DNA from: Mucispirillum schaedleri ASF457
GTDB taxonomy: Bacteria; Chrysiogenota; Deferribacteres; Deferribacterales; Mucispirillaceae
Length of the DNA: 64,000 nt
Reading direction: 5' to 3'
NCBI RefSeq assembly: GCF_000487995.2
Contig: NZ_CP097562.1
Span: 434,001-498,000 of the forward strand
The translations under genes were made by a program, and so were the position numbers. The notes beneath the pieces were generated by a model. It was not told the origin of the DNA and did not search any database. It saw only the letters and a program-made list of their open reading frames with translations. Every line of letters begins with the position of its first letter. Within the stretch, counting starts at the first letter, position 1. Below, piece by piece: positions 1-64,000 of this stretch.

Positions 1-460
1 TGATAATTTCTATGATTAACATAAATGGTGCAAGTGCTGGTAAAGGTCCTAAAAAGTGCTTAATATAAGATGCACCATGTTTTTTAATACCTATAAAGTT
101 ATAAAGTAAAAATACAAATATTGCAGGAGCAGCAGTTGTATTCATATTGCTTGTAGGTGGAATAAGCCCAGGAATAAGTCCCATAAGATTTGATACTGCA
201 ACATAAAGACCAATACCAAAAACTATTGGCAGATAAGGTTTACCTTCTTTACCCATAACATCTACAGCTAAATTGCTGAGACCGCCAACTAAAACTTCAA
301 AAAAGTTTTGTGACTTAGAAGGTATTTCGCTGCGTAATGAGCGGACATATAAACCTAAAAAGAAAATAATGCACACAGCAACACAAAGCATAATTACATG
401 AAGATAATGATGCTGAATATTTGCTGGTAAAAATGATGTCAAATTAAGAGGATGTTCCAT
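1..460 (-). CDS. atpB: ATP synthase F0 subunit a, 3' end beyond window
   Basis: This is the membrane a subunit of the F0 proton channel. It is incomplete: about 153 codons are present and the essential Arg-bearing C-terminal helices lie beyond position 1. The start ATG is at 460-458 and the protein begins MEHPLNLTSFLP. Two hydrophobic segments follow, around residues 20-40 and 75-95, and the family stretch LYVAVSNLMGLIPGLIPPTS is clear at about residues 85-105. The start overlaps the end of the upstream atpI-like gene by 17 bases, which suggests translational coupling. The order hemL, atpZ-like, atpI-like, atpB fits a split F0 operon; atpE and atpF should follow outside the window. Identity is secure although the gene is truncated by the window edge. 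Confidence 0.93.
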   Translation of the reverse strand, partial: MEHPLNLTSFLPANIQHHYLHVIMLCVAVCIIFFLGLYVRSLRSEIPSKSQNFFEVLVGGLSNLAVDVMGKEGKPYLPIVFGIGLYVAVSNLMGLIPGLIPPTSNMNTTAAPAIFVFLLYNFIGIKKHGASYIKHFLGPLPALAPFMLIIEII

Positions 461-818
461 CTTCTTTCCCCCGAAAGATTTGATATATTCCAGTAATAAA
501 AACTCCCACAAAAGGAAGTATTATACCCAAAGCAAATGACCATTTGTATAACTTAAGCACTACAAGAGAAATATATATACAAACACCAATAAAAACCCAC
601 CTTGTAAAACTTTGCAGCAGAAAGCCTGTAACTGCAGCCTGCTTTACTGCTCTTTTTAAATAACGGGCAAGTAAAAGTAAATCAATCAATATGATAATAA
701 AACCTGCAAAAAAAGCATTTGCATAAGTTATATCATAAAAAAAATAAAACACTGTATAACATGATAACAGCATTATTATAGAGATTATAAGCACAGGTTT
801 ATAACTTTTTATCACCAT
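444..818 (-). CDS. atpI: ATP synthase protein I-like membrane protein
   Basis: A 124-residue protein with four predicted membrane helices (about residues 8-26, 32-50, 62-85 and 92-113) and a basic loop (ARYLKRAVKQ) between helices 2 and 3. This layout and its position just before atpB match the ATP synthase I family, which is thought to help c-ring assembly or cation supply rather than catalysis. Sequence conservation in this family is poor, so the assignment rests mainly on topology and location. The start ATG at 818-816 has only a weak Shine-Dalgarno. The gene overlaps atpB by 17 bases and lies 98 bases downstream of the atpZ-like gene. Confidence 0.75.
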   Translation of the reverse strand: MVIKSYKPVLIISIIMLLSCYTVFYFFYDITYANAFFAGFIIILIDLLLLARYLKRAVKQAAVTGFLLQSFTRWVFIGVCIYISLVVLKLYKWSFALGIILPFVGVFITGIYQIFRGKEDGTSS

Positions 819-916
819 ATCTTTATTATATTATATTATATATTTTTTTTTCGCAAGTGTTTTCTACACTATTTTTATGTTTTTTATTAGTTTACAAGTG
901 TATACAAAACACTTGT

Positions 917-1201
917 TTATTTCTTTTCCTTTTTATCATCCCTTATATTTTCTAAAGTAATGCCTGCTTTTTTCATATAGTGTATTGCATTTTTTATACC
1001 TGCTATTACACCAAAAATTAAAAATATAAATAAAAGCCATGGAGAAGTTCCCAGCCACTTATCTAAAAAATATCCTATTGCTCCACCTACAAGCATACCA
1101 GAAACAAGAGCCATACCTACAGTAGATGCATTAAAAAGCTGCTTATAAACGGACTTGTCTTTATTTTCTTCATCACCATTATTGTTAGGTATATATGCCA
1201 T
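917..1201 (-). CDS. atpZ: AtpZ/AtpI-family F0 accessory protein
   Basis: A 94-residue protein with a charged N-terminus, two membrane helices (about 28-45 and 52-70) and a lysine-rich tail. The glycine-rich hairpin with the GYFLDKWLGTSPW signature is typical of the small AtpZ/AtpI proteins encoded ahead of F-type ATP synthase genes. They are proposed to help c-ring assembly or divalent cation transport; no catalytic activity is established. Its ATG begins one base after the hemL stop, so the two genes are almost certainly co-transcribed and coupled. A second small accessory gene and atpB follow. Confidence 0.8.
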   Translation of the reverse strand: MAYIPNNNGDEENKDKSVYKQLFNASTVGMALVSGMLVGGAIGYFLDKWLGTSPWLLFIFLIFGVIAGIKNAIHYMKKAGITLENIRDDKKEKK

Positions 1202-1202
1202 A

Positions 1203-2468
1203 TTAGAGACCTTTTAATGATTCATAATGAGCTTTTATTGTTTTTTCAATATCATCATCACTGTGAACACTTGAAACAAACATAGCTTCAAACTGTGCAG
1301 GAGCTAATGCAATACCACGGTTCAACATATTATGAAAAAATTTTGCATATTTTTTAGTATCACTTTTCACTGCATCAGTGTAACTTTCAACTTTGCCATC
1401 AGTAAAAAATGTGCATGAAAGAGATTCTATTGTATTAAAAGCATAGTTTAAACCTAATTTTTTAGAATTTTCTCTAAATCCTGCCCATAATTTATCAGAT
1501 TTATCTTTTAATTTTCTATAAAAATCAGGTGATGATAATTTTTCTAATGTTTTAAGACCTGCTGTCATTGCAAGTGGATTGCCAGAAAGTGTGCCTGCCT
1601 GATATACTGGACCTGCAGGAGATATCATATCCATAATATCACTTCTGCCTCCATAAGCACCAACAGGCATACCACCGCCAATAATTTTACCCATAGTTGT
1701 AATATCAGGACTTACACCAAAATATTTCTGTGCTCCACCTGATGAAAGCCTGAAACCTGTAATAACTTCATCAAATATTAATAGTGTGCCATTTTCATCA
1801 CATAATTTTCTAAGACCTTCTAAAAATCCAGATTTTGGAAGGACAACACCCATATTTGCTGCAACTGGTTCTACTATTAAACATGCTATTTCATTTTTAT
1901 TCTGCTTAAATATTTCTGTCACATTTTCTAAATCATTATATTGAGCAATTATTGTGTTTTTTGCTGCATCCTGCGGAACTCCAGGAGATGATGTTTCTCC
2001 AAAAGTTAAAAGACCACTGCCTGCACGCACAAGCATAAAATCAGAATGACCATGGTAGCAGCCTTCAAATTTTATAATCTTATCTCTTTTTGTGAAACCC
2101 CTTGCAAGCCTTAATGCACTCATAACTGCTTCTGTACCTGATGATACCATACGGACTTTTTCCACTGACGGCATTAATTCTACAATCTTTTCTGCCAGTT
2201 CTGTCTCTTTTTTTGTTGGAGCTCCAAAACTTGTACCATTCTCTACTGCCTTAATAACTGCATCATTAACATCTTTATCGCAGTGGCCTAAAATCATAGG
2301 ACCCCATGAACATACATAATCAATATATTCATTATTATCAGTATCCCATATATGGCTGCCTTTACCTTTTGCAACAAAATAAGGCTCACCACCAACTGAG
2401 CCAAATGCTCTTACAGGGCTGTTTACTCCACCGGGAATATATTTTTTAGCTTCATCAAAAAATGACAT
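1203..2468 (-). CDS. hemL: Glutamate-1-semialdehyde 2,1-aminomutase
   Basis: A PLP enzyme that converts glutamate-1-semialdehyde to 5-aminolevulinate in the C5 route to heme and siroheme, in the cytosol. The 421-residue length is normal. Family landmarks are the N-terminal [12 protein letters not shown] (about 11-22), the [15 protein letters not shown] phosphate-binding region (109-123), [10 protein letters not shown] (231-240) with the cofactor-contacting Asp, and the Schiff-base Lys261 in [14 protein letters not shown]. The start ATG is preceded by GGAG seven bases upstream. Heme supply fits the several cytochromes in this window. The gene appears to lead a minus-strand unit that continues into the F0 genes. 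Confidence 0.97.
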
Positions 2469-2583
2469 TTCATTACTCCATTAATTAAAATAAGATTAGG
2501 TTTATTAAATACTATAATACAAAATTTTTCAAGATGAGATTTATATTTTATTTTATCGTGGGTATACCATATATTTTATATAG

Positions 2584-2611
2584 TTGCAATAAAATTAATT
2601 ATGTATATAAT
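2584..2611 (+). promoter_or_regulatory. Predicted sigma70-type promoter for the M20 peptidase
   Basis: A TTGCAA box (2584-2589) and a perfect TATAAT (2606-2611) are separated by 16 bases, 29 bases upstream of the ATG at 2641. The surrounding AT-richness raises the chance of spurious matches, but the spacing and position are right. Confidence 0.55.
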
Positions 2612-2640
2612 AAATAAAAAATAATTAACTGGTGTAGTTT

Positions 2641-4044
2641 ATGGAAAATTTAGATATGTTAATAGAAAAATATTTTGATAAAGCTGTGCAGGATATGCAG
2701 GATTTAATAAAAATTAATTCTCAACTTGACAGAAGCACTGTTGATGAGAAAAATCCTTTTGGAAAAGGTGCTGCAGAATGTTTAAATAAATTTATCAATA
2801 TCGCAGAAAAAGATGGCTTTACTGTTAAAAATATTGATAATTATGCAGGGTATGCAGAATATGGTAATGGTAATTTAATTGGCATTTTAGCACATTTAGA
2901 TGTAGTGCCTGCAGGAAATGAAAGCTTATGGCAGCACTCACCTTTTGCTGCAAAAATATATGATAATAAATTATACGGCAGGGGTGCAATAGATGATAAA
3001 GGTCCATTAATTGCTGCATATACTGCTGTTAAAATTTTAAAAGCAACAGGAATTAAACTTAATAAAAGGTTTAGAATAATTGCAGGCTGTGATGAAGAGA
3101 CATCTATGCGGTGTATAAAAAGATATAAAGAAACAGAAGAAATACCTGTATTTTCATTTTCCCCAGATGCTAATTTTCCTGCTGTATATGCAGAAAAAGG
3201 TCAAATGCAGATAACTATGAAACGGGATTTTCCACTGCAGGGATTTGAGCCTGTTAAACTTTTGGGTCTTACCTGCGGAGAGCGTGTCAATATTGTGCCT
3301 GATACTGCATACGCTTATTTTGCAGGGGATTTAGCAAAAATAAAAAGACAGCTTGAAGAAATAGCTGGCGATGATTTAGAAATAGATTATTATCAGGATA
3401 GTTATTTGCAGGTAAAAGCAACTGGTAAATCTGCACATGCAATGAATCCAGAAAAAGGAATAAATGCAATGTATAAACTGCTGCATTATCTTGCACACCC
3501 TTCTTTAGATTATGGTTCATGGGAGCTTATGCTGTGGATTAGGCAGATTGCATATCTTTTAAATGACGAAAGTAACGGCAAAAGTTTCAATATAGACTGT
3601 TATGATGATATTTCTGGCAGCTTAACAATTAATCTTGGAATACTTAGATATAAAACAGAAGATTTAATATTAAAATTTGATATTAGATATCCAGTTACAA
3701 TGAATAGCTCTAAAATTGAAAGTAAAATTAATAATCTGGCTGAAAAAATGATGATGCTTACTCAAATTAGCAAACATATTCCACCATTATATATTGATAA
3801 AAATAACCAATATTTACAAGAACTGTTAAAAGCATATCAGGAAGTTACTAATGATAAAAGTGAACCTGTTGCAATAGGCGGCAGAACTTACTGCACTATG
3901 ATGCCTAATTCTCTTTCTTTTGGAGCTAATTTTAAAGATGATGAAGAACTGGCACATCAAAATAATGAATATATAGATTTAGATAAATTTAAAACATTAA
4001 TTAAAATATATATTAAAAGTTTAATAAACTTAAATAATATGTAA
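2641..4044 (+). CDS. pepV: M20 family dipeptidase, PepV/Sapep-like
   Basis: A predicted cytosolic metal-dependent dipeptidase of family M20A that cleaves short peptides. The 467-residue length matches PepV. Metal and catalytic motifs are visible: HLDVVPAG (His85, Asp87), GRGAIDDKGP (Asp118-Asp119) and DEET (Glu152-Glu153). The lid or dimerisation domain occupies roughly 190-330 and a C-terminal motif GGRTYCTMMPNSLSFG carries the conserved Gly-Gly-Arg-Thr-Tyr. There is no signal peptide. It stands alone, divergent from hemL, and is followed by a long repeat-bearing gap facing glpK. Substrate range cannot be read from the sequence. Confidence 0.88.
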   Translation: MENLDMLIEKYFDKAVQDMQDLIKINSQLDRSTVDEKNPFGKGAAECLNKFINIAEKDGFTVKNIDNYAGYAEYGNGNLIGILAHLDVVPAGNESLWQHSPFAAKIYDNKLYGRGAIDDKGPLIAAYTAVKILKATGIKLNKRFRIIAGCDEETSMRCIKRYKETEEIPVFSFSPDANFPAVYAEKGQMQITMKRDFPLQGFEPVKLLGLTCGERVNIVPDTAYAYFAGDLAKIKRQLEEIAGDDLEIDYYQDSYLQVKATGKSAHAMNPEKGINAMYKLLHYLAHPSLDYGSWELMLWIRQIAYLLNDESNGKSFNIDCYDDISGSLTINLGILRYKTEDLILKFDIRYPVTMNSSKIESKINNLAEKMMMLTQISKHIPPLYIDKNNQYLQELLKAYQEVTNDKSEPVAIGGRTYCTMMPNSLSFGANFKDDEELAHQNNEYIDLDKFKTLIKIYIKSLINLNNM

Positions 4045-4129
4045 AAAATAGAAACTATATTTTTTTGTAATTATACTGCCATTTGATGATATTTATAATC
4101 ATTTTAAAAGGATTTAAAAAGTTTGCAGT

Positions 4130-4217
4130 CTATTTTTTAGATATTTAAATATATTATATAATACTGTAATATATATAATTTAGATTTTTCGCTTTTAAAA
4201 ATCAGGCTCAAAATGAC
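4130..4217 (-). repeat. Dispersed palindromic repeat, copy A1 (one arm shortened)
   Basis: A degenerate copy of the repeat family also at 4523, 31220, 31382, 43762 and 43938. The arm TTAGATTTTTCGC followed by CAGGCTCAAAATGAC is intact; the opposite arm is reduced to about TTTTTTAGATATTTAAAT. It is oriented opposite to the 31-kb copies. It lies between converging genes (pepV and glpK). Confidence 0.6.
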
Positions 4218-4522
4218 ATAATTGTAATAGTTTTATTGTTAACAGAGTTGCCACTGCACAATGTCTATTCTGAGCATAGCAAATAATCTTAATTTATCCT
4301 TTATTAAAAAATACTGTCCAGCTACGGACTTTTAATTCAATCGCTGCTTACTCGGAAAGTCCTTGCATCGCAAAAACGGGTTCTTGCACATATTAATAGC
4401 TGTTTTCTATACTCGGAGCGGAGTAAAAGATGCCTTCTCATTAATTTTTTAAATCACACTCTGCCAAAATAAGTTTGGCTATCGCTTACTAAAGATGGCT
4501 CATCCTGAGCCTGCTTTCATAT
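4218..4522. other. Non-coding gap with short inverted repeats
   Basis: No convincing reading frame is present on either strand. Several short hairpins occur: GTCCAGCTACGGAC near 4317, TACTCGGAGCGGAGTA near 4410, and GGCTCATCCTGAGCC near 4496. GC content is locally higher than in the flanking gaps. The stretch lies between repeat copies A1 and A2, so it may be part of a larger composite element or a decayed insertion. Function is unknown. Confidence 0.4.
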
Positions 4523-4639
4523 CTTACTGAGAGTAATAAGGCGAAGTATCTAAAAAACATATAATTTAAATATATTATACACTGTTGCAATAATAGATAA
4601 CCTAGATTTTTTGCCTGCAAAATAAGGCTCAAAAATGAC
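4523..4639 (-). repeat. Dispersed palindromic repeat, copy A2
   Basis: An imperfect inverted repeat of about 117 bp. The left arm TTACTGAG...GGCGAAGTATCTAA mirrors the right arm TAGATTTTTTGCC...GGCTCAAAAATGAC around an AT-rich centre (AATTTAAATATATTATACAC). It belongs to the same family as the copies at 31 and 44 kb. Confidence 0.65.
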
Positions 4640-4678
4640 TTATATAATAAAATTTTTGGATAAGTCCAAATTTAAATA

Positions 4679-4710
4679 AACCCCATTTGTTAGAAAAGCA
4701 AATGGGTATT
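4679..4710 (-). terminator. Rho-independent terminator of the glp operon
   Basis: Read on the minus strand, a CCCATTTGC / CAAATGGGG hairpin is followed by TTTATTTAAATTT, 25 bases after the glpK stop. The stem is 8-9 bp. Confidence 0.75.
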
Positions 4711-4734
4711 TATTCTAAGATTTTTATATTAATA

Positions 4735-6228
4735 TTAATCTTCTAACCAGCTTTGAGCTCGTTTTACAGCTTTATGCCATTCATAAAGTTGTTTTTCTCT
4801 GCGTTCCTGTGACATTTGAGGCTCAAAACACCTATCCAGTTTCCACATAGAACGCACTTCTTCTTCACTGCTCCAAAAATTAACAGCTAAACCAGCAAGA
4901 TATGCAGCTCCTAATGCAGTTGTCTCAGTAATTACTGGGCGTTCTACTACCACATTAAGCATATCTGCCTGACACTGCATAAGCATATTATTACGGCTTG
5001 CACCACCATCTACTCTTAATGTACTCATTTTCATACCAGCATCTTTTTCCATACAGCGAACTATGTCTAATGACTGATAAGCAATAGACTCTAAACCAGC
5101 ACGGGCAATATGTGCCTTAGTAGTTCCTCTTGTTATACCAACTATTGTGCCTCTGGCATAAGGGTCCCAGTATGGAGCACCAAGACCTGTAAATGCAGGC
5201 ACTATATACACACCACCATTATCAGGAACAGATTTGCCAAGAGCTTCTGTATCTGATGTATTTTTAATAATCTGCAGACCATCTCTAAGCCATTGAACTA
5301 CTGCACCACCTATATAAACAGAGCCTTCAAAAGCATAGTGAAGACCTTTGCCAGAATCCCATGCAACAGTGGTAAGAAGATTATTCGCACTTAATTTATG
5401 CATTTTACCTGTATTCATAAGCAGAAAACAGCCTGTGCCGTATGTATTTTTTGCCATACCTTCTTTTGTGCAGGCATTGCCATAAGTTGCAGCCTGCTGG
5501 TCACCTGCATCTCCTGCTATTGGTATTGGGGCACCTAAAAATTCAGGGTGCATTTCACCCATTACACCAGACGAAGGCATTACTTTTGGTAAAAGTGATT
5601 CTGGAATATCAAAAAGCTCTAATAAATCTTTATCCCACATACCAGTATTAATATTAAAAAGTAATGTTCTGCTTGCATTTGACGGGTCTGTTGCATGAAC
5701 TGAGCCTTTTGTAAAATTCCAAATAAGCCATGTATCAATATTTCCAAACAGTAAATCGCCTTTTTCTGCTAATTCTCTTGCACCTTTTACATTATCAAGT
5801 ATCCACTTGATTTTTGTCCCTGAAAAATAAGAATCTAAGATAAGACCTGTTTTTTCTCTTATTAAATCAGTTTTGCCTTCTGCTTTTAATTTATCGCAAT
5901 ATGCAGATGTTCTTCTATCCTGCCAAACAATAGCATTATATATTGGAGCACCAGTTTTTTTATTCCATACAACAGTTGTTTCCCTTTGGTTAGTAACACC
6001 TACTGCTGCAATATCTTTAGATGATATACCTGCATTTTTTACACATTCTCTTACAACTGATGATTGAGTATCAAAAATCTCATTAGGGTTATGCTCTACC
6101 CAGCCATCCTGTGGAAAAATTTGAGAAAATTCCTGCTGAGCTATCTGCACTATATTACTTTCTCTATCAAACAGTATAGCTCTTGAGCTTGTTGTGCCTT
6201 GGTCTAATGCTAAAACATATTTTCCCAT
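4735..6228 (-). CDS. glpK: Glycerol kinase
   Basis: Phosphorylates glycerol to sn-glycerol-3-phosphate in the cytosol. The 497-residue length is canonical. The FGGY-kinase N-terminus [15 protein letters not shown], the [14 protein letters not shown] region (about 80-95), the [10 protein letters not shown] loop and the [15 protein letters not shown] motif are all present, as is the C-terminal FGGY signature region around [12 protein letters not shown] strong GGAGG lies ahead of the ATG. It is the last gene of glpA-glpB-glpC-permease-glpK, 20 bases after the permease, and is followed by a terminator. Its product feeds the GlpABC dehydrogenase. Confidence 0.98.
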
Positions 6229-6248
6229 AAAATTATGCCTCCTTAATG

Positions 6249-7232
6249 TTAAATAATAAAAGAAAATAATATATTAATGAAAAGAGTATTAACTGCAATA
6301 GAGAATGCTGGTGGGTCTATATGGTTTCCACCATGGTTCCAAAAAACCCTTGCACCAAATTCCTGCACTGCCATACCCATAATACCGCCTAAAATACCAA
6401 ATAATATTGCTGTATCTGCCCCAACATAAGGTTCAGTATGTAAAAACATTAATGCTCCAACAAGGCTTATTGCATGTGTTACAGGAACTCTACCTATTAC
6501 TCCCTGCCCTAAAGCCATCATAGTAAGCATAATACCTGATATACCCCATGTAAAAAACAGTGGCACAGTCCATGCAAGGCTTGCATTAATCTGACCTGTT
6601 TCAACTAATGGACGAAGAACTGATAATGTGCCTGATGCAATAGCTGCAGAAACACCACCCATTGATATGCCTATCATCATAAGCAATGGTTTTGGTGTCA
6701 TATATCCACACCATGATAGTTCATAATTATTTGTCCCAAATATTCCGTGTTTTTGAATTGATTCCCTGCTGCCAAATGCACTTTCTTTTAAGAATAGTAT
6801 CCGTGCAAGCAGTGATAAAATAACAATTGAAATTGCACCTGTATCACCTAACTGAATATAAGGTATTTTTGATAATAACATTGCAAAATAAAAAGATACA
6901 ACAGCTGTTAAACCGCCAACAAATAATACATCCCAGGAAGTTCCCATAAGTGGTGTAACTATATCCTTGGCACTGTTAGTTGGGTGATTTTTTTTAACAC
7001 CATGAGAATAAGTGGCAGCAATTACACCTGATAAGAAACCACCAGACGCAGGTCCGAATATTGGTCCTAATGCAACCTGCATTAAGATAAAATCTGAACC
7101 GCCTGCTAAAACTACTAATGCACCCATTACTGCAATAATTGTGCATAAAATGAATGCCCACAATGCACCTATGCTTGCACCAAATATACCACCGCAAAAA
7201 GCATAGATAATTGTTACCATAACACTGCTCAT
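6249..7232 (-). CDS. Uncharacterised multi-pass membrane protein, candidate glycerol or glycerol-3-phosphate transporter
   Basis: A 327-residue, very hydrophobic protein with roughly eight to nine membrane helices and glycine-rich helices ([14 protein letters not shown] near residue 14, [15 protein letters not shown] near 55). A conserved-looking polar stretch [14 protein letters not shown] lies near the C-terminus. It lacks the two NPA boxes of aquaglyceroporins and shows no resemblance to GlpT or GlpF. It sits between glpC (85 bases) and glpK (20 bases) with AAGGAGG before its ATG, so it is firmly inside the glycerol operon. A non-MIP membrane protein in glycerol operons has been proposed as a facilitator in haloarchaea; whether this is the same family needs a profile search. 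Function is inferred from context only. Confidence 0.6.
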
Positions 7233-7317
7233 GAAGAACCTCCTTCAATATTTTTTATATATTAATTAAATTCTACTCTATAACAACACCTTAAATTTTA
7301 AACTAATTACTGTAAAT

Positions 7318-8514
7318 CTATTTATTTTCCACTAACTTTCTAATAACAGTAACAGGATGATAAGCTTTCTGACCTGTTCCGTGCTTAATTTGTGCCTGAC
7401 AAGTGCCACATTCTGTTGTAACGATTTCACAGTTACTGCTTTTAATTGTATCAAAAAGTTCTTTACCTACCTCAAGTCCTATTTGATATTTTTCTTTTTT
7501 AAAGCCATAACTTCCAGATATACCACAGCAGCCAGCCTGAGCATTCTGCACTTTACTGCCAGTAAGTTTTTCAATTAAATCTATACTTGGCAGACCTATA
7601 CCTTGAGCTCTTAAATGGCATGGAGAATGATATATAATTGATTTTCCTGATATTTTTTCTTTAAAACTTAATTCGCCCCGTTCTACACAACTCATAAGAA
7701 ATTCCTGAGCATCCATTACCCCACCTTTATAGCTGTCATATACAACTTCTGGGAACATCTCCGGCACATCTTTTTTAAACATTAATGCACAGCTTGGGCA
7801 GCCTGTAACAATAGGAATACCTTTTTCCTGATATTCTTTAATAACAGAAACATTGCTTGCTGCATTTTTTGCTGCATCTTTCATAAATCCATTAGATACA
7901 AGCGGCAGCCCGCAGCATACAAACTGCTCAGGAACAATAACTTCATATCCTGCCTGATTAAATATCCAAATCATATCTAAACCAATGGAATAATCATAAT
8001 CATCAACATAGCAGCCCGGAAAAAAAACTATTTTTTTCTCTAATTTTGGCTGTTTTAATTTTTTATAAACAAGTCTGAAATGTTTATCAAATTTTGGAAT
8101 TGGTGCTTTTTTAGAAATACCAATTGTATCAAGCAAAATCCTTGTTGCAGGGTTATGCATACCAAAATTTTTCATCCAAGTAGGTATATATTTAAATACA
8201 TCTGCTAAAAATCCGCCATGGCTTAATACCCAGTCACGAAGTTTGCCGCCATTTTTCTCTGTATATTCGCACCTTGCCACCATATTAAGAGTAGAGATAG
8301 ACACTCCCTGCGGGCAGGATATATCACAGTTTTTACAGTTTGCACAATAATGCAGTGATTCTTCTTCTGCAATATCTAAAAATCTAAATCTTTCATAAGC
8401 AGGGCCAATTAACCTTGGTCCTAAAAAATTAGGTGTAACTTTTGCTACAGGGCAGTGAACCTGGCATATTGTACATGCTATACATTTATCAGGATTTATA
8501 TGTTCTGATGACAT
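7318..8514 (-). CDS. glpC: Anaerobic glycerol-3-phosphate dehydrogenase subunit C
   Basis: The Fe-S membrane-associated subunit that passes electrons from GlpAB to the quinone pool. Two [4Fe-4S] motifs lie near the N-terminus: CIACTICQVHCP (Cys11, 14, 17, 21) and CANCKNCDISCPQG. Two CCG-type cysteine-rich domains follow, marked by FFPGCYVDDYDYS with CCGLP, and YHSPCHLRAQG with CCGISGSYGF. The 398-residue length is typical. It is 15 bases after glpB in the same operon. A long transmembrane segment is not evident, in line with amphipathic attachment. Confidence 0.95.
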   Translation of the reverse strand: MSSEHINPDKCIACTICQVHCPVAKVTPNFLGPRLIGPAYERFRFLDIAEEESLHYCANCKNCDISCPQGVSISTLNMVARCEYTEKNGGKLRDWVLSHGGFLADVFKYIPTWMKNFGMHNPATRILLDTIGISKKAPIPKFDKHFRLVYKKLKQPKLEKKIVFFPGCYVDDYDYSIGLDMIWIFNQAGYEVIVPEQFVCCGLPLVSNGFMKDAAKNAASNVSVIKEYQEKGIPIVTGCPSCALMFKKDVPEMFPEVVYDSYKGGVMDAQEFLMSCVERGELSFKEKISGKSIIYHSPCHLRAQGIGLPSIDLIEKLTGSKVQNAQAGCCGISGSYGFKKEKYQIGLEVGKELFDTIKSSNCEIVTTECGTCQAQIKHGTGQKAYHPVTVIRKLVENK

Positions 8515-8529
8515 AGTTATTTCTCCTTC

Positions 8530-9813
8530 TTATTTACTTGCTAATGCTGATAATGCAGCAGTATAACCTGTTGAGCAGGCTACTCCATAACCTGATTTTT
8601 CAGTTGGAAAATCATAACCTGCTATAGTGTTGCCTGCAAAAAATACATTATCATATAAAGGACTGCCTTTGCTGTCTAAGGCCTGCAGTTTACTGTTTAC
8701 TTTCACTCCAAATCTTGCAAAAAGATGGCTGCCAAAAACATTTTTATCTGACCTTTCTTCAACAGAAACTGGTGAATCAATTGTTATATTAAAAATTGTT
8801 TCATATACTTTATCAGGTGTGGACGCAATGCCATTTCCAATAATTCCACCTGTTGCAATTATAAAGTTATCCGCAGTATATTCTGTTTCCAAAGCACCAG
8901 CTATATTATTATGGAGTGCTATTACACTTTTGCATTTTCCATTTTCTATGACCGCTCTTTGAACATTACAATTTTCAATAAATTTAACATTTAATTTTTT
9001 AGCTTCATTAATTAAAGCATGTCTGAGCCTGTAGCCGCCAACACCAGGTGGTATTGATACTGCTTCTACTAAAATAAAGCCAAGATTTTGCAGCTCTTTA
9101 AAATGTTTAGTATAATTTATTGTGCCACATATTGGAGGAATAATAACAGCATCATATCCTGCTGCTGCCTTTGATAATTCGCTTTTCAGCCAGTTAAACC
9201 CTTCTTCTTTATCCACATAGCGTGCTAAATCAAGACAGTTAAGCACTCTGTGAGTTTTACCAAATGGGGATTTTAATAAAGCTGAATTAATCTCTGCATC
9301 AGCAAATATTTTATACTGCTTTGCCTGTTTTACTGCCAGAGCAGGCTGAGAATCTTTTAAATATTCAACACCTGCAAAAAGTATTTTTTTAGCTTTCAAT
9401 ATTCTTGATGCATTATTTGATTCGCTGCATATATAAGTAGGTTTTGTTGTTCCTGCAATAGATATTGCAGTATGATTAAGCCCTTCTTCATTCATTTTAA
9501 TTTCATATCCATTAGCATTAGATATTTCTACAAGGCTTGCAAAAGCATTTTTTATATTTTCTGCACCTATTATATTATATGGATGCATTTCACCAAGCTC
9601 GGATAAATGATTAAATGGATTATCTGTTATCTTTTTACCATTAACATATCCTAAAAAATCAACAGCACCACTGCCTATTGAAATAACTCCAGCACCTTCA
9701 GATAAAACACTGACAGATGCACCTGATTTCGCAGCTGTAACAGCAGCCATAAGTCCTGCCATACCTGCACCAACAACTAATACATCACTATGCCTCATAA
9801 CTTTCTCCATCAA
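8530..9813 (-). CDS. glpB: Anaerobic glycerol-3-phosphate dehydrogenase subunit B
   Basis: A flavoprotein subunit of GlpABC. The N-terminal dinucleotide fold DVLVVGAGMAGLMAAVTAAKSG begins near residue 9, and a second flavin-contact region FFAGNTIAGYDFPTEKSGYGVAC lies near the C-terminus. The 427-residue length fits. The start overlaps the end of glpA by 26 bases if the first ATG is used; a second ATG five codons in (MRHSDVLVV) would shorten the overlap to 11 bases and is equally plausible. Translational coupling with glpA is expected. Confidence 0.93.
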   Translation of the reverse strand: MMEKVMRHSDVLVVGAGMAGLMAAVTAAKSGASVSVLSEGAGVISIGSGAVDFLGYVNGKKITDNPFNHLSELGEMHPYNIIGAENIKNAFASLVEISNANGYEIKMNEEGLNHTAISIAGTTKPTYICSESNNASRILKAKKILFAGVEYLKDSQPALAVKQAKQYKIFADAEINSALLKSPFGKTHRVLNCLDLARYVDKEEGFNWLKSELSKAAAGYDAVIIPPICGTINYTKHFKELQNLGFILVEAVSIPPGVGGYRLRHALINEAKKLNVKFIENCNVQRAVIENGKCKSVIALHNNIAGALETEYTADNFIIATGGIIGNGIASTPDKVYETIFNITIDSPVSVEERSDKNVFGSHLFARFGVKVNSKLQALDSKGSPLYDNVFFAGNTIAGYDFPTEKSGYGVACSTGYTAALSALASK

Positions 9814-11392
9814 AATTAAGTGTAGAAAGATAAATTGCTCTTGTAAGCTCAGCTTCTCTTAACTGACCGCCCCATAATGCAGGACGAAGCCCATTCCACC
9901 TTTCTTGTAAAAAGTTTTTAATATTATCTGAAGGTTTTAGCTTCATTTCTATATTTTCATTTTCTAATGCAGCTATCGCTCTTAAAGAACAAAATGTGCC
10001 TTGACATGTTCCCATACCAAGCCTTGTTCTAAGCCTTATGTCATTTAAATAATATGATGCTGCATCTTTAGCAACATATTTAATTTCAGATAAAGTAACC
10101 ATTTCACATTCGCAAATAAGCTCATTTTTCTCATTACTGTTTTCTATATTATTAAGCACTTCTTCAAAATCTGCACCAATCCTGTCTACTACAATATTAA
10201 CAGCACCCTGCGGAAAATACTTTTTTGCTTTGCTTATAGTATGCTCTGATACATCTTGAATAATTGGCTCATCTGCTGTGCGGCATTTTGCAGTAACACC
10301 TGCCATATCTGCAACCACATCACTTACTTTTTCAGCCATAAGTCTGTATGTTGTTAATTTACCACCAAATATGGAAACAAATCCAGAAAGACCTTCTTCT
10401 GTGTGATTAACAATATTAAAGTTACGGCTTGCAGACCTGCCCGCTCCTTTTGCACCATAAAGTGGACGAGTGCCAGCAAAAGCACGAAGTATTCTATAAT
10501 CATCTACATAAGGGAATACTACTCTGCCTATATCTAAAAGCTTTTTAACTTCCTGACTTGTAGGGGTTTTATCATCTGGTGCATTAGCTTCTGCAGATGT
10601 AGTGCCTAAAATTGTAACAGAGCCATGTGGAACAAAAATATCACCATCAGAGCTTTTATGCAGTCTGTTAATTACTCTAGATGTAAACCTGTGGTTAAAG
10701 ACAATCAATGTCCCCCTGTCTGGAGAAATAGGAAGTGGAGCAAGACCAGAAAGTGCAACCATCTCTCCAGCCCATGAACCTGAAGCATTAACTATATAAT
10801 CACAGCCAAATTCAACTACTTCATTTGTAACTTTATTTAAGGCTTTAACACCTTTAACTTTACCGCTTTCTGTAATTATCTCTATAACTTTGTGATATGT
10901 ATATAAATCTCCGCCATATTTTCTAGCACTCATAGCATTCTGCCATACAAGGCGAAAACCATCTATACAGGAATCAGGCACTTTATATACTTTAGATATA
11001 TCTCTTGAAAGATTTGGTTCTAACTTAAAAGCTTCTTCTAATGAAATCTCTTCTGTTTTAATACCTGCCGACTTACATCCTTCAAGCCATTTTGGAGCAA
11101 ATTCTTTGTCGTCTTCTGGTGTCTGAACAAAAAAGCCCTCTGTCAATTCAACACAATGCTTACCAATCTTACGAAGAATCATATTTTCTTCAATACATTC
11201 TTTTGCTGATTCGTTATCATTAACAGCATATCTTGCACCACTGTGGAGCAAACCATGGAAACGAGAACTTGTGCCATAAGCTAAACCACCCTGTTCAAGC
11301 ATTATAGCAGGTATTCCACGCATACTTAAATCCCGCAGGACCCCACTGCCTGTTGCACCGCCACCAATAATTATAACTGTGGTAGATATCAT
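9788..11392 (-). CDS. glpA: Anaerobic glycerol-3-phosphate dehydrogenase catalytic subunit A
   Basis: Oxidises sn-glycerol-3-phosphate to dihydroxyacetone phosphate with FAD. The protein has 534 residues. The FAD fold VIIIGGGATGSGVLRDLSMR spans about residues 6-25, followed by the GlpD-like GLLHSGARYAV. A C-terminal [2Fe-2S] BFD-like domain is marked by CECEMVTLSE and TRLGMGTCQGTFC. It is the first gene of the operon, with GTGAGG upstream of its ATG and a promoter candidate at 11430-11458. The presence of the BFD-like domain separates it from aerobic GlpD. Confidence 0.96.
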   Translation of the reverse strand: MISTTVIIIGGGATGSGVLRDLSMRGIPAIMLEQGGLAYGTSSRFHGLLHSGARYAVNDNESAKECIEENMILRKIGKHCVELTEGFFVQTPEDDKEFAPKWLEGCKSAGIKTEEISLEEAFKLEPNLSRDISKVYKVPDSCIDGFRLVWQNAMSARKYGGDLYTYHKVIEIITESGKVKGVKALNKVTNEVVEFGCDYIVNASGSWAGEMVALSGLAPLPISPDRGTLIVFNHRFTSRVINRLHKSSDGDIFVPHGSVTILGTTSAEANAPDDKTPTSQEVKKLLDIGRVVFPYVDDYRILRAFAGTRPLYGAKGAGRSASRNFNIVNHTEEGLSGFVSIFGGKLTTYRLMAEKVSDVVADMAGVTAKCRTADEPIIQDVSEHTISKAKKYFPQGAVNIVVDRIGADFEEVLNNIENSNEKNELICECEMVTLSEIKYVAKDAASYYLNDIRLRTRLGMGTCQGTFCSLRAIAALENENIEMKLKPSDNIKNFLQERWNGLRPALWGGQLREAELTRAIYLSTLNFDGESYEA

Positions 11393-11429
11393 AATAGAAC
11401 CTCACTTACACAATTTTCTAACAGTGTTT

Positions 11430-11458
11430 ATTTTATATTATTTTTTTTAAATAAGCAA
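11430..11458 (-). promoter_or_regulatory. Predicted promoter of the glpABC operon
   Basis: On the minus strand, TTGCTT (11458-11453) and TAAAAT (11435-11430) are 17 bases apart, 38 bases ahead of the glpA ATG. No obvious operator palindrome was found. Confidence 0.4.
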
Positions 11459-11713
11459 GTATTTTTATTAAATTATAACACAATTATATTAAAGTTATAT
11501 TATACTGAAATACATATCATAAACTATTGTATATAAAGATAATTTCAAAAAATTAAAGAATATTTTAAGATTTATAATGCTTAATCAAAACATTTAATAT
11601 ATTTTTGATATATTTTTAAAAAAGATAAATTTTATATAAAATAAAACATAGTTTATATATATAAATAAAATCTTTAAATTATTATAACAAGTGTTTATAA
11701 TGAAACATTATAT
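11459..11713. other. AT-rich intergenic gap with nothing recognised
   Basis: About 255 bases between the glp promoter region and the pbpC stop. It is almost wholly A and T. No reading frame with a ribosome site, no strong hairpin and no repeat copy was seen. Upstream regulatory sites for glp could lie here. Confidence 0.4.
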
Positions 11714-14038
11714 TTAATTATATAATAATGTAACTTTAAAATTAACTGAAGATGACCTGCCTAAATTATCTGTTACTGTCAGTGTATGATTTCCAAGAAC
11801 AGGCTTCCAAAAAAATGGAGCATTAATATCTGATGAGCCTTCAAATCTGTTATCTATAAAGTAATAAAGTATTTCAGCATCGCTGTCAGATGATACTATA
11901 AAAGCTATATCTTTTTTATTTTCATTATATATACTGTATGTAGACATACTTGCAGGGCTTAAAATCTGTGGTGGATTACCTGTATTTGATGTTATACTTA
12001 TTTTGCAACCTGACATATATTTAGGCGGCTGCACTTTTTGTATACCTGATTTTTTAAAAAGTTTATTTATATCTGACGACCAAAATTCATATACTTTCAT
12101 TTCTGTAGTTTCTTTATCATAAAAGCAGGCTCTTAAACCTGTTTTTTTATCTATTGGAACAGCTCTAAATACATCTGTTACTTTAATAGGTGATACTCCC
12201 GGTATAAAATATCCTTTTTCAATATTTTTACAGTATTTATTAGGCAAATCACCTGTTGGAACACATATATCTACTTCCTTAACATTAAGCATTTCATCTG
12301 GCTTTTGTTTATAATATACAACATTTTCATTATATTTTAATACAGAAGCAATATTAAAAAAAAGTGTTCCAGCAGAAGTCCTACCTAAAAATGCTGTGTT
12401 TCCTGTGCCGTCAAAATTTCCTACCCATACTGCTAATACATAATCTCCTAAAATACCAGCTGTCCATGCATCTTTAAAAGCATAAGATGTGCCTGTTTTC
12501 CATGCAATATTGTCATTATCAAAAACTGATGATGGTTTAGGGTTATAGTAAAGCATATCAATAGTTAAAAATGCAGCCTCTTTTGAAAATATACGGTAGC
12601 TGTCATCTTCACATCTTAAATCTTTCATATAGTTTATACATTTTTCTTCTCCAAAATTTGCAAGACCTGCATACATTTTTACAACATTTTCCATAGTTAC
12701 TTCAAAGCCGCCAATGGCAAGAGCTGTGCCGTAATATTCTTCAGGCTGCAGATTTTCCACACCTGAATAATATAAAAAATCATAAAAAGATGATTTTGGA
12801 AGCTTTGTTAAAAGCTCAATAGCAGGTATGTTTCTTGAATGAATAAGTGCATCTCTTGCAAATAACGGACCCATAAAGCCTCTGTCTGCATTTTCTGGAG
12901 AATATGCTCCATACTGCTTTGGTGCATCTTTCATCATTGATTTTGGATGTATAAGCCCTTTTTCAACAGCTAATCCGAAAATAAAAGGCTTTAAAACTGA
13001 GCCCGGTGAACGCATAGCTTCTATACCATTTACCTGCCCATAAATTTCACTGTTAAAATAATCAGAAGAGCCTATATATGATACTACTTCCATTGTTTTG
13101 TAGTTCAAAAGCATTACTGCCGCATTATTTATACCTTTGCTTTTATTATTAATAATATATTCAGATACTGTATTTTCTAAAAGCTTTTGTTTATTCATAT
13201 CTATTGTAGAATATATGCTTCCGCGGATACCACGGCTTAAAAGATAATCAGTTAAATGTGGTGCTGCAAATGGCAGATTTTTTGGATGTCTTACAGATAC
13301 TTCCATATCCAAAAGTGACAATAAAGATATATCTTCTTTGTGATGTTTAATCCATAAAGGAAAAATCCTTTTTCTACTTTCTATCCCCAGCTGCATACCT
13401 TTTTTACTTGTAGGCACTCTTTTAGCAGGGTTTTGCGGAATAACTGCCAGTGTAATACTTTCAAATAATGTAATATCTTTTGAATTAACATTAAAGTATA
13501 TTAAAGATGCTGCTTCAGCCCCCTCTATATTATGACCATAAGGAGCAAGATTTAAATATGCCTCTAATATTTCTTTTTTATCATGTCTTATTTCAATAAT
13601 TAAAGCATAAAATATCTGCTTCAATTTACCAGAAATTGTTTTAGAATTTATATTATATTTCAACCTTGCAAGCTGCATTGTAATAGTTGATGCACCAAGT
13701 GGCCTGCTGTCGTTTTTTACAAAAGATAAAAATGCTCTTCCCAAAGATATGGGATTTAATCCAAAATGATAATAAAACCATCTGTCTTCATAAAGAAGGG
13801 CAGCTTCCTGCAATTTAGGCGATATTTCATTAAGCGGTTTATACACTCTATATATGCCGTCATTAGCTAATGTAAGCCTTAAAAGATGTTTATCGCTGTC
13901 ATATATGGCTGTTGAAAAGCTTACATTTTTAAGCAGCGGGTTTGCAGTTATCTTTAATATCAGCACTGCTAAAATTAATACTGCCGATATTAAGATAACT
14001 GTATTATATAATAATTTATAAAATTTACTCTGCTTCAT
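11714..14038 (-). CDS. pbpC: Penicillin-binding protein 1C
   Basis: A periplasmic bifunctional peptidoglycan glycosyltransferase/transpeptidase-type protein anchored by one N-terminal helix (about 10-30). The glycosyltransferase domain shows EDRWFYYHFGLNP and GASTITMQLARL. The transpeptidase domain shows the SxxK motif in RSPGSVLKPFIFG, SRN in HSRNIPA, and KTGTSYAFKDAW. A C-terminal PBP1C-specific domain follows (about 690-774). The 774-residue length is typical. The first 14 bases overlap the end of the alpha-2-macroglobulin gene, the usual partner of pbpC in Gram-negatives, so co-translation is likely. Confidence 0.96.
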   Translation of the reverse strand: MKQSKFYKLLYNTVILISAVLILAVLILKITANPLLKNVSFSTAIYDSDKHLLRLTLANDGIYRVYKPLNEISPKLQEAALLYEDRWFYYHFGLNPISLGRAFLSFVKNDSRPLGASTITMQLARLKYNINSKTISGKLKQIFYALIIEIRHDKKEILEAYLNLAPYGHNIEGAEAASLIYFNVNSKDITLFESITLAVIPQNPAKRVPTSKKGMQLGIESRKRIFPLWIKHHKEDISLLSLLDMEVSVRHPKNLPFAAPHLTDYLLSRGIRGSIYSTIDMNKQKLLENTVSEYIINNKSKGINNAAVMLLNYKTMEVVSYIGSSDYFNSEIYGQVNGIEAMRSPGSVLKPFIFGLAVEKGLIHPKSMMKDAPKQYGAYSPENADRGFMGPLFARDALIHSRNIPAIELLTKLPKSSFYDFLYYSGVENLQPEEYYGTALAIGGFEVTMENVVKMYAGLANFGEEKCINYMKDLRCEDDSYRIFSKEAAFLTIDMLYYNPKPSSVFDNDNIAWKTGTSYAFKDAWTAGILGDYVLAVWVGNFDGTGNTAFLGRTSAGTLFFNIASVLKYNENVVYYKQKPDEMLNVKEVDICVPTGDLPNKYCKNIEKGYFIPGVSPIKVTDVFRAVPIDKKTGLRACFYDKETTEMKVYEFWSSDINKLFKKSGIQKVQPPKYMSGCKISITSNTGNPPQILSPASMSTYSIYNENKKDIAFIVSSDSDAEILYYFIDNRFEGSSDINAPFFWKPVLGNHTLTVTDNLGRSSSVNFKVTLLYN

Positions 14039-17000
14039 TTATTATAAAAGTAAATGAATTGCCTGTTGCATTAATATCTCTGTTATATAAACTTTCTGCA
14101 TAAGATGGCGGCACTGTAAAAGTTCCAGAAGATAATAATTTTATTTTATATGTTACCGTTCCTGAATAGTTTTCAGGGATATTCAAGTAAATAATTGCTC
14201 TATCTTCTCTAAATTCATGGTATTCATAAACTTTACTTACATTTGGACCTGATAATATCTCGGTGCCACCCGGAAGTAAATCTGTAACCGCAGTTATCAC
14301 ATTTTTGCCTTTCATATTACCTAGCTGGCGAATTTTTAATGAAACTGTAACTTCATCACCCTGCTTTCCTTCTGTTATTTCTCTACCATTTTTATCATAG
14401 AAAGTTTTTATAATTTCTAAACCATTTGATACTTGTGCAGGAATATTTTTATCAAAGCCGCTTGTTGTAATATAATAATAGTAACCTAACTTATTAGCTT
14501 TATCAAAAGATACATTAATATTTCTTATATTGCTAGAAAATACAGCTTTATTCTTATTTTTTTCATCAACTGTTATGCCTTTTCCTGCATCTTCATATTC
14601 AGGAAGCATGTAATTACCTGTGCTTATACCATAAAGAGCAGCAAGAGCAAAAGCACTTGAAAATGAATTATAGTATCCATCATTTATATAGTTTAAAATT
14701 TTATTGACAAAACTGCTGTCTTTTTCAATAAGTTTAGATGCATGCCTTCCAGTTAAATAAATATATCTTGAAATATTTGTAAGAGAATCATAAAAATCAC
14801 CTAAAAATAAATACTTAATATATGATGGTTTAGATGATTTTAGAAGCTCATATCCTTTACTGTCATTTTTATAAAGCACATAGGAAGCTCCCATATATGA
14901 TGCAATAAGAGAATTTTCCCAATTTTCATATTTTTTAGAGCAGTATTCTTCAAGCACACTTAATGCTCTTGAATTTACAGTTCCTGTTCTGGCAAGAATA
15001 TATACTGCATAGGCAATATTATCTGCTTCATAATTATTATAAGGTCTTCGACCTGCAATTGTCTTCATATATTCCAATGCATTATTATAAAGTGTATCAG
15101 GCACATTAAAACCAAGCTCTCTGGCATCTATTAAAAGCTGAGTTGCATATATTGAAGCTATATCACTAATATATATACCACCACTCCAGTAAGTAAATCC
15201 GCTTCTATCTTTCTGGCGTTTTGTAAGCTCACGAATATATGCATTAAACACATCCTGCACTTCTTTTGTATTAATAGTGCCATTTGATGCTGCAAAAATC
15301 ACAACAGGATATATTTTACTTGTAATCTGCTCAGTGCATCCATAAGGATAATTTTGAAGATAATTGCCTATACCTGACACAGCAATTAATGGATTGCTGG
15401 AAACTGCAACTTCTCTTTTCACAGCAAAATCATACATATCACGATTTGCGACTTTAATAGATGATTTTTCACCAGTGAAAGAGCCTAGCTGAATATTAGT
15501 TCTATATGGCACTGCAGGACGAACTGATAATGTAATTTTTGATTTTATTACATCTTTAATATCATTTGATTTTGCTTCAAGCACAATTTCTGCACTGCCT
15601 AATTCATCAAGCACTTCTACATCAAATAAAAGCAGAGCTTCACTGCCTTTATTAATAGTAACTGTTTTTGTTGTTTCTCCAATAATAGATAAATGTTTTG
15701 ATGGTTTAGCTGTTACTGTAATTGTCGCACTATCTTTACCTTCTATTGAGTTTGTAATACCTGCTGATAATTTAAATTTGTCACCTGCTACAGCTGCATA
15801 AGGCATATTAGGTGTCATAATAATTGGTGCTCGGGAAATAAAAGCTATTTCTGTGCTGCCAACTGCATTATCAGATACTGCAACAGCCATAACTTTCATA
15901 GAGCCATTAAAATGCTCTGGTATTACAATAGTTTCTGTTTTCTTATCACCAGCCTTTACATCTATAATATGAGACCAGTGAGCAACAGGCTGCTCTACAA
16001 CTCTTGCAAAAGGATTAAGTTTTTGTGCAATCATTCTAGCCATTGCTGCATTTTCACCACCACCAATACCTGAAAGTTCGCTTAATATTTTATAATCTGG
16101 CAGAATTAAGTCTGCTGTCTGTTTAGTAGTTACTAATAAAGCAACTTTCTGCATAAAGAAATCAAGCGGATTAGGAAGTTTATATCCTGCTACCTGAAGT
16201 ATACCTTCATCTACTCCATAGACTATAATTTTCCCTGATTTATCTGCAGAATATTCCACATCTACACTGCTGCCGGGAAGCACAAATTCTGGTGTTTTAA
16301 GTGTAATATTAATTTTGTATTTTGATTTATCAATGCTAAATGGTGCAACAGCATAACTTAATGGTTTTGAATAAATATCTTTTGAAGCAATATCTCTTAC
16401 AAAAGCCACATTTATATAACCATTACCCATTAAATCTTCCGGCACTTTTATTGTTTCTATTATAGTATTTGTATCTGCTTTAAACCATTTGTATGAATAT
16501 ACTTTTTCTTTTTCAACAGTAATTAAGCCATAACCTGAATAAGGTGCAGTAATATTCATATTTATTGTATCGCCAGCCTTATACTCTGCCTTATCAAGTT
16601 TTAAAGCAAGCTCTGCTTCCTTGGCAAGTGATGTATCTATACTTTTACTGCCTGAAACAAAATATTCTACTTTTCCTATAACAGTATTATCTTTATCAAC
16701 AACTTCATATACTAATTCACCATTAACAGATGTAGGAAGCTCTATATCAGAGCCTTTATCGCTTATTGATAAGGAACCACTATTTACAACATTATATCTT
16801 TTAATAGTGCTGTATCTATATCTGCCGCTATTGTCTTTAATATACTGATTAACATAAGTAATGCGTGAAAGTCTGAATTTTAAATCATTAAGAGTGATTT
16901 TATTAAGATTACTATCCACTGCAATAAAGGTAACATTTGCCTTTTCATTTAAATTTAAATAATAAAGATAACTGTTTGTATAATAGCCCACTAAATAATC

Positions 17001-19793
17001 AGCTGGAGAAACTTTTATACTGTTATAACCAGTAACACCATCACCACTGCCTTTTTCAAAAACTTCTCCACTAAATTCAAGAAGATATGTTCCCCTTACA
17101 AAATCATTAAATAAATTAGATAAATTATACTCAGCATAACCATTATTATCTGTCTGCTTTTCATTAAGCTCTGGTTTATAAGGTTGACGAATTATAGATG
17201 TGCCATCTACATAAGGGTCTGTAAATCTGTATCCTTTAAACTCTGGAAAATACAATACTGATGGTGCAAAAGATACTTCTGCTTTTACACGCCTTTGAGC
17301 TGCTGGAGTACCAAACATATTATCTGCTTTTATTTTTGCTGTAATATTATCAGTTTTAATCCAGCCTTTTACATTTGAATGATTAAATGAAACATTAACA
17401 CGAATAGTATCTGTATCAAATTCTTTTAATTGGAATGATACACTGCCAAGAGAAACCTCTTTATTTCCACTATTTGTTAAAAGATATATTGTTGCTGTAT
17501 AATAGCCTGTTGTAAAATAACTTTGTGTTGCAATATCTAAATCTAAAAAACCTGATTTATCAAGAGAGTATTTTTCATTTAATATTACTTCATTTTTTGG
17601 AGATTTTACAGTTATCTCAACAGGAATACCTGATAAATCTTTCTGCCAGCCTGAATCTTTTATAATAGAAGCAATATGGATAGTTTCCCCAGGTCTGTAT
17701 ATTCCCCTGTCTGTAAACATCATTGCCTTTAATGAATCTGCACTGCTGATATATTCTCCACCAATATCAAATTTAGAATATTCAATATTTCTTTGATATG
17801 TAAGAGGAATATATGTATAATCATTATCTTTTTTAGCAGTGACCGCAATAGGCATATTACTAACACCATCATCTTCTGATATTTCATATTTAAAATGACC
17901 ATTACTATCGGTCTGTCCTGAAATGATTGGAAGTCCATTTTTTGCTATCACTTCAACTAATGCATTTTTAACTGGCACTCCTTTTGATATGGAAGCAACA
18001 AAAACATCTACTTGTTTATTTTTGTTTTCTTTGGCTATCATATACATATCTGTAATAAGTATAAATCTTGATTCTTTTACATAACTGCTGCTACTGCTGT
18101 CATCTTCATATTCATCATAACTATAGTCATAATCATAATATGTATTGTCATAAATAATATGACCTGCTTCATCTAAACCATAAGCTTTTACATAATAAAG
18201 CCCCGGTTCTGCTCCAAGGTATTCTTCTATATTAATAGATGCATAACTTGGTATTACTCTGTCATTAGAAGCAAGTGGAAGTTTTGCTTTTTTATATTCA
18301 GCAAAGTTTGATGTATCCATCATATAACTATCTTTAAAAGAAACAACACCTAAACCAAAACTATTTGTAAAATTAATTATATGCTGCACCTGTTCTGGAA
18401 GTATTCTGCCTACTTCCACATTTAAAGCATTTACTCCCCTTGCTTCAAATGTAATCATTTTCTTACTTTTCAGTGAAAGAAGAGAACCCTGTTGCAAAAT
18501 ATTTATTTTCTGCGGAAGTTTGTTAAATATTATTCTTTCTTTATATCCAGTATTAAGTAATTTGCCTGATACTGAATTAACATTTTGTTTAATCGCAAAA
18601 TAAAAACTTTTATCGCCACCATAATTTTTATCATAGTAAGCATCCACATAAAATGAAAGAACTGTATCAGCATTGGTGCCAGTATCAACTGGAGTCAAAG
18701 CAACTTTGCTTTTTACATCTTTATCAGAATATAAAAAGCTTTCAGCTTCATCATTTGTAATAAAAAGACCACTGTATTTGACCATATCTGCCATATTAAC
18801 AGGCTGAGAAAATGTTACTGCAAGTATATTTCGTGGATTTCCTTTATTATCATTTGCAATAAAAGTCCTTACATTATCTACAAAAAAAGACTTTCCTTCA
18901 AGAATTTTGTTTATTGTATAAGAATGATATATTTCATATTTTAGTTTCCTGCTGCCATCAGCACTTGCAATTTTAGGAAGTGTAAAATTTAATACCATAT
19001 CTTTATTTGTGAACATTTTGAATTTAGATGATGTAATAACAGCACCATAACCACTTTTATCAAATGTTACTTTAAATGGTATTTTCTGTCCTGATAATGT
19101 TAACTCTGCTTCTTTTTTAAACTGTTTCTGGTCAAATAAATAATTAAACATAATATGCAGAATATATTCTCTTTCTTCACTGTCAAAATTATTATTGATA
19201 TATTCTGAACTTATTTGAAACATAAAAGGGTCTGTTGTAAAAGAAAAAGTATTACTTGATATTTCATAGTAATCGTTAAAAACTGTTTTATCAATAGTTA
19301 CTGTATATTTTGTATCAGCTGTCCATTCCTGCTGTGGAATAAATAATAAAGATTTATTATTTTTCAGCTTCCATGCACCTTTTATTTTTGGCTCTATCTG
19401 TATATATTTTTCTATATTTTCAGAAACATCATCTTTAAAAGCAGTATATGCAGAATCTGAAGAAAATACAATATTCAGCATAGATGATGGCAATGAAATA
19501 TTACTGCTTACTGGTTTTTCAACACTGTAAGTTAATAATATTTTATTTTTTACAGCAGTTTCTTTACTATTTTTTGCAGCACCACTTTTTGAAATATCCA
19601 CCTGCTGGTTAGGATTATTAGATATTTCATAAGCATTTACACCCTGTTTGTTGTCCTGCTGGTTACTTCCCAGCTGCTGCATAGTATTTGATGTTTCCTG
19701 CATTGAAGTATTTTGTTTTTCATTATTTTTACAACCTGATAATACAAAAATAACTACTGTTGCTAAAAATAAACTTAATAATAATTTTTTCAC
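14025..19793 (-). CDS. yfhM: Bacterial alpha-2-macroglobulin lipoprotein, YfhM-like
   Basis: A very large protease-trapping lipoprotein of the periplasm, proposed to protect the envelope together with PBP1C. I place the start at GTG 19793: it gives a clean lipoprotein signal (KKLLLSLFLATVV, lipobox VLSGC), and GGAG lies four bases ahead of it between the chemoreceptor stop and the GTG. A TTG four codons earlier is possible but would leave no ribosome site. The protein has about 1922 residues with MG-type domains, a YYDYDYSYDEYEDDSSSSS linker, and the intact thioester motif YGCTEQ at about Cys1486, so it is of the thioester-active class. It sits between a chemoreceptor and pbpC in one operon. 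Confidence 0.94.
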   Translation of the reverse strand: MKKLLLSLFLATVVIFVLSGCKNNEKQNTSMQETSNTMQQLGSNQQDNKQGVNAYEISNNPNQQVDISKSGAAKNSKETAVKNKILLTYSVEKPVSSNISLPSSMLNIVFSSDSAYTAFKDDVSENIEKYIQIEPKIKGAWKLKNNKSLLFIPQQEWTADTKYTVTIDKTVFNDYYEISSNTFSFTTDPFMFQISSEYINNNFDSEEREYILHIMFNYLFDQKQFKKEAELTLSGQKIPFKVTFDKSGYGAVITSSKFKMFTNKDMVLNFTLPKIASADGSRKLKYEIYHSYTINKILEGKSFFVDNVRTFIANDNKGNPRNILAVTFSQPVNMADMVKYSGLFITNDEAESFLYSDKDVKSKVALTPVDTGTNADTVLSFYVDAYYDKNYGGDKSFYFAIKQNVNSVSGKLLNTGYKERIIFNKLPQKINILQQGSLLSLKSKKMITFEARGVNALNVEVGRILPEQVQHIINFTNSFGLGVVSFKDSYMMDTSNFAEYKKAKLPLASNDRVIPSYASINIEEYLGAEPGLYYVKAYGLDEAGHIIYDNTYYDYDYSYDEYEDDSSSSSYVKESRFILITDMYMIAKENKNKQVDVFVASISKGVPVKNALVEVIAKNGLPIISGQTDSNGHFKYEISEDDGVSNMPIAVTAKKDNDYTYIPLTYQRNIEYSKFDIGGEYISSADSLKAMMFTDRGIYRPGETIHIASIIKDSGWQKDLSGIPVEITVKSPKNEVILNEKYSLDKSGFLDLDIATQSYFTTGYYTATIYLLTNSGNKEVSLGSVSFQLKEFDTDTIRVNVSFNHSNVKGWIKTDNITAKIKADNMFGTPAAQRRVKAEVSFAPSVLYFPEFKGYRFTDPYVDGTSIIRQPYKPELNEKQTDNNGYAEYNLSNLFNDFVRGTYLLEFSGEVFEKGSGDGVTGYNSIKVSPADYLVGYYTNSYLYYLNLNEKANVTFIAVDSNLNKITLNDLKFRLSRITYVNQYIKDNSGRYRYSTIKRYNVVNSGSLSISDKGSDIELPTSVNGELVYEVVDKDNTVIGKVEYFVSGSKSIDTSLAKEAELALKLDKAEYKAGDTINMNITAPYSGYGLITVEKEKVYSYKWFKADTNTIIETIKVPEDLMGNGYINVAFVRDIASKDIYSKPLSYAVAPFSIDKSKYKINITLKTPEFVLPGSSVDVEYSADKSGKIIVYGVDEGILQVAGYKLPNPLDFFMQKVALLVTTKQTADLILPDYKILSELSGIGGGENAAMARMIAQKLNPFARVVEQPVAHWSHIIDVKAGDKKTETIVIPEHFNGSMKVMAVAVSDNAVGSTEIAFISRAPIIMTPNMPYAAVAGDKFKLSAGITNSIEGKDSATITVTAKPSKHLSIIGETTKTVTINKGSEALLLFDVEVLDELGSAEIVLEAKSNDIKDVIKSKITLSVRPAVPYRTNIQLGSFTGEKSSIKVANRDMYDFAVKREVAVSSNPLIAVSGIGNYLQNYPYGCTEQITSKIYPVVIFAASNGTINTKEVQDVFNAYIRELTKRQKDRSGFTYWSGGIYISDIASIYATQLLIDARELGFNVPDTLYNNALEYMKTIAGRRPYNNYEADNIAYAVYILARTGTVNSRALSVLEEYCSKKYENWENSLIASYMGASYVLYKNDSKGYELLKSSKPSYIKYLFLGDFYDSLTNISRYIYLTGRHASKLIEKDSSFVNKILNYINDGYYNSFSSAFALAALYGISTGNYMLPEYEDAGKGITVDEKNKNKAVFSSNIRNINVSFDKANKLGYYYYITTSGFDKNIPAQVSNGLEIIKTFYDKNGREITEGKQGDEVTVSLKIRQLGNMKGKNVITAVTDLLPGGTEILSGPNVSKVYEYHEFREDRAIIYLNIPENYSGTVTYKIKLLSSGTFTVPPSYAESLYNRDINATGNSFTFIINEAE

Positions 19794-19807
19794 ACTACAC
19801 TCCAATA

Positions 19808-21856
19808 TTAAAATTCTTTACTACTTGCATCATTCATTATATCTGTAGAAATTTTATTTACTTTATCAGAAACTTCTTTTGTTGAAACTGCAACATTTAA
19901 TGTGCTTGCAGTTACTTGCTGCAACTCTAAAACAGATGTATGCATTGTCTGCATTTCATCAGTCTGAGCTTTAATTGCAGAATCCATATCATTAATTGCT
20001 TCAACAAGTTTATTTGTATTTGATGAAATTTCCTGTAAATTTTTCTGAGTTCTTTCCGCCAGCTTTCTCACTTCATCTGCCACTACTGCAAACCCTCTGC
20101 CATGTTCTCCTGCACGAGCCGCTTCTATTGCTGCATTTAATGCTAAAAGGTCAGTCTGGTCTGCAACATCGTGAATTACATCTATAATATTTCTAATGGC
20201 TTCAGAATGTTCAACAACATCTTTTGCCCTTATATTTACCTGCTCCATAGATTCATTTAAATGCTCTAAAGATATAATATTTTTATCAAGGTTAGTAGAC
20301 TGTATTTCTGCACTTGACTGTAAAGTATCTACATGGCTTTTTAATTCATTTGATGCACCCATTAAATTTTCACATGTATTCATAGAAGTATGCAGCATTT
20401 CCCTGATTCTGCTTCCCATTAAATTAATGCCATTAATAAATGCTAATAATTCACCTTCTAAAAAGCCGGCATCTATACTATCTCTGAAATCATTGGCAGA
20501 ATATTTTTCTACAACAAATAAAATGCTCTGCATAGTTGAGCTTAAATGAGAAAAAGTCTCATTAATATTATCCTTTAATCTGTTTAATGCAGGATTATGA
20601 GTTGAAGCATTTATTGCTACATTTAAATACCCTTGTTTAACCTGTGCTGAAACCTTTAAAGATTCTTCTATTAAATTATCATCTTCTTTCAAGTTTGCAT
20701 AAAGTCTTTTCATTTGTTCATTTACAGCATTAGATATTTCCATAATCTCATCTTTTCCACTTGGTTTATATATTGTTACTTCACTCTCTGATTTATGGTT
20801 TATATAATCAAAAAATTTAAATATAGATGTGGTTAATTTATAAAGCGGAACAACTACTACCATTCTTATAACAAGATTTACTGTAATAAAAAATACTAAA
20901 ATAAAAATAATCATTCCTGCAAACATAATTGTGCGTAAAAGTAGAATATCTTTAATATAGTCATCTTCTAATGCACTAACTATTATATTCCAGCCTAAAT
21001 CTTCATTATATATATCTTTAGCAATAAATTTTTTATTATTATAGTTATATAAAAACACATTATTTTCTTTTATTTTATCAGCAAATGGCAGACTGTTTGG
21101 TGAACCTGTAAATGATTGAGAACCAATAGTAAAAATATCATTTGCCTTATCAAAAGCTATAACATATCCATTTGTGCCTATTTTTATATTACCAACACTT
21201 TTGTTTAAAACTTCATAAGCTGGCTTTAAATTATACCCTATAAATAATATACCTGTAACATTATTATCAGCATCTTTTACTGGTTCATAAAAAGTAAGAT
21301 AATCATTACCAAACAATGTGGCTTTCCCTAAATATGTTTTTCCTGATAATACAAGATTATATGCAGGATGATTATGGTCAAGTTTTGTATACATTGCACG
21401 CTTTCCATCAGCATCCTTCAATGATGTTGTAACACGGATAAAATCCTGCCCATCTTTTGCAAAAATTGTAGCAACATCATTTGTTGTATTTGAAAATCTG
21501 TCAAGCAATTCAGTTTCACCTGTAACCAAGCGGTCATTTAAATAATATGCAGGATAACCATTTTCTGCTTTACCACGAATATCAAATTCCGTATAACTTC
21601 CGTAATATGATTCTAGAAAATATTTAAATACACTCATAGAATTTTCACTATTTTTTTTAGACTGTTCAAGAATATTATCAAAAGAACTTTCAACTAAGTA
21701 ACCTGCCTGCAAAATACTAAGCATTGCTCTATTTTCAGCACTTTTTGCAGCATATATACTTATAATAATGAATAATGCAGTTATAATAATAAGAATAGCA
21801 GGTGCATTTATCACTATCATCTTTTTAGATATTGATGCACTTTTTATATTAAACAT
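19808..21856 (-). CDS. Methyl-accepting chemotaxis protein with Cache-type sensor
   Basis: A chemoreceptor with a membrane helix near the N-terminus, a large periplasmic sensor (about residues 38-300) of double-Cache type ([34 protein letters not shown]), a second membrane helix near 310-335, a HAMP segment and a long signalling coiled coil. The hairpin tip [20 protein letters not shown] is fully conserved. No C-terminal CheR/CheB tether pentapeptide is present. The start ATG at 21856 has GGAGG eight bases upstream; a TTG at 21871 precedes that site and is rejected. Only 14 bases separate its stop from the A2M GTG start, an unusual operon partner. The ligand is unknown. Confidence 0.92.
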
Positions 21857-22166
21857 ATTCAAATCCTCCAATGATATAAAAACTTGTACATTTTTTAATA
21901 TGAAAAAAGATGCCAGTCTAAAACCAAAATTAAAATAATGTAATCAATGTATAATAATATGTAAAATTTAAAATTGATACTATACTAAAAAAGCAAAAAA
22001 ATAAACACTTATTTATCAGAATACCACAAATTAGATACTTTGCTTATAAATCAAGCTCTGTATTACCTGTTAAATTGCTGTAATCGTTTTTAGATTTTAC
22101 AAAAAATACTAGAATTTATTAAATAAATAAGTTATTGTATTTTTGAAAAATATTATGGAGAATTTT
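21857..22166. other. Divergent intergenic region between chemoreceptor and polyprenyl synthase genes
   Basis: About 310 AT-rich bases that must hold promoters for both directions. I saw no strong terminator, repeat or small gene. No single promoter pair stood out clearly enough to list. Confidence 0.4.
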
Positions 22167-23141
22167 ATGACAGCAAAAGATGCATTAAATCTTGTAAAAG
22201 AAGATGTTGAAAAAGTGGAACAGTTTTTAAAAGATGATATAAAAACATCTGTTCATTTAATAAACGAAGTAATTTTATACCTGCTTTCAAGCGGTGGCAA
22301 AAGGCTCCGTCCTGTATTTCTTGCATTATCTGCCAGAATGTGTGGATATAAAGGCGAAAATATACCTGCAATGAGTGCTGTTATAGAATATATTCATACT
22401 GCTACTTTACTTCATGATGATATTATTGATGGAGCAAAATATAGAAGAAAATGCCCTACTGCAAATAGCTTATATGGCAATGATGTAGCTGTTTTATGTG
22501 GTGATTTTCTCTATTCTAGAAGCTATATTACATTAACTGAATATGGTGCAAAACAAGTGCAGATGATACTTTCTTCTGCAGCTCTTACTATGAGTGAAGG
22601 CGAAGTAATACAGCTTTTAAAAACAGGCGATATTAACTTAACTTTTGATGATTATATCCAAATTATTACACGAAAAACTGCAGTGCTTTTTTCTGCAGCA
22701 TGTGAAATTGGTGGAAGACTTGCAGAAGTTAGTGAAGATAAAATAAAAGCCTTAAAAAATTTTGGTTATTATTTAGGGCTTGGCTTCCAAATGACTGATG
22801 ATATTTTAGACTATATGGGAAATCCTGAAATAACAGGCAAAAAAAATGGAACAGATTTATTTGAAGGAAAGCTGACACTGCCTGTTATCAAAACATTAGA
22901 AAAAACTAATGATAGTGAAAAAAATATTATTGCAGAAATATTTAAGAAAAAGGAAAGAAATGATGATGATTTAAAAGTTTTAAAAGATATTATGATAAAA
23001 TATGATATTGAAAAAATATCTGAAAAAACAGCTGATGAATATATAAATAAGTCACTTAACTCTCTTAATGTTTTTGAAGATAATGATTACAGAAAAGCAC
23101 TTATTGCATTAGCACTTGCAATGGTTGGAAGGATTGCATAA
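22167..23141 (+). CDS. ispB: trans-Polyprenyl diphosphate synthase
   Basis: Builds the polyprenyl side chain of the respiratory quinone by repeated addition of isopentenyl diphosphate. Both Asp-rich motifs are present: LLHDDIID in the first half and MTDDILDYMG in the second, plus the GGKRLRP motif near residue 44. The length is about 324 residues. The start at 22167 is chosen because GGAG lies six bases ahead; earlier in-frame TTG and ATG codons lie upstream of or at that site. Chain length cannot be read reliably. It heads a plus-strand run with apbE, maf, an acyl-CoA ligase and priA. Confidence 0.93.
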   Translation: MTAKDALNLVKEDVEKVEQFLKDDIKTSVHLINEVILYLLSSGGKRLRPVFLALSARMCGYKGENIPAMSAVIEYIHTATLLHDDIIDGAKYRRKCPTANSLYGNDVAVLCGDFLYSRSYITLTEYGAKQVQMILSSAALTMSEGEVIQLLKTGDINLTFDDYIQIITRKTAVLFSAACEIGGRLAEVSEDKIKALKNFGYYLGLGFQMTDDILDYMGNPEITGKKNGTDLFEGKLTLPVIKTLEKTNDSEKNIIAEIFKKKERNDDDLKVLKDIMIKYDIEKISEKTADEYINKSLNSLNVFEDNDYRKALIALALAMVGRIA

Positions 23142-23156
23142 ATAATTTATATTAAA

Positions 23157-24098
23157 ATGAAGAAAACTGTTATTGTTATACTGCTGTTTAATGTTATTAC
23201 TGCATGCTCTAAAGAGAAATTTATCACTTATCATTTTTTCTCTTTAGGCACTATTATAGATATTACAATACAGGAAAAATATGCAGAATATCTGCCAGAA
23301 ATTAATAAATATATTAATAATTTATCAGACATTGTTCTTTTAGATGAAAAAAACATTAATACTGCTTATGCTGATGAGAAGATTAATATTTCAAAAGAAA
23401 CTATTGATATATATAAAAAATCTATTTTTTATTATAATATTAGTATAAAATATGACCCTTCATCATATACTGTTTCATCATTATACGGTTTTCCTGAAGG
23501 ACCATATCATATACCTGCTGAAAAAGATATTATTAATGCAAAAATAAATGCTGGGTTTGATAAACTAATATTAAATAATGATTATTTTATAAAAAAAAGT
23601 AATCTGTTGGTTGATTTTAGTGCTAATGCTAAAGGATATATTGTTGATAAAACAGTAGAATATATGAAAAACTTATCAATAGATAATTTTATAATTAATG
23701 CAGGTGGAGATTTATATATTTCAGGTAAAAAAAATAAAGAATACTTTAATACTGGTATTATTGACCCAGATAACAAAAATACTACACTAAGTATAGTAAA
23801 TATTGAAAATATGGCTCTTGCAACAAGTGGAAATTATGAAAGATACTTTATAGATAATGATAAATATATAAGCCATATTTTTGAAGGCATAACTTATGAA
23901 CCTGTAAATAACTATAAATCAGTAAGCGTAATAGCAGAGAATGCTGAAAAAGCTGATGGATTTGCTACTCTTTTTTATCTTTTGGATATTAATGAGATAA
24001 CAAACTATTGTAAAAAGTTTAATGTTGCAGTATTAATATTGACAAACAACCATAAAATTGTCAAACTTTGTAATTGGGAAAAATATGAAAAATTATAA
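23157..24098 (+). CDS. apbE: FAD:protein FMN transferase, ApbE lipoprotein
   Basis: Attaches FMN covalently to Thr or Ser of exported flavoproteins such as NqrB/C, RnfG or fumarate reductase-like proteins. The N-terminus is a lipoprotein signal ending in ITAC (Cys17). Family motifs are FFSLGTIIDITI, VDFSANAKGYIVD (flavin and Mg site), INAGGDLYISG, ATSGNYERYF and AEKADGFATLFYLL. At 313 residues it is slightly short but complete. It starts 15 bases after the prenyl synthase gene and overlaps maf by 14 bases. No target flavoprotein is encoded in this window. Confidence 0.93.
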   Translation: MKKTVIVILLFNVITACSKEKFITYHFFSLGTIIDITIQEKYAEYLPEINKYINNLSDIVLLDEKNINTAYADEKINISKETIDIYKKSIFYYNISIKYDPSSYTVSSLYGFPEGPYHIPAEKDIINAKINAGFDKLILNNDYFIKKSNLLVDFSANAKGYIVDKTVEYMKNLSIDNFIINAGGDLYISGKKNKEYFNTGIIDPDNKNTTLSIVNIENMALATSGNYERYFIDNDKYISHIFEGITYEPVNNYKSVSVIAENAEKADGFATLFYLLDINEITNYCKKFNVAVLILTNNHKIVKLCNWEKYEKL

Positions 24099-24669
24099 CT
24101 TTATTTTAGCAAGTGCCTCTCCTAGAAGAAAAGAACTTTTATCAATTTATATAAAAGATTTTAAAATAATAACTGCAGATATTGATGAAACTATTCCTTT
24201 TAATATCCCATTAGAAGATGCACCGCTTTATATTGCAAAAGAAAAAGCTGCTGCTGTATTTCACAGATTAGATAAAGAAGATATAATGATTACTGCAGAT
24301 ACTATTGTGCTGCTTGAAAATAAAATATACGGCAAACCTAAAGATAAACTTGATGCTTATAATATGATAAAAACATTATCTGGTAAAACTCATCAAGTTA
24401 TAACAGGTGTATGCTGTTATAGTAAAGATAATCATGTTAATATAGAATTTTCTGATATAACAAATGTTTCTTTTACAGATATAGATGATGAAATAATAGA
24501 AAAATATCTGGAAAATGCAGAATATATTGATAAAGCTGGTGCTTATGCTGTGCAGGGCATTGCTTCTATGTTTGTAGAAAAAATAGATGGCAGCTATGAT
24601 AATGTGGTAGGGCTGCCTATGGGCAGGCTTGCCCGAAATTTGATAGAGTATAAAATAAATTTATTTTAA
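24085..24669 (+). CDS. maf: Maf-family nucleotide pyrophosphatase
   Basis: A cytosolic house-cleaning nucleoside triphosphate pyrophosphatase of the Maf/HAM1 superfamily. The N-terminal motif ILASASPRRKELL, the catalytic stretch ITADTIVL and the GKPKD loop are present. The length of about 194 residues is normal when the ATG at 24085 is used, which places the family motif immediately at the N-terminus; a TTG nine codons earlier is possible but improbable. It overlaps apbE by 14 bases. Whether it prefers dTTP/UTP or another base cannot be settled by eye. Confidence 0.92.
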   Translation: MKNYNFILASASPRRKELLSIYIKDFKIITADIDETIPFNIPLEDAPLYIAKEKAAAVFHRLDKEDIMITADTIVLLENKIYGKPKDKLDAYNMIKTLSGKTHQVITGVCCYSKDNHVNIEFSDITNVSFTDIDDEIIEKYLENAEYIDKAGAYAVQGIASMFVEKIDGSYDNVVGLPMGRLARNLIEYKINLF

Positions 24670-24682
24670 TAAGGAGGTTTTT

Positions 24683-26224
24683 ATGCTTGAGAGAAATCTT
24701 TATAATATGCTTTATGAAAACACTAAAAAATTCCCAAAAAGAACTTTTATTTATTTTGAAGAAAAAAAATATACATATACAGAAGGGTTTAAAATAATAA
24801 ATCAAATGGCAGCCTTTATGCAGAAAAAAGGCGTAAAAAAAGGCGATAAAGTTATTATTATGCTTGGCAACTCTCCAGAATATGTTTTATCTGTATTTGC
24901 AGTATTTGCATGCGGAGCAATTGCTATACCTATAAACACATTCTTTAAAGGAAATGAAGCATCATATATTGTTGAAAATAGTGAAGCATTATTTATGATT
25001 ACAGAAGGACAGTTTGAAGCAGTAGTAGAAGAAGTTCGTGTTCAGTGCAAAAAATTACAAGAAATATTTACTTTTGATAATAAAATTGTTAATACCCTTA
25101 ATTTTTATGAGTATATTGATAATATGCCTGATGCACCAATTGAATGTAAAGCATCTGTTCATGATTTAGCTTTGTTTATATATACATCAGGCACAACAGG
25201 ACACCCAAAAGGTGCTATGCTTTCTCATTATAACCTGCTAGAAAATGCAACAAGCTGTGATAAAATGATTAATGCTAACCATAAAGATAAGTTTTTAATC
25301 CTGCTGCCAATGTTCCATACTTATACATTTACAACATGTATAATTTACCCTATAAGTGTAGGAAGCACACTTATTATTCTTCGCTCAGTAATGGATATGA
25401 AAAAAGACAGCTTCAAGAAAATATTAATTTTTCAAAGACCAACAATTATGCTTGGTGTGCCTCAAATATATTCTGTTATGGCAAAATCTCCTATGCCAAA
25501 ATGGTTTATTAAACTGCTATACCCTATCAAAATACATATATCTGGTGGTGCTGCACTGCCTGCAGAAATATTTAACCAGTTTAAGAAAAAATTTGGTATT
25601 AATGTTATTGAAGGTTATGGACTTTCAGAAGCATCTCCTGTTGTTGCACTAAACCCACTTAATAAACAAAAACAAGGCACGATTGGTGTAACACTTCCAA
25701 ATATTCAGGCAAAAATTATAGGAGAAGATGAAACAGAGCTGCCAAGAGGACAAGTTGGCGAATTAATTATTAAAGGTCCTAATGTTATGCAGGGATACTG
25801 GCATATGCCACAGGCAACTGATGATACAATAAAAAATGGCTGGCTTTTTACTGGCGACTTTGCCACTATGGATGAAGATGGATATATTTCAATCATAGAC
25901 AGGAAAAAAGATTTAATCATAGTTAAAGGTATGAATGTTTATCCTAGGGAAGTGGAAGAAGTAATTTATAAATATCCTGGAGTTGATGCTGTTGCTGTTA
26001 TTGGTATCCCATCTATTGAGCAGGGAGAGATTATTGCCGCATATATTCAGGCAAAAGAAAATGAAACTATAGATGAAAAAGATTTAAGAAATTATCTGGC
26101 AAAACATTTAGCCAACTTTAAACTTCCTCGTATTATTAATGTTATAGAAAATATACCATTAACTGCTACAGGAAAAGTTCTTAAAAGAGAGCTTAAAGAG
26201 CTTGTTAAAAATGGCAAAATTTAA
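24683..26224 (+). CDS. fadD: Long-chain fatty acid--CoA ligase (AMP-forming)
   Basis: Activates a carboxylic acid, most likely a fatty acid, to its CoA thioester through an acyl-AMP. The 513 residues include the P-loop IYTSGTTGHPKGAMLSH (about 169-185), EGYGLSEASPVV, the GWLFTGDFATMDEDGY adenylate motif, the hinge DRKKDLIIVKGMNVYPREVE, and the catalytic lysine in TATGKVLKRELK. A textbook AAGGAGG precedes the ATG. It ends with a TAATG overlap into priA. Chain-length specificity is inferred from family resemblance only. Confidence 0.9.
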   Translation: MLERNLYNMLYENTKKFPKRTFIYFEEKKYTYTEGFKIINQMAAFMQKKGVKKGDKVIIMLGNSPEYVLSVFAVFACGAIAIPINTFFKGNEASYIVENSEALFMITEGQFEAVVEEVRVQCKKLQEIFTFDNKIVNTLNFYEYIDNMPDAPIECKASVHDLALFIYTSGTTGHPKGAMLSHYNLLENATSCDKMINANHKDKFLILLPMFHTYTFTTCIIYPISVGSTLIILRSVMDMKKDSFKKILIFQRPTIMLGVPQIYSVMAKSPMPKWFIKLLYPIKIHISGGAALPAEIFNQFKKKFGINVIEGYGLSEASPVVALNPLNKQKQGTIGVTLPNIQAKIIGEDETELPRGQVGELIIKGPNVMQGYWHMPQATDDTIKNGWLFTGDFATMDEDGYISIIDRKKDLIIVKGMNVYPREVEEVIYKYPGVDAVAVIGIPSIEQGEIIAAYIQAKENETIDEKDLRNYLAKHLANFKLPRIINVIENIPLTATGKVLKRELKELVKNGKI

Positions 26225-28173
26225 TGGAAATAACATATTATAATATACTCCTTCCTGTTCCAACAGAAGGGGTATATACTTATTTTTCAGAAGGATTATT
26301 ACATACAGGCGAAAGAGTTGTTGTGCCTTTTAGAAAAAGAGAAATTACAGGAATTGTGCTTGAAAAAATAGAAAAACCTGATTTTGAATGTAAAGAAATC
26401 ATAATGGTATGTGATAACACACCACTTTTTTCTAAAGAATATATTACATTTTTAAAAAATATTGCTTCATATTATACATGCCCTATGGGACTTGTTCTGC
26501 AAGGAATATTATCAGAAAAAATATTAAATATGGAAATATCAGATACTGAGCCTGTAAAAAAACACCCGATTAAAGATATTATACTTACAAATGAACAGCA
26601 GGAAATAGCAGACAGTATTCAATTAAACACTTACTGCTGCCACTTAATCAAAGGGATTACAGGAAGTGGAAAAACAGAAATATATCAAGAAGTTGCAAAA
26701 AAAGTAATAAACAGTGGCAGACAGGTATTATATATTGTTCCAGAAATTTCATTAACACCACAGCTTATTGAAAGACTTTCATACAGACTTGGAGTAGAGC
26801 CATCTATATACCACTATAAGCTTACACATAAAGCACGGAAAAAACATTTTACAGATTTTGTTACTGACAATTCTAAATTTATGCTTGGTGCAAGAAGTGC
26901 ATTATTTGTTCCTGCAAAAAACATAGGACTTATTATAGTTGATGAAGAACATGAACACTCTTATAAACAAGATGAATCACCATCATATCACCTGCGTGAT
27001 ATGGCTGTAATGTATGGAAATATTTTAAATATACCTATAATTTTAGGCAGTGCAACCCCTTCTGCTGAATCTATATATAATGCTGAATGCGGAAAATATG
27101 TTCTTCATTCTCTGCTTGAAAGGCCTAACAATGCAACTCTTCCTAAAATTGAAATAATTGATATGAAAGCTACTAATCTTATAGGCTCAATGATTGCAGA
27201 ACCTATATATGATGAGCTTTCAAATATTGTAAAGCGTGATGAGCAGGCAATTATACTGCTTAACAGAAAAGGATATTCTACATATCTTTACTGCCAGCAA
27301 TGCGGTGCTTTAGCTGAATGTGTTAACTGCTCTGTTGGACTTGTTTCATTTAAGTCAAAAAATAAATCATTGTGCAGATACTGTAATACTGAATATAATA
27401 TTTTAACATGTTCTGTATGCGGCTCAAAAATCTTTCAAGAATATGGATATGGCACTGAAAAAATTGAAGAATTTTTAGAATCAATGTTTCCTGATAAAAT
27501 AATACGCATAGATACTGAAAGTGTATCTTCCATTAAAACTTTAAATAAAAATTTAAAAAGGTTTGAAAATAAAGAAGCAAATATTTTATTAGGTACTCAA
27601 TTAATTGCAAAAGGGCTTCATTTTCCAGAAGTAACTTTTGTTGGTGTTTTAGGAATTGATAATTTAATGGCACTGCCTGATTTTAGAGCAATGGAAAAAG
27701 CATATCAGCTTTTAGTGCAGGTTTCAGGCAGAGCAGGCAGAGAACATTTAAGCGGCAAAGTATATATACAAACTATGAACCCAGAAGTGCCTATATTTAA
27801 TATGCTTGATAATACTGATTTAGAATTTTACAAATGGGAATTAAGCAGAAGAAATATAACTCAATACCCGCCATTTACAAAACTTGCAAGACTTATTTTC
27901 AGTTATATTAATCAGGAAGAATGTTATAATACAGCTAAAATCACAGCAAATACTTTAAAATCATTAAAAGAAGCAGCAAATCTTACTATATATGGTCCAA
28001 AAGATGCCACCCTTGCAAAACTGCAAAACAAATACAGATATGAAATTTTAATAAAATCTTCAACCAACAGCGACTTAAATAAAGCTCTTATTATTGCACA
28101 GCAGATATTTAATAAATGCAAAAAAGGTGCTATGCGGTTAAAAATAGATAAAGACCCTTATTTTATGATGTAA
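26224..28173 (+). CDS. priA: Primosomal replication-restart helicase
   Basis: A superfamily 2 3'-to-5' DNA helicase that reloads the replisome at stalled forks. Walker A is GITGSGKTEIY and Walker B is IVDEEHEHSYK. The zinc-binding insert carries eight cysteines in CQQCGALAECVNC and CRYCNTEYNILTCSVCG. The C-terminal helicase motif VSGRAGREHLSG is present. At 649 residues it is shorter than E. coli PriA (732), with a compact N-terminal DNA-binding domain. The ATG overlaps the preceding stop by one base. It ends one base from the converging coaBC stop. Confidence 0.96.
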   Translation: MEITYYNILLPVPTEGVYTYFSEGLLHTGERVVVPFRKREITGIVLEKIEKPDFECKEIIMVCDNTPLFSKEYITFLKNIASYYTCPMGLVLQGILSEKILNMEISDTEPVKKHPIKDIILTNEQQEIADSIQLNTYCCHLIKGITGSGKTEIYQEVAKKVINSGRQVLYIVPEISLTPQLIERLSYRLGVEPSIYHYKLTHKARKKHFTDFVTDNSKFMLGARSALFVPAKNIGLIIVDEEHEHSYKQDESPSYHLRDMAVMYGNILNIPIILGSATPSAESIYNAECGKYVLHSLLERPNNATLPKIEIIDMKATNLIGSMIAEPIYDELSNIVKRDEQAIILLNRKGYSTYLYCQQCGALAECVNCSVGLVSFKSKNKSLCRYCNTEYNILTCSVCGSKIFQEYGYGTEKIEEFLESMFPDKIIRIDTESVSSIKTLNKNLKRFENKEANILLGTQLIAKGLHFPEVTFVGVLGIDNLMALPDFRAMEKAYQLLVQVSGRAGREHLSGKVYIQTMNPEVPIFNMLDNTDLEFYKWELSRRNITQYPPFTKLARLIFSYINQEECYNTAKITANTLKSLKEAANLTIYGPKDATLAKLQNKYRYEILIKSSTNSDLNKALIIAQQIFNKCKKGAMRLKIDKDPYFMM

Positions 28174-28174
28174 A

Positions 28175-29386
28175 TTATTGATTTTTTTCGCTATGCAGTA
28201 TAGCACTTTCTGCTAAAATAATTTTTGCTATATCCTGCTTGCTTTGTCTTCCTGTGTGAGTAATATGTCCATCTGCAAAAAATAATGTTACTTCATTATC
28301 CATGCTGTTAAAGCCTATATCTTTGCGTGATACATCATTTGCAGCTATAATATCTGCATTTTTCTTTTCCAGCTTTTGTTTTGCATATTCTTCCATATTA
28401 TTAGTTTCTGCCGCAAAACCAACTAATATCTGGTTATCTTTTTTATTTGCTCCCGCATAGCTTAAAATATCTTTTGTTTTTTTAAGATTTATTGTTAATT
28501 CATCATCATTCTTTTTTATTTTGATATTTTCATAAACTGGAGCATAATCTGCAACAGCTGCTGCCATAATAATAATATCAGCATCATTATAAAATGAAAG
28601 AAAAGCATTATACATATCTTCTGCACTAACTACTTTATGTATATTTGGTATATCTGAAACAATACTTACTTCTCCAGAAATTAAAATAACATTTGCACCC
28701 ATTTTATGTGCTTCTTCTGCAAGAGCATACCCCATTTTACCACTTGATTCATTTGTTATATATCTTACAGGGTCAAAATATTCTTTTGTTGGTCCAGCAG
28801 TAATAAGTATAGTAAGCCCTGAAAGCATATCATTTTCTACTTTCAAAGATAAATTATTTTTATTATTTAAAATATTCAGCACTTTTTCAGCAATAATATC
28901 AGGCTCCTGCATTTTGCCTTCACCTTCTGTCTGGCAGGCAAGCAGACCTGATGCAGGAAGTATCATATATATTCCTTTTGACTGTAAACTTTTAATATTT
29001 TCCTGCACTATCACATTATTATACATATTAGTATTCATAGCAGGTGCTAAAACAAGTGGACACTTTAAAGCAAGTATAGTAGATAAAAGCTCATTATCAG
29101 CAATACCAGCATTAATTTTACCAATAATATTTGCAGTAGCTGGTGCAATAATGCATATATCTGCCCATAAAGCATAATCTATATGGCTTATAGGTTTTGG
29201 AGTATTATCTTCCCTTAATACAGGGTTTAATGATAATGCTTCAAATGTAGTATGACCAACAAAACTTTCTGCCTTTTTAGTCATCACCACTTTTACATTA
29301 TGCCTTGCTCTAATAAACTCTCTAACAAGATATGCAGTTTTATAGGCAGCTATGCCGCCAGTTACACCAACTAAAATATTACTCAT
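28175..29386 (-). CDS. coaBC: Bifunctional phosphopantothenoylcysteine decarboxylase/synthetase
   Basis: Carries out two steps of coenzyme A synthesis: coupling of cysteine to 4-phosphopantothenate (CoaB, C-terminal half) and FMN-dependent decarboxylation (CoaC, N-terminal half). CoaC motifs are VGVTGGIAAYKTAYLVR at the N-terminus, PAMNTNMYNN and the LACQTEGEGKM substrate clamp. CoaB motifs include LITAGPTKEYFDPVRYITN and KKTKDIL. The start at 29386 is supported by AAGGA ten bases ahead; an in-frame ATG 14 codons earlier falls at the edge of the upstream terminator. The length is about 403 residues. Confidence 0.95.
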   Translation of the reverse strand: MSNILVGVTGGIAAYKTAYLVREFIRARHNVKVVMTKKAESFVGHTTFEALSLNPVLREDNTPKPISHIDYALWADICIIAPATANIIGKINAGIADNELLSTILALKCPLVLAPAMNTNMYNNVIVQENIKSLQSKGIYMILPASGLLACQTEGEGKMQEPDIIAEKVLNILNNKNNLSLKVENDMLSGLTILITAGPTKEYFDPVRYITNESSGKMGYALAEEAHKMGANVILISGEVSIVSDIPNIHKVVSAEDMYNAFLSFYNDADIIIMAAAVADYAPVYENIKIKKNDDELTINLKKTKDILSYAGANKKDNQILVGFAAETNNMEEYAKQKLEKKNADIIAANDVSRKDIGFNSMDNEVTLFFADGHITHTGRQSKQDIAKIILAESAILHSEKNQ

Positions 29387-29399
29387 ATAACTTTCCTTA

Positions 29400-29436
29400 T
29401 ATAAAAAACCCTTCTGCTTTATATGCAAAAGGGCTT
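29400..29436 (-). terminator. Rho-independent terminator after the slipin gene
   Basis: On the minus strand, GCCCTTTTGC pairs with GCAGAAGGGT (two G-U pairs) around an ATATAAA loop, followed by TTTTTAT. It starts six bases after the slipin stop and ends just before the coaBC ribosome site, so coaBC probably depends on read-through or a promoter hidden here. Confidence 0.75.
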
Positions 29437-29441
29437 ATTAT

Positions 29442-30194
29442 TTATTTGCTTGTAAATGCTTTAATCAAATCAATAGGTATTGGAATAATTGTTGATTTAT
29501 TATTATCCTTTGATGTCATTTCTGATAATGTCTGTAAGTAACGAAGCTGCAGAGTTACAGGGTTTTCTCCCATAATGCGGGAAGCCTCTGCAAGTTTTTC
29601 AGCAGCCTGATATTCACCTTCTGCTAAAATGATTTTTGCTCTTCTTTCCCTTTCTGATTCTGCCTGACGGCTCATAGCTTTCTGCATTTCAGCAGGTAAA
29701 TCAATATGTTTTATTTCAACAGCAGCTATTTTTACACCCCAAGGGTCTGTTTGAGCATCTATAATAGACTGCATTTCTTTATTAATTTTTTCTCTACTTG
29801 ATAATAAATCATCAAGCTCAAACTGACCAATAATACTTCTTAATGTAGTCTGCGAAATCTGGCTTGTAGCATAGTAAACATCATCTACTTCTAAAATAGA
29901 TTTTTCTGGAGAAAGCACTTTAAAATAAACAACTGCATTAACTTTTACAGAAACATTATCTTTAGTAATAATATCCTGCGGTGGAACATCCATTACAATA
30001 GTTCTCATATTTACTTTTACCATTTGTTCTAAAATAGGAATTAAAATAATCAAACCGGGACCCCTGACACCAGCATAGCGTCCAAGTCTGAATACAACAG
30101 CCCTTTCATATTCCTGCAAAATTTTAATACTTGAAAACAGTAAAAATATAATTAGCAATGCAAAAACTACCATGATAGATAAAGATGTAAACAT
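29442..30194 (-). CDS. SPFH/stomatin-family membrane protein (slipin)
   Basis: An integral membrane scaffold protein of the stomatin/slipin group. I place the start at ATG 30194, preceded by GGAG five bases upstream; the open frame extends far upstream but that extension crosses the divergent yicC start and is not credible. The result is 251 residues: one N-terminal hairpin helix (about 2-25), an SPFH domain ([51 protein letters not shown]), then a charged coiled-coil stretch ([20 protein letters not shown]). The usual NfeD protease partner is not adjacent. Its role in membrane organisation is inferred. Confidence 0.92.
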
Positions 30195-30297
30195 AAACTC
30201 TCCTTGCAATATTTTTATAAAATTGCTATATTCATATAAGTAATGTGCTATCATAGCAAAATATTTTATTTTTTGCAATTGATATATTGGAGCGAAT

Positions 30298-31170
30298 ATG
30301 ACTAAAAGTATGACAGGATATGGAAAATACAGCAAATCCACAGAAAAATATGATATATCTATTGAAATAAAATCTGTTAATAGTAAATATTTTGATATTA
30401 ATTTCAGGCTGCCAAAATCTGTTTCAGCACTTGAAATCACTCTCCGCCAGCCATTACAGGATATATTTATCAGGGGCAAAATAGATGTGCGAATTGACAT
30501 AAATATGCATACTATTACAAAGTATCCATCTTTAAATACTGACCTTGTTAAAGTTTACAGAGAAATCTTTACAAAAATTGCAGAAGAAGCAAATATTGAA
30601 AATAAACCAAAACTTGACCATTTTCTTAGAATGCCTGATGTGGTGGATTATATAAATGATGATTCTATGGAAGAAGAACTTGAAAAAATTACCTATGAAG
30701 CAGTAATAGAATGTGCTAAAAAATTAGATGAAATGAGGCAGAAAGAAGGTATAGCATTAGAAAAAGATATTACTGCAAGGTTACATAACTTAGCTGAAAA
30801 TGTAAAATTAATTGAAAATGCAAAAGAAGATGTTTTTGAAATTTGGAAAAATAAATTTATTAAGCGCATGCAGGATATGGGAGTAGATGCAAACTATGAA
30901 GAAAGAATTGTTCAAGAAGCATCTATTATGGGAGAAAAAGCAGATATTACAGAAGAAATAACCAGATTAAAATCACATCTTATACAATTTAACCATATAT
31001 TAAAAGAAGAATATCCTGTTGGTAAAAAACTTGATTTTCTAAGTCAGGAAATACACAGAGAGCTTAACACTATCGCGTCAAAAAGCTCTAAACAGGAAAT
31101 TATTTCTACAGTTGTTGAATCAAAAGCAGAATCTGACAGAATTAGAGAGCAGGTCCAAAATATTATATAA
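30298..31170 (+). CDS. yicC: YicC-family endoribonuclease
   Basis: A member of the YicC family, for which endoribonuclease activity on RNA has been reported. The N-terminal signature [14 protein letters not shown] (about 3-16) and [18 protein letters not shown] are present, and the C-terminal DUF1732 region carries [20 protein letters not shown] and [19 protein letters not shown]. The 290-residue length is canonical. The ribosome site is GGAG six bases ahead of the ATG. It is divergent from the slipin gene by 103 bases and is followed by a repeat-filled convergent gap. It is often next to gmk, which is not the case here. Confidence 0.93.
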
Positions 31171-31219
31171 TTATTATTCTCAATTAAAAACTGGACTTAC
31201 ACAAAAATTTTACATCGCA

Positions 31220-31334
31220 GTCATTTTGAGCCTGATTTTAAAGGCGAAAAATCTAAATTATATATATTGCAATAAAGTATAATATATTTAAATTATTTGT
31301 TCTTAGATACTTCGCCTAAATGGCTCAGTATGAT
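31220..31334 (+). repeat. Dispersed palindromic repeat, copy B1 (best conserved)
   Basis: An imperfect inverted repeat of about 115 bp. The left arm GTCATTTTGAGCC...GGCGAAAAATCTAAATTA mirrors the right arm TAAATTAT...TTAGATACTTCGCC...GGCTCAGTATGAT. The centre is AT-rich. A copy lies about 161 bases downstream, with a shared leading segment ACTTACACAAAAA ahead of each. Confidence 0.75.
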
Positions 31335-31381
31335 ACGGAAGCAGGCTCACAGGTGAACTTACACAAAAAATTTGCACCACA

Positions 31382-31499
31382 GTCATTTTGAGCCTGATTT
31401 TAAAGACGAAAAATCTAAATTATATATTACAAGAGTGTATAATATATTTAAATTATCTTATTTTTTAGATGCTTCGCTGTATTTCAAGCTCAGCAAGAC
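31382..31499 (+). repeat. Dispersed palindromic repeat, copy B2
   Basis: Same family and orientation as B1. Its left arm is nearly identical (GTCATTTTGAGCCTGATTTT, then AAGACGAAAAATCTAAATTA) and its right arm is degraded (TTAGATGCTTCGC then AGCTCAGCAAGAC). B1 and B2 together form a tandem direct repeat with a period of about 161 bp, filling most of the 447-bp gap between yicC and the Sel1 gene. Confidence 0.7.
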
Positions 31500-31617
31500 C
31501 ATATTTACTTTATAAGCTCTATATATGGATTAGTCTAAGTTTTTTGTATAAATCCATATGTTAACTTATTTCAACAATCTATATCAAAAATAATTTAAAT
31601 CATATTGATAAAATTTT

Positions 31618-32118
31618 TTATTTATCTTCCTGTTCTTTTTCCTGTTTTATTAATATTTTTTTATTTTTATGGTCTAAAATTATATTATTTGTTTTATAGC
31701 CCCTTTCTATAGCAGTTTTACAGTATTCATAGGCTTTTTTATCATTTTTTTTCACCCCTGCTCCATCATAATACATAAGCCCTATTATAAAATAAGCAGG
31801 CACAAATCCAACATCTTTTGAACGCTCAAAATAATCATAAGCCATCATGTAATCTTTTTCTACACCTATGCCATAAAGATACATATAACCTAAATCATAT
31901 AAAGCATGGGAATGGTTTTTATCGGCTGCTCTTTCAAGATAGTATTTTGCTTTTTCATAATCCTGCTCTACTCCTTCACCATTAAGATATCTTGCACCTA
32001 TTCTAAAGGCAGCTCCTCTGTTACCAATATTTGCAAGTTTTAAATCATTTTCTAAACTTTGGTTAGCATAAACAATAACAGGTATAAAAACAAATAACAG
32101 TAAAAATCTTCTTAACAT
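31618..32118 (-). CDS. Exported Sel1-repeat protein
   Basis: A 166-residue protein with a cleavable signal peptide (RRFLLLFVFIPVIVYANQ) followed by three Sel1-like repeats of about 36 residues. Each repeat shows the GARYLNGEGVEQDYEKAKYY type of helix-turn-helix pattern (about residues 40-75, 76-111 and 112-145). Such repeats mediate protein contacts in the periplasm; no partner is evident. The tail is lysine- and glutamate-rich. The gene is the last of a minus-strand cluster of small exported or unknown proteins. Confidence 0.85.
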   Translation of the reverse strand: MLRRFLLLFVFIPVIVYANQSLENDLKLANIGNRGAAFRIGARYLNGEGVEQDYEKAKYYLERAADKNHSHALYDLGYMYLYGIGVEKDYMMAYDYFERSKDVGFVPAYFIIGLMYYDGAGVKKNDKKAYEYCKTAIERGYKTNNIILDHKNKKILIKQEKEQEDK

Positions 32119-32174
32119 TTATAAACCTTTTTTGGCATTTTATTTGCTATACAAATTATATTATGGAGGATATT

Positions 32175-32291
32175 ATGAAAATAAATACTTTAGCATTTGC
32201 ATCAATATTTTTACTGCTTGCAGCACTTACTAATACAACTATCATAGAGCATTTAAGTTATTTATTACAAGAACTAATGAAAATGTGGTAG
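32175..32291 (+). CDS. Possible 38-residue membrane or exported peptide
   Basis: A short frame encoding a peptide that begins MKINTLAFASIFLLLAALT and ends LLQELMKMW. It has one hydrophobic segment (residues 5-18) and an amphipathic tail. GGAGG stands five bases ahead of the ATG, and an extended -10 sequence TGCTATACA lies at 32145-32153, so it has the signals of a real gene. It is divergent from the Sel1 gene. It could be a small membrane protein or a toxin-like peptide. No homologue is recognised. Confidence 0.4.
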   Translation: MKINTLAFASIFLLLAALTNTTIIEHLSYLLQELMKMW

Positions 32292-32367
32292 TTATAAAGC
32301 TTATTTTTATTAAACTGAAAGCAACCTTATTTATTATTTCCTAAGATTATTATATAGGAATAACTTA

Positions 32368-32829
32368 CTATGGCTTATTTCTATATTCAAATTTCAACTG
32401 GTGATATTTTATGTCGCCAATAGTATCTTCATTATTATCTAGATTATAATAAAACATAAGTTTTATAGAGCCTGCACTATTCTCTGCTGCATTATCAAAC
32501 ATTTTAATCTTTAATGTGCAAAATCCACTATATGCAGCTTCATTTAAACATTCACAAGGATTAAAAGGTGGATTATTTTCAAAAGCACTTCCATAATTAG
32601 CAGTTTTGTTATCAATTCCTAAAGGTGTAAGTTCTGAAGGAGAAAAATGAAGTTTGAAGTTTAATACATCGCCACGATTTTTATCTTGAAATTGCAGTAA
32701 ATTAGATGGCTCAACAGTTAAACCAAGCGTGTTATTTACATCAGAATAATCAAAATGCATATCACCACTTTCAGAGCATGCATTTAAAAAAAGTGACAAT
32801 AATACTATAAATACAATATTTTTAAACAT
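32368..32829 (-). CDS. Hypothetical lipoprotein
   Basis: A 153-residue protein with a lipoprotein signal (MFKNIVFIVLLSLFLNAC, Cys18) and a beta-rich mature part. It contains a CECLNEAAYSGFCTLK segment whose three cysteines might form a disulfide. No known domain is recognised. It lies 47 bases downstream of the 114-residue gene, but a terminator hairpin separates them. Confidence 0.65.
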   Translation of the reverse strand: MFKNIVFIVLLSLFLNACSESGDMHFDYSDVNNTLGLTVEPSNLLQFQDKNRGDVLNFKLHFSPSELTPLGIDNKTANYGSAFENNPPFNPCECLNEAAYSGFCTLKIKMFDNAAENSAGSIKLMFYYNLDNNEDTIGDIKYHQLKFEYRNKP

Positions 32830-32845
32830 TTACTCCTCTGAAATA

Positions 32846-32871
32846 AATAGAAAAGGGTTTTTCAACCCTTT
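32846..32871 (-). terminator. Rho-independent terminator after the 114-residue gene
   Basis: On the minus strand, AAAGGGTT and AACCCTTT form an 8-bp stem around GAAA, followed by TCTATTTATTT. It begins about five bases after the upstream stop codon. Confidence 0.65.
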
Positions 32872-32876
32872 CCCAT

Positions 32877-33221
32877 TTATTTTATATAACTTGTGTTATC
32901 TGGTAAAAATTCTGAAACTATAATGCTATCACTAGATGCTGATAATTCATATAGTTTTTTTTCAGAAGCAGTAATACTTTCATCATGAGATACAAGTCTT
33001 ATCATTTCATTGCTAAGAATATCAATAATATCTGCAGATGAAGAATACATAACATCTTTTAGCTGCCAAACATCTCCAGCTTCAAATGCTTTTTCAACAC
33101 CAATATTTGATAAAACTTTGCTGAAAATAGCTTCTTTTTTCTCAAGATAATCAGCTTTTGCATTTTTACAGCTGCCTAATTTAGCTATCACATAAAAGCT
33201 GTGAGTTTCATGAACAAACAT
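32877..33221 (-). CDS. Hypothetical 114-residue cytosolic protein
   Basis: A mostly helical, soluble protein without a signal peptide or recognisable motif. The middle region (YLEKKEAIFSKVLSNIGVEK) could form an amphipathic helix and the C-terminus is Ser/Asp-rich. It lies 76 bases downstream of trpB on the same strand and is closed by its own terminator, so it may be the third gene of the trp transcript or have its own promoter. No function can be proposed. Confidence 0.55.
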   Translation of the reverse strand: MFVHETHSFYVIAKLGSCKNAKADYLEKKEAIFSKVLSNIGVEKAFEAGDVWQLKDVMYSSSADIIDILSNEMIRLVSHDESITASEKKLYELSASSDSIIVSEFLPDNTSYIK

Positions 33222-33297
33222 ATAAAAACCCCTTTTGTATAAATAATGATAAGAATAGTATATTTTTTTGCATTTTGCAATGCTTATTTATACATTC

Positions 33298-34518
33298 TTA
33301 GTTTTTTATTTCGTTTGATAAAAATTCTACCCACTCCTGTTTATTAAAAACTGGAGCTGTTATGAATATATCTTTATCACCTCTGCCGCTCATATTAACA
33401 ATAACAGCTTTATCTTTTGGCATAGTTGGTGCTATTTTTAAAAGCTCTGCAAGAGCATGAGATGATTCAAGAGCAAACAAAATACCTTCATGTTTTGCAA
33501 CAAGCTTCAGTGCATTAATGACTTCATCATCATTTGCTGCTGTCATTGTAAGTCTGCCAGACTCTTTTAAGTATGCAGGTTCAGGACCAACACCTGGATA
33601 ATCAAGACCTGCTGATATAGAATGTGTTGGTAGCACATCACCATTGCTGTCTAATAAAAATTTACTTTTATATCCATGGTGGATACCTGTTTTTGCACCA
33701 GAGTTTGGTGCAAGTCTTTTAGCATGTTCGCCATATTTATCACCTATTCCACCACCTTCTACACCTATTAATTGTATTTTCTCATCATCTAAAAAGCCTG
33801 AAAAGATACCCATAGCATTAGAGCCGCCACCTACTGCTGCAATTACTGCTGCCACATCTTGCCCTAATTCCTGAACCTGCTGTTTTGCTTCTCTACCTAT
33901 AACTGACTGAAACTCTCTAACTATTGCAGGAAATGGTGCTGGACCTACTACTGAGCCTAATAAATAATGAGTATCTTTTAATGATTTAATCCAAAAACCT
34001 AATGCTTCATCTACTGCATCTGCTAAACCTTTATTACCTGATTCAACAGAAACCACATTTGCACCAAACATCTGCATAGTAAATACATTTGGATGTTGCC
34101 GTTTCACATCTACTGCACCCATATAAACATTACAGCCAAGTCCAAGTTTTGCTGCTGCAGATGCAGTTGCCACACCATGCTGACCTGCACCTGTCTCAGC
34201 TACAACATTCTTTTTACCCATTCTTTTTGCAAGAAGGCACTGACCTACTGCATTATTAATTTTATGAGCCCCAGTGTGAGCAAGACCCTCGCATTTAAAA
34301 AATATTTTTGCTCCGCCAAGTTTTTTTGTTAAATTTTCAGCATAATAAAGTGGTGTAGGTCTACCTATAAATGTTTTTTGTAAATATGCAAGTTCATCTA
34401 AAAAACTTTTATCATTCATTGCAGATAAAAATGCAGTTTCAAGTTCATCAAGAGCAGGTTGCAACATTTCCGGCACATAGCTGTCGCCAAATTCACCATA
34501 AGTTTTTGAATATCTCAT
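33298..34518 (-). CDS. trpB: Tryptophan synthase beta chain
   Basis: A PLP enzyme that condenses indole with L-serine to give L-tryptophan. The 406 residues include GRPTPLYYAENLTKKLGGAK, the Schiff-base lysine in HTGAHKINNAVGQ (about Lys87), the catalytic Glu in ETGAGQHGVATA (about Glu110), the phosphate loop GGGSNAMGIFSGF and the C-terminal SGRGDKD. It is of the TrpB1 type and looks fully active. No trpA is adjacent; instead a diverged TrpC-TrpF-like gene lies 14 bases upstream. A free beta chain could salvage external indole. AGGTG precedes the ATG. Confidence 0.96.
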   Translation of the reverse strand: MRYSKTYGEFGDSYVPEMLQPALDELETAFLSAMNDKSFLDELAYLQKTFIGRPTPLYYAENLTKKLGGAKIFFKCEGLAHTGAHKINNAVGQCLLAKRMGKKNVVAETGAGQHGVATASAAAKLGLGCNVYMGAVDVKRQHPNVFTMQMFGANVVSVESGNKGLADAVDEALGFWIKSLKDTHYLLGSVVGPAPFPAIVREFQSVIGREAKQQVQELGQDVAAVIAAVGGGSNAMGIFSGFLDDEKIQLIGVEGGGIGDKYGEHAKRLAPNSGAKTGIHHGYKSKFLLDSNGDVLPTHSISAGLDYPGVGPEPAYLKESGRLTMTAANDDEVINALKLVAKHEGILFALESSHALAELLKIAPTMPKDKAVIVNMSGRGDKDIFITAPVFNKQEWVEFLSNEIKN

Positions 34519-34532
34519 TATACACCTCGTAT

Positions 34533-35630
34533 TTATTGTTTGTATTTTATTTTTTTAATAATTTCAGTAATTTTATCTACTGTATTATATTTTTTTATAT
34601 CAAATTCTATAAGTTCCACTTTATATTCTTTTATTATACTCATCATATTCCTGTCCTCCTGAAAGGACAGCCATAATGGATTATGAAATTCTGCTTTATT
34701 TTTAATTATATCAATATATTCTATCAGCAGTGGTTCTATAAAAGTATTTTTTGTATTCATTAAAGAATACCTTTTATATGTATTTGCAGTGTATATCTGC
34801 ATATTTGTATTATCTTCAATGCAGTCTGCAAGTCCATTATTTACTAATGATAATGCTTCATCTATTATACTTTTATCATAAATTTCTAATACTTTTATAC
34901 AATTTTTATCTTTTATGATTTTAAGCAAACTTATAATATTACTTTTATTGTGTTTGTCAAATAAAAACCCTGCCATATCAATATCTTTTTTTAAGCATAT
35001 ATTAAGCTCATCACTATCCACAATATTTTTAGCTTTTAATAATGGACGGATAGAAGACTTTTTCATATAAAGTTTTGACAAATAATTTGTAGATTTTATA
35101 TTTTCATATATATCAAAACTTTCTGTATTAATATAATTTTCAGAATAAACACCTGCGAACCCATATTCTAAAATATGCTGCATAGAAATTCCATCACCAG
35201 AACAGTTTAAAAAACATACTGCATCCCAGTCTATAAGCATTTTTAAAATATATGGGTTTATATTATTTGCTGGAATATCATCACTGCCTAATATTAAAAT
35301 CTCTGCTTTTGTGCAGCACACTTTTGCTATATCATTAATACTTATTACTTTATATAATATTTCTATACCTTGTGTTTGGCATTCATTATGAATTTGTAAA
35401 ATCTGCTTTTTTGAATAGTCTGATGTATTGATTATAACTCCATCCGCATTTAAATTATCTATTCCCTTTTGAAGTTTAACTATATCTTTTCTACATAATG
35501 AATTATTATCAACAATAACTGCTGATAAAATATTGTCTGAAAGCATATCTGCAAGCTGGCTGCTGCAAATAACATTTAAATTTCTTGTTTTTATTATATT
35601 TATTAAATTTGATTTATTTTGTAATAACAT
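34533..35630 (-). CDS. Highly diverged TrpC-TrpF-like double TIM-barrel protein, probable pseudoenzyme
   Basis: I do not see a close family match, but the pattern of a TrpC-TrpF fusion is readable. The first half resembles indole-glycerol-phosphate synthase (GVIINTSDYSKKQILQIHNE, then ILYKVISINDIAKV, then ILGSDDI, then a glycine turn in CSGDGISMQHILEYGFAGVY). The second half resembles phosphoribosylanthranilate isomerase (DIDMAGFLFDKHNK, IYDKSIIDEALSLVNNGLAD). Key catalytic elements are missing: no EIKRxSPS-type motif, no KICG cysteine (KAKN instead), no ESGI. The frame is intact over about 365 residues, so it is not a fresh pseudogene. The start at 35630 has AAGGTG upstream. It is 14 bases from trpB. 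Confidence 0.55.
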   Translation of the reverse strand: MLLQNKSNLINIIKTRNLNVICSSQLADMLSDNILSAVIVDNNSLCRKDIVKLQKGIDNLNADGVIINTSDYSKKQILQIHNECQTQGIEILYKVISINDIAKVCCTKAEILILGSDDIPANNINPYILKMLIDWDAVCFLNCSGDGISMQHILEYGFAGVYSENYINTESFDIYENIKSTNYLSKLYMKKSSIRPLLKAKNIVDSDELNICLKKDIDMAGFLFDKHNKSNIISLLKIIKDKNCIKVLEIYDKSIIDEALSLVNNGLADCIEDNTNMQIYTANTYKRYSLMNTKNTFIEPLLIEYIDIIKNKAEFHNPLWLSFQEDRNMMSIIKEYKVELIEFDIKKYNTVDKITEIIKKIKYKQ

Positions 35631-35660
35631 AATACACCTTTTTTCTATCATAAAATTTAA

Positions 35661-35682
35661 AAAACTTAAGCATCAAGCTTAG
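35661..35682 (-). terminator. Weak hairpin with U-tract in the trp leader, possible attenuator
   Basis: On the minus strand, CTAAGC and GCTTAAG pair around TTGAT and are followed by TTTTTT, between the proposed promoter (35848-35876) and the TrpCF-like gene. The stem is only five to six base pairs, so it may be a chance hairpin. Confidence 0.3.
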
Positions 35683-35731
35683 TTTTGCCTGTAAAAATAG
35701 TATAAAATTGTAGTGTTGAAATATAATGGTA

Positions 35732-35839
35732 TTAATTGACGCTGGAGCGCCAAAAATAGATAGAAAAATATTGTGCGGAAAATTGTCCGTTGAAAGAATA
35801 ATCAGAAAATAGTGTTTTATTTACTAATCTAATATCCAT
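35732..35839 (-). CDS. Possible 35-codon leader peptide rich in aromatic residues
   Basis: An open frame starting almost at the predicted transcription start and ending in QYFSIYFWRSSVN. Nine of 35 residues are aromatic, clustered at the end, with one Trp codon followed by a GGCGCTCCAGCGTC hairpin. The layout resembles trp leader peptides. Against it, there is no ribosome site (it would have to be leaderless) and TTT/TAT codons are common in AT-rich DNA. Confidence 0.3.
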   Translation of the reverse strand: MDIRLVNKTLFSDYSFNGQFSAQYFSIYFWRSSVN

Positions 35840-35847
35840 AATATGAG

Positions 35848-35876
35848 TATATATCATAAAAAAAATCACTTGTCAA
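35848..35876 (-). promoter_or_regulatory. Strong predicted promoter of the trp cluster
   Basis: On the minus strand, a perfect TTGACA (35876-35871) and TATATA (35853-35848) are spaced by 17 bases. The transcript would have an untranslated leader of about 210 bases before the TrpCF-like gene. Confidence 0.65.
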
Positions 35877-36064
35877 TATATAATATTAATATTTCACTTA
35901 TATAGTTTTAGAGTTTAAAATTGAAAGAGCAAAGTTAATATAATAAAAATGCAGCAGGAAATAAAATTATTTTTAAAAATATAATAATCATTAATATCAT
36001 TATAATTTTCATACACAATATTTTTGTTGTATTTTTTAGAAAATTAATATATAAGGATTTTATT

Positions 36065-36137
36065 GCGGGCATAGCTCAGCTGGTAGAGTGGAAGCTTCCC
36101 AAGCTTTAGGTCACGGGTTCAAGTCCCGCTGCCCGCT
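36065..36137 (+). tRNA. tRNA-Gly (anticodon CCC)
   Basis: A full 73-base cloverleaf: acceptor GCGGGCA/TGCCCGC, D-stem GCTC/GAGT, anticodon stem GAAGC/GCTTT with loop TTCCCAA (anticodon CCC at positions 34-36), and T-arm CGGG TTCAAGT CCCG. CCA is not encoded; TTT follows the discriminator base. It reads glycine codon GGG. Confidence 0.95.
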
Positions 36138-36180
36138 TTTCTTTCCATCTTATCATTTTTTCTTTATTATAAACTTTAAA

Positions 36181-36209
36181 TTGATTTAATAATATTTTAT
36201 CTGTATAAT
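36181..36209 (+). promoter_or_regulatory. Consensus promoter of the Trm112-to-rsmI operon
   Basis: TTGATT (36181-36186) and TATAAT (36204-36209) are separated by exactly 17 bases, 26 bases ahead of the first ATG. It is one of the best sigma70-type matches in the window. Confidence 0.7.
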
Positions 36210-36235
36210 AAAAAAATATATTTGAGGTATCATTT

Positions 36236-36421
36236 ATGATAGATAAAGAACTTTTAGATATTTTAATATGCCCAAAATGCAAGGGAAATATTAAACTGCA
36301 TAGTAATGAGAAATATATTATATGCACAAACTGCGATTTAGCATATTATATTGATGAAAATATGCCTATTATGCTTATTGATAAAGCTGTCAGTATAGAA
36401 GAAGCAGAAAAAGGTAAATAG
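36236..36421 (+). CDS. Trm112-family small zinc-ribbon protein
   Basis: A 61-residue protein of the Trm112/YcaR (UPF0434) group. Two cysteine pairs are visible, CPKCKGN near residue 12 and CTNCDLAY near residue 30, within the family frame LLDILICPKC...YYIDENMPIMLID. Eukaryotic and archaeal Trm112 activates methyltransferases; the bacterial role is less clear. It is the first gene of a long plus-strand operon, three bases before nnr. Confidence 0.88.
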   Translation: MIDKELLDILICPKCKGNIKLHSNEKYIICTNCDLAYYIDENMPIMLIDKAVSIEEAEKGK

Positions 36422-36424
36422 TAA

Positions 36425-37909
36425 ATGTATGTATTAAGCTGTAATGATATTTATGAAATGGAAAAAGAAGTTAAGTCAATCTATGGTATTTCTGAAACAA
36501 TACTTATGGAGAATGCTGGAGCTGCTCTTTTCAATTTTATAAAAAAAACAGCTGATAAAAATAGTAAAATGCTTATTTTAGCAGGTCCTGGCAATAATGG
36601 TGGTGATGGATTTGTTTTAATGCGTCATCTTAGAGTAAATGGATATAATGCTGATTTATATTATCCTGTAAATGATAATAAATACAACAAAACTGCACAA
36701 ACAAACTTAAATATTTTAAATAACTTAAATATACCACTTTATGACTTATCTACCCTTAATAATATTGACAACTATAATATAATTATTGATGCACTTTTTG
36801 GTATTGGTCTTAAAAGAAATTTAAGCGGGATATATAAGGACATAATAGAAAAGGTAAATCAAACAAATGCATTAAAAATTGCAGTAGACATTTCTTCTGG
36901 GTTAGTTAGTGACAGCTCCGAAGCTGCAGAATGTGTTTTTAATGCAGATTATACTATTTCATTTTCCACATTAAAATACTGCCATACTCTATACCCTGCA
37001 AAAAAATATTCAGGAAATATTATTACTACAAATATTTCTATACCTGATAATATCATATCTCAGTATAAGCACGATATATTTATAGATGAATATAATAAGC
37101 CGGCATTGAAAAAAAGACCAGCAGACAGCCACAAAGGCACATTTGGAAAAGTTACCCTTATTGGTGGAAATGTTGAAATGGCTGGTGCTGTAAAAATAGC
37201 TGCTGTTTCTGCTATGCATTCTGGCTGCGGACTTATTACTCTGTGCCATCCAAATACATTAGATAGAAATTTTATATCAGATATTCCTGAAATTATGACA
37301 AAATCATTTGATTATAATGAGCCTGCATTAATATGTGACTTTATTAATCATTCTTCAACAGTATATACTATTGGCAATGGTATGGGTAGAAGTAAAGCTG
37401 TTAAAGATTTTATACTGCATATTTTAAAAAATACTTTAAAACCTGTTATAATTGATGCTGATGCAATAAATGCCCTTTCTCTTAATGAATTAAATAATAT
37501 TCAGTCAGAAGCAGTTATTACACCACATTTAGCAGAATTTGCAAGGCTTATTAATAAAGATATTAATGAAGTTAAAAAAGATAAAGTAAAGCTGGCAAAA
37601 GAGTTTGCTGATAAATATAACATATATTTAATATTAAAGTCAGCAGAAACAATTATTGCTGTCCCTAATGATAAAGTATATATTTTAAATACTGGCAATA
37701 CTGCCCTTTCAAAAGGCGGCAGTGGTGATGCATTATGCGGACTTGCTGCTTCACTTTTTGCTCAAGGATACAGTTTAAAAAATACATGTATTTTAGCAGC
37801 ATATATATTAGGAAAAAGTGCAGAAAAAGCGGTAGAAAAAAATAACCCAGCATATTTATGTATTACTCAGATTATTGATTATTATAATGAGGTATTTAAT
37901 GAATTTTGA
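36425..37909 (+). CDS. nnr: Bifunctional NAD(P)H-hydrate epimerase/dehydratase
   Basis: Repairs hydrated NADH and NADPH. The N-terminal half is the epimerase (YjeF-N fold), with ILAGPGNNGGDGFVLMRHLR near residue 57 and IIDALFGIGLKRNLSG. The C-terminal half is the ADP/ATP-dependent dehydratase of the ribokinase-like fold, with KGTFGKVTLIGG near 240, VITPHLAEFARL and the catalytic GNTALSKGGSGDALCGLAASL. The 494-residue length is normal for the fused form. It overlaps tsaE by 11 bases; the nnr-tsaE pairing is widespread. Confidence 0.96.
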   Translation: MYVLSCNDIYEMEKEVKSIYGISETILMENAGAALFNFIKKTADKNSKMLILAGPGNNGGDGFVLMRHLRVNGYNADLYYPVNDNKYNKTAQTNLNILNNLNIPLYDLSTLNNIDNYNIIIDALFGIGLKRNLSGIYKDIIEKVNQTNALKIAVDISSGLVSDSSEAAECVFNADYTISFSTLKYCHTLYPAKKYSGNIITTNISIPDNIISQYKHDIFIDEYNKPALKKRPADSHKGTFGKVTLIGGNVEMAGAVKIAAVSAMHSGCGLITLCHPNTLDRNFISDIPEIMTKSFDYNEPALICDFINHSSTVYTIGNGMGRSKAVKDFILHILKNTLKPVIIDADAINALSLNELNNIQSEAVITPHLAEFARLINKDINEVKKDKVKLAKEFADKYNIYLILKSAETIIAVPNDKVYILNTGNTALSKGGSGDALCGLAASLFAQGYSLKNTCILAAYILGKSAEKAVEKNNPAYLCITQIIDYYNEVFNEF

Positions 37910-38315
37910 ATATATTTTAAAATGTGTTGAAGATACTAAAAATATGGCAAAAGATATTGCACCTTTTATAAAAAATAATATAATTTTCCTAAATGGCGAA
38001 ATAGGTGCAGGAAAAACAACTTTTACAAAATATTTAGTAGAAATTTATGGACTTAATGACGAAGTATGCAGCCCTACTTTTTCCCTTGAAAACAGATATA
38101 ATACAAAGAACGGACTTATTATTCATTTTGACTTATACAGGATAAAAAATGAAGAAGAGCTTGATATGATAGGCTTTTATGATACATTAAAAGAAGATGC
38201 TACTATACTAATTGAATGGGCTGATAAATTTAATATTGAAAAATATATAAAAAATTATAAAATTATCTCTTTTAAAATACATGACAGCAATATAAGGTAT
38301 GTAACAATAAAATAA
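37899..38315 (+). CDS. tsaE: tRNA threonylcarbamoyladenosine synthesis ATPase TsaE
   Basis: The ATPase partner of TsaB/TsaD in making t6A at position 37 of ANN-decoding tRNAs. The P-loop FLNGEIGAGKTTFTKYL lies near residue 33, followed by SPTFSLENRY and HFDLYRI, and the C-terminal IEWADKF motif. The start at 37899 has GAGG seven bases upstream and gives a 138-residue protein typical of the family. It overlaps nnr and precedes an uncharacterised small gene. Confidence 0.95.
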   Translation: MNFEYILKCVEDTKNMAKDIAPFIKNNIIFLNGEIGAGKTTFTKYLVEIYGLNDEVCSPTFSLENRYNTKNGLIIHFDLYRIKNEEELDMIGFYDTLKEDATILIEWADKFNIEKYIKNYKIISFKIHDSNIRYVTIK

Positions 38316-38325
38316 GGTTATAACT

Positions 38326-38583
38326 ATGGATTATAAAGAAATGTATAATATACTGTCTAATATGGCTCAGGCTGATAAAATAAAAAATTCACTTGAAGAT
38401 TTATACCTTTTTCTGCATGAGATAGAAAATATGATGCAAAATAATGAAGAAAATACAGAAATATCTGATAATCATGATGAATTTAGCTATAAACTGCAAA
38501 TTATAGAACAGCAGATTAAAAAAATTGATGAGCTTTTGCAGGAAGAAAATAATAATATAAATTATAATGAATATATGTCATAA
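38326..38583 (+). CDS. Small uncharacterised coiled-coil protein
   Basis: An 85-residue acidic protein, almost entirely helical. Heptad-like patterns are visible at about 20-38 (NSLEDLYLFLHEIENMM) and 52-72 (YKLQIIEQQIKKIDELLQ). No signal peptide or known domain is recognised. It lies ten bases after tsaE and 45 bases before valS inside the operon, so it is very probably translated. Function is unknown. Confidence 0.65.
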   Translation: MDYKEMYNILSNMAQADKIKNSLEDLYLFLHEIENMMQNNEENTEISDNHDEFSYKLQIIEQQIKKIDELLQEENNNINYNEYMS

Positions 38584-38628
38584 TAAAATTTATACAGCAA
38601 AATAATAATTATATTAATGGAGATAAAA

Positions 38629-41256
38629 ATGGCAAAAGAATTGTCCAGCAGAATAAACCCTGCTGAATATGAAAAAAGTATTTATAAATTTTGGCTTGAC
38701 AAAAAGCTTTTTCATGCAGATGAATACTCTAAAAAACCTGCATACTCAATAGTTATACCACCACCAAATGTTACAGGCTCACTTCATATGGGTCATGCAC
38801 TTGATGAAACTATACAAGATATATTAGCCCGCTTTAAAAGAATGAAAGGTTATGAAGTTTTATGGATGCCGGGAACTGACCATGCAGGTATTGCCACTCA
38901 AAATGTTGTAGAAAAAATAATAGCATCAGAAGGAAAAACTCGTTATGATTTAGGCAGAGAAGCATTTATAGAAAGAGTATGGCAGCAGAAAAAAGAATCA
39001 GGCGGCACAATTATAAGCCAGCTTAAAGCTCTAGGCTCAAGCTGTGACTGGGATAGAGAGCGTTTTACAATGGATGAAGGATTATCTCGTGCTGTTAGAG
39101 AAGTGTTTTATACTCTTTATAAAGAAGACTTAATATACCGCTCTAACTATATGGTAAACTGGTGTGCAAGATGCCATACTGCATTAAGTGATATTGAAGT
39201 AGAATTTACAGAAAAAGATGACTTTCTTTATCACTTAAAATACCCAATTGAAAACAGCAGTGAATATCTTGAAATAGCAACTACTCGTCCAGAAACTTAT
39301 CTTGGAGATACTGCTGTTGCAGTCCACCCTGATGATGAAAGATATAAACATTTAGTAGGAAAAAATGTTATTCTTCCACTTATTAATAGAAAAATACCTG
39401 TAATTGCTGATAATTTTGTAGAAACTGAATTTGGAACAGGATGTGTTAAAATTACTCCAGCACATGACCAAAATGACTTTGCAGCAGGCATTCGCCATAA
39501 TTTAGAAAAAATTGTATGTATTGATGAAAACAATAAAATATGCGGAAATTTTTATAAAGAATTTGAAGGGATGGATATATTAACTGCAAGAAAAGCAGTT
39601 ATTGAAAAATTTAAAGAACTTGATTTAGTTGTAAAAATTGAACCGTTAAAACACAATGTTGGCTGCTGCTACAGATGTAATTCTGTAATTGAGCCCCGTG
39701 TTTCCATGCAGTGGTTTGTAAAAACTAAACCACTTGCAGAAAAAGCTATAGAAGCTGTAAAAACCGGGAAAATAAAACTTATTCCAAAACAATGGGAAAA
39801 TACTTTCTTTGAATGGATGAATAATATACGCGACTGGTGTATTTCCCGTCAGATTTGGTGGGGGCATAGAATACCTGCATGGCACTGTGCAGACTGTTCT
39901 CATACTACAGTTGCAAAGACAGACCCAGATAAATGTGAAAATTGCGGCTCTATAAATATTCATCAAGATGAAGATGTATTAGATACATGGTTTTCATCTT
40001 CTCTATGGCCGTTTTCTACTATGGGTTATCCTGAAAAAACTGATTTATTAAAAAAATTCTACCCTACTTCTACACTTGTAACTGGCTTTGATATTTTATT
40101 TTTCTGGGTTGCAAGAATGATGATGATGGGTATTAAATTTATGGATGATGTGCCATTTAAAGATGTTTATCTGCATGCCCTTGTTCGTGATGAAAAGGGG
40201 CAGAAAATGAGTAAATCAAAAGGTAATGTTATTGACCCACTTATTATGATTGATAAATACGGTGCAGATGCATTCCGTTTTACTCTTGCTATATTTGCTG
40301 CACAAGGCAGAGATATTAAAATGAATGTGGATAGAGTTGAGGGATACAGAAACTTTATTAATAAAATATGGAATGCTTCTAGATTTATTTTAATGAATTT
40401 AGGTGATGAAATATCAAAAATTGATGAAAATAACCTTGAAAGTGTTGATAAATGGATATTAATGAAATTGCAGCATACAGCTAAAAAAGCATCAAAAGCA
40501 ATAGATGCATACAGTATTAATGAAGCAGCAAACGAACTTTATCAATTTTTCTGGATGACTTTCTGCGACTGGTATCTTGAACTTATTAAAGACAGAATGT
40601 TTAAAGGCAGTGAGAAAGAAAAAGAATATGCTCTTGCTACAGCAGCTAATGTATTAGAAAAATCATTAATTGCACTGCATCCATATATTCCTTTTGTTAC
40701 AGAGCATATTTTCCAGACATTAACTAATAAAGAAACTATTATGTTTGAAGAATATCCTGATAATTTAAATTATAATTTTGAAAAAGAAGAAAAAGGAATA
40801 GACAAAGTTATTGAAGCAGTCAGCTTAATCAGAAATATTCGCGGTGAATATAATATTTCTCCTGCTACTCAGCTTGAAATATATATTAATACTGATGATA
40901 GTGATGCACTTAAACTTTTTCAGGCAGAAATGCTGTTGATTATGAAAATGGGTAAAGCAAAATCAATAAAATTTAATGAAAAAGCACCTGAAAACTGTGC
41001 TAAAAGTGTTGGCAATGGCTTTGAAATAATGGTTTCATTAGAAGGCACAATTAATGTAGAAGAAGAAATTGCAAGACTTGAAAAAGAAAAAAAAGCTGTC
41101 TTAAAAGATGTTAATCTTTATGGTGGTAAACTGCAAAATGAAGGATACCTTGCAAAAGCTCCAGCAAAGGTTATAGAAAAAGATAAGAAAACATATGAAG
41201 AAGCAAAAGCAAGGCTTGATAAAATAAATGAAGCATTAGATGGTCTTAAAAAATAA
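38629..41256 (+). CDS. valS: Valine--tRNA ligase
   Basis: A class I aminoacyl-tRNA synthetase that charges tRNA-Val and edits Thr. The HIGH-type motif is in PPNVTGSLHMGHALDE, the KMSKS motif in GQKMSKSKGNVIDP, and the editing domain in EIATTRPETYLGDTAVAVHP. The insert has zinc-like cysteines (CCYRCN, CADCSHTTVAKTDPDKCENC). The C-terminal tRNA-binding coiled coil (EEIARLEKEKKAVLKD) is present. I take the ATG at 38629, which has GGAG upstream; the earlier in-frame ATG contains that site. It overlaps the next gene by one base. Confidence 0.97.
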   Translation: MAKELSSRINPAEYEKSIYKFWLDKKLFHADEYSKKPAYSIVIPPPNVTGSLHMGHALDETIQDILARFKRMKGYEVLWMPGTDHAGIATQNVVEKIIASEGKTRYDLGREAFIERVWQQKKESGGTIISQLKALGSSCDWDRERFTMDEGLSRAVREVFYTLYKEDLIYRSNYMVNWCARCHTALSDIEVEFTEKDDFLYHLKYPIENSSEYLEIATTRPETYLGDTAVAVHPDDERYKHLVGKNVILPLINRKIPVIADNFVETEFGTGCVKITPAHDQNDFAAGIRHNLEKIVCIDENNKICGNFYKEFEGMDILTARKAVIEKFKELDLVVKIEPLKHNVGCCYRCNSVIEPRVSMQWFVKTKPLAEKAIEAVKTGKIKLIPKQWENTFFEWMNNIRDWCISRQIWWGHRIPAWHCADCSHTTVAKTDPDKCENCGSINIHQDEDVLDTWFSSSLWPFSTMGYPEKTDLLKKFYPTSTLVTGFDILFFWVARMMMMGIKFMDDVPFKDVYLHALVRDEKGQKMSKSKGNVIDPLIMIDKYGADAFRFTLAIFAAQGRDIKMNVDRVEGYRNFINKIWNASRFILMNLGDEISKIDENNLESVDKWILMKLQHTAKKASKAIDAYSINEAANELYQFFWMTFCDWYLELIKDRMFKGSEKEKEYALATAANVLEKSLIALHPYIPFVTEHIFQTLTNKETIMFEEYPDNLNYNFEKEEKGIDKVIEAVSLIRNIRGEYNISPATQLEIYINTDDSDALKLFQAEMLLIMKMGKAKSIKFNEKAPENCAKSVGNGFEIMVSLEGTINVEEEIARLEKEKKAVLKDVNLYGGKLQNEGYLAKAPAKVIEKDKKTYEEAKARLDKINEALDGLKK

Positions 41257-41813
41257 TGGCAACAGACAAAAATAAGCCGCCATATTTAAGACGAATATTT
41301 GCAGGTAAAAATATATATATATTTGCTTTGGTGGCTTTTGCATTTGCATTTTTAAATATATACAGGCTGAATAACCCATTAGAAATAGGCTCTACAGCAC
41401 CAGAACTTACAGTAACTGCATATAATGGGGAAAGCTTTAAAATAAATGAAATACTAAGCCCTAAAGTTGTAATTTTTTATAAAAAACATACTTATTTTTC
41501 TAACTATATTATTAATACAACTTATAAACGGGCACTGCCTGCTTTTAAAATCCTACAGGATAAAGGGATTGCTCAAGTTATTGTTATTGCTCAAGGTTAT
41601 GATAATACTAAAGAATTGAATAATCTTTTAGGGGAAGATGATTATTCAAACTATAAAAATATAATATTTGCTGCTGATACTAAAACAGCAGGTAAAAAAT
41701 ATGGGATAAGAAGCTGGCCTCATTTATATGTTATAAGCTCTGATAACAGAGTAATTTATGAAACTAAAATAGGCAGTGCTGATAAAGTGCAGCAGATATT
41801 ATGGAGGGACTAA
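41256..41813 (+). CDS. Membrane-anchored thioredoxin-fold protein lacking cysteines
   Basis: A 185-residue protein with one N-terminal membrane helix (about 18-36) and an exported TlpA/peroxiredoxin-like domain (IGSTAPELTVTAYNGESFKI, VVIFYKKHTYFSNY, GIRSWPHLYVISSDN with the cis-Pro). The active-site CxxC position reads H-T-Y-F-S, and the whole protein contains no cysteine, so it cannot do thiol redox chemistry. It may be a chaperone or binding protein. One-base overlaps with both valS and trxB place it firmly in the operon. Confidence 0.7.
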   Translation: MATDKNKPPYLRRIFAGKNIYIFALVAFAFAFLNIYRLNNPLEIGSTAPELTVTAYNGESFKINEILSPKVVIFYKKHTYFSNYIINTTYKRALPAFKILQDKGIAQVIVIAQGYDNTKELNNLLGEDDYSNYKNIIFAADTKTAGKKYGIRSWPHLYVISSDNRVIYETKIGSADKVQQILWRD

Positions 41814-42769
41814 TGGAAAACTTTTTTAACAAGGACTTAAACGAAAGTTATGATGTGATTATTTTAGGTGCAGGTCCTGCTGGCTGTTCTGCAGGAATGT
41901 ATGCTGCACGAGATGCACTTTCTGTGCTTATTTTAGAAAAAAACTTCCCTGGTGGAAATATGGCTATAACTGAGCATATTGAAAATTATCCCGGCTTTAC
42001 TGAGCCTGTATTAGGTCATGAAATTACAGATAAATTTGTTAAACATGCACAAAAATTTGGAGCAGTAATAAGACAAGGCAACTGTGTAGATGTAATAGAT
42101 GATGGTATATGGAAATCTGTTATACTTGAAGATGGAAGAAAAATAAAATGTAAAGCATTGATTATTGCAACAGGCTCTAAACCAAAAAAAACTGGTGCAA
42201 AAAATGAAATAAATTTCATAGGCAGAGGCATTTCATTCTGTGCTACATGTGATGGCGGCTTTTTCAGAAATAAAGAAGTTATTGTTATTGGCGGTGGTGA
42301 TTCTGCCCTTGAAGAAGGTATATATCTTACAAAATTTGCTTCCAAAGTAACAATAGTTCACAGAAGAAATGAATTTAGAGCTGCTAAAATTATCCAAAAC
42401 CGTGCAAAAGAAAATAAAAAAATTCATTTTATGACGCCTTATGTATTAGATGAAATACTTGGAGAAAATATAGTAACTGGTGTTAAATTAAAAAATACTC
42501 AGACAGAAGAAATTGTAGAATATAAATGTGATGGAATTTTTGAATTTATAGGCTGGGATGCAAATACTGATATTTTTACCAGCATTTTAGAGCTTTCAAA
42601 TGATGGCTTTATTAAAGCATCAGAAAATACTGTTACAAGTATATCAGGAATTTTTGCTGCTGGTGATGTGCGTAAAAAAGGACTTATGCAGGTTGTAACT
42701 GCTGCTTCTGACGGTGCAGTTGCTGCAAAAATGGCAGAAAAATATATTAATGAAGAGTTAAAACATTAA
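41813..42769 (+). CDS. trxB: Thioredoxin reductase (NADPH)
   Basis: A flavoenzyme that reduces thioredoxin with NADPH. The FAD fold DVIILGAGPAGCSAGMYAAR lies at about 14-33, the redox-active pair in SFCATCDGGF (CxxC), the NADPH-binding VIGGGDSALEEGIYL and HRRNEFRA, and the C-terminal GIFAAGDVRKKGLMQVVTA. The length is 318 residues with the ATG at 41813, preceded by GGAGG. No thioredoxin gene is adjacent; the cysteine-free thioredoxin-fold protein lies immediately upstream. Confidence 0.93.
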   Translation: MENFFNKDLNESYDVIILGAGPAGCSAGMYAARDALSVLILEKNFPGGNMAITEHIENYPGFTEPVLGHEITDKFVKHAQKFGAVIRQGNCVDVIDDGIWKSVILEDGRKIKCKALIIATGSKPKKTGAKNEINFIGRGISFCATCDGGFFRNKEVIVIGGGDSALEEGIYLTKFASKVTIVHRRNEFRAAKIIQNRAKENKKIHFMTPYVLDEILGENIVTGVKLKNTQTEEIVEYKCDGIFEFIGWDANTDIFTSILELSNDGFIKASENTVTSISGIFAAGDVRKKGLMQVVTAASDGAVAAKMAEKYINEELKH

Positions 42770-42770
42770 T

Positions 42771-43586
42771 ATGCTTTATGTTATAGGCACTCCTATTGGA
42801 AATCTCTCTGATTTATCTAAACGGGCAGTAGAAACTCTGTCTTCTGTTGATATTGTATTTGCAGAAGATACACGCACTGCCCTTAACCTTTTAAATAGTC
42901 AGGGAATAAAAAAACCTTGTAAATCATATTATAAAGATAACGAAAAAACAGCCAGTGAAAGTATAATAGCATGTCTTTTAAATGGCAATAATGTGGCACT
43001 CATCAGTGAAGCAGGAATGCCATGTATTTCAGACCCTGGGGCTGTAGTTATTAAAAAAATCATTCAAAAAGGGCTGCCTTTTGAAATCATACAGGGACCC
43101 ACTGCATTAATTCACGGATTAATTGCATCAGGTTTCAGCGGTGGCAGCTTTTATTTTCATGGTTTTTTACCGCATAAAGAAAAAGAGAAGATAAAAGAAA
43201 TTAAAACTCTGCTGAATATAAAAGCACCTGTTATTTTTTATGAATCACCTTACAGAGTAAAAGAAACATTAAATATACTTCTTGATTACTTCCATGCTCC
43301 AATAGCTGTTACAAGGGAAGCTACAAAAGTATATGAAGAAACTATATTTATAATCTCTAAAGAAGATATTGAAAATATAACAGTTAAAGGTGAATTTGTT
43401 ATTACAGTTAACAACAGCTTAGAAGATATTAATGAAACAAATAATAGTCTTTCTTTAAATTATGACCATATAATAAAAGAATTATTAAGTGAAAATATTT
43501 CATCTAAAGATATATTAAAAATGATGAAAACATTAGGAATGAAAAGAAATGAAGCATATAATTTGATTAATAAATTGAGTATGTGA
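42771..43586 (+). CDS. rsmI: 16S rRNA (cytidine-1402 2'-O) methyltransferase
   Basis: An SAM-dependent tetrapyrrole-methylase-fold enzyme that methylates C1402 of 16S rRNA. The motifs are LYVIGTPIGNLSDLSKRAVE at the N-terminus, DIVFAEDTRTALNLL, VALISEAGMPCISDPGA, and IFYESPYRVKETL. The 271-residue length is typical. It starts one base after trxB and is the last gene of the operon; a repeat-bearing convergent gap follows. Confidence 0.96.
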   Translation: MLYVIGTPIGNLSDLSKRAVETLSSVDIVFAEDTRTALNLLNSQGIKKPCKSYYKDNEKTASESIIACLLNGNNVALISEAGMPCISDPGAVVIKKIIQKGLPFEIIQGPTALIHGLIASGFSGGSFYFHGFLPHKEKEKIKEIKTLLNIKAPVIFYESPYRVKETLNILLDYFHAPIAVTREATKVYEETIFIISKEDIENITVKGEFVITVNNSLEDINETNNSLSLNYDHIIKELLSENISSKDILKMMKTLGMKRNEAYNLINKLSM

Positions 43587-43761
43587 AAAAAATCCTGTAA
43601 AATAGTTTGCTGTGTATGTATTTTTATAGTATTAAACTGTTTTTATACATTTCTATGAGCATATATATAAAAGCAAGATGAGAATTTTTTCACATTATCA
43701 TATCCTATTCAGGCAGCCTTTCCCCATACATAATGATTAATTATCTATATACCTGAACTCA
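43587..43761. other. Downstream gap before repeats, nothing recognised
   Basis: AT-rich sequence with no reading frame carrying a ribosome site and no strong terminator for rsmI. The palindromic repeats start at its end and may supply termination. Confidence 0.35.
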
Positions 43762-43853
43762 CCCAAAAATCTAAATTAAATATATTACAGTAGTGTATAA
43801 TATATTTAAATTATATGTTTTTAGATACTTCGCATTTTAAGGCTCAGTATGAC
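43762..43853 (+). repeat. Dispersed palindromic repeat, copy C1 (left arm truncated)
   Basis: Begins within the left arm (AAAAATCTAAATTAAATATATT) and keeps the full right arm (TTTAGATACTTCGC...GGCTCAGTATGAC). It belongs to the same family as B1. Confidence 0.65.
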
Positions 43854-43937
43854 CTTATTGACTCTGAATTCTCTTGCCATATTCATTATATGGATTAATC
43901 TAAGTTTTTTTGGATAAGTCCAGTTTTCACAATACCA

Positions 43938-44059
43938 GTCATTTTGAGCCTGATTTTTAAGGCGAAAAATCTAAATTAGATATATTACAGCAGTGTATAA
44001 TGTATTTAAATTATCTTCTCTTTTAGATATTTTGTTTATAAATTAAGTTTAGTATAACC
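43938..44059 (+). repeat. Dispersed palindromic repeat, copy C2
   Basis: The left arm GTCATTTTGAGCCTGATTTT, then AAGGCGAAAAATCTAAATTA, is nearly identical to B1. The right arm is decayed (TTTAGATATTTTGTTTATAA). An ATAAGTCCAGTTTTCAC segment ahead of it resembles the leading segment of the B copies. Confidence 0.7.
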
Positions 44060-44094
44060 TTAAAAGGCAGCAGCAAATATATATATTAATCTAC

Positions 44095-44607
44095 CTAAAC
44101 TAAATGGTAACTAGTGACAATACCATAGACTAAAAGTATAATTACCAGTGTCATTACAAATGTATATATTATATATTTTCTTTTTAATGCTGCAGGTGTA
44201 ATAATATCAAAAGCTTTTCTTTCATCTTCTGTAATCTTTTCTGAAACAAGTGCAACAAGCTCAGAAAAACCATCTGATAATGATGAAACCATAACAGAAT
44301 GGCTGCCATCATGTATAATCAATACAAACCTGCCCATAGCAGAAAGTGCATATCCATAACTAATGTTTTTAATTTCAAGCTCCGTTTTTTTAAGCAGACT
44401 GCGGACAATTATTTTATCATCTGTAATAGTTATGCTTTTTACAAGTGATGATATAAGCATGAAAAATGATATTACAGTCATTGCAGAAAGCAGCATCACA
44501 TTAAACTGAGTCTGCCTGTTTTCTGTATTTAATGCAAATACAATAATCAGTAAAAAAATAGTAATATAAAGTGCAATTAATGTTTTGTTTGTTCTAAAAT
44601 TTTTCAA
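44095..44607 (-). CDS. Membrane protein with bacterial PH-like domain
   Basis: A 170-residue protein with two N-terminal helices (about 10-28 and 36-58), a soluble beta-rich middle part (ITITDDKIIVRSLLKKTELE, then FVLIIHDGSHSVMVSS) that resembles bacterial PH domains, and a C-terminal helix (about 145-165). No catalytic motif is seen. It overlaps the end of the TPR lipoprotein gene by 14 bases, so the two are probably coupled. Function is unknown. Confidence 0.65.
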   Translation of the reverse strand: MKNFRTNKTLIALYITIFLLIIVFALNTENRQTQFNVMLLSAMTVISFFMLISSLVKSITITDDKIIVRSLLKKTELEIKNISYGYALSAMGRFVLIIHDGSHSVMVSSLSDGFSELVALVSEKITEDERKAFDIITPAALKRKYIIYTFVMTLVIILLVYGIVTSYHLV

Positions 44608-47347
44608 AATTAACCTCTATAAACATTTTATCAAATAAATATGGGTCTTGAGATAAAAGACGCCTTATAATGCTGTCAAAAGTGCTTACATTTTTTGTAT
44701 ATAAATTCATCATTGCTGTTACTATATCATATCTATAATCTGCACTATAAGCATCATTATATAATTTTAAATAATTATTTAATCTTGTTTCATTAAAATT
44801 AACAAGGAAATATAAAAGCATATAGAAAAACGATGTCTGGTCATTATAACCCATTCTATCAAGTGAGCCATAAGATGCTTCTGCGTTTACAAAATCTCTA
44901 ATCCATGTAAAATAATATAAAGATACTTTATAAAGCTCAGAATATTTAAAATCCATATCAGATAAAGTTTGTAAATATTTAAGCCCAGAATTTACATCAT
45001 GCCTGTATATAGACACATATACCATATCTTTTAAATATACCTTATCATGAGCAAACCTTTTATTAAATATTACAGCTTTTGCTGCCCCACGCTGCAGCAT
45101 TACAAATTTATAAGCAAGAGTATAGTATCTATCAGCATCATCAATATCTTTAAACTGGTCAATTGGAGTATGCCTTAAAGCAAGAAGATTTCTAACTCTT
45201 GATACTCTAAAAATTGGTGAATCTTTAAGCTCATTTAATTTTTCTATATCATAATCATCAAAATAATCCATTAATAAAGCACAAGATACAGTAAATCCAT
45301 TATCATTTGATTTATATATACTTTCTGCTTCATTTCTTCTTGATGGTCTGTCACCTGAAAGCACAGATAAATATAAAAGCATAATATCTTCATCTTCAGG
45401 TGTTTCAAGCTCACCTATTTTTTTAGAAGCATAAAGTTTTGCCTGCTCAAAATTAAGTTTAGCATCAGGATAATTACCTTTTCTATAATTTAAAAGCCCA
45501 GAAATTAAATGAATAAATCCGTCATTTTTATCTATAACAAATGCTTTATCAATAATTTCCTTAGCTTTGTCATTTTCACCTAAATTAAAATAAGTAAGTG
45601 CAAGGTTATAAAGTACTATAGTATTATTCGTCAAATTTCCAGCAGCTTTTTCAAACTTCTGCCTTGCATTTTCAAAATTAAAGGCAGCAAAATCATCAAT
45701 AGCTGCATTATTCATTTTAATACCTTCAAGTTTGCTTGTTACACTGTTCTTATCCCTTTCCTTTAAAGCACTTCTGCCTGTAATTAAAAACTGAGTAGTT
45801 TCATCTGGTTTCATAAAAACAGGATAAGCAAGCATAGAAGCAGTATCAATACTTTTATCATCAAACCTGTATGTAAAACTCATATCATGAAGAACAGGTC
45901 TTATATTAAATTCAAAAGACGGTGGTCTTATAGATATTAATGAACTATTTCTATATTCTTCACCTAATGTTAAGACAGTCTGAGGTTCTCTTAAATTCCA
46001 AGCAATAACAAGTTTATACCAAAAAGTATCATACTGCAGTAAATCAAGATTAGCTGCAAAAGATGCAGCTTTGGCAAAATCTCTATTTTTAATATTTAAA
46101 AATGTATTATATGCAAAATAATCATGGCCGTTTTCTCTATTTGCTGTTTTTAAATAATTAGCTGCATCATTATATCTACCCTGTTTCAGAGCATAAACAG
46201 TTTTTGCAAGTGATAACCATCCATTATTTCTGTCTGTCTGGATATATGGTCTTATTTCATTTTGAGTTTTATTAAAATAACATACATGTTTTGCATAATA
46301 GGAAAGAACTTTATCTGTTTTTAAATCTTCATATAGTGATTTAATATATTCCCCTGCCTTTGCAGTATCTACATAAACCATTACATTATATTTTAAAAGG
46401 CTTAATTCTTCATCTTTTGGATATTGTGTTAATAATAAATCAATTTCATCAATGGCTTTATCATTTTGTGCAAGAGAAAGATAGGCTTTTATTAAACGAA
46501 CTCTGTAATCTCTTTCATCATTTCCACTGATTAATATACGCAAAGTCTGAGCTTCATCAGAATATTTTTTTAATTTATTAAAAAGTTGTGCAAGTTTATC
46601 ATAACCTGTTTCACTTGCTCCATCTGAATAAAGTGCTTCCTGAGCATTATTATATGCACTTTCTTTATTGCCAGTAGCAAAATAAGCATTTGCAAGGTTA
46701 TAATGAATAATAAAATTTCTGTTTGGAAGTGATTCTAATAAATTTATACCATCTTCATATTCACCTATGCTTATTAAAAGATTAGCATAGTTTTCTAAAA
46801 CCATAGGTGAAGCAGCATCTTTCTCTAATGCTTTTTTATAATAATACATAGCTTTTGCTGTATCATTTACACTTAAAAATACATTCGCAATACCGCTGTA
46901 TGCATCAGCAGAATGGTTGGCACTGTTTATATATTTTTCTACATATTTTTCAGCTTCTTTGGCTTTTTCCCCACCCTGTTCTGCTAAAACTGCAATTAAG
47001 TTCATTAAAGCTTCAAGAAAATCAGGGTCTGCATTAACTGCTTCCCTAAAATTTAATTCTGCCATAGGAGTATTATTTAATAAATAATAGCTTACACCAA
47101 TATTATAAAATGCAGTTGCTTTGTTTTCTTTTGAAGCTTTTTCATACAATTTAATAGCCTCATCAAAATCACCTGCTGAAAATTTTTCATTTCCTTCTAA
47201 AATATCCGTATTTTCTGACTGAGCAACAGAGTTAATATTTAAATTAGCAGTAACATTATCCTGCACTATTGTTCTTTTCTCACTGCAGCCAAAAGTTAAT
47301 ATTAAAATAAATAGTAAAATATATACTCTTGATTTCAAAGCCAACAT
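44594..47347 (-). CDS. Large TPR-repeat lipoprotein
   Basis: A 917-residue outer-envelope lipoprotein: signal peptide with lipobox LTFGC (Cys21), then many tetratricopeptide repeats. Clear repeats are at about 50-215 (NIGVSYYLLNNTPMAELNFR, YYYKKALEKDAASPMVLENY) and 555-640 (LYNLALTYFNLGENDKAKEI). The rest is helical and probably made of degenerate repeats. Such proteins are assembly scaffolds. AGGAG lies three bases ahead of the ATG. It overlaps the PH-like gene downstream. No partner can be named. Confidence 0.85.
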   Translation of the reverse strand: MLALKSRVYILLFILILTFGCSEKRTIVQDNVTANLNINSVAQSENTDILEGNEKFSAGDFDEAIKLYEKASKENKATAFYNIGVSYYLLNNTPMAELNFREAVNADPDFLEALMNLIAVLAEQGGEKAKEAEKYVEKYINSANHSADAYSGIANVFLSVNDTAKAMYYYKKALEKDAASPMVLENYANLLISIGEYEDGINLLESLPNRNFIIHYNLANAYFATGNKESAYNNAQEALYSDGASETGYDKLAQLFNKLKKYSDEAQTLRILISGNDERDYRVRLIKAYLSLAQNDKAIDEIDLLLTQYPKDEELSLLKYNVMVYVDTAKAGEYIKSLYEDLKTDKVLSYYAKHVCYFNKTQNEIRPYIQTDRNNGWLSLAKTVYALKQGRYNDAANYLKTANRENGHDYFAYNTFLNIKNRDFAKAASFAANLDLLQYDTFWYKLVIAWNLREPQTVLTLGEEYRNSSLISIRPPSFEFNIRPVLHDMSFTYRFDDKSIDTASMLAYPVFMKPDETTQFLITGRSALKERDKNSVTSKLEGIKMNNAAIDDFAAFNFENARQKFEKAAGNLTNNTIVLYNLALTYFNLGENDKAKEIIDKAFVIDKNDGFIHLISGLLNYRKGNYPDAKLNFEQAKLYASKKIGELETPEDEDIMLLYLSVLSGDRPSRRNEAESIYKSNDNGFTVSCALLMDYFDDYDIEKLNELKDSPIFRVSRVRNLLALRHTPIDQFKDIDDADRYYTLAYKFVMLQRGAAKAVIFNKRFAHDKVYLKDMVYVSIYRHDVNSGLKYLQTLSDMDFKYSELYKVSLYYFTWIRDFVNAEASYGSLDRMGYNDQTSFFYMLLYFLVNFNETRLNNYLKLYNDAYSADYRYDIVTAMMNLYTKNVSTFDSIIRRLLSQDPYLFDKMFIEVNFEKF

Positions 47348-47383
47348 AAGCTCCTAAATATTTAATATAATTATGCATAAATA

Positions 47384-47440
47384 AAAAAAGCATACTTTAT
47401 TATGACTATATTTTCGTCATAAATCAAGTATGCTTTATAA
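47384..47440 (-). terminator. Rho-independent terminator after the zinc-ribbon gene
   Basis: On the minus strand, AAAGCATACTT pairs with AAGTATGCTTT and is followed by TTTTATTTATG. The inner part can also pair (TTTATGACG with CATAATAAA, imperfectly). Confidence 0.75.
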
Positions 47441-47467
47441 AAAAATAAAATTTATTTTAAATGCAGC

Positions 47468-48199
47468 TTATTTTTTTGTTTCATCAGTTTGTTTTGGTGG
47501 TATATAATAAAGTATTCTTTGGCAGTGCGGACATGTATGCACATCTAAATCTTTTTTAACTTCAACATAAAGCTGTGGTGGAATATGCATATAGCAGCCA
47601 TTGCAGACTTCATCTTTTACAGAAGCAATGCCTATATTATGACGATGTGCTCTCACTCTCTCATATTTCATATAGGTGCTTTTTTTGATTTTAGATGCAT
47701 AATTTTCTCTCTGCTGCATAAGTTTTGCAAGTTCATCATGCATTTCTTTATCTTCATCTGCCTTTGAGATACTTACATCTTCAAGCTCTTTTTCTAAACT
47801 TTCTTTTAATTCTACCATTTTGCTAAGCTCTGATTCATATTTAAAATCAAGGTTCATCATCTCTTTAAGCTTAGCTTCATCTTCTGCAACTGATTTTTTA
47901 AGAGTATCAAGTTCGCGGATAACAGATTCATATTCTTTTGTATTTTGAACAGAAGAAAGTTTAGTTTGAGAGTTTAAAAGGTTACTTTTTTTCTCATTTA
48001 AGTCTGCTTCTAAAACAAGATATGTTTTTTTGTTTTCATCAAGTGCAGCCTTAATACTGTCATAACCTGTAATAGCTTTCTCGTATTTTTCCTGCACTGC
48101 TTTGATTTGCGATGGAGTGTTTTTTATTACTCCCTCAATAGATGCGATTTTAGAATCAATTTTTTGAAGTTCAATAAGCTGCTCTAATATTTCTTGCAT
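47468..48199 (-). CDS. Coiled-coil zinc-ribbon protein (CT398/C4-type family)
   Basis: A 243-residue cytosolic protein. Residues about 1-190 form a long antiparallel coiled coil (IELQKIDSKIASIEGVIK, TKEYESVIRELDTLKKSV). The C-terminus carries a C4 zinc ribbon, CNGCYMHIPPQL and CPHCQRILYY. The VQNTKEYESVIREL and GCYMHIPPQ motifs are typical of the family found next to nif3 homologues. It overlaps nif3 by one base. Its molecular role is not established. Confidence 0.87.
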   Translation of the reverse strand: MQEILEQLIELQKIDSKIASIEGVIKNTPSQIKAVQEKYEKAITGYDSIKAALDENKKTYLVLEADLNEKKSNLLNSQTKLSSVQNTKEYESVIRELDTLKKSVAEDEAKLKEMMNLDFKYESELSKMVELKESLEKELEDVSISKADEDKEMHDELAKLMQQRENYASKIKKSTYMKYERVRAHRHNIGIASVKDEVCNGCYMHIPPQLYVEVKKDLDVHTCPHCQRILYYIPPKQTDETKK

Positions 48200-49314
48200 T
48201 AATTATTACCTCCCCAGCATATTAGTTGTTTTTCCTGTTTTAATACTACCACTTCTATATTAAATTGTTTTTTTATAATTTCTGATAACCTGTGCATATA
48301 TATTTCTTCTGTTGCCTGATGAGTAGCATCAATAATACATACACCTGCTTCATAAGCATCAAGAGCATCATGATATTTTAAATCACCAGTTAAAAGCACA
48401 TTTACCCCTTTGTTAAGAGCATCTTTCCATAAAGATGCACCTGAACCAGTGCATACTCCAAAACGGGAAAATGGCTTAATATCATGCATATTAGTTGTAA
48501 TATGTTTTATATTTAATTTTTCTTGGATTAATTTAATAAATTCCTGTAATGAATATTCTTTATTTAAAGACGCAGTTTTTCCAAAGCCATAATCCAGCTT
48601 GTTATGCAGCTCAATAATATCATAAGCTGCTTCTTCATAAGGATGAGCTTCAAGCATAGCATGTATTACTTTATGCAGATGTTTTTTTAAGACTACTGTT
48701 TCAATTTTAACTTCATCTACTATCTGCAGCTCATTTGCACTGCCTATAAAAGGTTTCGCTTTATCATCAGGTATGAAAAGCCCTGCTCCTTCTGCAATAA
48801 AACCACATGAAGAATAATTGCCATATATTGAACCTGCACCATTTGCTGTCATAGCATTAAAAACTTCATCTTTATAATCATAAGGCACAAATACTGCAAC
48901 TTTATATAAAGAATGGCTGCCTTCATAACTTAAAAAGCCATTATCCATTTTTGCATTTAAAAGCTCACATATATAGTCATTTAAACCATTATATGCCATA
49001 TCAAGATTTGTATGATAGCTTAGTATATCAAGACCGCCTTTTATGGCTTTTATTACTTTTCTGTCAACAGCTTTATTAATATTTATACCCTTACTTTCAC
49101 GAAAAAAAATGGGGTGATGAGTAATAAGTAACCCACACCCCTCTTTTACTGCCTTTTCAATTATATCTTCTTTTGCATCAAGACTTAAAGCAATTTTAGA
49201 TATTTCCCTATCACCTGTATATATTTGTTTTCCAGAAAAATCCCATTTTGACTGGGCAGAAATATCTGTAAATGAATATTCTAAATAATTAATAATATCG
49301 CTAATTTTAACCAT
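48199..49314 (-). CDS. Nif3-like dinuclear metal hydrolase-fold protein
   Basis: A member of the Nif3/YqfO/GTP cyclohydrolase I type 2 family. Metal-binding signatures are LLITHHPIFF near the N-terminal third, SYHTNLDMAYNGLN, and the C-terminal GDLKYHDALDAYEAGVCIIDATHQATE. An inserted PII-like domain (VAVFVPYDYKDEVFNAM, AHPYEEAAYDI) lies between, as in YqfO. I chose the ATG at 49314 (MVKISDIINYLE), which matches the family N-terminus; ATG 49347 is an alternative and neither has an ideal ribosome site. Longer versions run into the tRNA terminator. Confidence 0.88.
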   Translation of the reverse strand: MVKISDIINYLEYSFTDISAQSKWDFSGKQIYTGDREISKIALSLDAKEDIIEKAVKEGCGLLITHHPIFFRESKGININKAVDRKVIKAIKGGLDILSYHTNLDMAYNGLNDYICELLNAKMDNGFLSYEGSHSLYKVAVFVPYDYKDEVFNAMTANGAGSIYGNYSSCGFIAEGAGLFIPDDKAKPFIGSANELQIVDEVKIETVVLKKHLHKVIHAMLEAHPYEEAAYDIIELHNKLDYGFGKTASLNKEYSLQEFIKLIQEKLNIKHITTNMHDIKPFSRFGVCTGSGASLWKDALNKGVNVLLTGDLKYHDALDAYEAGVCIIDATHQATEEIYMHRLSEIIKKQFNIEVVVLKQEKQLICWGGNN

Positions 49315-49349
49315 ATAAAAGCTGCTTACCTTAACTTGACCTTCCATAA

Positions 49350-49382
49350 AAAAGAAAATAAAAAGGGGAGTAAACACTCCCC
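49350..49382 (-). terminator. Rho-independent terminator after tRNA (CAT)
   Basis: On the minus strand, GGGGAGT and ACTCCCC form a 7-bp stem around GTTT, followed by TTTTTATTTTC, five bases after the tRNA. Confidence 0.8.
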
Positions 49383-49387
49383 TACAA

Positions 49388-49462
49388 TGGGCCAACTAGG
49401 ACTTGAACCTAGGACCTACCGGTTATGAGCCGGTGGCTCTAACCAAACTGAGCTATTGGCCC
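49388..49462 (-). tRNA. tRNA with CAT anticodon (elongator Met or lysidine-type Ile)
   Basis: A full 75-base cloverleaf: acceptor GGGCCAA/TTGGCCC, D-arm GCTC/GAGC, anticodon stem ACCGG/CCGGT with loop CTCATAA, and T-arm CTAGG TTCAAGT CCTAG. The discriminator is A and CCA is not encoded. The unpaired first acceptor pair typical of initiator tRNA is absent (G1-C72 pairs), so it is not tRNA-fMet. Met and Ile2 cannot be separated safely by eye. Confidence 0.93.
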
Positions 49463-49480
49463 GTATCTTTAACAGGAAGT

Positions 49481-49511
49481 ATTTTATTTCATATTTTAAA
49501 GAATTTGTCAA
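49481..49511 (-). promoter_or_regulatory. Predicted promoter of the CAT tRNA gene
   Basis: On the minus strand, a perfect TTGACA (49511-49506) with TAAAAT (49486-49481); the spacing of 19 is long, though AATAAA two bases earlier would give 17. The tRNA begins 19 bases downstream. Confidence 0.5.
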
Positions 49512-49624
49512 GCACTTTTTTTAAAAAATTTAAAAAATATTTTTTACATTACAATTCAATCATCTATTGTAAAAATAATGAAAAAATATTATGATTGCTT
49601 AACTTATTCTATGAGGGAAATTAT

Positions 49625-50338
49625 ATGCCATTTAATCAGGAATTACAAGAAGATTTAATCAATTCTTCAATTTTACGCAGTGCTTTTTTTAATTATTTCT
49701 ATAGAGTATTCAATAATACAGCTGATGAAAGTTTTATTGGTGTTTCTGAAAAATATTTAACTTATTTTAATAATTTAAAAGATTATGTGGAAAGTGATGA
49801 ATATAATAATGCCTGCAAAATTTTTGAAAAATATATTAATGATGAAAAAAGTGCAGTTACTATTTATGATTTTCTCCAAAGGCTTAATGTTGAATTTACA
49901 TCATTATTTTTAAATGGTATGGGAAATGTGCCAGCATCTGCATCTTCTTACCTTTCAAGTGACGGTTTATTAAAAGGTGAAGAATGGGAAAAAGTTACAT
50001 CAATTTATAAAATGAGAGATTTTCAAATGCCTGAAACCATTAAAGCTCCAGAAGATTATATTAGTGTAGAAATGCTTTATATGCAAAAACTAAGTGATTT
50101 AATTGGAAAACTAGCAGAAGATGGAGATATAAATCTGCTTGAAGAAACCATAAAAGACCAGATAAATTTTTCATCAAACCATATATTAGTCTGGATAGAT
50201 ATGTTTTCTGATGCTGTATATGAAAAATCAATTACTATTAATTCAAATTTATATGCAGCTACTGCCATAATAATGAAATACTATATTAAATATGACATAG
50301 AGCTTTTAAAAGAATTTGCAGATGAGTTAAATAACTAA
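49625..50338 (+). CDS. TorD/DmsD-family molybdoenzyme chaperone (copy 1)
   Basis: A 237-residue all-helical protein of the TorD/DmsD/NarJ kind, which guards the Tat signal and helps cofactor insertion into a molybdenum reductase. It shares with the gene at 60926 the pattern FFNYFYRVFNNTADESFIG, the PASASSYLSSDG stretch, ISVEMLYMQKLSDL, and HILVWIDMFSDAV. GAGGG precedes the chosen ATG by about eight bases. It is 2 kb from the Tat-dependent molybdoenzyme at 52322, its most likely client. Assignment rests on fold pattern and neighbourhood. Confidence 0.75.
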   Translation: MPFNQELQEDLINSSILRSAFFNYFYRVFNNTADESFIGVSEKYLTYFNNLKDYVESDEYNNACKIFEKYINDEKSAVTIYDFLQRLNVEFTSLFLNGMGNVPASASSYLSSDGLLKGEEWEKVTSIYKMRDFQMPETIKAPEDYISVEMLYMQKLSDLIGKLAEDGDINLLEETIKDQINFSSNHILVWIDMFSDAVYEKSITINSNLYAATAIIMKYYIKYDIELLKEFADELNN

Positions 50339-50363
50339 CAATATAATATTATTTTTAAGCTGA

Positions 50364-50397
50364 AAAAAGAGTGCCTGTTTTTACAGACACTCTTTTT
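50364..50397. terminator. Bidirectional rho-independent terminator
   Basis: AAAAAGAGTG-CTGT and ACAG-CACTCTTTTT pair with one mismatch around TTTT between the converging chaperone and rhodanese genes. T-tracts are present on both sides. Confidence 0.85.
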
Positions 50398-50416
50398 GCT
50401 GTATTTTATAATTTAC

Positions 50417-51952
50417 TTATTTTCCTTGATATGCCTTATCTTCTTTATTAATTTCTTTAGCATCTCCAGCATATAAGCCGTCTATATTAGGATTAGTTAA
50501 TGGATAAAAATCTACTTCATCATCTTCATAGTATGATTCTACACCTAATGTGGCAAAATCAGTATATTTTGTAACATCCCATTTTTCAATAAATGTTTTA
50601 ATGTTATCATATTCTAACTCTGGCTCAGTTTTATTATCAGACATAATAAATTTATCGCCATTCCAATAAATATAATCAGTATTTTGTTTATCATAAGTAT
50701 TAGGGTCATCTTCACCAGCAATTATTCTTGCATAAACAGCATTTGCTGCATCTGCTGGATAATAAACAGAATATGAGCTCCATTCCTGCCATGAACCGTC
50801 ATAAACAGCAGCATTTTGATAACCTAAAATTTCTCTGAATATAAACCAGTGTGGTGATGTAGTTCTTCCAGTATAACAATGGAAAAGTATTCTTTTATTT
50901 GGATTTTTATCAATATTTTCTAAAAATGAAGCATTTTTAGTAGTCTTACCATTATTTTCAATAAGACCTTTCACCATTGCCCTAATCTGCTCTGGTGTTT
51001 TAAATGTGCCTTTACCACCAACAATAGAATATTTACCGTCATCAGAAAACTGAGCATCTAGATATAAACCCCAGTGATTAGCATAACCACCATTTTTTAC
51101 GGGCTCATAAGCAAGCTGAGTAGCACCTTTTATTCTGCCATCAACTGCATTATTGTCATATATTGTATATGTTACAATCTGACCATTTGATTTAACTGGT
51201 TTTTTAGCATCAATAGTAGAAATTACAGCTACTTCACCAGAAGCATCAGCATTCATTTTGTTTTCTTTTGCGTATGCTATTATTTCTCCAAATGGAGCCC
51301 TGACTGAATCTATATAATTGTTTGGCAAATCTTTTACTGAAAATGCAGATGGAGTAATGTTTGAAATATCAGCTGGAGCTGCTTTATATGAAGCTGCATC
51401 AATATTATTTGCTTTTGCATATTCGCCAAAGAAATAATAGTTAGCACCATTTAATATTTTTAATGCTTTGTTAGAAAAGCCCCAGTATTTTAATGCCCAA
51501 AAAGCTCTGTATACCATTTGGTTAGTTAAATCATGGCTTGTAAGAACAATTAAAGTATTATTGTCTATGCCGTATTTTGATAAAAATTTATCAACTTTTG
51601 CACCGCTTGCAACCATAGCACCGTTTGGAGCAACACCATCACTTCTTTTTTCCATTAAATGTTCTTCTTGACTGAAAGAATATGCACCTTTAATAGTTGA
51701 TTCTGGCATTTGACCATTTTGCAGTGTTACATGTAAAATAACCACCTTTCTACCATCATCTGATTTAAAGCCATTATCAATATATTTTTTTAACTCTGCA
51801 GGTTCAATTAAAGCAGAGCCAGCAGTTCTGTCTGTTGAATAATAGCTGTCAACAGTTTGCTTTTTGCATGCTGCTAATGCTGTTATTATCAACATACTTA
51901 ATAATACAAGTTTTAGCAGCATAAATGGTTTGGTATAAAATTTTGCTACCAT
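50417..51952 (-). CDS. Tandem-rhodanese lipoprotein (sulfurtransferase)
   Basis: A 511-residue exported lipoprotein (signal LLKLVLLSMLIITALAAC) with two rhodanese-type domains. The first (about 45-200) keeps the fold (IKGAYSF, VYRAFWALKYWGF) but has no catalytic Cys. The second has an active-site loop HCYTGRTTS with Cys359, and WGLYLDAQFSDDG earlier. It ends in an acidic tail. It would bind or transfer sulfane sulfur in the periplasm. It is divergent from the molybdoenzyme operon by 369 bases, which suggests a polysulfide or thiosulfate link. Rhodanese-like lipoproteins are also known from metal-reduction clusters, so the substrate is open. Confidence 0.85.
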   Translation of the reverse strand: MVAKFYTKPFMLLKLVLLSMLIITALAACKKQTVDSYYSTDRTAGSALIEPAELKKYIDNGFKSDDGRKVVILHVTLQNGQMPESTIKGAYSFSQEEHLMEKRSDGVAPNGAMVASGAKVDKFLSKYGIDNNTLIVLTSHDLTNQMVYRAFWALKYWGFSNKALKILNGANYYFFGEYAKANNIDAASYKAAPADISNITPSAFSVKDLPNNYIDSVRAPFGEIIAYAKENKMNADASGEVAVISTIDAKKPVKSNGQIVTYTIYDNNAVDGRIKGATQLAYEPVKNGGYANHWGLYLDAQFSDDGKYSIVGGKGTFKTPEQIRAMVKGLIENNGKTTKNASFLENIDKNPNKRILFHCYTGRTTSPHWFIFREILGYQNAAVYDGSWQEWSSYSVYYPADAANAVYARIIAGEDDPNTYDKQNTDYIYWNGDKFIMSDNKTEPELEYDNIKTFIEKWDVTKYTDFATLGVESYYEDDEVDFYPLTNPNIDGLYAGDAKEINKEDKAYQGK

Positions 51953-52321
51953 AATCCCCCCAATATTAATAAATTTTTTTGCACAGCATATACATTAAAA
52001 TAATTATCTTCAAGTAATACTCTATCATCTTTTATTAAAAAAGCAAGTATTATTTTTATTTTTTAGTAAAATTTTATAACATTATTATATTTAAGTAATT
52101 TCTGTATTTTTACTAGGATTTTCATTAATTTTTTTAATATTAATACTACCTTTTTACTATGAAAATAATATATACAAATTGATAAAACAAAAAAATAAAT
52201 AATATAAACTAATAAAAATAAAACAGTATCTATTTTTTTACTTGCCAAAATATGTTTTATGGTATAAAGATAAGTTTATTACATAACAAATCACCCATAT
52301 TGCAAAAATTAGGAGGGAAAG
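51953..52321. other. Divergent intergenic region ahead of the molybdoenzyme operon
   Basis: About 370 AT-rich bases that separate the rhodanese gene from the molybdoenzyme operon. TTGCCA (52242-52247) with TATAAA (52263-52268) is a weak promoter candidate for the operon (15-base spacer). AGGAGGG lies five bases before the operon ATG. No clear FNR box or other palindrome was found. A short frame at 52063-52248 has no ribosome site and poor composition. Confidence 0.35.
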
Positions 52322-54838
52322 ATGAAGCTTACTCGAAGAAATTTTATTAAAACTTCAGTAGCTGGTCTTGCAGGAACAACTATTACAGCAGGAGTTCCTA
52401 TAAAAGCTGAAGCAAGGAAAATTACATCGGCAGACTATGGTGTGGAAAATAAAGTATTTCTTACATGTCGTATGTGTGCACAAAACTGCCCAATGGTTGC
52501 TTATTTAAGAGATGGCAGATTAGTCAGAATTGATGCAAACCCAAATACACCATATCCATCAATATGTGGCAGAGGCAGAGCAGCTGCTGCTGCATTATAT
52601 GACCCACAACGAATTAAAACACCACTTATCAGAACAGGAAAAAGAGGAAGCGGCGAATTTCGCAGTGCATCATGGAATGAAGCATTAGATTTAATTGGTA
52701 ATAAAATGCTTCAATTAAGAGATGAAGGAGAACCACATTCTGTAGCATATTTTCCTAGATTTAATACAGCATCCCTTTTAGACGATACAATATTTAACCT
52801 TTATGGAACAGACAATATATTCAGTTATGGTGATACATGCTTTGGCTCTACTAACCAGCTAGGTCTTGGCTCTGTTTTGGGTGGCGGAGAAGAACCCCGT
52901 CAAGGCAATTCTTCTGTTATGGGTGATTATGAAAATGCTAAAATAGCTGTATTGATTGGCAGAAACCCTGTTGGCGGTCTTGTAGCATTTCCTTGGGGTG
53001 GTATGTTTGGAAGAGGAAGAAAAAATGGCATGAAAACAGTTCTTGTTGACCCTAAAAAATCATTAGGTGTAGGCGAAACTGATACTGACTGGCTGCCAGT
53101 TATCCCTGGTGGAGATATTCCATTTTTAATTGGTCTTGCTGGTGAATTATTTAAAAATAATTATTATGATGAAGCATTTTTAAGAGAATATACTAATGCT
53201 GATATACTTATCAATACAGAAACACTTCTTCCAGTTTATCTTGACAGTGAATTAGATACACCTGATTATATGGTATATGATGAAACATCAAAAACTGCCA
53301 TGATGAAATCAGAATCAAACAGCCCTGCTATATTTGCCAGCTGTGAAGTAGATGGTATAAAAGCAAAAACAGCATTGCAGCTTTTAAAAGAATCATGCGA
53401 AAAATTTACTCTTAAACAGGCTGCTGAAAAAAGTGGTATTCCAGAAGAGAAAATTATTAAACTTGCAAAAGATTTAAACAGTGTTAAACCTGCATGTTTT
53501 CTTGAAAGAGGCTACCGTGCTACAAGATATTTTAACTCATTACATGAAAAATATCTTATATCTTCCATTAATGGTCTTTTAGGTGTATATGGCAGAAAAG
53601 GCGGTTTAATATATGGCAGGTATGCTTATTTAGATACCCCATTCTCATATAATGATTCTAATGAAATATCAGTCAATATGTGGTTTAAAGAAAATATGGA
53701 AGGATTTGAGCTTTGCGACCCATATAATATGCGTAGAACATTCCCTCTTGCAGTTGAAAGAGAAGAGCCTTACAAAATCCGTATGGCATTTTTAAACGGA
53801 CAAAATCCAGTTGGCGGCAGTGTTGGCGGCTATAAAATAGCTCAGGCTTTAGAAAAAATGGAAATGGTAGCAGCTGTATCTCCATTTTGGAATGAATCGC
53901 TTTTATACGCTGATGTCATACTGCCAGATACTACATTTTTAGAAAGAGCAGAGCCGCTTTTTGCAACATATAAAGCAACATTCCCAGTAATAACAGTGCA
54001 TAATCAGGTTGTGAAGCCTATGTTCGATACAAGAAATGGTTACTGGATTATGCTTGCTCTTGCAAAAAGAATATTCAGTGATGATGAATACTATGATAAC
54101 TTTAATGATTTTGAACAAGGTGGTATTAAATATATAGTTGACTATCAGCTTGAAAATTTAGAACTTAATGATGAAGATGCAGCAACATTTTCAAGAAGAA
54201 AATTAATTGAGGATGGTGTATGGTGTGGTGCAGCTGCTCCATTAAAGCCAATGAATAAGCCTACCCCATCAGGCAAACTTGAAGTTTATTCATTATTTAT
54301 GGCTAACTGGTATAATTTACTTATGCAGCAAGACAGAACTCAGGAAGCTCAGTATTACAGTCCACTATATGATTATCCACCTGCTTACTATCAGACTAAG
54401 AAAGACAAACTTGATAGTGATGAATTTATACCAATAACAGGTTTTTCACCATTAAGCTCATTTACTGGTGCCCAAACTCGTAACAATATTTTACTTAAAA
54501 ATATTGGACAAAATCTTAACTACTCTGCAGTATTTATTAATACTAAAAAAGGACATGATTTAGGTTTAAAAAGTGGTGATATTATTGAGATATTCAATAT
54601 TGAAGAGCCAAATATGGTTGTAAAATCAGAAGTGCAGTTAACAGAAACTGTTGAGCCGCATGCATTATTTTCATTCTATGGTGTAGGAACAGGCTTATAT
54701 ACAAAACTTTCTGATAAATTAAGTGTCGCATGCCCAATAGGCTTTAATCCTAACCATATAGGTAATTTAACATTTATGCCTGTTGAAGCATCTGCACCAT
54801 CACAAGATTTCATTGTTAAAATAAGGAGGGCAAAATGA
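52322..54838 (+). CDS. Tat-exported molybdopterin oxidoreductase, thiosulfate/polysulfide reductase-like
   Basis: The catalytic subunit of a periplasmic complex iron-sulfur molybdoenzyme. A Tat signal (TRRNFIKTSVAGLAG) is at the N-terminus. The [4Fe-4S] ligands are Cys49, Cys52, Cys56 and Cys82 (CRMCAQNC...ICGRG). Cys173 in YGDTCFGSTN sits at the position of the Mo-ligating residue. The absence of a following His argues against formate dehydrogenase, and the gene order with a four-cluster protein and a cytochrome b matches PhsABC. The 838 residues include the C-terminal dinucleotide-binding domain (NLTFMPVE). Thiosulfate, polysulfide, tetrathionate or an oxyanion are all possible substrates. 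It overlaps the next gene by four bases. Confidence 0.9.
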   Translation: MKLTRRNFIKTSVAGLAGTTITAGVPIKAEARKITSADYGVENKVFLTCRMCAQNCPMVAYLRDGRLVRIDANPNTPYPSICGRGRAAAAALYDPQRIKTPLIRTGKRGSGEFRSASWNEALDLIGNKMLQLRDEGEPHSVAYFPRFNTASLLDDTIFNLYGTDNIFSYGDTCFGSTNQLGLGSVLGGGEEPRQGNSSVMGDYENAKIAVLIGRNPVGGLVAFPWGGMFGRGRKNGMKTVLVDPKKSLGVGETDTDWLPVIPGGDIPFLIGLAGELFKNNYYDEAFLREYTNADILINTETLLPVYLDSELDTPDYMVYDETSKTAMMKSESNSPAIFASCEVDGIKAKTALQLLKESCEKFTLKQAAEKSGIPEEKIIKLAKDLNSVKPACFLERGYRATRYFNSLHEKYLISSINGLLGVYGRKGGLIYGRYAYLDTPFSYNDSNEISVNMWFKENMEGFELCDPYNMRRTFPLAVEREEPYKIRMAFLNGQNPVGGSVGGYKIAQALEKMEMVAAVSPFWNESLLYADVILPDTTFLERAEPLFATYKATFPVITVHNQVVKPMFDTRNGYWIMLALAKRIFSDDEYYDNFNDFEQGGIKYIVDYQLENLELNDEDAATFSRRKLIEDGVWCGAAAPLKPMNKPTPSGKLEVYSLFMANWYNLLMQQDRTQEAQYYSPLYDYPPAYYQTKKDKLDSDEFIPITGFSPLSSFTGAQTRNNILLKNIGQNLNYSAVFINTKKGHDLGLKSGDIIEIFNIEEPNMVVKSEVQLTETVEPHALFSFYGVGTGLYTKLSDKLSVACPIGFNPNHIGNLTFMPVEASAPSQDFIVKIRRAK

Positions 54839-55647
54839 GTTATCAAAAAATGGCAGTATGTTATGACACTCAATCATGTATAAAATGCTTTGCCTGTATT
54901 GTAAGCTGTTCCACTGAAAATAGAATGAGATTACAAAGAGATTATAATTATTCTGTTGAAAAATCTATGGTTGAGCCTCATCATCATTTAAATTATTTAA
55001 GAGTAGAATGTAATGAAAAAGGAACATTCCCTAATGTTACACAAATAGCAGCATTTAAACACTGCCAGCATTGTGAAAATCCAAAATGTATGGATATATG
55101 CCCTACCCTTGCTATCAGCAAAAAAGATACAGGTGCTGTTGTAATTGATGCTGATAAATGTATTGGCTGTCAGTCATGTAAAGATGCTTGTCCGTATGAT
55201 GTTCCAGTTTTTTCAAAAGATAATGGTAAAACATATAAATGCACAATGTGTCATGACAGATTAACTGCTGAACTTCCAACTGCCTGCTCTGCTGCATGCC
55301 CTTCTGTTGCTATTTTCTCAGGTCCTGCTGATGAAGTTATTGCAGAAGCAGAAAAAAGAGCTGAGCATTACAGCAAAGTATTTAATAAAGAATATTTTGT
55401 CTACGGTGCAGATAAAGTTAATAATACTATTGGAACACTATCTTATATGACTATTGCCCCTATAGAAAACAGAGATGATTATTTACTTCCTGCTGACCCG
55501 TCAAATGGTGTGGCTGCAAGCAGAGAAGTTGCAAAGGTTGTAGGTGCAGCTGCTATGATTGGAACTGCTGCTGCTATTGCAGGACATGCAGTATATACAG
55601 CTGTAAAATATGACGATAAACACCACAAGGAGAATGAAAATGAGTAA
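54835..55647 (+). CDS. Four-cluster ferredoxin-type electron transfer subunit
   Basis: The B subunit that passes electrons between the Mo subunit and the membrane cytochrome. Four [4Fe-4S] motifs are visible: CIKCFACIVSC (about 15-25), CQHCENPKCMDICP (about 82-95), CIGCQSCKDACPYD (about 112-125) and CTMCHDRL...TACSAACP (about 138-160). A C-terminal Ala/Gly-rich helix (about 230-255) likely spans the membrane, as in formate dehydrogenase-N beta subunits. It starts inside the stop of the Mo subunit (ATGA) and overlaps the cytochrome b gene by eight bases. It has no signal peptide and would be co-exported with the Mo subunit. Confidence 0.93.
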   Translation: MSYQKMAVCYDTQSCIKCFACIVSCSTENRMRLQRDYNYSVEKSMVEPHHHLNYLRVECNEKGTFPNVTQIAAFKHCQHCENPKCMDICPTLAISKKDTGAVVIDADKCIGCQSCKDACPYDVPVFSKDNGKTYKCTMCHDRLTAELPTACSAACPSVAIFSGPADEVIAEAEKRAEHYSKVFNKEYFVYGADKVNNTIGTLSYMTIAPIENRDDYLLPADPSNGVAASREVAKVVGAAAMIGTAAAIAGHAVYTAVKYDDKHHKENENE

Positions 55648-56329
55648 CTCAAATGAAAAAATTACATTATTCTCAAATATGCAGATGTGGTATCATAAAC
55701 ATATCATTCATTTTATGATGATATTTATTATTACAGGGCTTCCATTAATATCCCATACATTCTCATGGGTTGCTTACATTATAGGTGTGCCTGTATCTGT
55801 ATTTTATTCTAATGTTGAACCAATATATGTTGGTATTCAAGTTTGCAGAGTAATACACAGAATTACTGCTGTATTATGGATAGTTACAAGCATACCATTT
55901 GTTTTAACTATGCTTTTTACTAAATGGGAGCTGGCTTTAAGAAAAAGAAAAGATGAATCATGGACTGCTTATATAAAAGAAGAATTGCAGGATATGAAAA
56001 CTATGTATATAGATTTCAACTATCCAAAAAGAACAGGGAAATATAACTTAGGTCAAATCGCTGCCGGACTTGCAGTTATTGCATTTAGCTTAGTTATGAT
56101 AGTAACAGGTTTTATCCTATGTTTTAGAGTAGATTTTTCAACTACTACTGTAAGCATTATGAGATTATTCCACAGCATAGGATTTTTAGTATTTGTTATT
56201 TTCCTTATTATCCATATTTATCTTGCAGTTCATCCTGTAAACAAAGCAGGATATAATGCAATGTTTAGAGACGGCAAAGATGATTTGGAACATGCCAAGA
56301 AAAAACATCCAGGAATGTTTATAAAATAA
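55640..56329 (+). CDS. Cytochrome b membrane anchor of the molybdoenzyme
   Basis: A 229-residue, four-helix di-heme cytochrome b of the FdnI/PhsC/hydrogenase type. Candidate heme ligands are His in WYHKHIIHFMMIF, His in CRVIHRITAVLW, and two in RLFHSIGFLVF and IIHIYLAVHPVNKAG. AAGGAG lies seven bases before ATG 55640; earlier in-frame ATGs are too close to that site. It would exchange electrons with menaquinone. Its last base is the first of the Rieske gene's ATG (TAATG). Confidence 0.9.
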   Translation: MSNSNEKITLFSNMQMWYHKHIIHFMMIFIITGLPLISHTFSWVAYIIGVPVSVFYSNVEPIYVGIQVCRVIHRITAVLWIVTSIPFVLTMLFTKWELALRKRKDESWTAYIKEELQDMKTMYIDFNYPKRTGKYNLGQIAAGLAVIAFSLVMIVTGFILCFRVDFSTTTVSIMRLFHSIGFLVFVIFLIIHIYLAVHPVNKAGYNAMFRDGKDDLEHAKKKHPGMFIK

Positions 56330-56718
56330 TGCAGGTATTACTATCTAAACTAAAAAGGCGCAGTTTATTAAAACTTTTATGGCTTGCACCTTTTGCAGCA
56401 CTTTATAAATATTTGATACCAAAAGTAAAAAAAGAAAATTTTATATCTGTCCCCCTTGCAGCTCTGCCTTTCAAGGGGGCATATCTTATTAAAGATAAAC
56501 ATACTGGAATAATAAAAAATAATGAAGGTATAAAAGTATTTAGTATATCATGCACACATTTAGGCTGTGTTTTAAATGTAGAAAATGATAAATTTATATG
56601 CCCATGTCATGGCAGTGTATTTGATTTAGAAGGCAGTGTTTTAAAAGGCCCTGCACTAAAACCTTTAAAACATCTTGAATATAAAATTGAAAATGAAAAT
56701 ATTATAGTGTATATATAA
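56329..56718 (+). CDS. Rieske [2Fe-2S] protein
   Basis: A 129-residue Rieske protein: an N-terminal basic patch KRRSLLK and a membrane helix (about 12-27), then the cluster-binding boxes CTHLGC (about 79-84) and CPCHGS (about 95-100). Both Cys and both His ligands are present, and the two outer cysteines can form the stabilising disulfide. It is shorter than most Rieske subunits. Position directly before a cytochrome b6 gene identifies it as the Rieske subunit of a bc/b6f-type complex rather than of a dioxygenase or arsenite oxidase. Confidence 0.93.
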   Translation: MQVLLSKLKRRSLLKLLWLAPFAALYKYLIPKVKKENFISVPLAALPFKGAYLIKDKHTGIIKNNEGIKVFSISCTHLGCVLNVENDKFICPCHGSVFDLEGSVLKGPALKPLKHLEYKIENENIIVYI

Positions 56719-56720
56719 TT

Positions 56721-57338
56721 ATGTTTAAAGAATTTATAAAGCACTTATTTCCTCGTGTTACACTTAAAAAAAATCTGCGTTTTACTTATACATTATGTCT
56801 AGGCGGTCTTTCTTTTACTGCATTTATTATGCTTGTAATATCAGGTGTGCTGCTTGCAGTTTATTATATTCCAGAGCCTTTGCAGGCTTATAATTCCATT
56901 ATCTTTATAGAAGAAAATGTTACTGGCGGTAAATATATTAGAAACCTGCACAGGTTTTCAAGCAATGCTTTTTTAATACTTATGTTCCTGCATGTTCTGC
57001 GTGTTATATTAACAGGTGCTTTTTTAAGCAGAAAATATAACTGGATTATTGGTCTTTTCCTGCTGTTTTTAAGTATTTTTACAGGCTATACAGGATATCT
57101 GCTGCCAATGGACCAGCTTGCTTACTGGGCTACACAAACAGGTGCAGAATTAATTAAAATACTGCCTTTTGGAGATTATATTTATAATATTATGGTTCCA
57201 GATACTATTGGCGGAAAACTTTGTTTAATAAGATTTTATACTCTGCATATTATTATACTTCCTGTATTAATTTCCACCCTTTCCTTTATACATTTTTTTA
57301 GAGTAAGGCGTGATAAAGGGGTGCTGCCATATCTATAA
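56721..57338 (+). CDS. Cytochrome b6-like subunit
   Basis: The N-terminal four-helix half of cytochrome b in a quinol oxidising complex. The two bis-His heme sites are His77/His176 and His91/His191. The spacings (13 and 14 residues between paired positions) follow the b6 rather than the mitochondrial pattern. Cys26 in LCLGG matches the Cys of b6 that carries the extra covalent heme ci. The protein is 205 residues and ends with RRDKGVLPYL, a b6-like terminus. It lies two bases after the Rieske gene and is followed by a subunit IV-like frame. Confidence 0.93.
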   Translation: MFKEFIKHLFPRVTLKKNLRFTYTLCLGGLSFTAFIMLVISGVLLAVYYIPEPLQAYNSIIFIEENVTGGKYIRNLHRFSSNAFLILMFLHVLRVILTGAFLSRKYNWIIGLFLLFLSIFTGYTGYLLPMDQLAYWATQTGAELIKILPFGDYIYNIMVPDTIGGKLCLIRFYTLHIIILPVLISTLSFIHFFRVRRDKGVLPYL

Positions 57339-57751
57339 TAAATAAAAAAGACTTATATATAAAATCAAATCCATATTTTTTTAAAATTATAGCTGTATCT
57401 GCTGTTATACTTATACTTTTTATAATTATCGGCTCTATATTTTTTGATGCTCCACTTGAAGAAAAAGCTGAGCCTTATAATGCTCCAAATCCATCTAAAT
57501 CTGCATGGTTTTTATTATGGACTCAGGAACTTGCATCTTATGGCAGCTGTTATATTTATATTATTGTATTTTTATTTATTTTTTATATGATAATGCCTTT
57601 CTTTGTTAAAAAAGCACCAGAATATGCTGTATGGTTTAATTCTGCTTATAAATGGATAAATATAATATCAGTTATTGTTTTATTTGCAATTCTTGCTTTA
57701 ACAATAACTGCCTATTTTTTCAGGAAAGAATATTGGCTGTTAGGATTTTAA
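57329..57751 (+). CDS. Cytochrome b subunit IV-like protein with non-canonical start (probable ATA)
   Basis: A 140-codon frame in the -1 phase relative to cytochrome b6. It has three hydrophobic segments (about 18-40, 70-92 and 108-128) and the subunit IV-like stretch APNPSKSAWFLLWTQELASY, corresponding to the PEWY/APWYFL region at the quinol site. No ATG, GTG or TTG exists between the in-phase stop (57314) and the first helix. The best start is ATA at 57329, five bases after AGGGGTG; ATA codons at 57335 and 57338 are alternatives. A -1 frameshift from cytochrome b6 near the GGGG run is possible. It overlaps the cytochrome c start by 19 bases. Confidence 0.7.
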   Translation: MSIINKKDLYIKSNPYFFKIIAVSAVILILFIIIGSIFFDAPLEEKAEPYNAPNPSKSAWFLLWTQELASYGSCYIYIIVFLFIFYMIMPFFVKKAPEYAVWFNSAYKWINIISVIVLFAILALTITAYFFRKEYWLLGF

Positions 57752-58494
57752 TAATATTTATTTTAAGTTATAATATTTTATATGCTGCTGATAATAAATG
57801 TATATTATGCCATGAAAATGTGTGTAAAAATAAATCAGATAACTGCATAATGTGCCACAGGGGTAACAGCTCTACTTCTAGAAAAGATATTGCTCATTAC
57901 AAACTGATTAAAGGAAAATATGCGTTATTTACTGATAAAAACAGCATAAAAACACAACAAGGTATAAAAATAATAGAAAATGCAGCCTGCATAAGATGCC
58001 ATAATATTGGCAAAAGCGGTGCAGCTCTTGCTTCTGATTTAAACTCTGCTGTTAAAAGGCTCAGCACTAATGAAATAATAAAAGCTATAAAAGAGCCTGT
58101 TATAAATATGCCACTTTTCCAGTTTAATGATAAATATATGGAATCATTAATTACTGGTATTTATTATTATACCATACCAGAAAACAGTAAATCCATAACA
58201 CAGATAGTCCACTTTCAAAATAATGAAGCTGGTAATAATATATTTCAAAAAAAATGTGGCACATGTCATAAAGCATTAACAAATACTGGTGCATTAGGCA
58301 CATCAGAAGATGCCCCAAATTTAAGCGGACTTGCAAAAATATATCCAGATTATCTAAATAGAAACCACTGGAATAAAACTTTACTTGATAAATGGCTTAC
58401 TAACCCTAGAAGCCTTAAAAAAAATGCTGTTATGCCAATAATAGAACTGACAGATAAAGAAAAAACTGCTGTTATTGATACACTAATAGAATAA
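57733..58494 (+). CDS. Tetraheme cytochrome c
   Basis: An exported c-type cytochrome with four heme-binding CxxCH motifs: CILCH (Cys23), CIMCH (Cys38), CIRCH (Cys86) and CGTCH (Cys175). The first two are close together as in multiheme proteins; the last two each begin a class I-like domain with candidate Met ligands (NMPLFQ, AVMPIIE). I take TTG 57733 as the start: it has AGGAAAG upstream and gives a good signal peptide ending ILYAAD. Upstream in-frame ATG 57652 would lie inside the subunit IV-like gene and give a poor signal. It is probably the electron acceptor or output subunit of the Rieske/cytochrome b complex. Confidence 0.87.
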   Translation: MAVRILIIFILSYNILYAADNKCILCHENVCKNKSDNCIMCHRGNSSTSRKDIAHYKLIKGKYALFTDKNSIKTQQGIKIIENAACIRCHNIGKSGAALASDLNSAVKRLSTNEIIKAIKEPVINMPLFQFNDKYMESLITGIYYYTIPENSKSITQIVHFQNNEAGNNIFQKKCGTCHKALTNTGALGTSEDAPNLSGLAKIYPDYLNRNHWNKTLLDKWLTNPRSLKKNAVMPIIELTDKEKTAVIDTLIE

Positions 58495-58584
58495 ATATAT
58501 TAAGTAAAAATACTATTGATTAAAATTTTATTGCAATTTCCATTCTTATATTTATAATAATCTCTATTGAATTAAAGGTATTAT

Positions 58585-59523
58585 ATGTTACAGGCTGAAA
58601 ATCTTACTATTAAATTAAAATCAGAAAAAGATGAATTTTTTATCCTGCGGGATTTTTCTATTCATTTAAATAAAGGCGAAATATTAGGGCTTGCTGGAGA
58701 ATCAGGCTCTGGAAAAAGTGTTTTTGCAAAAAGTATATTAGGGCTGAATACTGCTCCTATATATAAAACTGGTGGCAGTATATTTGTTGAAAAAAAGTTA
58801 TTAGAAAATGATACAGATTACAAATCTATAAGGGGTAAAAAAATATCCATGATATTTCAAAACCCCCAAAGCTCACTTAATCCTGTAATGACTATTGGTC
58901 AGCAGCTTATTGAAACTATTATGCTGCATAATAAGTCACTAAATAAAAAACAGTCAAAAGAAGAAGCTGTAAAACTTTTACAGGATGTGGAAATAGATTT
59001 AGCAGAAAGCAGGCTTGAAAGTTTTCCACATCAGTTATCTGGGGGAATGAACCAGAGAGTAATGATAGCTATGGCTCTTGCCAGTAATCCAGATATATTA
59101 ATAGCTGATGAGCCTACTACTGCTCTTGATGTTACTATACAGGCTCAAATTATTAACTTAATAAAAAAACTAAATATTGAAAAAAAACTTTCTATTCTTT
59201 TTATTTCGCATGACCTTGCCCTGCTTGCTGCAGTATGTAATAAAATCGCTGTCCTTTATTCTGGAGAATTAATGGAGATAATTGAACCTGCACTATTAAT
59301 CAATAATCAGGAAAAACACCCATATACTCATGCCTTAAAATTATGTATACCACAAACAGGCTCTAAAAATGAGCTGACAGCAATAAAAGGATTTATTGAA
59401 AAAAACAGCTTTTTATATAATGAAAAATGTATTTTTGCCGATAGGTGCAGTAACAGTATAGATATGTGCTTTAAAGAAAAACCTGTATTTAATAATAACT
59501 GTAAATGCCACAATCCACTGTAA
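58585..59523 (+). CDS. Oligopeptide/nickel-type ABC transporter ATPase (DppD-like)
   Basis: A 312-residue ATP-binding subunit of the peptide/nickel family. Walker A is [15 protein letters not shown], the signature motif [15 protein letters not shown], and Walker [17 protein letters not shown], with the switch His in FISHDLALL. The C-terminal oligopeptide-type extension has cysteines ([14 protein letters not shown]). No permease, second ATPase or binding protein is adjacent, so it is an orphan here. The substrate is unknown. It follows the cytochrome c gene by 90 bases. Confidence 0.88.
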
Positions 59524-59541
59524 ATTTTAAATGGTGAAAGT

Positions 59542-59961
59542 ATGAATCAATTAAAAAAACTTATAATTAATGCTGCTATGGAAAAATTTGACAAAATATA
59601 TATACATGCTTTGCCACATAATAAACTTATAGTTGGAGAACGGGGACTTATTAATACAGAAAAAAATAATGGTATTGTGCTTGCAATAGGCTCATCATCA
59701 TGCTCAGAGTTTAAAATGGAAGATGATTTTATATTTGCAAAACTTCGTTTCAATGGAGTGTGGGAAGATGTTTTTATCCCCTATGAAGCAGTAGATGCAG
59801 TATTAAATGATTTACATAAACCACTTTGCATTTTTAATTTCCCATATTATGAAGAAAATAATGAAAATGTAATGCGGATAAATAAATACACTGCTGTGCC
59901 AGATAAACAGACAGAAAAAAAACGGGCTGTTATAGTTAAGCCTGATTTTACTAAAAAATAA
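59542..59961 (+). CDS. sspB: SspB-like ClpXP adaptor protein
   Basis: A 139-residue protein with the SspB substrate-binding fold: NGIVLAIGSSSCSEFKMEDD followed by FIFAKLRFNGVWEDVFIPYEAV, matching the strands around the ssrA-tag groove. A flexible linker (about 105-125) and a hydrophobic C-terminal segment RAVIVKPDF resemble the ClpX-docking (XB) tail. It would deliver ssrA-tagged proteins to ClpXP. It lies 18 bases after the ABC ATPase gene and ends two bases from the converging mqnA stop. Sequence similarity is modest but the pattern is specific. Confidence 0.72.
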   Translation: MNQLKKLIINAAMEKFDKIYIHALPHNKLIVGERGLINTEKNNGIVLAIGSSSCSEFKMEDDFIFAKLRFNGVWEDVFIPYEAVDAVLNDLHKPLCIFNFPYYEENNENVMRINKYTAVPDKQTEKKRAVIVKPDFTKK

Positions 59962-59963
59962 TA

Positions 59964-60755
59964 CTATTTAATAAAAGCAGCATCTATATAATCTGCACCA
60001 TTATCTTCTGTTTCACCTATTTCATAAGCCAGCTTGTAAAAAAGAGAAAGCCCTTTCTTATGTTCATCTGTTATATCATATTTAATAGTATCCCAGTAGT
60101 CTGCAAGCTGCTCTATAGTATATCCCCTTTCTAAATATTTTGGAGACAGCACTGCAATATCTTTTGGAAAAAGAGAAGCATAATATGTAATATTATCTTT
60201 TAATGTATTAAAATAAGCATCATTAAGAGCTTGTTTATTAATGGTCCATAATGCAAAAACAAATGGCAGGTTTGTAAACTTATACCACTCTGCCCCTAAA
60301 TCTATAATATATTTGCTGTCAGAGTTATAGTATGAAAATAAAGCTTTATCTCCTATTAATAATTTTGCATCTGCTGTATTTTCATCATCTACATATACTG
60401 GTTTAACATTATAAAACTTTTCTAATACTATTCTGCAAAGCACTGTTGATGTATTTGATTCTTTTGTAAAATATATTTTTCTGCCATCTAAATCTTCTGC
60501 TTTAAATTTGCTGTATATGTTTACACTTTTTACTGCCCCAATAGATGAAATACATATACGATTATGCACCATATAAAGATTATGTCTGCGGGCAAACTCT
60601 ATGCTTGATACTGGTGATAAGTCTATTTCACCATTTCTCATTAATTTATTTAAATCAGCAGGAAAGCCTTTTATAAACTCTAAATTGTTATCCTGAAGTA
60701 AATAATGGAAAATAGGATATACATTTGCATAGTCCATAAAACCTATCTTTAACAT
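59964..60755 (-). CDS. mqnA: Chorismate dehydratase (futalosine menaquinone pathway)
   Basis: Removes water from chorismate to give 3-enolpyruvylbenzoate, the first step of futalosine-type menaquinone synthesis. The protein adopts a periplasmic-binding-like fold without a signal peptide. Visible features are KIGFMDYANVYPIFHYL at the N-terminus, IDLSPVSSIEFARRH (about 45-60), SIGAVKSVNIYSK and LPFVFALWTIN. The 263-residue length is typical. It supports menaquinone as the quinone used by the reductase and cytochrome b subunits in this window. The rest of the pathway is not here. Confidence 0.9.
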   Translation of the reverse strand: MLKIGFMDYANVYPIFHYLLQDNNLEFIKGFPADLNKLMRNGEIDLSPVSSIEFARRHNLYMVHNRICISSIGAVKSVNIYSKFKAEDLDGRKIYFTKESNTSTVLCRIVLEKFYNVKPVYVDDENTADAKLLIGDKALFSYYNSDSKYIIDLGAEWYKFTNLPFVFALWTINKQALNDAYFNTLKDNITYYASLFPKDIAVLSPKYLERGYTIEQLADYWDTIKYDITDEHKKGLSLFYKLAYEIGETEDNGADYIDAAFIK

Positions 60756-60887
60756 TTTACACCTTAAAAAAATTTTCTATATACTATACCCTAAACATAA
60801 ATAAAACAATAAAAAGATAATATTATCATAAATATTTATAAATTACTTATTCAGATATTAAAAAAAGCTAGATAAATATAAATAATT

Positions 60888-60896
60888 TGCTATAAT
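60888..60896 (+). promoter_or_regulatory. Extended -10 promoter of the second chaperone gene
   Basis: TGCTATAAT, an extended -10 with a perfect hexamer, lies 30 bases before the ATG at 60926. No good -35 is visible. Confidence 0.45.
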
Positions 60897-60925
60897 AAAA
60901 CAAGTATTAATTTTAGAGGTGATAA

Positions 60926-61651
60926 ATGAGCAGTATCAGTAAAACTTTAAAAGATAATATGCACTCAGCAGGTATTATAAAAACAAATTTTTATAACTAC
61001 TTTTATAAAGTATTTTATTCATATCCAGAAGCCAGTTTTATTGGCACAACAAGCCGCCTTATACCATATTTTGAAGAACTTAAAAAACATATTATGAATA
61101 ATAATTACAGCACTTCTATTAATGTGTTAAAAAATTACAATGCCTATGAACAAAGTATAAAAGAAGAACAGATAGAAGATTTACTTGAACTTTTGCAGGA
61201 TATATATCATGAATTATTTTTAGATAATATATATTCTATCCCATGCACTGCTTCAGGGTATATATCAAGCAGCGATATGCAGATTAGAGAAAAAGAAAAA
61301 GTTAAAAATATATATGAAATTAATAATTTTCTGCCACCAGAAGAAAATACTTATCCTTTAGACCATATAAGCATAGAAATGCTTTATATGCAGCAAATCA
61401 ACGCACTTTTTGTTAAATTTTTAGAAGAAGAAAATAAAGATAAACTTTTGAATATTCTACAGGAACAGTATAATTTTTTGCAGGCTCATATTCTTACATG
61501 GATAAATGAGTTTACAGTATATCTAAAAGAGCAGATAACTCAACCAGAAAGCAACCTTTATTATGCAGTTTCTGGTATAATGAATGAATTTGTAAAATAT
61601 GATAAAAAACTTACAGAAGAATTTTTAAATACTCTTAAATCACAGGAATAA
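60926..61651 (+). CDS. TorD/DmsD-family molybdoenzyme chaperone (copy 2)
   Basis: A 241-residue all-helical protein clearly related to the product of 49625. Shared blocks are NFYNYFYKVFYSYPEASFIG, PCTASGYISSSD, ISIEMLYMQQINALF and AHILTWINEFTVYL. AGAGGTG lies five bases ahead of the ATG. It may serve the same molybdoenzyme or a second one elsewhere. Its end overlaps the converging aldolase gene by 17 bases. Assignment rests on the family pattern and the nearby client operon. Confidence 0.75.
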   Translation: MSSISKTLKDNMHSAGIIKTNFYNYFYKVFYSYPEASFIGTTSRLIPYFEELKKHIMNNNYSTSINVLKNYNAYEQSIKEEQIEDLLELLQDIYHELFLDNIYSIPCTASGYISSSDMQIREKEKVKNIYEINNFLPPEENTYPLDHISIEMLYMQQINALFVKFLEEENKDKLLNILQEQYNFLQAHILTWINEFTVYLKEQITQPESNLYYAVSGIMNEFVKYDKKLTEEFLNTLKSQE

Positions 61652-62222
61652 TATTTGGAGTGCCTATTCTTTCTGCAAGTATAGAAGTTTTACAGTAAAA
61701 CTCTAACTGCTCCATAAGATAATAGGCACTATACACATCTTTTGCCCATGATACTGCACCATGATTTGCAAGCAGGCAGCCATTGCAGATTTTAACAAAT
61801 GGCTCTATTGATTTAGCAAGTGCTTCTGTTCCCGGTCTTGCATATTTTGCAACAGGAAATAGACCTAATGACATAAATGCTTCTGGCATATAGCTCATAT
61901 CTACCGCCCTGCCTGTAATTGCAAAAGCAGAAACAGTTACTGGGTGAGCATGGACAACTGCATTTACATCATCTCTCATTTTATATACTGTTGTATGCAG
62001 CAGATATTCAGAAGATGGCTTTTTACTGCCTTTGATTACATTTCCATCTAAATCTATCATAATAATATCTTCTTCTTTCATAAATCCTTTGCTTGTAAGA
62101 GTTGGTGTAATAAGCACTTTATTTTTATCAATTCTTATTGAAATATTGCCATCATTTGAAGCTACAAGCTCTCTTTGATACATTCTTCTTCCTATTTCAC
62201 ATATATCTGCTGCATAATTCAT
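61635..62222 (-). CDS. Class II aldolase/adducin-family protein
   Basis: A 195-residue zinc-dependent aldolase of the FucA/AraD fold. The phosphate and substrate loop SNDGNISIRIDKNKVLITPT (about 22-41), KPSSEYLLHTTVYKMRDDVN, the zinc ligands in VVHAHPVTV and the third in LLANHGAVSWAKD are present. It lies two bases after mtnA, so the likely substrate is 5-methylthioribulose- or 5-deoxyribulose-1-phosphate, split to DHAP and an aldehyde. Fuculose-phosphate aldolase or MtnB-like dehydratase are alternatives that the sequence alone does not exclude. Confidence 0.83.
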   Translation of the reverse strand: MNYAADICEIGRRMYQRELVASNDGNISIRIDKNKVLITPTLTSKGFMKEEDIIMIDLDGNVIKGSKKPSSEYLLHTTVYKMRDDVNAVVHAHPVTVSAFAITGRAVDMSYMPEAFMSLGLFPVAKYARPGTEALAKSIEPFVKICNGCLLANHGAVSWAKDVYSAYYLMEQLEFYCKTSILAERIGTPNIIPVI

Positions 62223-62224
62223 TA

Positions 62225-63286
62225 TTATTTCCTGCCTTTATGTAATATATTTTCAAGGTTAATAACATAAGGTGGCTTAATAATGCCATATTCTGTAATA
62301 AAGCCAGTTATTAACTCATTTGGTGTTACATCAAATGCAGGGTTTAATACTTTCATATTATCTGGAGCAGTCTGCACACCACCAAAATGAGTAACTTCAC
62401 TGCTGTCCCTTAGCTCTATTACTATATCATTACCTGTTAATGTCATATTATCAAAGGTAGATGAAGGACATGCTGCATAAAAAGGTATTTTAAAATAATT
62501 TGCAAGCACTGCCACATTCATTGTGCCTATTTTATTAGCTGTATCTCCATTTGCAGCCACCCTGTCACAGCCTACTATTACAACATCTATTAAACCTTTA
62601 CTCATAGCATAAGCTGCCATATTATCACAGATTAATGTAACATCAACACCAGCTGTTTGTAATTCATAGCTTGTAAGCCTTGCTCCTTGTAAAAGCGGCC
62701 TTGTTTCATCTGCATATACTTTAAAAGTTTTGCCCTCATTTAATGCTGTATATATTGGTGAAAGTGCAGTTCCCAGTTCTGAAACAGCTAATGCTCCAGC
62801 GTTGCAGTGAGTAAGTATGCCAAAATTATCATAAATTAATTCTGCTCCATACCTGCCAATATTTGCACATATCTTTTTATCTTCATTATAAATATTTTCT
62901 GCTTCCCTTTCTAATTCATACCATAATTCATTACTAGAATTAAAAAAGCTGTTTTCTGCCCTTTGTATAATACGATTTACTGCCCATGATAAATTAACAG
63001 CAGTAGGTCTTGAAGAATTTAAATATTCACCTGTCTTTTTTAACTCCATAATAAATTTATCAACAGGCTCATTAATATACTTTTTTACAGATACAACTAA
63101 ACCATAAGCACCAGCAATACCAATAGCAGGAGCACCACGGACTTTAAGCATTTTAATAGAATTATATATCTGCTCTGGTGTATGCTGTTCTTCATATATT
63201 TCATACATTGGTAGTTTTGTCTGGTCTAAAAATGAAAGTTTACCATCTTTATATATCACAGCTTTTGGAAGTTTATCTGTTACCAT
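62225..63286 (-). CDS. mtnA: S-methyl-5-thioribose-1-phosphate isomerase
   Basis: Converts 5-methylthioribose-1-phosphate to 5-methylthioribulose-1-phosphate. It is an eIF2B-like fold enzyme of 353 residues with the MtnA motifs KVRGAPAIGIAGAYGL, RPTAVNLSWAVNR, ILTHCNAGALA (catalytic Cys), ADETRPLLQGARLTSYEL, VGCDRVAANGDTANKIGT (catalytic Asp) and PSSTFD. AAGGAG precedes the ATG. Coupled to the aldolase downstream, it suggests a shortened MTA or 5-deoxyadenosine salvage pathway. No kinase or nucleosidase partner is in the window. Confidence 0.95.
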   Translation of the reverse strand: MVTDKLPKAVIYKDGKLSFLDQTKLPMYEIYEEQHTPEQIYNSIKMLKVRGAPAIGIAGAYGLVVSVKKYINEPVDKFIMELKKTGEYLNSSRPTAVNLSWAVNRIIQRAENSFFNSSNELWYELEREAENIYNEDKKICANIGRYGAELIYDNFGILTHCNAGALAVSELGTALSPIYTALNEGKTFKVYADETRPLLQGARLTSYELQTAGVDVTLICDNMAAYAMSKGLIDVVIVGCDRVAANGDTANKIGTMNVAVLANYFKIPFYAACPSSTFDNMTLTGNDIVIELRDSSEVTHFGGVQTAPDNMKVLNPAFDVTPNELITGFITEYGIIKPPYVINLENILHKGRK

Positions 63287-63315
63287 AAATACTCCTTTTT
63301 AAAAAAAATTTATAT

Positions 63316-63345
63316 ATTATACATAAAATTATTTATAAAAAACAA
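63316..63345 (-). promoter_or_regulatory. Predicted promoter of mtnA-aldolase operon
   Basis: On the minus strand, TTGTTT (63345-63340) and a perfect TATAAT (63321-63316) are spaced by 18 bases, 30 bases ahead of the mtnA start. Confidence 0.4.
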
Positions 63346-63422
63346 GATGTTTCATTTAAAAACTTGATTTTCCATCATATATTCTCTAATATACTACATA
63401 TTTATAATATTCTGGTGAATAT

Positions 63423-64000
63423 ATGAAAAAATTTATTTTATTTTTTGCTGCTTTTCTGCTGATTTTATCCAGCACACTTTATGCTCAGCAAGGGCAGATG
63501 AAATCTGTTCAGCTTACAATAGGCACTGGAGATAAAAGCGGTGGTTTATATCCTATTGGTATATCTATTGGCAAAATATTAAATATTAATTCTAAAATAC
63601 ATAAACTGACCCCTGATGTTATAGCAACAGAAGGTGCTGTTTATAATATAGACAAAGTATTAAGTGGTGAATTAATGCTTGGTATTGTTGAAAATGATGT
63701 CCAGTATAGAGCATATAAAGGTCTTGGAGAATGGGAAAACGCACCTCAGTATGATTTACGCTCTATTATAAGCCTTGCACCAGAAATTATGCAGTTAATA
63801 GTCAGCGAACAATCTAAAATAAAAACATTAATGGATTTGCAGAATAAAAATATAAATATAGGTATAATTGGTGAAAATACATATTATAACAGCCAGTTAA
63901 TTTTAAACTCTTACGGACTTGATAACTATACCGTAAATTATGACAACCAAAGCACAAGTTTAAAAGAAACTATTATAATGCTGCAGGACGGAAGATTAGA
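63423..64000 (+). CDS. TAXI-family TRAP transporter solute-binding protein, 3' end beyond window
   Basis: The 5' part (about 192 codons) of a periplasmic binding protein. A signal peptide (KKFILFFAAFLLILSSTLYAQ) precedes the TAXI hallmark LTIGTGDKSGGLYPIGISIG, followed by LGIVENDVQYRAYKG and the strand-helix LMDLQNKNINIGIIGENTYY. These proteins deliver dicarboxylates, amino acids or other small acids to a TRAP membrane unit, which should follow outside the window. GGTG lies six bases ahead of the ATG. Confidence 0.88.
   Translation, partial: MKKFILFFAAFLLILSSTLYAQQGQMKSVQLTIGTGDKSGGLYPIGISIGKILNINSKIHKLTPDVIATEGAVYNIDKVLSGELMLGIVENDVQYRAYKGLGEWENAPQYDLRSIISLAPEIMQLIVSEQSKIKTLMDLQNKNINIGIIGENTYYNSQLILNSYGLDNYTVNYDNQSTSLKETIIMLQDGRL

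Follow-up and report, generated by a model that had tools for sequence, protein, structure and literature searches.

The locus analyzed here lies in the window, i.e. the whole stretch of 64,000 nucleotides of Mucispirillum schaedleri ASF457 DNA under study, and is a quinol oxidation complex locus with the gene order Rieske / b6 / IV / cytochrome c, in which cytochrome b is split in two halves (Table 1). The genes of the Rieske protein and of the cytochrome b6-like half (hereafter b6), recognized by PF00355 and PF00033, respectively, are located directly 5′ of that of the subunit IV-like half (hereafter subunit IV), in one operon. The subunit IV frame, which is -1 relative to b6 (56721-57338), follows an in-phase TAA stop (57314-57316) and is open from 57317 to 57751; it comprises 140 codons from 57329 to 57748 and includes the stretch APNPSKSAWFLLWTQELA. 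However, no ATG, GTG or TTG is present from this stop up to ATG 57587, i.e. before residue 85, and the only standard start codons of the frame (ATG 57587 and ATG 57593) lie deep inside it. The first-pass annotation had described a subunit IV-like cytochrome b half devoid of a standard start; this gene is real and intact, and its frame, its stop, its 140 codons and the above stretch are all as claimed. Gene callers that need standard starts would indeed miss it, as had been anticipated, since the first in-frame ATG is at 57587. Downstream, the TTG of the cytochrome c gene (57733-57735) is kept in the congeners and in G011, which belongs to the same family but to another genus; the longest ORF of cytochrome c, from ATG 57652, does not give the start of the gene.

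Table 1. Genes, candidate start codons and Shine-Dalgarno site of the split cytochrome b locus (positions in the window).
Feature	Position	Strand	Details
Rieske iron-sulphur protein	56329..56718	+	PF00355, E 1.2e-10
Cytochrome b6-like N-terminal half of cytochrome b	56721..57338	+	PF00033, E 2.4e-35; stop TAA 57336-57338
Shine-Dalgarno site AAAGGGGTG inside b6	57315..57323	+	Predicted -7.8 kcal/mol with canonical 16S tail; identical in L030
Alternative ATA start	57329..57331	+	7 bases after GGGG of the Shine-Dalgarno site; within b6 CCA TAT codons (Pro-Tyr)
ATA replacing ancestral ATG	57335..57337	+	Overlaps b6 stop TAA (57336-57338); ATGA here in six other Mucispirillum loci and most other split loci
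Further in-frame ATA, third possible start	57338..57340	+	Directly after the 57335 ATA; from sequence
Subunit IV-like C-terminal half of cytochrome b	57335..57751	+	138 codons from inherited start, plus stop TAA 57749-57751; homologous to six congeners and to the fused cytochrome b of other Deferribacterota
Cytochrome c, haem-binding motifs	57733..58494	+	Start TTG 57733, Shine-Dalgarno AGGAAAG; overlaps subunit IV end

The strongest evidence for the identity of subunit IV comes from families f6 and f7, in which the same sequence forms the C-terminal part of a single fused cytochrome b. Subunit IV is 31-43% identical to the C-terminal part of the fused cytochromes b L016-L026, in which PF00033 matches the N-terminal part. 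The gene is present in seven Mucispirillum genomes, in G011 and in several other families of Deferribacterota, with identities of 71-84% to six other Mucispirillum species and of 40-51% to the other families; a chance frame can thus be dismissed. All 18 invariant columns of an alignment of 31 relatives are kept in the window. The AlphaFold model (pLDDT 81) predicts three long helices of the membrane type, at residues 13-36, 71-90 and 103-129 (numbered from 57335), in agreement with the three hydrophobic segments initially noticed, and a shorter one (58-69). The 13 PDB structures matched by Foldseek all belong to cytochrome b6f subunit IV or to cytochrome b, with weak E-values (0.6 or worse); VIA-align gave a Z of 7.0 over 119-126 residues, and the PDB search with the sequence of subunit IV gave no usable match. 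Subunit IV of the window shares with cytochrome b6f subunit IV (PetD), or with the C-terminal half of cytochrome b, its position after b6, its size, its three main predicted membrane helices and, putatively, its fold. Unlike these proteins, it has no Pfam match. Since no Pfam match was found either for canonical split relatives with a normal start or for the C-terminal part of the fused relatives, this probably reflects a gap of the library for this branch. We assume that KSAWFLLW occupies in the window the place of the PEWY motif of other cytochromes b. In genus g2 of the same family, none of four genomes (G010, G012, G013 and G014) has a match to subunit IV, and the complex appears to have been lost in this sister genus.

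The six other Mucispirillum loci all read CTATGA or TTATGA at the junction between b6 and subunit IV, where the window, with the same frame relation, reads CTATAA. In the congeners, the ATG of subunit IV shares bases with the TGA stop of b6 (ATGA overlap). Most other split loci of Deferribacterota, as well as contigs of Geobacter, Acidobacteria and Bdellovibrionales, likewise combine the -1 relation with an ATGA or GTGA overlap. In an ATGA pair, the upstream stop is overlapped by a standard start codon (ATG, GTG or TTG), whereas the window has ATAA. Since all congeners carry ATGA, the inherited start is at 57335 and the comparison indicates that a single G-to-A transition at 57337 is derived, having changed ATG into ATA for subunit IV and TGA into TAA, silently, for b6; the derived base is read in one assembly, from one genome of the species. 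Compared to L030, the window also has a 9-base in-frame deletion three codons downstream of the junction. No compensating change was seen near the junction of the window.

The first-pass annotation had placed the start at ATA 57329, and suggested looking for an ATG there in related genomes. Its reading of an AUA start is the best supported one, but the ATG of the congeners aligns with 57335, overlapping the b6 stop, and not with 57329. It had also correctly noticed AGGGGTG five bases before ATA 57329. However, this ATA is uninformative alone: its equivalent is present in three congeners (L002-L004) that keep an ATG at 57335, because b6 has a conserved Pro-Tyr spelled CCA TAT or CCA TAC. We therefore rejected 57329 as the inherited start, this ATA being dictated by the coding of b6 and coexisting with ATG. 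Initiation at 57329 is nevertheless possible, given that it stands at a more favourable distance from the Shine-Dalgarno site than 57335, which is located 13 bases from this site, i.e. farther than usual. From the stop of b6 on, the sequence is predicted to be unpaired.

The explanation that accounts best for these data, and that we consider as probable, is termination-reinitiation at an AUA codon, aided by the Shine-Dalgarno site and with a reduced yield. Ribosomes finishing b6 would be held by AAAGGGGTG just upstream, and the initiator tRNA would restart most likely on AUA 57335, or on AUA 57329 or 57338; the product would be a normal subunit IV, made in lower amount. Both components of this mechanism have precedents. 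Termination-reinitiation at ATGA pairs is widespread and was demonstrated in E. coli and Haloferax (PMC6728339). The window resembles these pairs by its four-base stop-start overlap, its Shine-Dalgarno site within the upstream gene and the assembly of the products in one complex (PMC6728339), but differs from them since its overlapping start is no longer AUG, GUG or UUG. AUA starts were found by ribosome profiling (Ribo-Ret) in infC, ccpN and citZ of S. aureus; reporter assays were done for ccpN and citZ, and, where tested, these starts reach about 10-30% of AUG, with extended Shine-Dalgarno motifs (PMC13009471). The likeness to the three S. aureus genes lies in the replacement of AUG by AUA behind a strong Shine-Dalgarno site, and citZ is furthermore a metabolic gene whose AUA is characteristic of one strain lineage (PMC13009471). 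Unlike in S. aureus, the putative start in the window overlaps an upstream stop. In the same genome as the window, infC (L052, G000:C1, about 2044300) is devoid of ATG, GTG and TTG codons 5′ of the part encoding the IF3 N-terminal domain and carries GGAGGTGTATCATA; therefore, this organism probably makes use of near-cognate initiation. The sequence GGAGGTGTATCATACCG of infC suggests that translation starts at AUC or AUA behind GGAGGTG, and such a near-cognate start would probably agree with the AUU or AUA starts of infC elsewhere.

Reinitiation at AUA has to be weighed against a recent start-loss mutation, after which subunit IV would no longer be usefully made, the bc-type complex being lost in the lineage or in the sequenced strain. 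This is conceivable, since non-AUG starts are usually costly in yield (PMC13009471) and since the four g2 genomes devoid of any match indicate that loss happens in the family. In a codon model applied to six species (window branch versus the rest), omega of subunit IV is also raised on the window branch (0.198 versus 0.052 elsewhere); it is above the background (p=0.005) but also below 1 (p=0.005). However, omega of b6, which has a normal start, is raised on the same branch as well (0.148 versus 0.036, p=0.004), whereas the same model shows no rise for Rieske. Since the rise of b6 is similar to that of subunit IV, there is no decay peculiar to the latter. Subunit IV is constrained on the window branch, although omega, calculated on the whole branch, does not date the change of start. 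Furthermore, no stop or frameshift occurs in its 138 codons, the invariant residues are kept, and the genome, in which this cytochrome b is the only one, encodes a haem-copper oxidase that would draw on its complex. We thus regard start loss as unlikely. A pseudogene resulting from decay was rejected because stops and frameshifts are absent and omega is below 1, and redundancy through a second gene copy because no other cytochrome b was found in the genome.

A sequencing or assembly error at 57337, the true sequence being ATGA, would concern a single base in a single assembly, at a position where every congener has a G. However, this assembly consists of one contig (2,347,083 bases) with 99% completeness. 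Among about 87 homologous frames compared in the stretch that is syntenic with G003, subunit IV is the only real gene devoid of a standard start (two other flagged rows look like non-coding frames), and 77 of 83 genes align with G003 over their full length, the remainder differing mostly near an end. With only one start missing in about 87 frames, neither careless assembly nor a general use of AUA explains the case, and we rejected poor assembly on the same ground. In addition, the adjoining difference from the congeners is the clean in-frame deletion mentioned above, and a standard start of subunit IV is missing in two other species as well; an error is therefore very unlikely. The first-pass annotation had also proposed a ribosomal -1 frameshift from b6 at the AAAGGGG run, giving a fused cytochrome b. 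Fused cytochromes b do exist in other families of Deferribacterota, and G011, which is also startless, has an in-phase A_AAG_GGG in b6. In the window, however, the end of b6 is read GAT AAA GGG GTG CTG CCA TAT CTA TAA, so that the run is out of phase and the overlap contains no in-phase slippery heptamer. The slip would have to fall in 57317-57338, a stretch in which no pair of tRNAs finds a match one base back, since AAA would land on TAA and GGG on AGG. Furthermore, the same run is common to congeners that have an ordinary ATG. A frameshift is therefore hardly credible here. The known motif for bacterial adenosine-to-inosine editing is UACG; editing of A57337 was set aside since this motif is absent.

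Loss of the standard start of subunit IV was found in three of the 15 Deferribacterota species that have a split pair (the window, G011 and G025); sampling around G232 for additional split pairs yielded only two genomes. The b6 stop has changed to TAA in all four of the window, G011, G025 and G018. In G011 (L012:1468-1530), GTA stands at the place of ATG, the b6 stop is TAA and no AUN codon is near. The end of its b6, GA[A AAG GGG]GTG, forms an in-phase slippery heptamer, subunit IV is read in frame -1, and about 22 bases after A_AAG_GGG lies a hairpin of 7 perfectly matched base pairs (AGAGGAC-GCG-GTCCTCT). A fusion by frameshift is thus possible in G011 and, unlike in the window, would be a live option there. 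In G025 (L013), whose genome is 64% complete, the match to subunit IV (1501-1911, - strand) is in the +1 frame relative to b6; b6 ends with CTC CCC TAT ATA TAA, and the nearest standard starts are TTG codons located 80 bases upstream, inside b6. In its sister G018, the ATG is shifted 6 bases downstream. The three startless cases may correspond to tolerated losses with restart on other codons, to separate mechanisms or to errors in draft genomes. A broader proposal would be that restart after b6 needs no standard start codon in Deferribacterota, the Shine-Dalgarno site and the stop positioning the ribosome, which would restart on any codon present at this place, or that some lineages frameshift to a fused cytochrome b; we consider this as rather improbable.

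Overall, the subunit IV of the window is best read, from its sequence and that of its relatives, as a further gene that is initiated at a near-cognate codon, here within a coupled pair. If translated, it would provide a respiratory complex with a subunit naturally started at AUA and, since the exact position of its ancestral ATG is known, one could measure what the use of AUA costs in coupled translation. The loss of the start codon of one gene in three species makes the tolerance of reinitiation for non-AUG codons testable. Furthermore, a single base can conceal one half of cytochrome b from gene callers, and the organism could therefore be scored as devoid of a quinol:cytochrome c complex.
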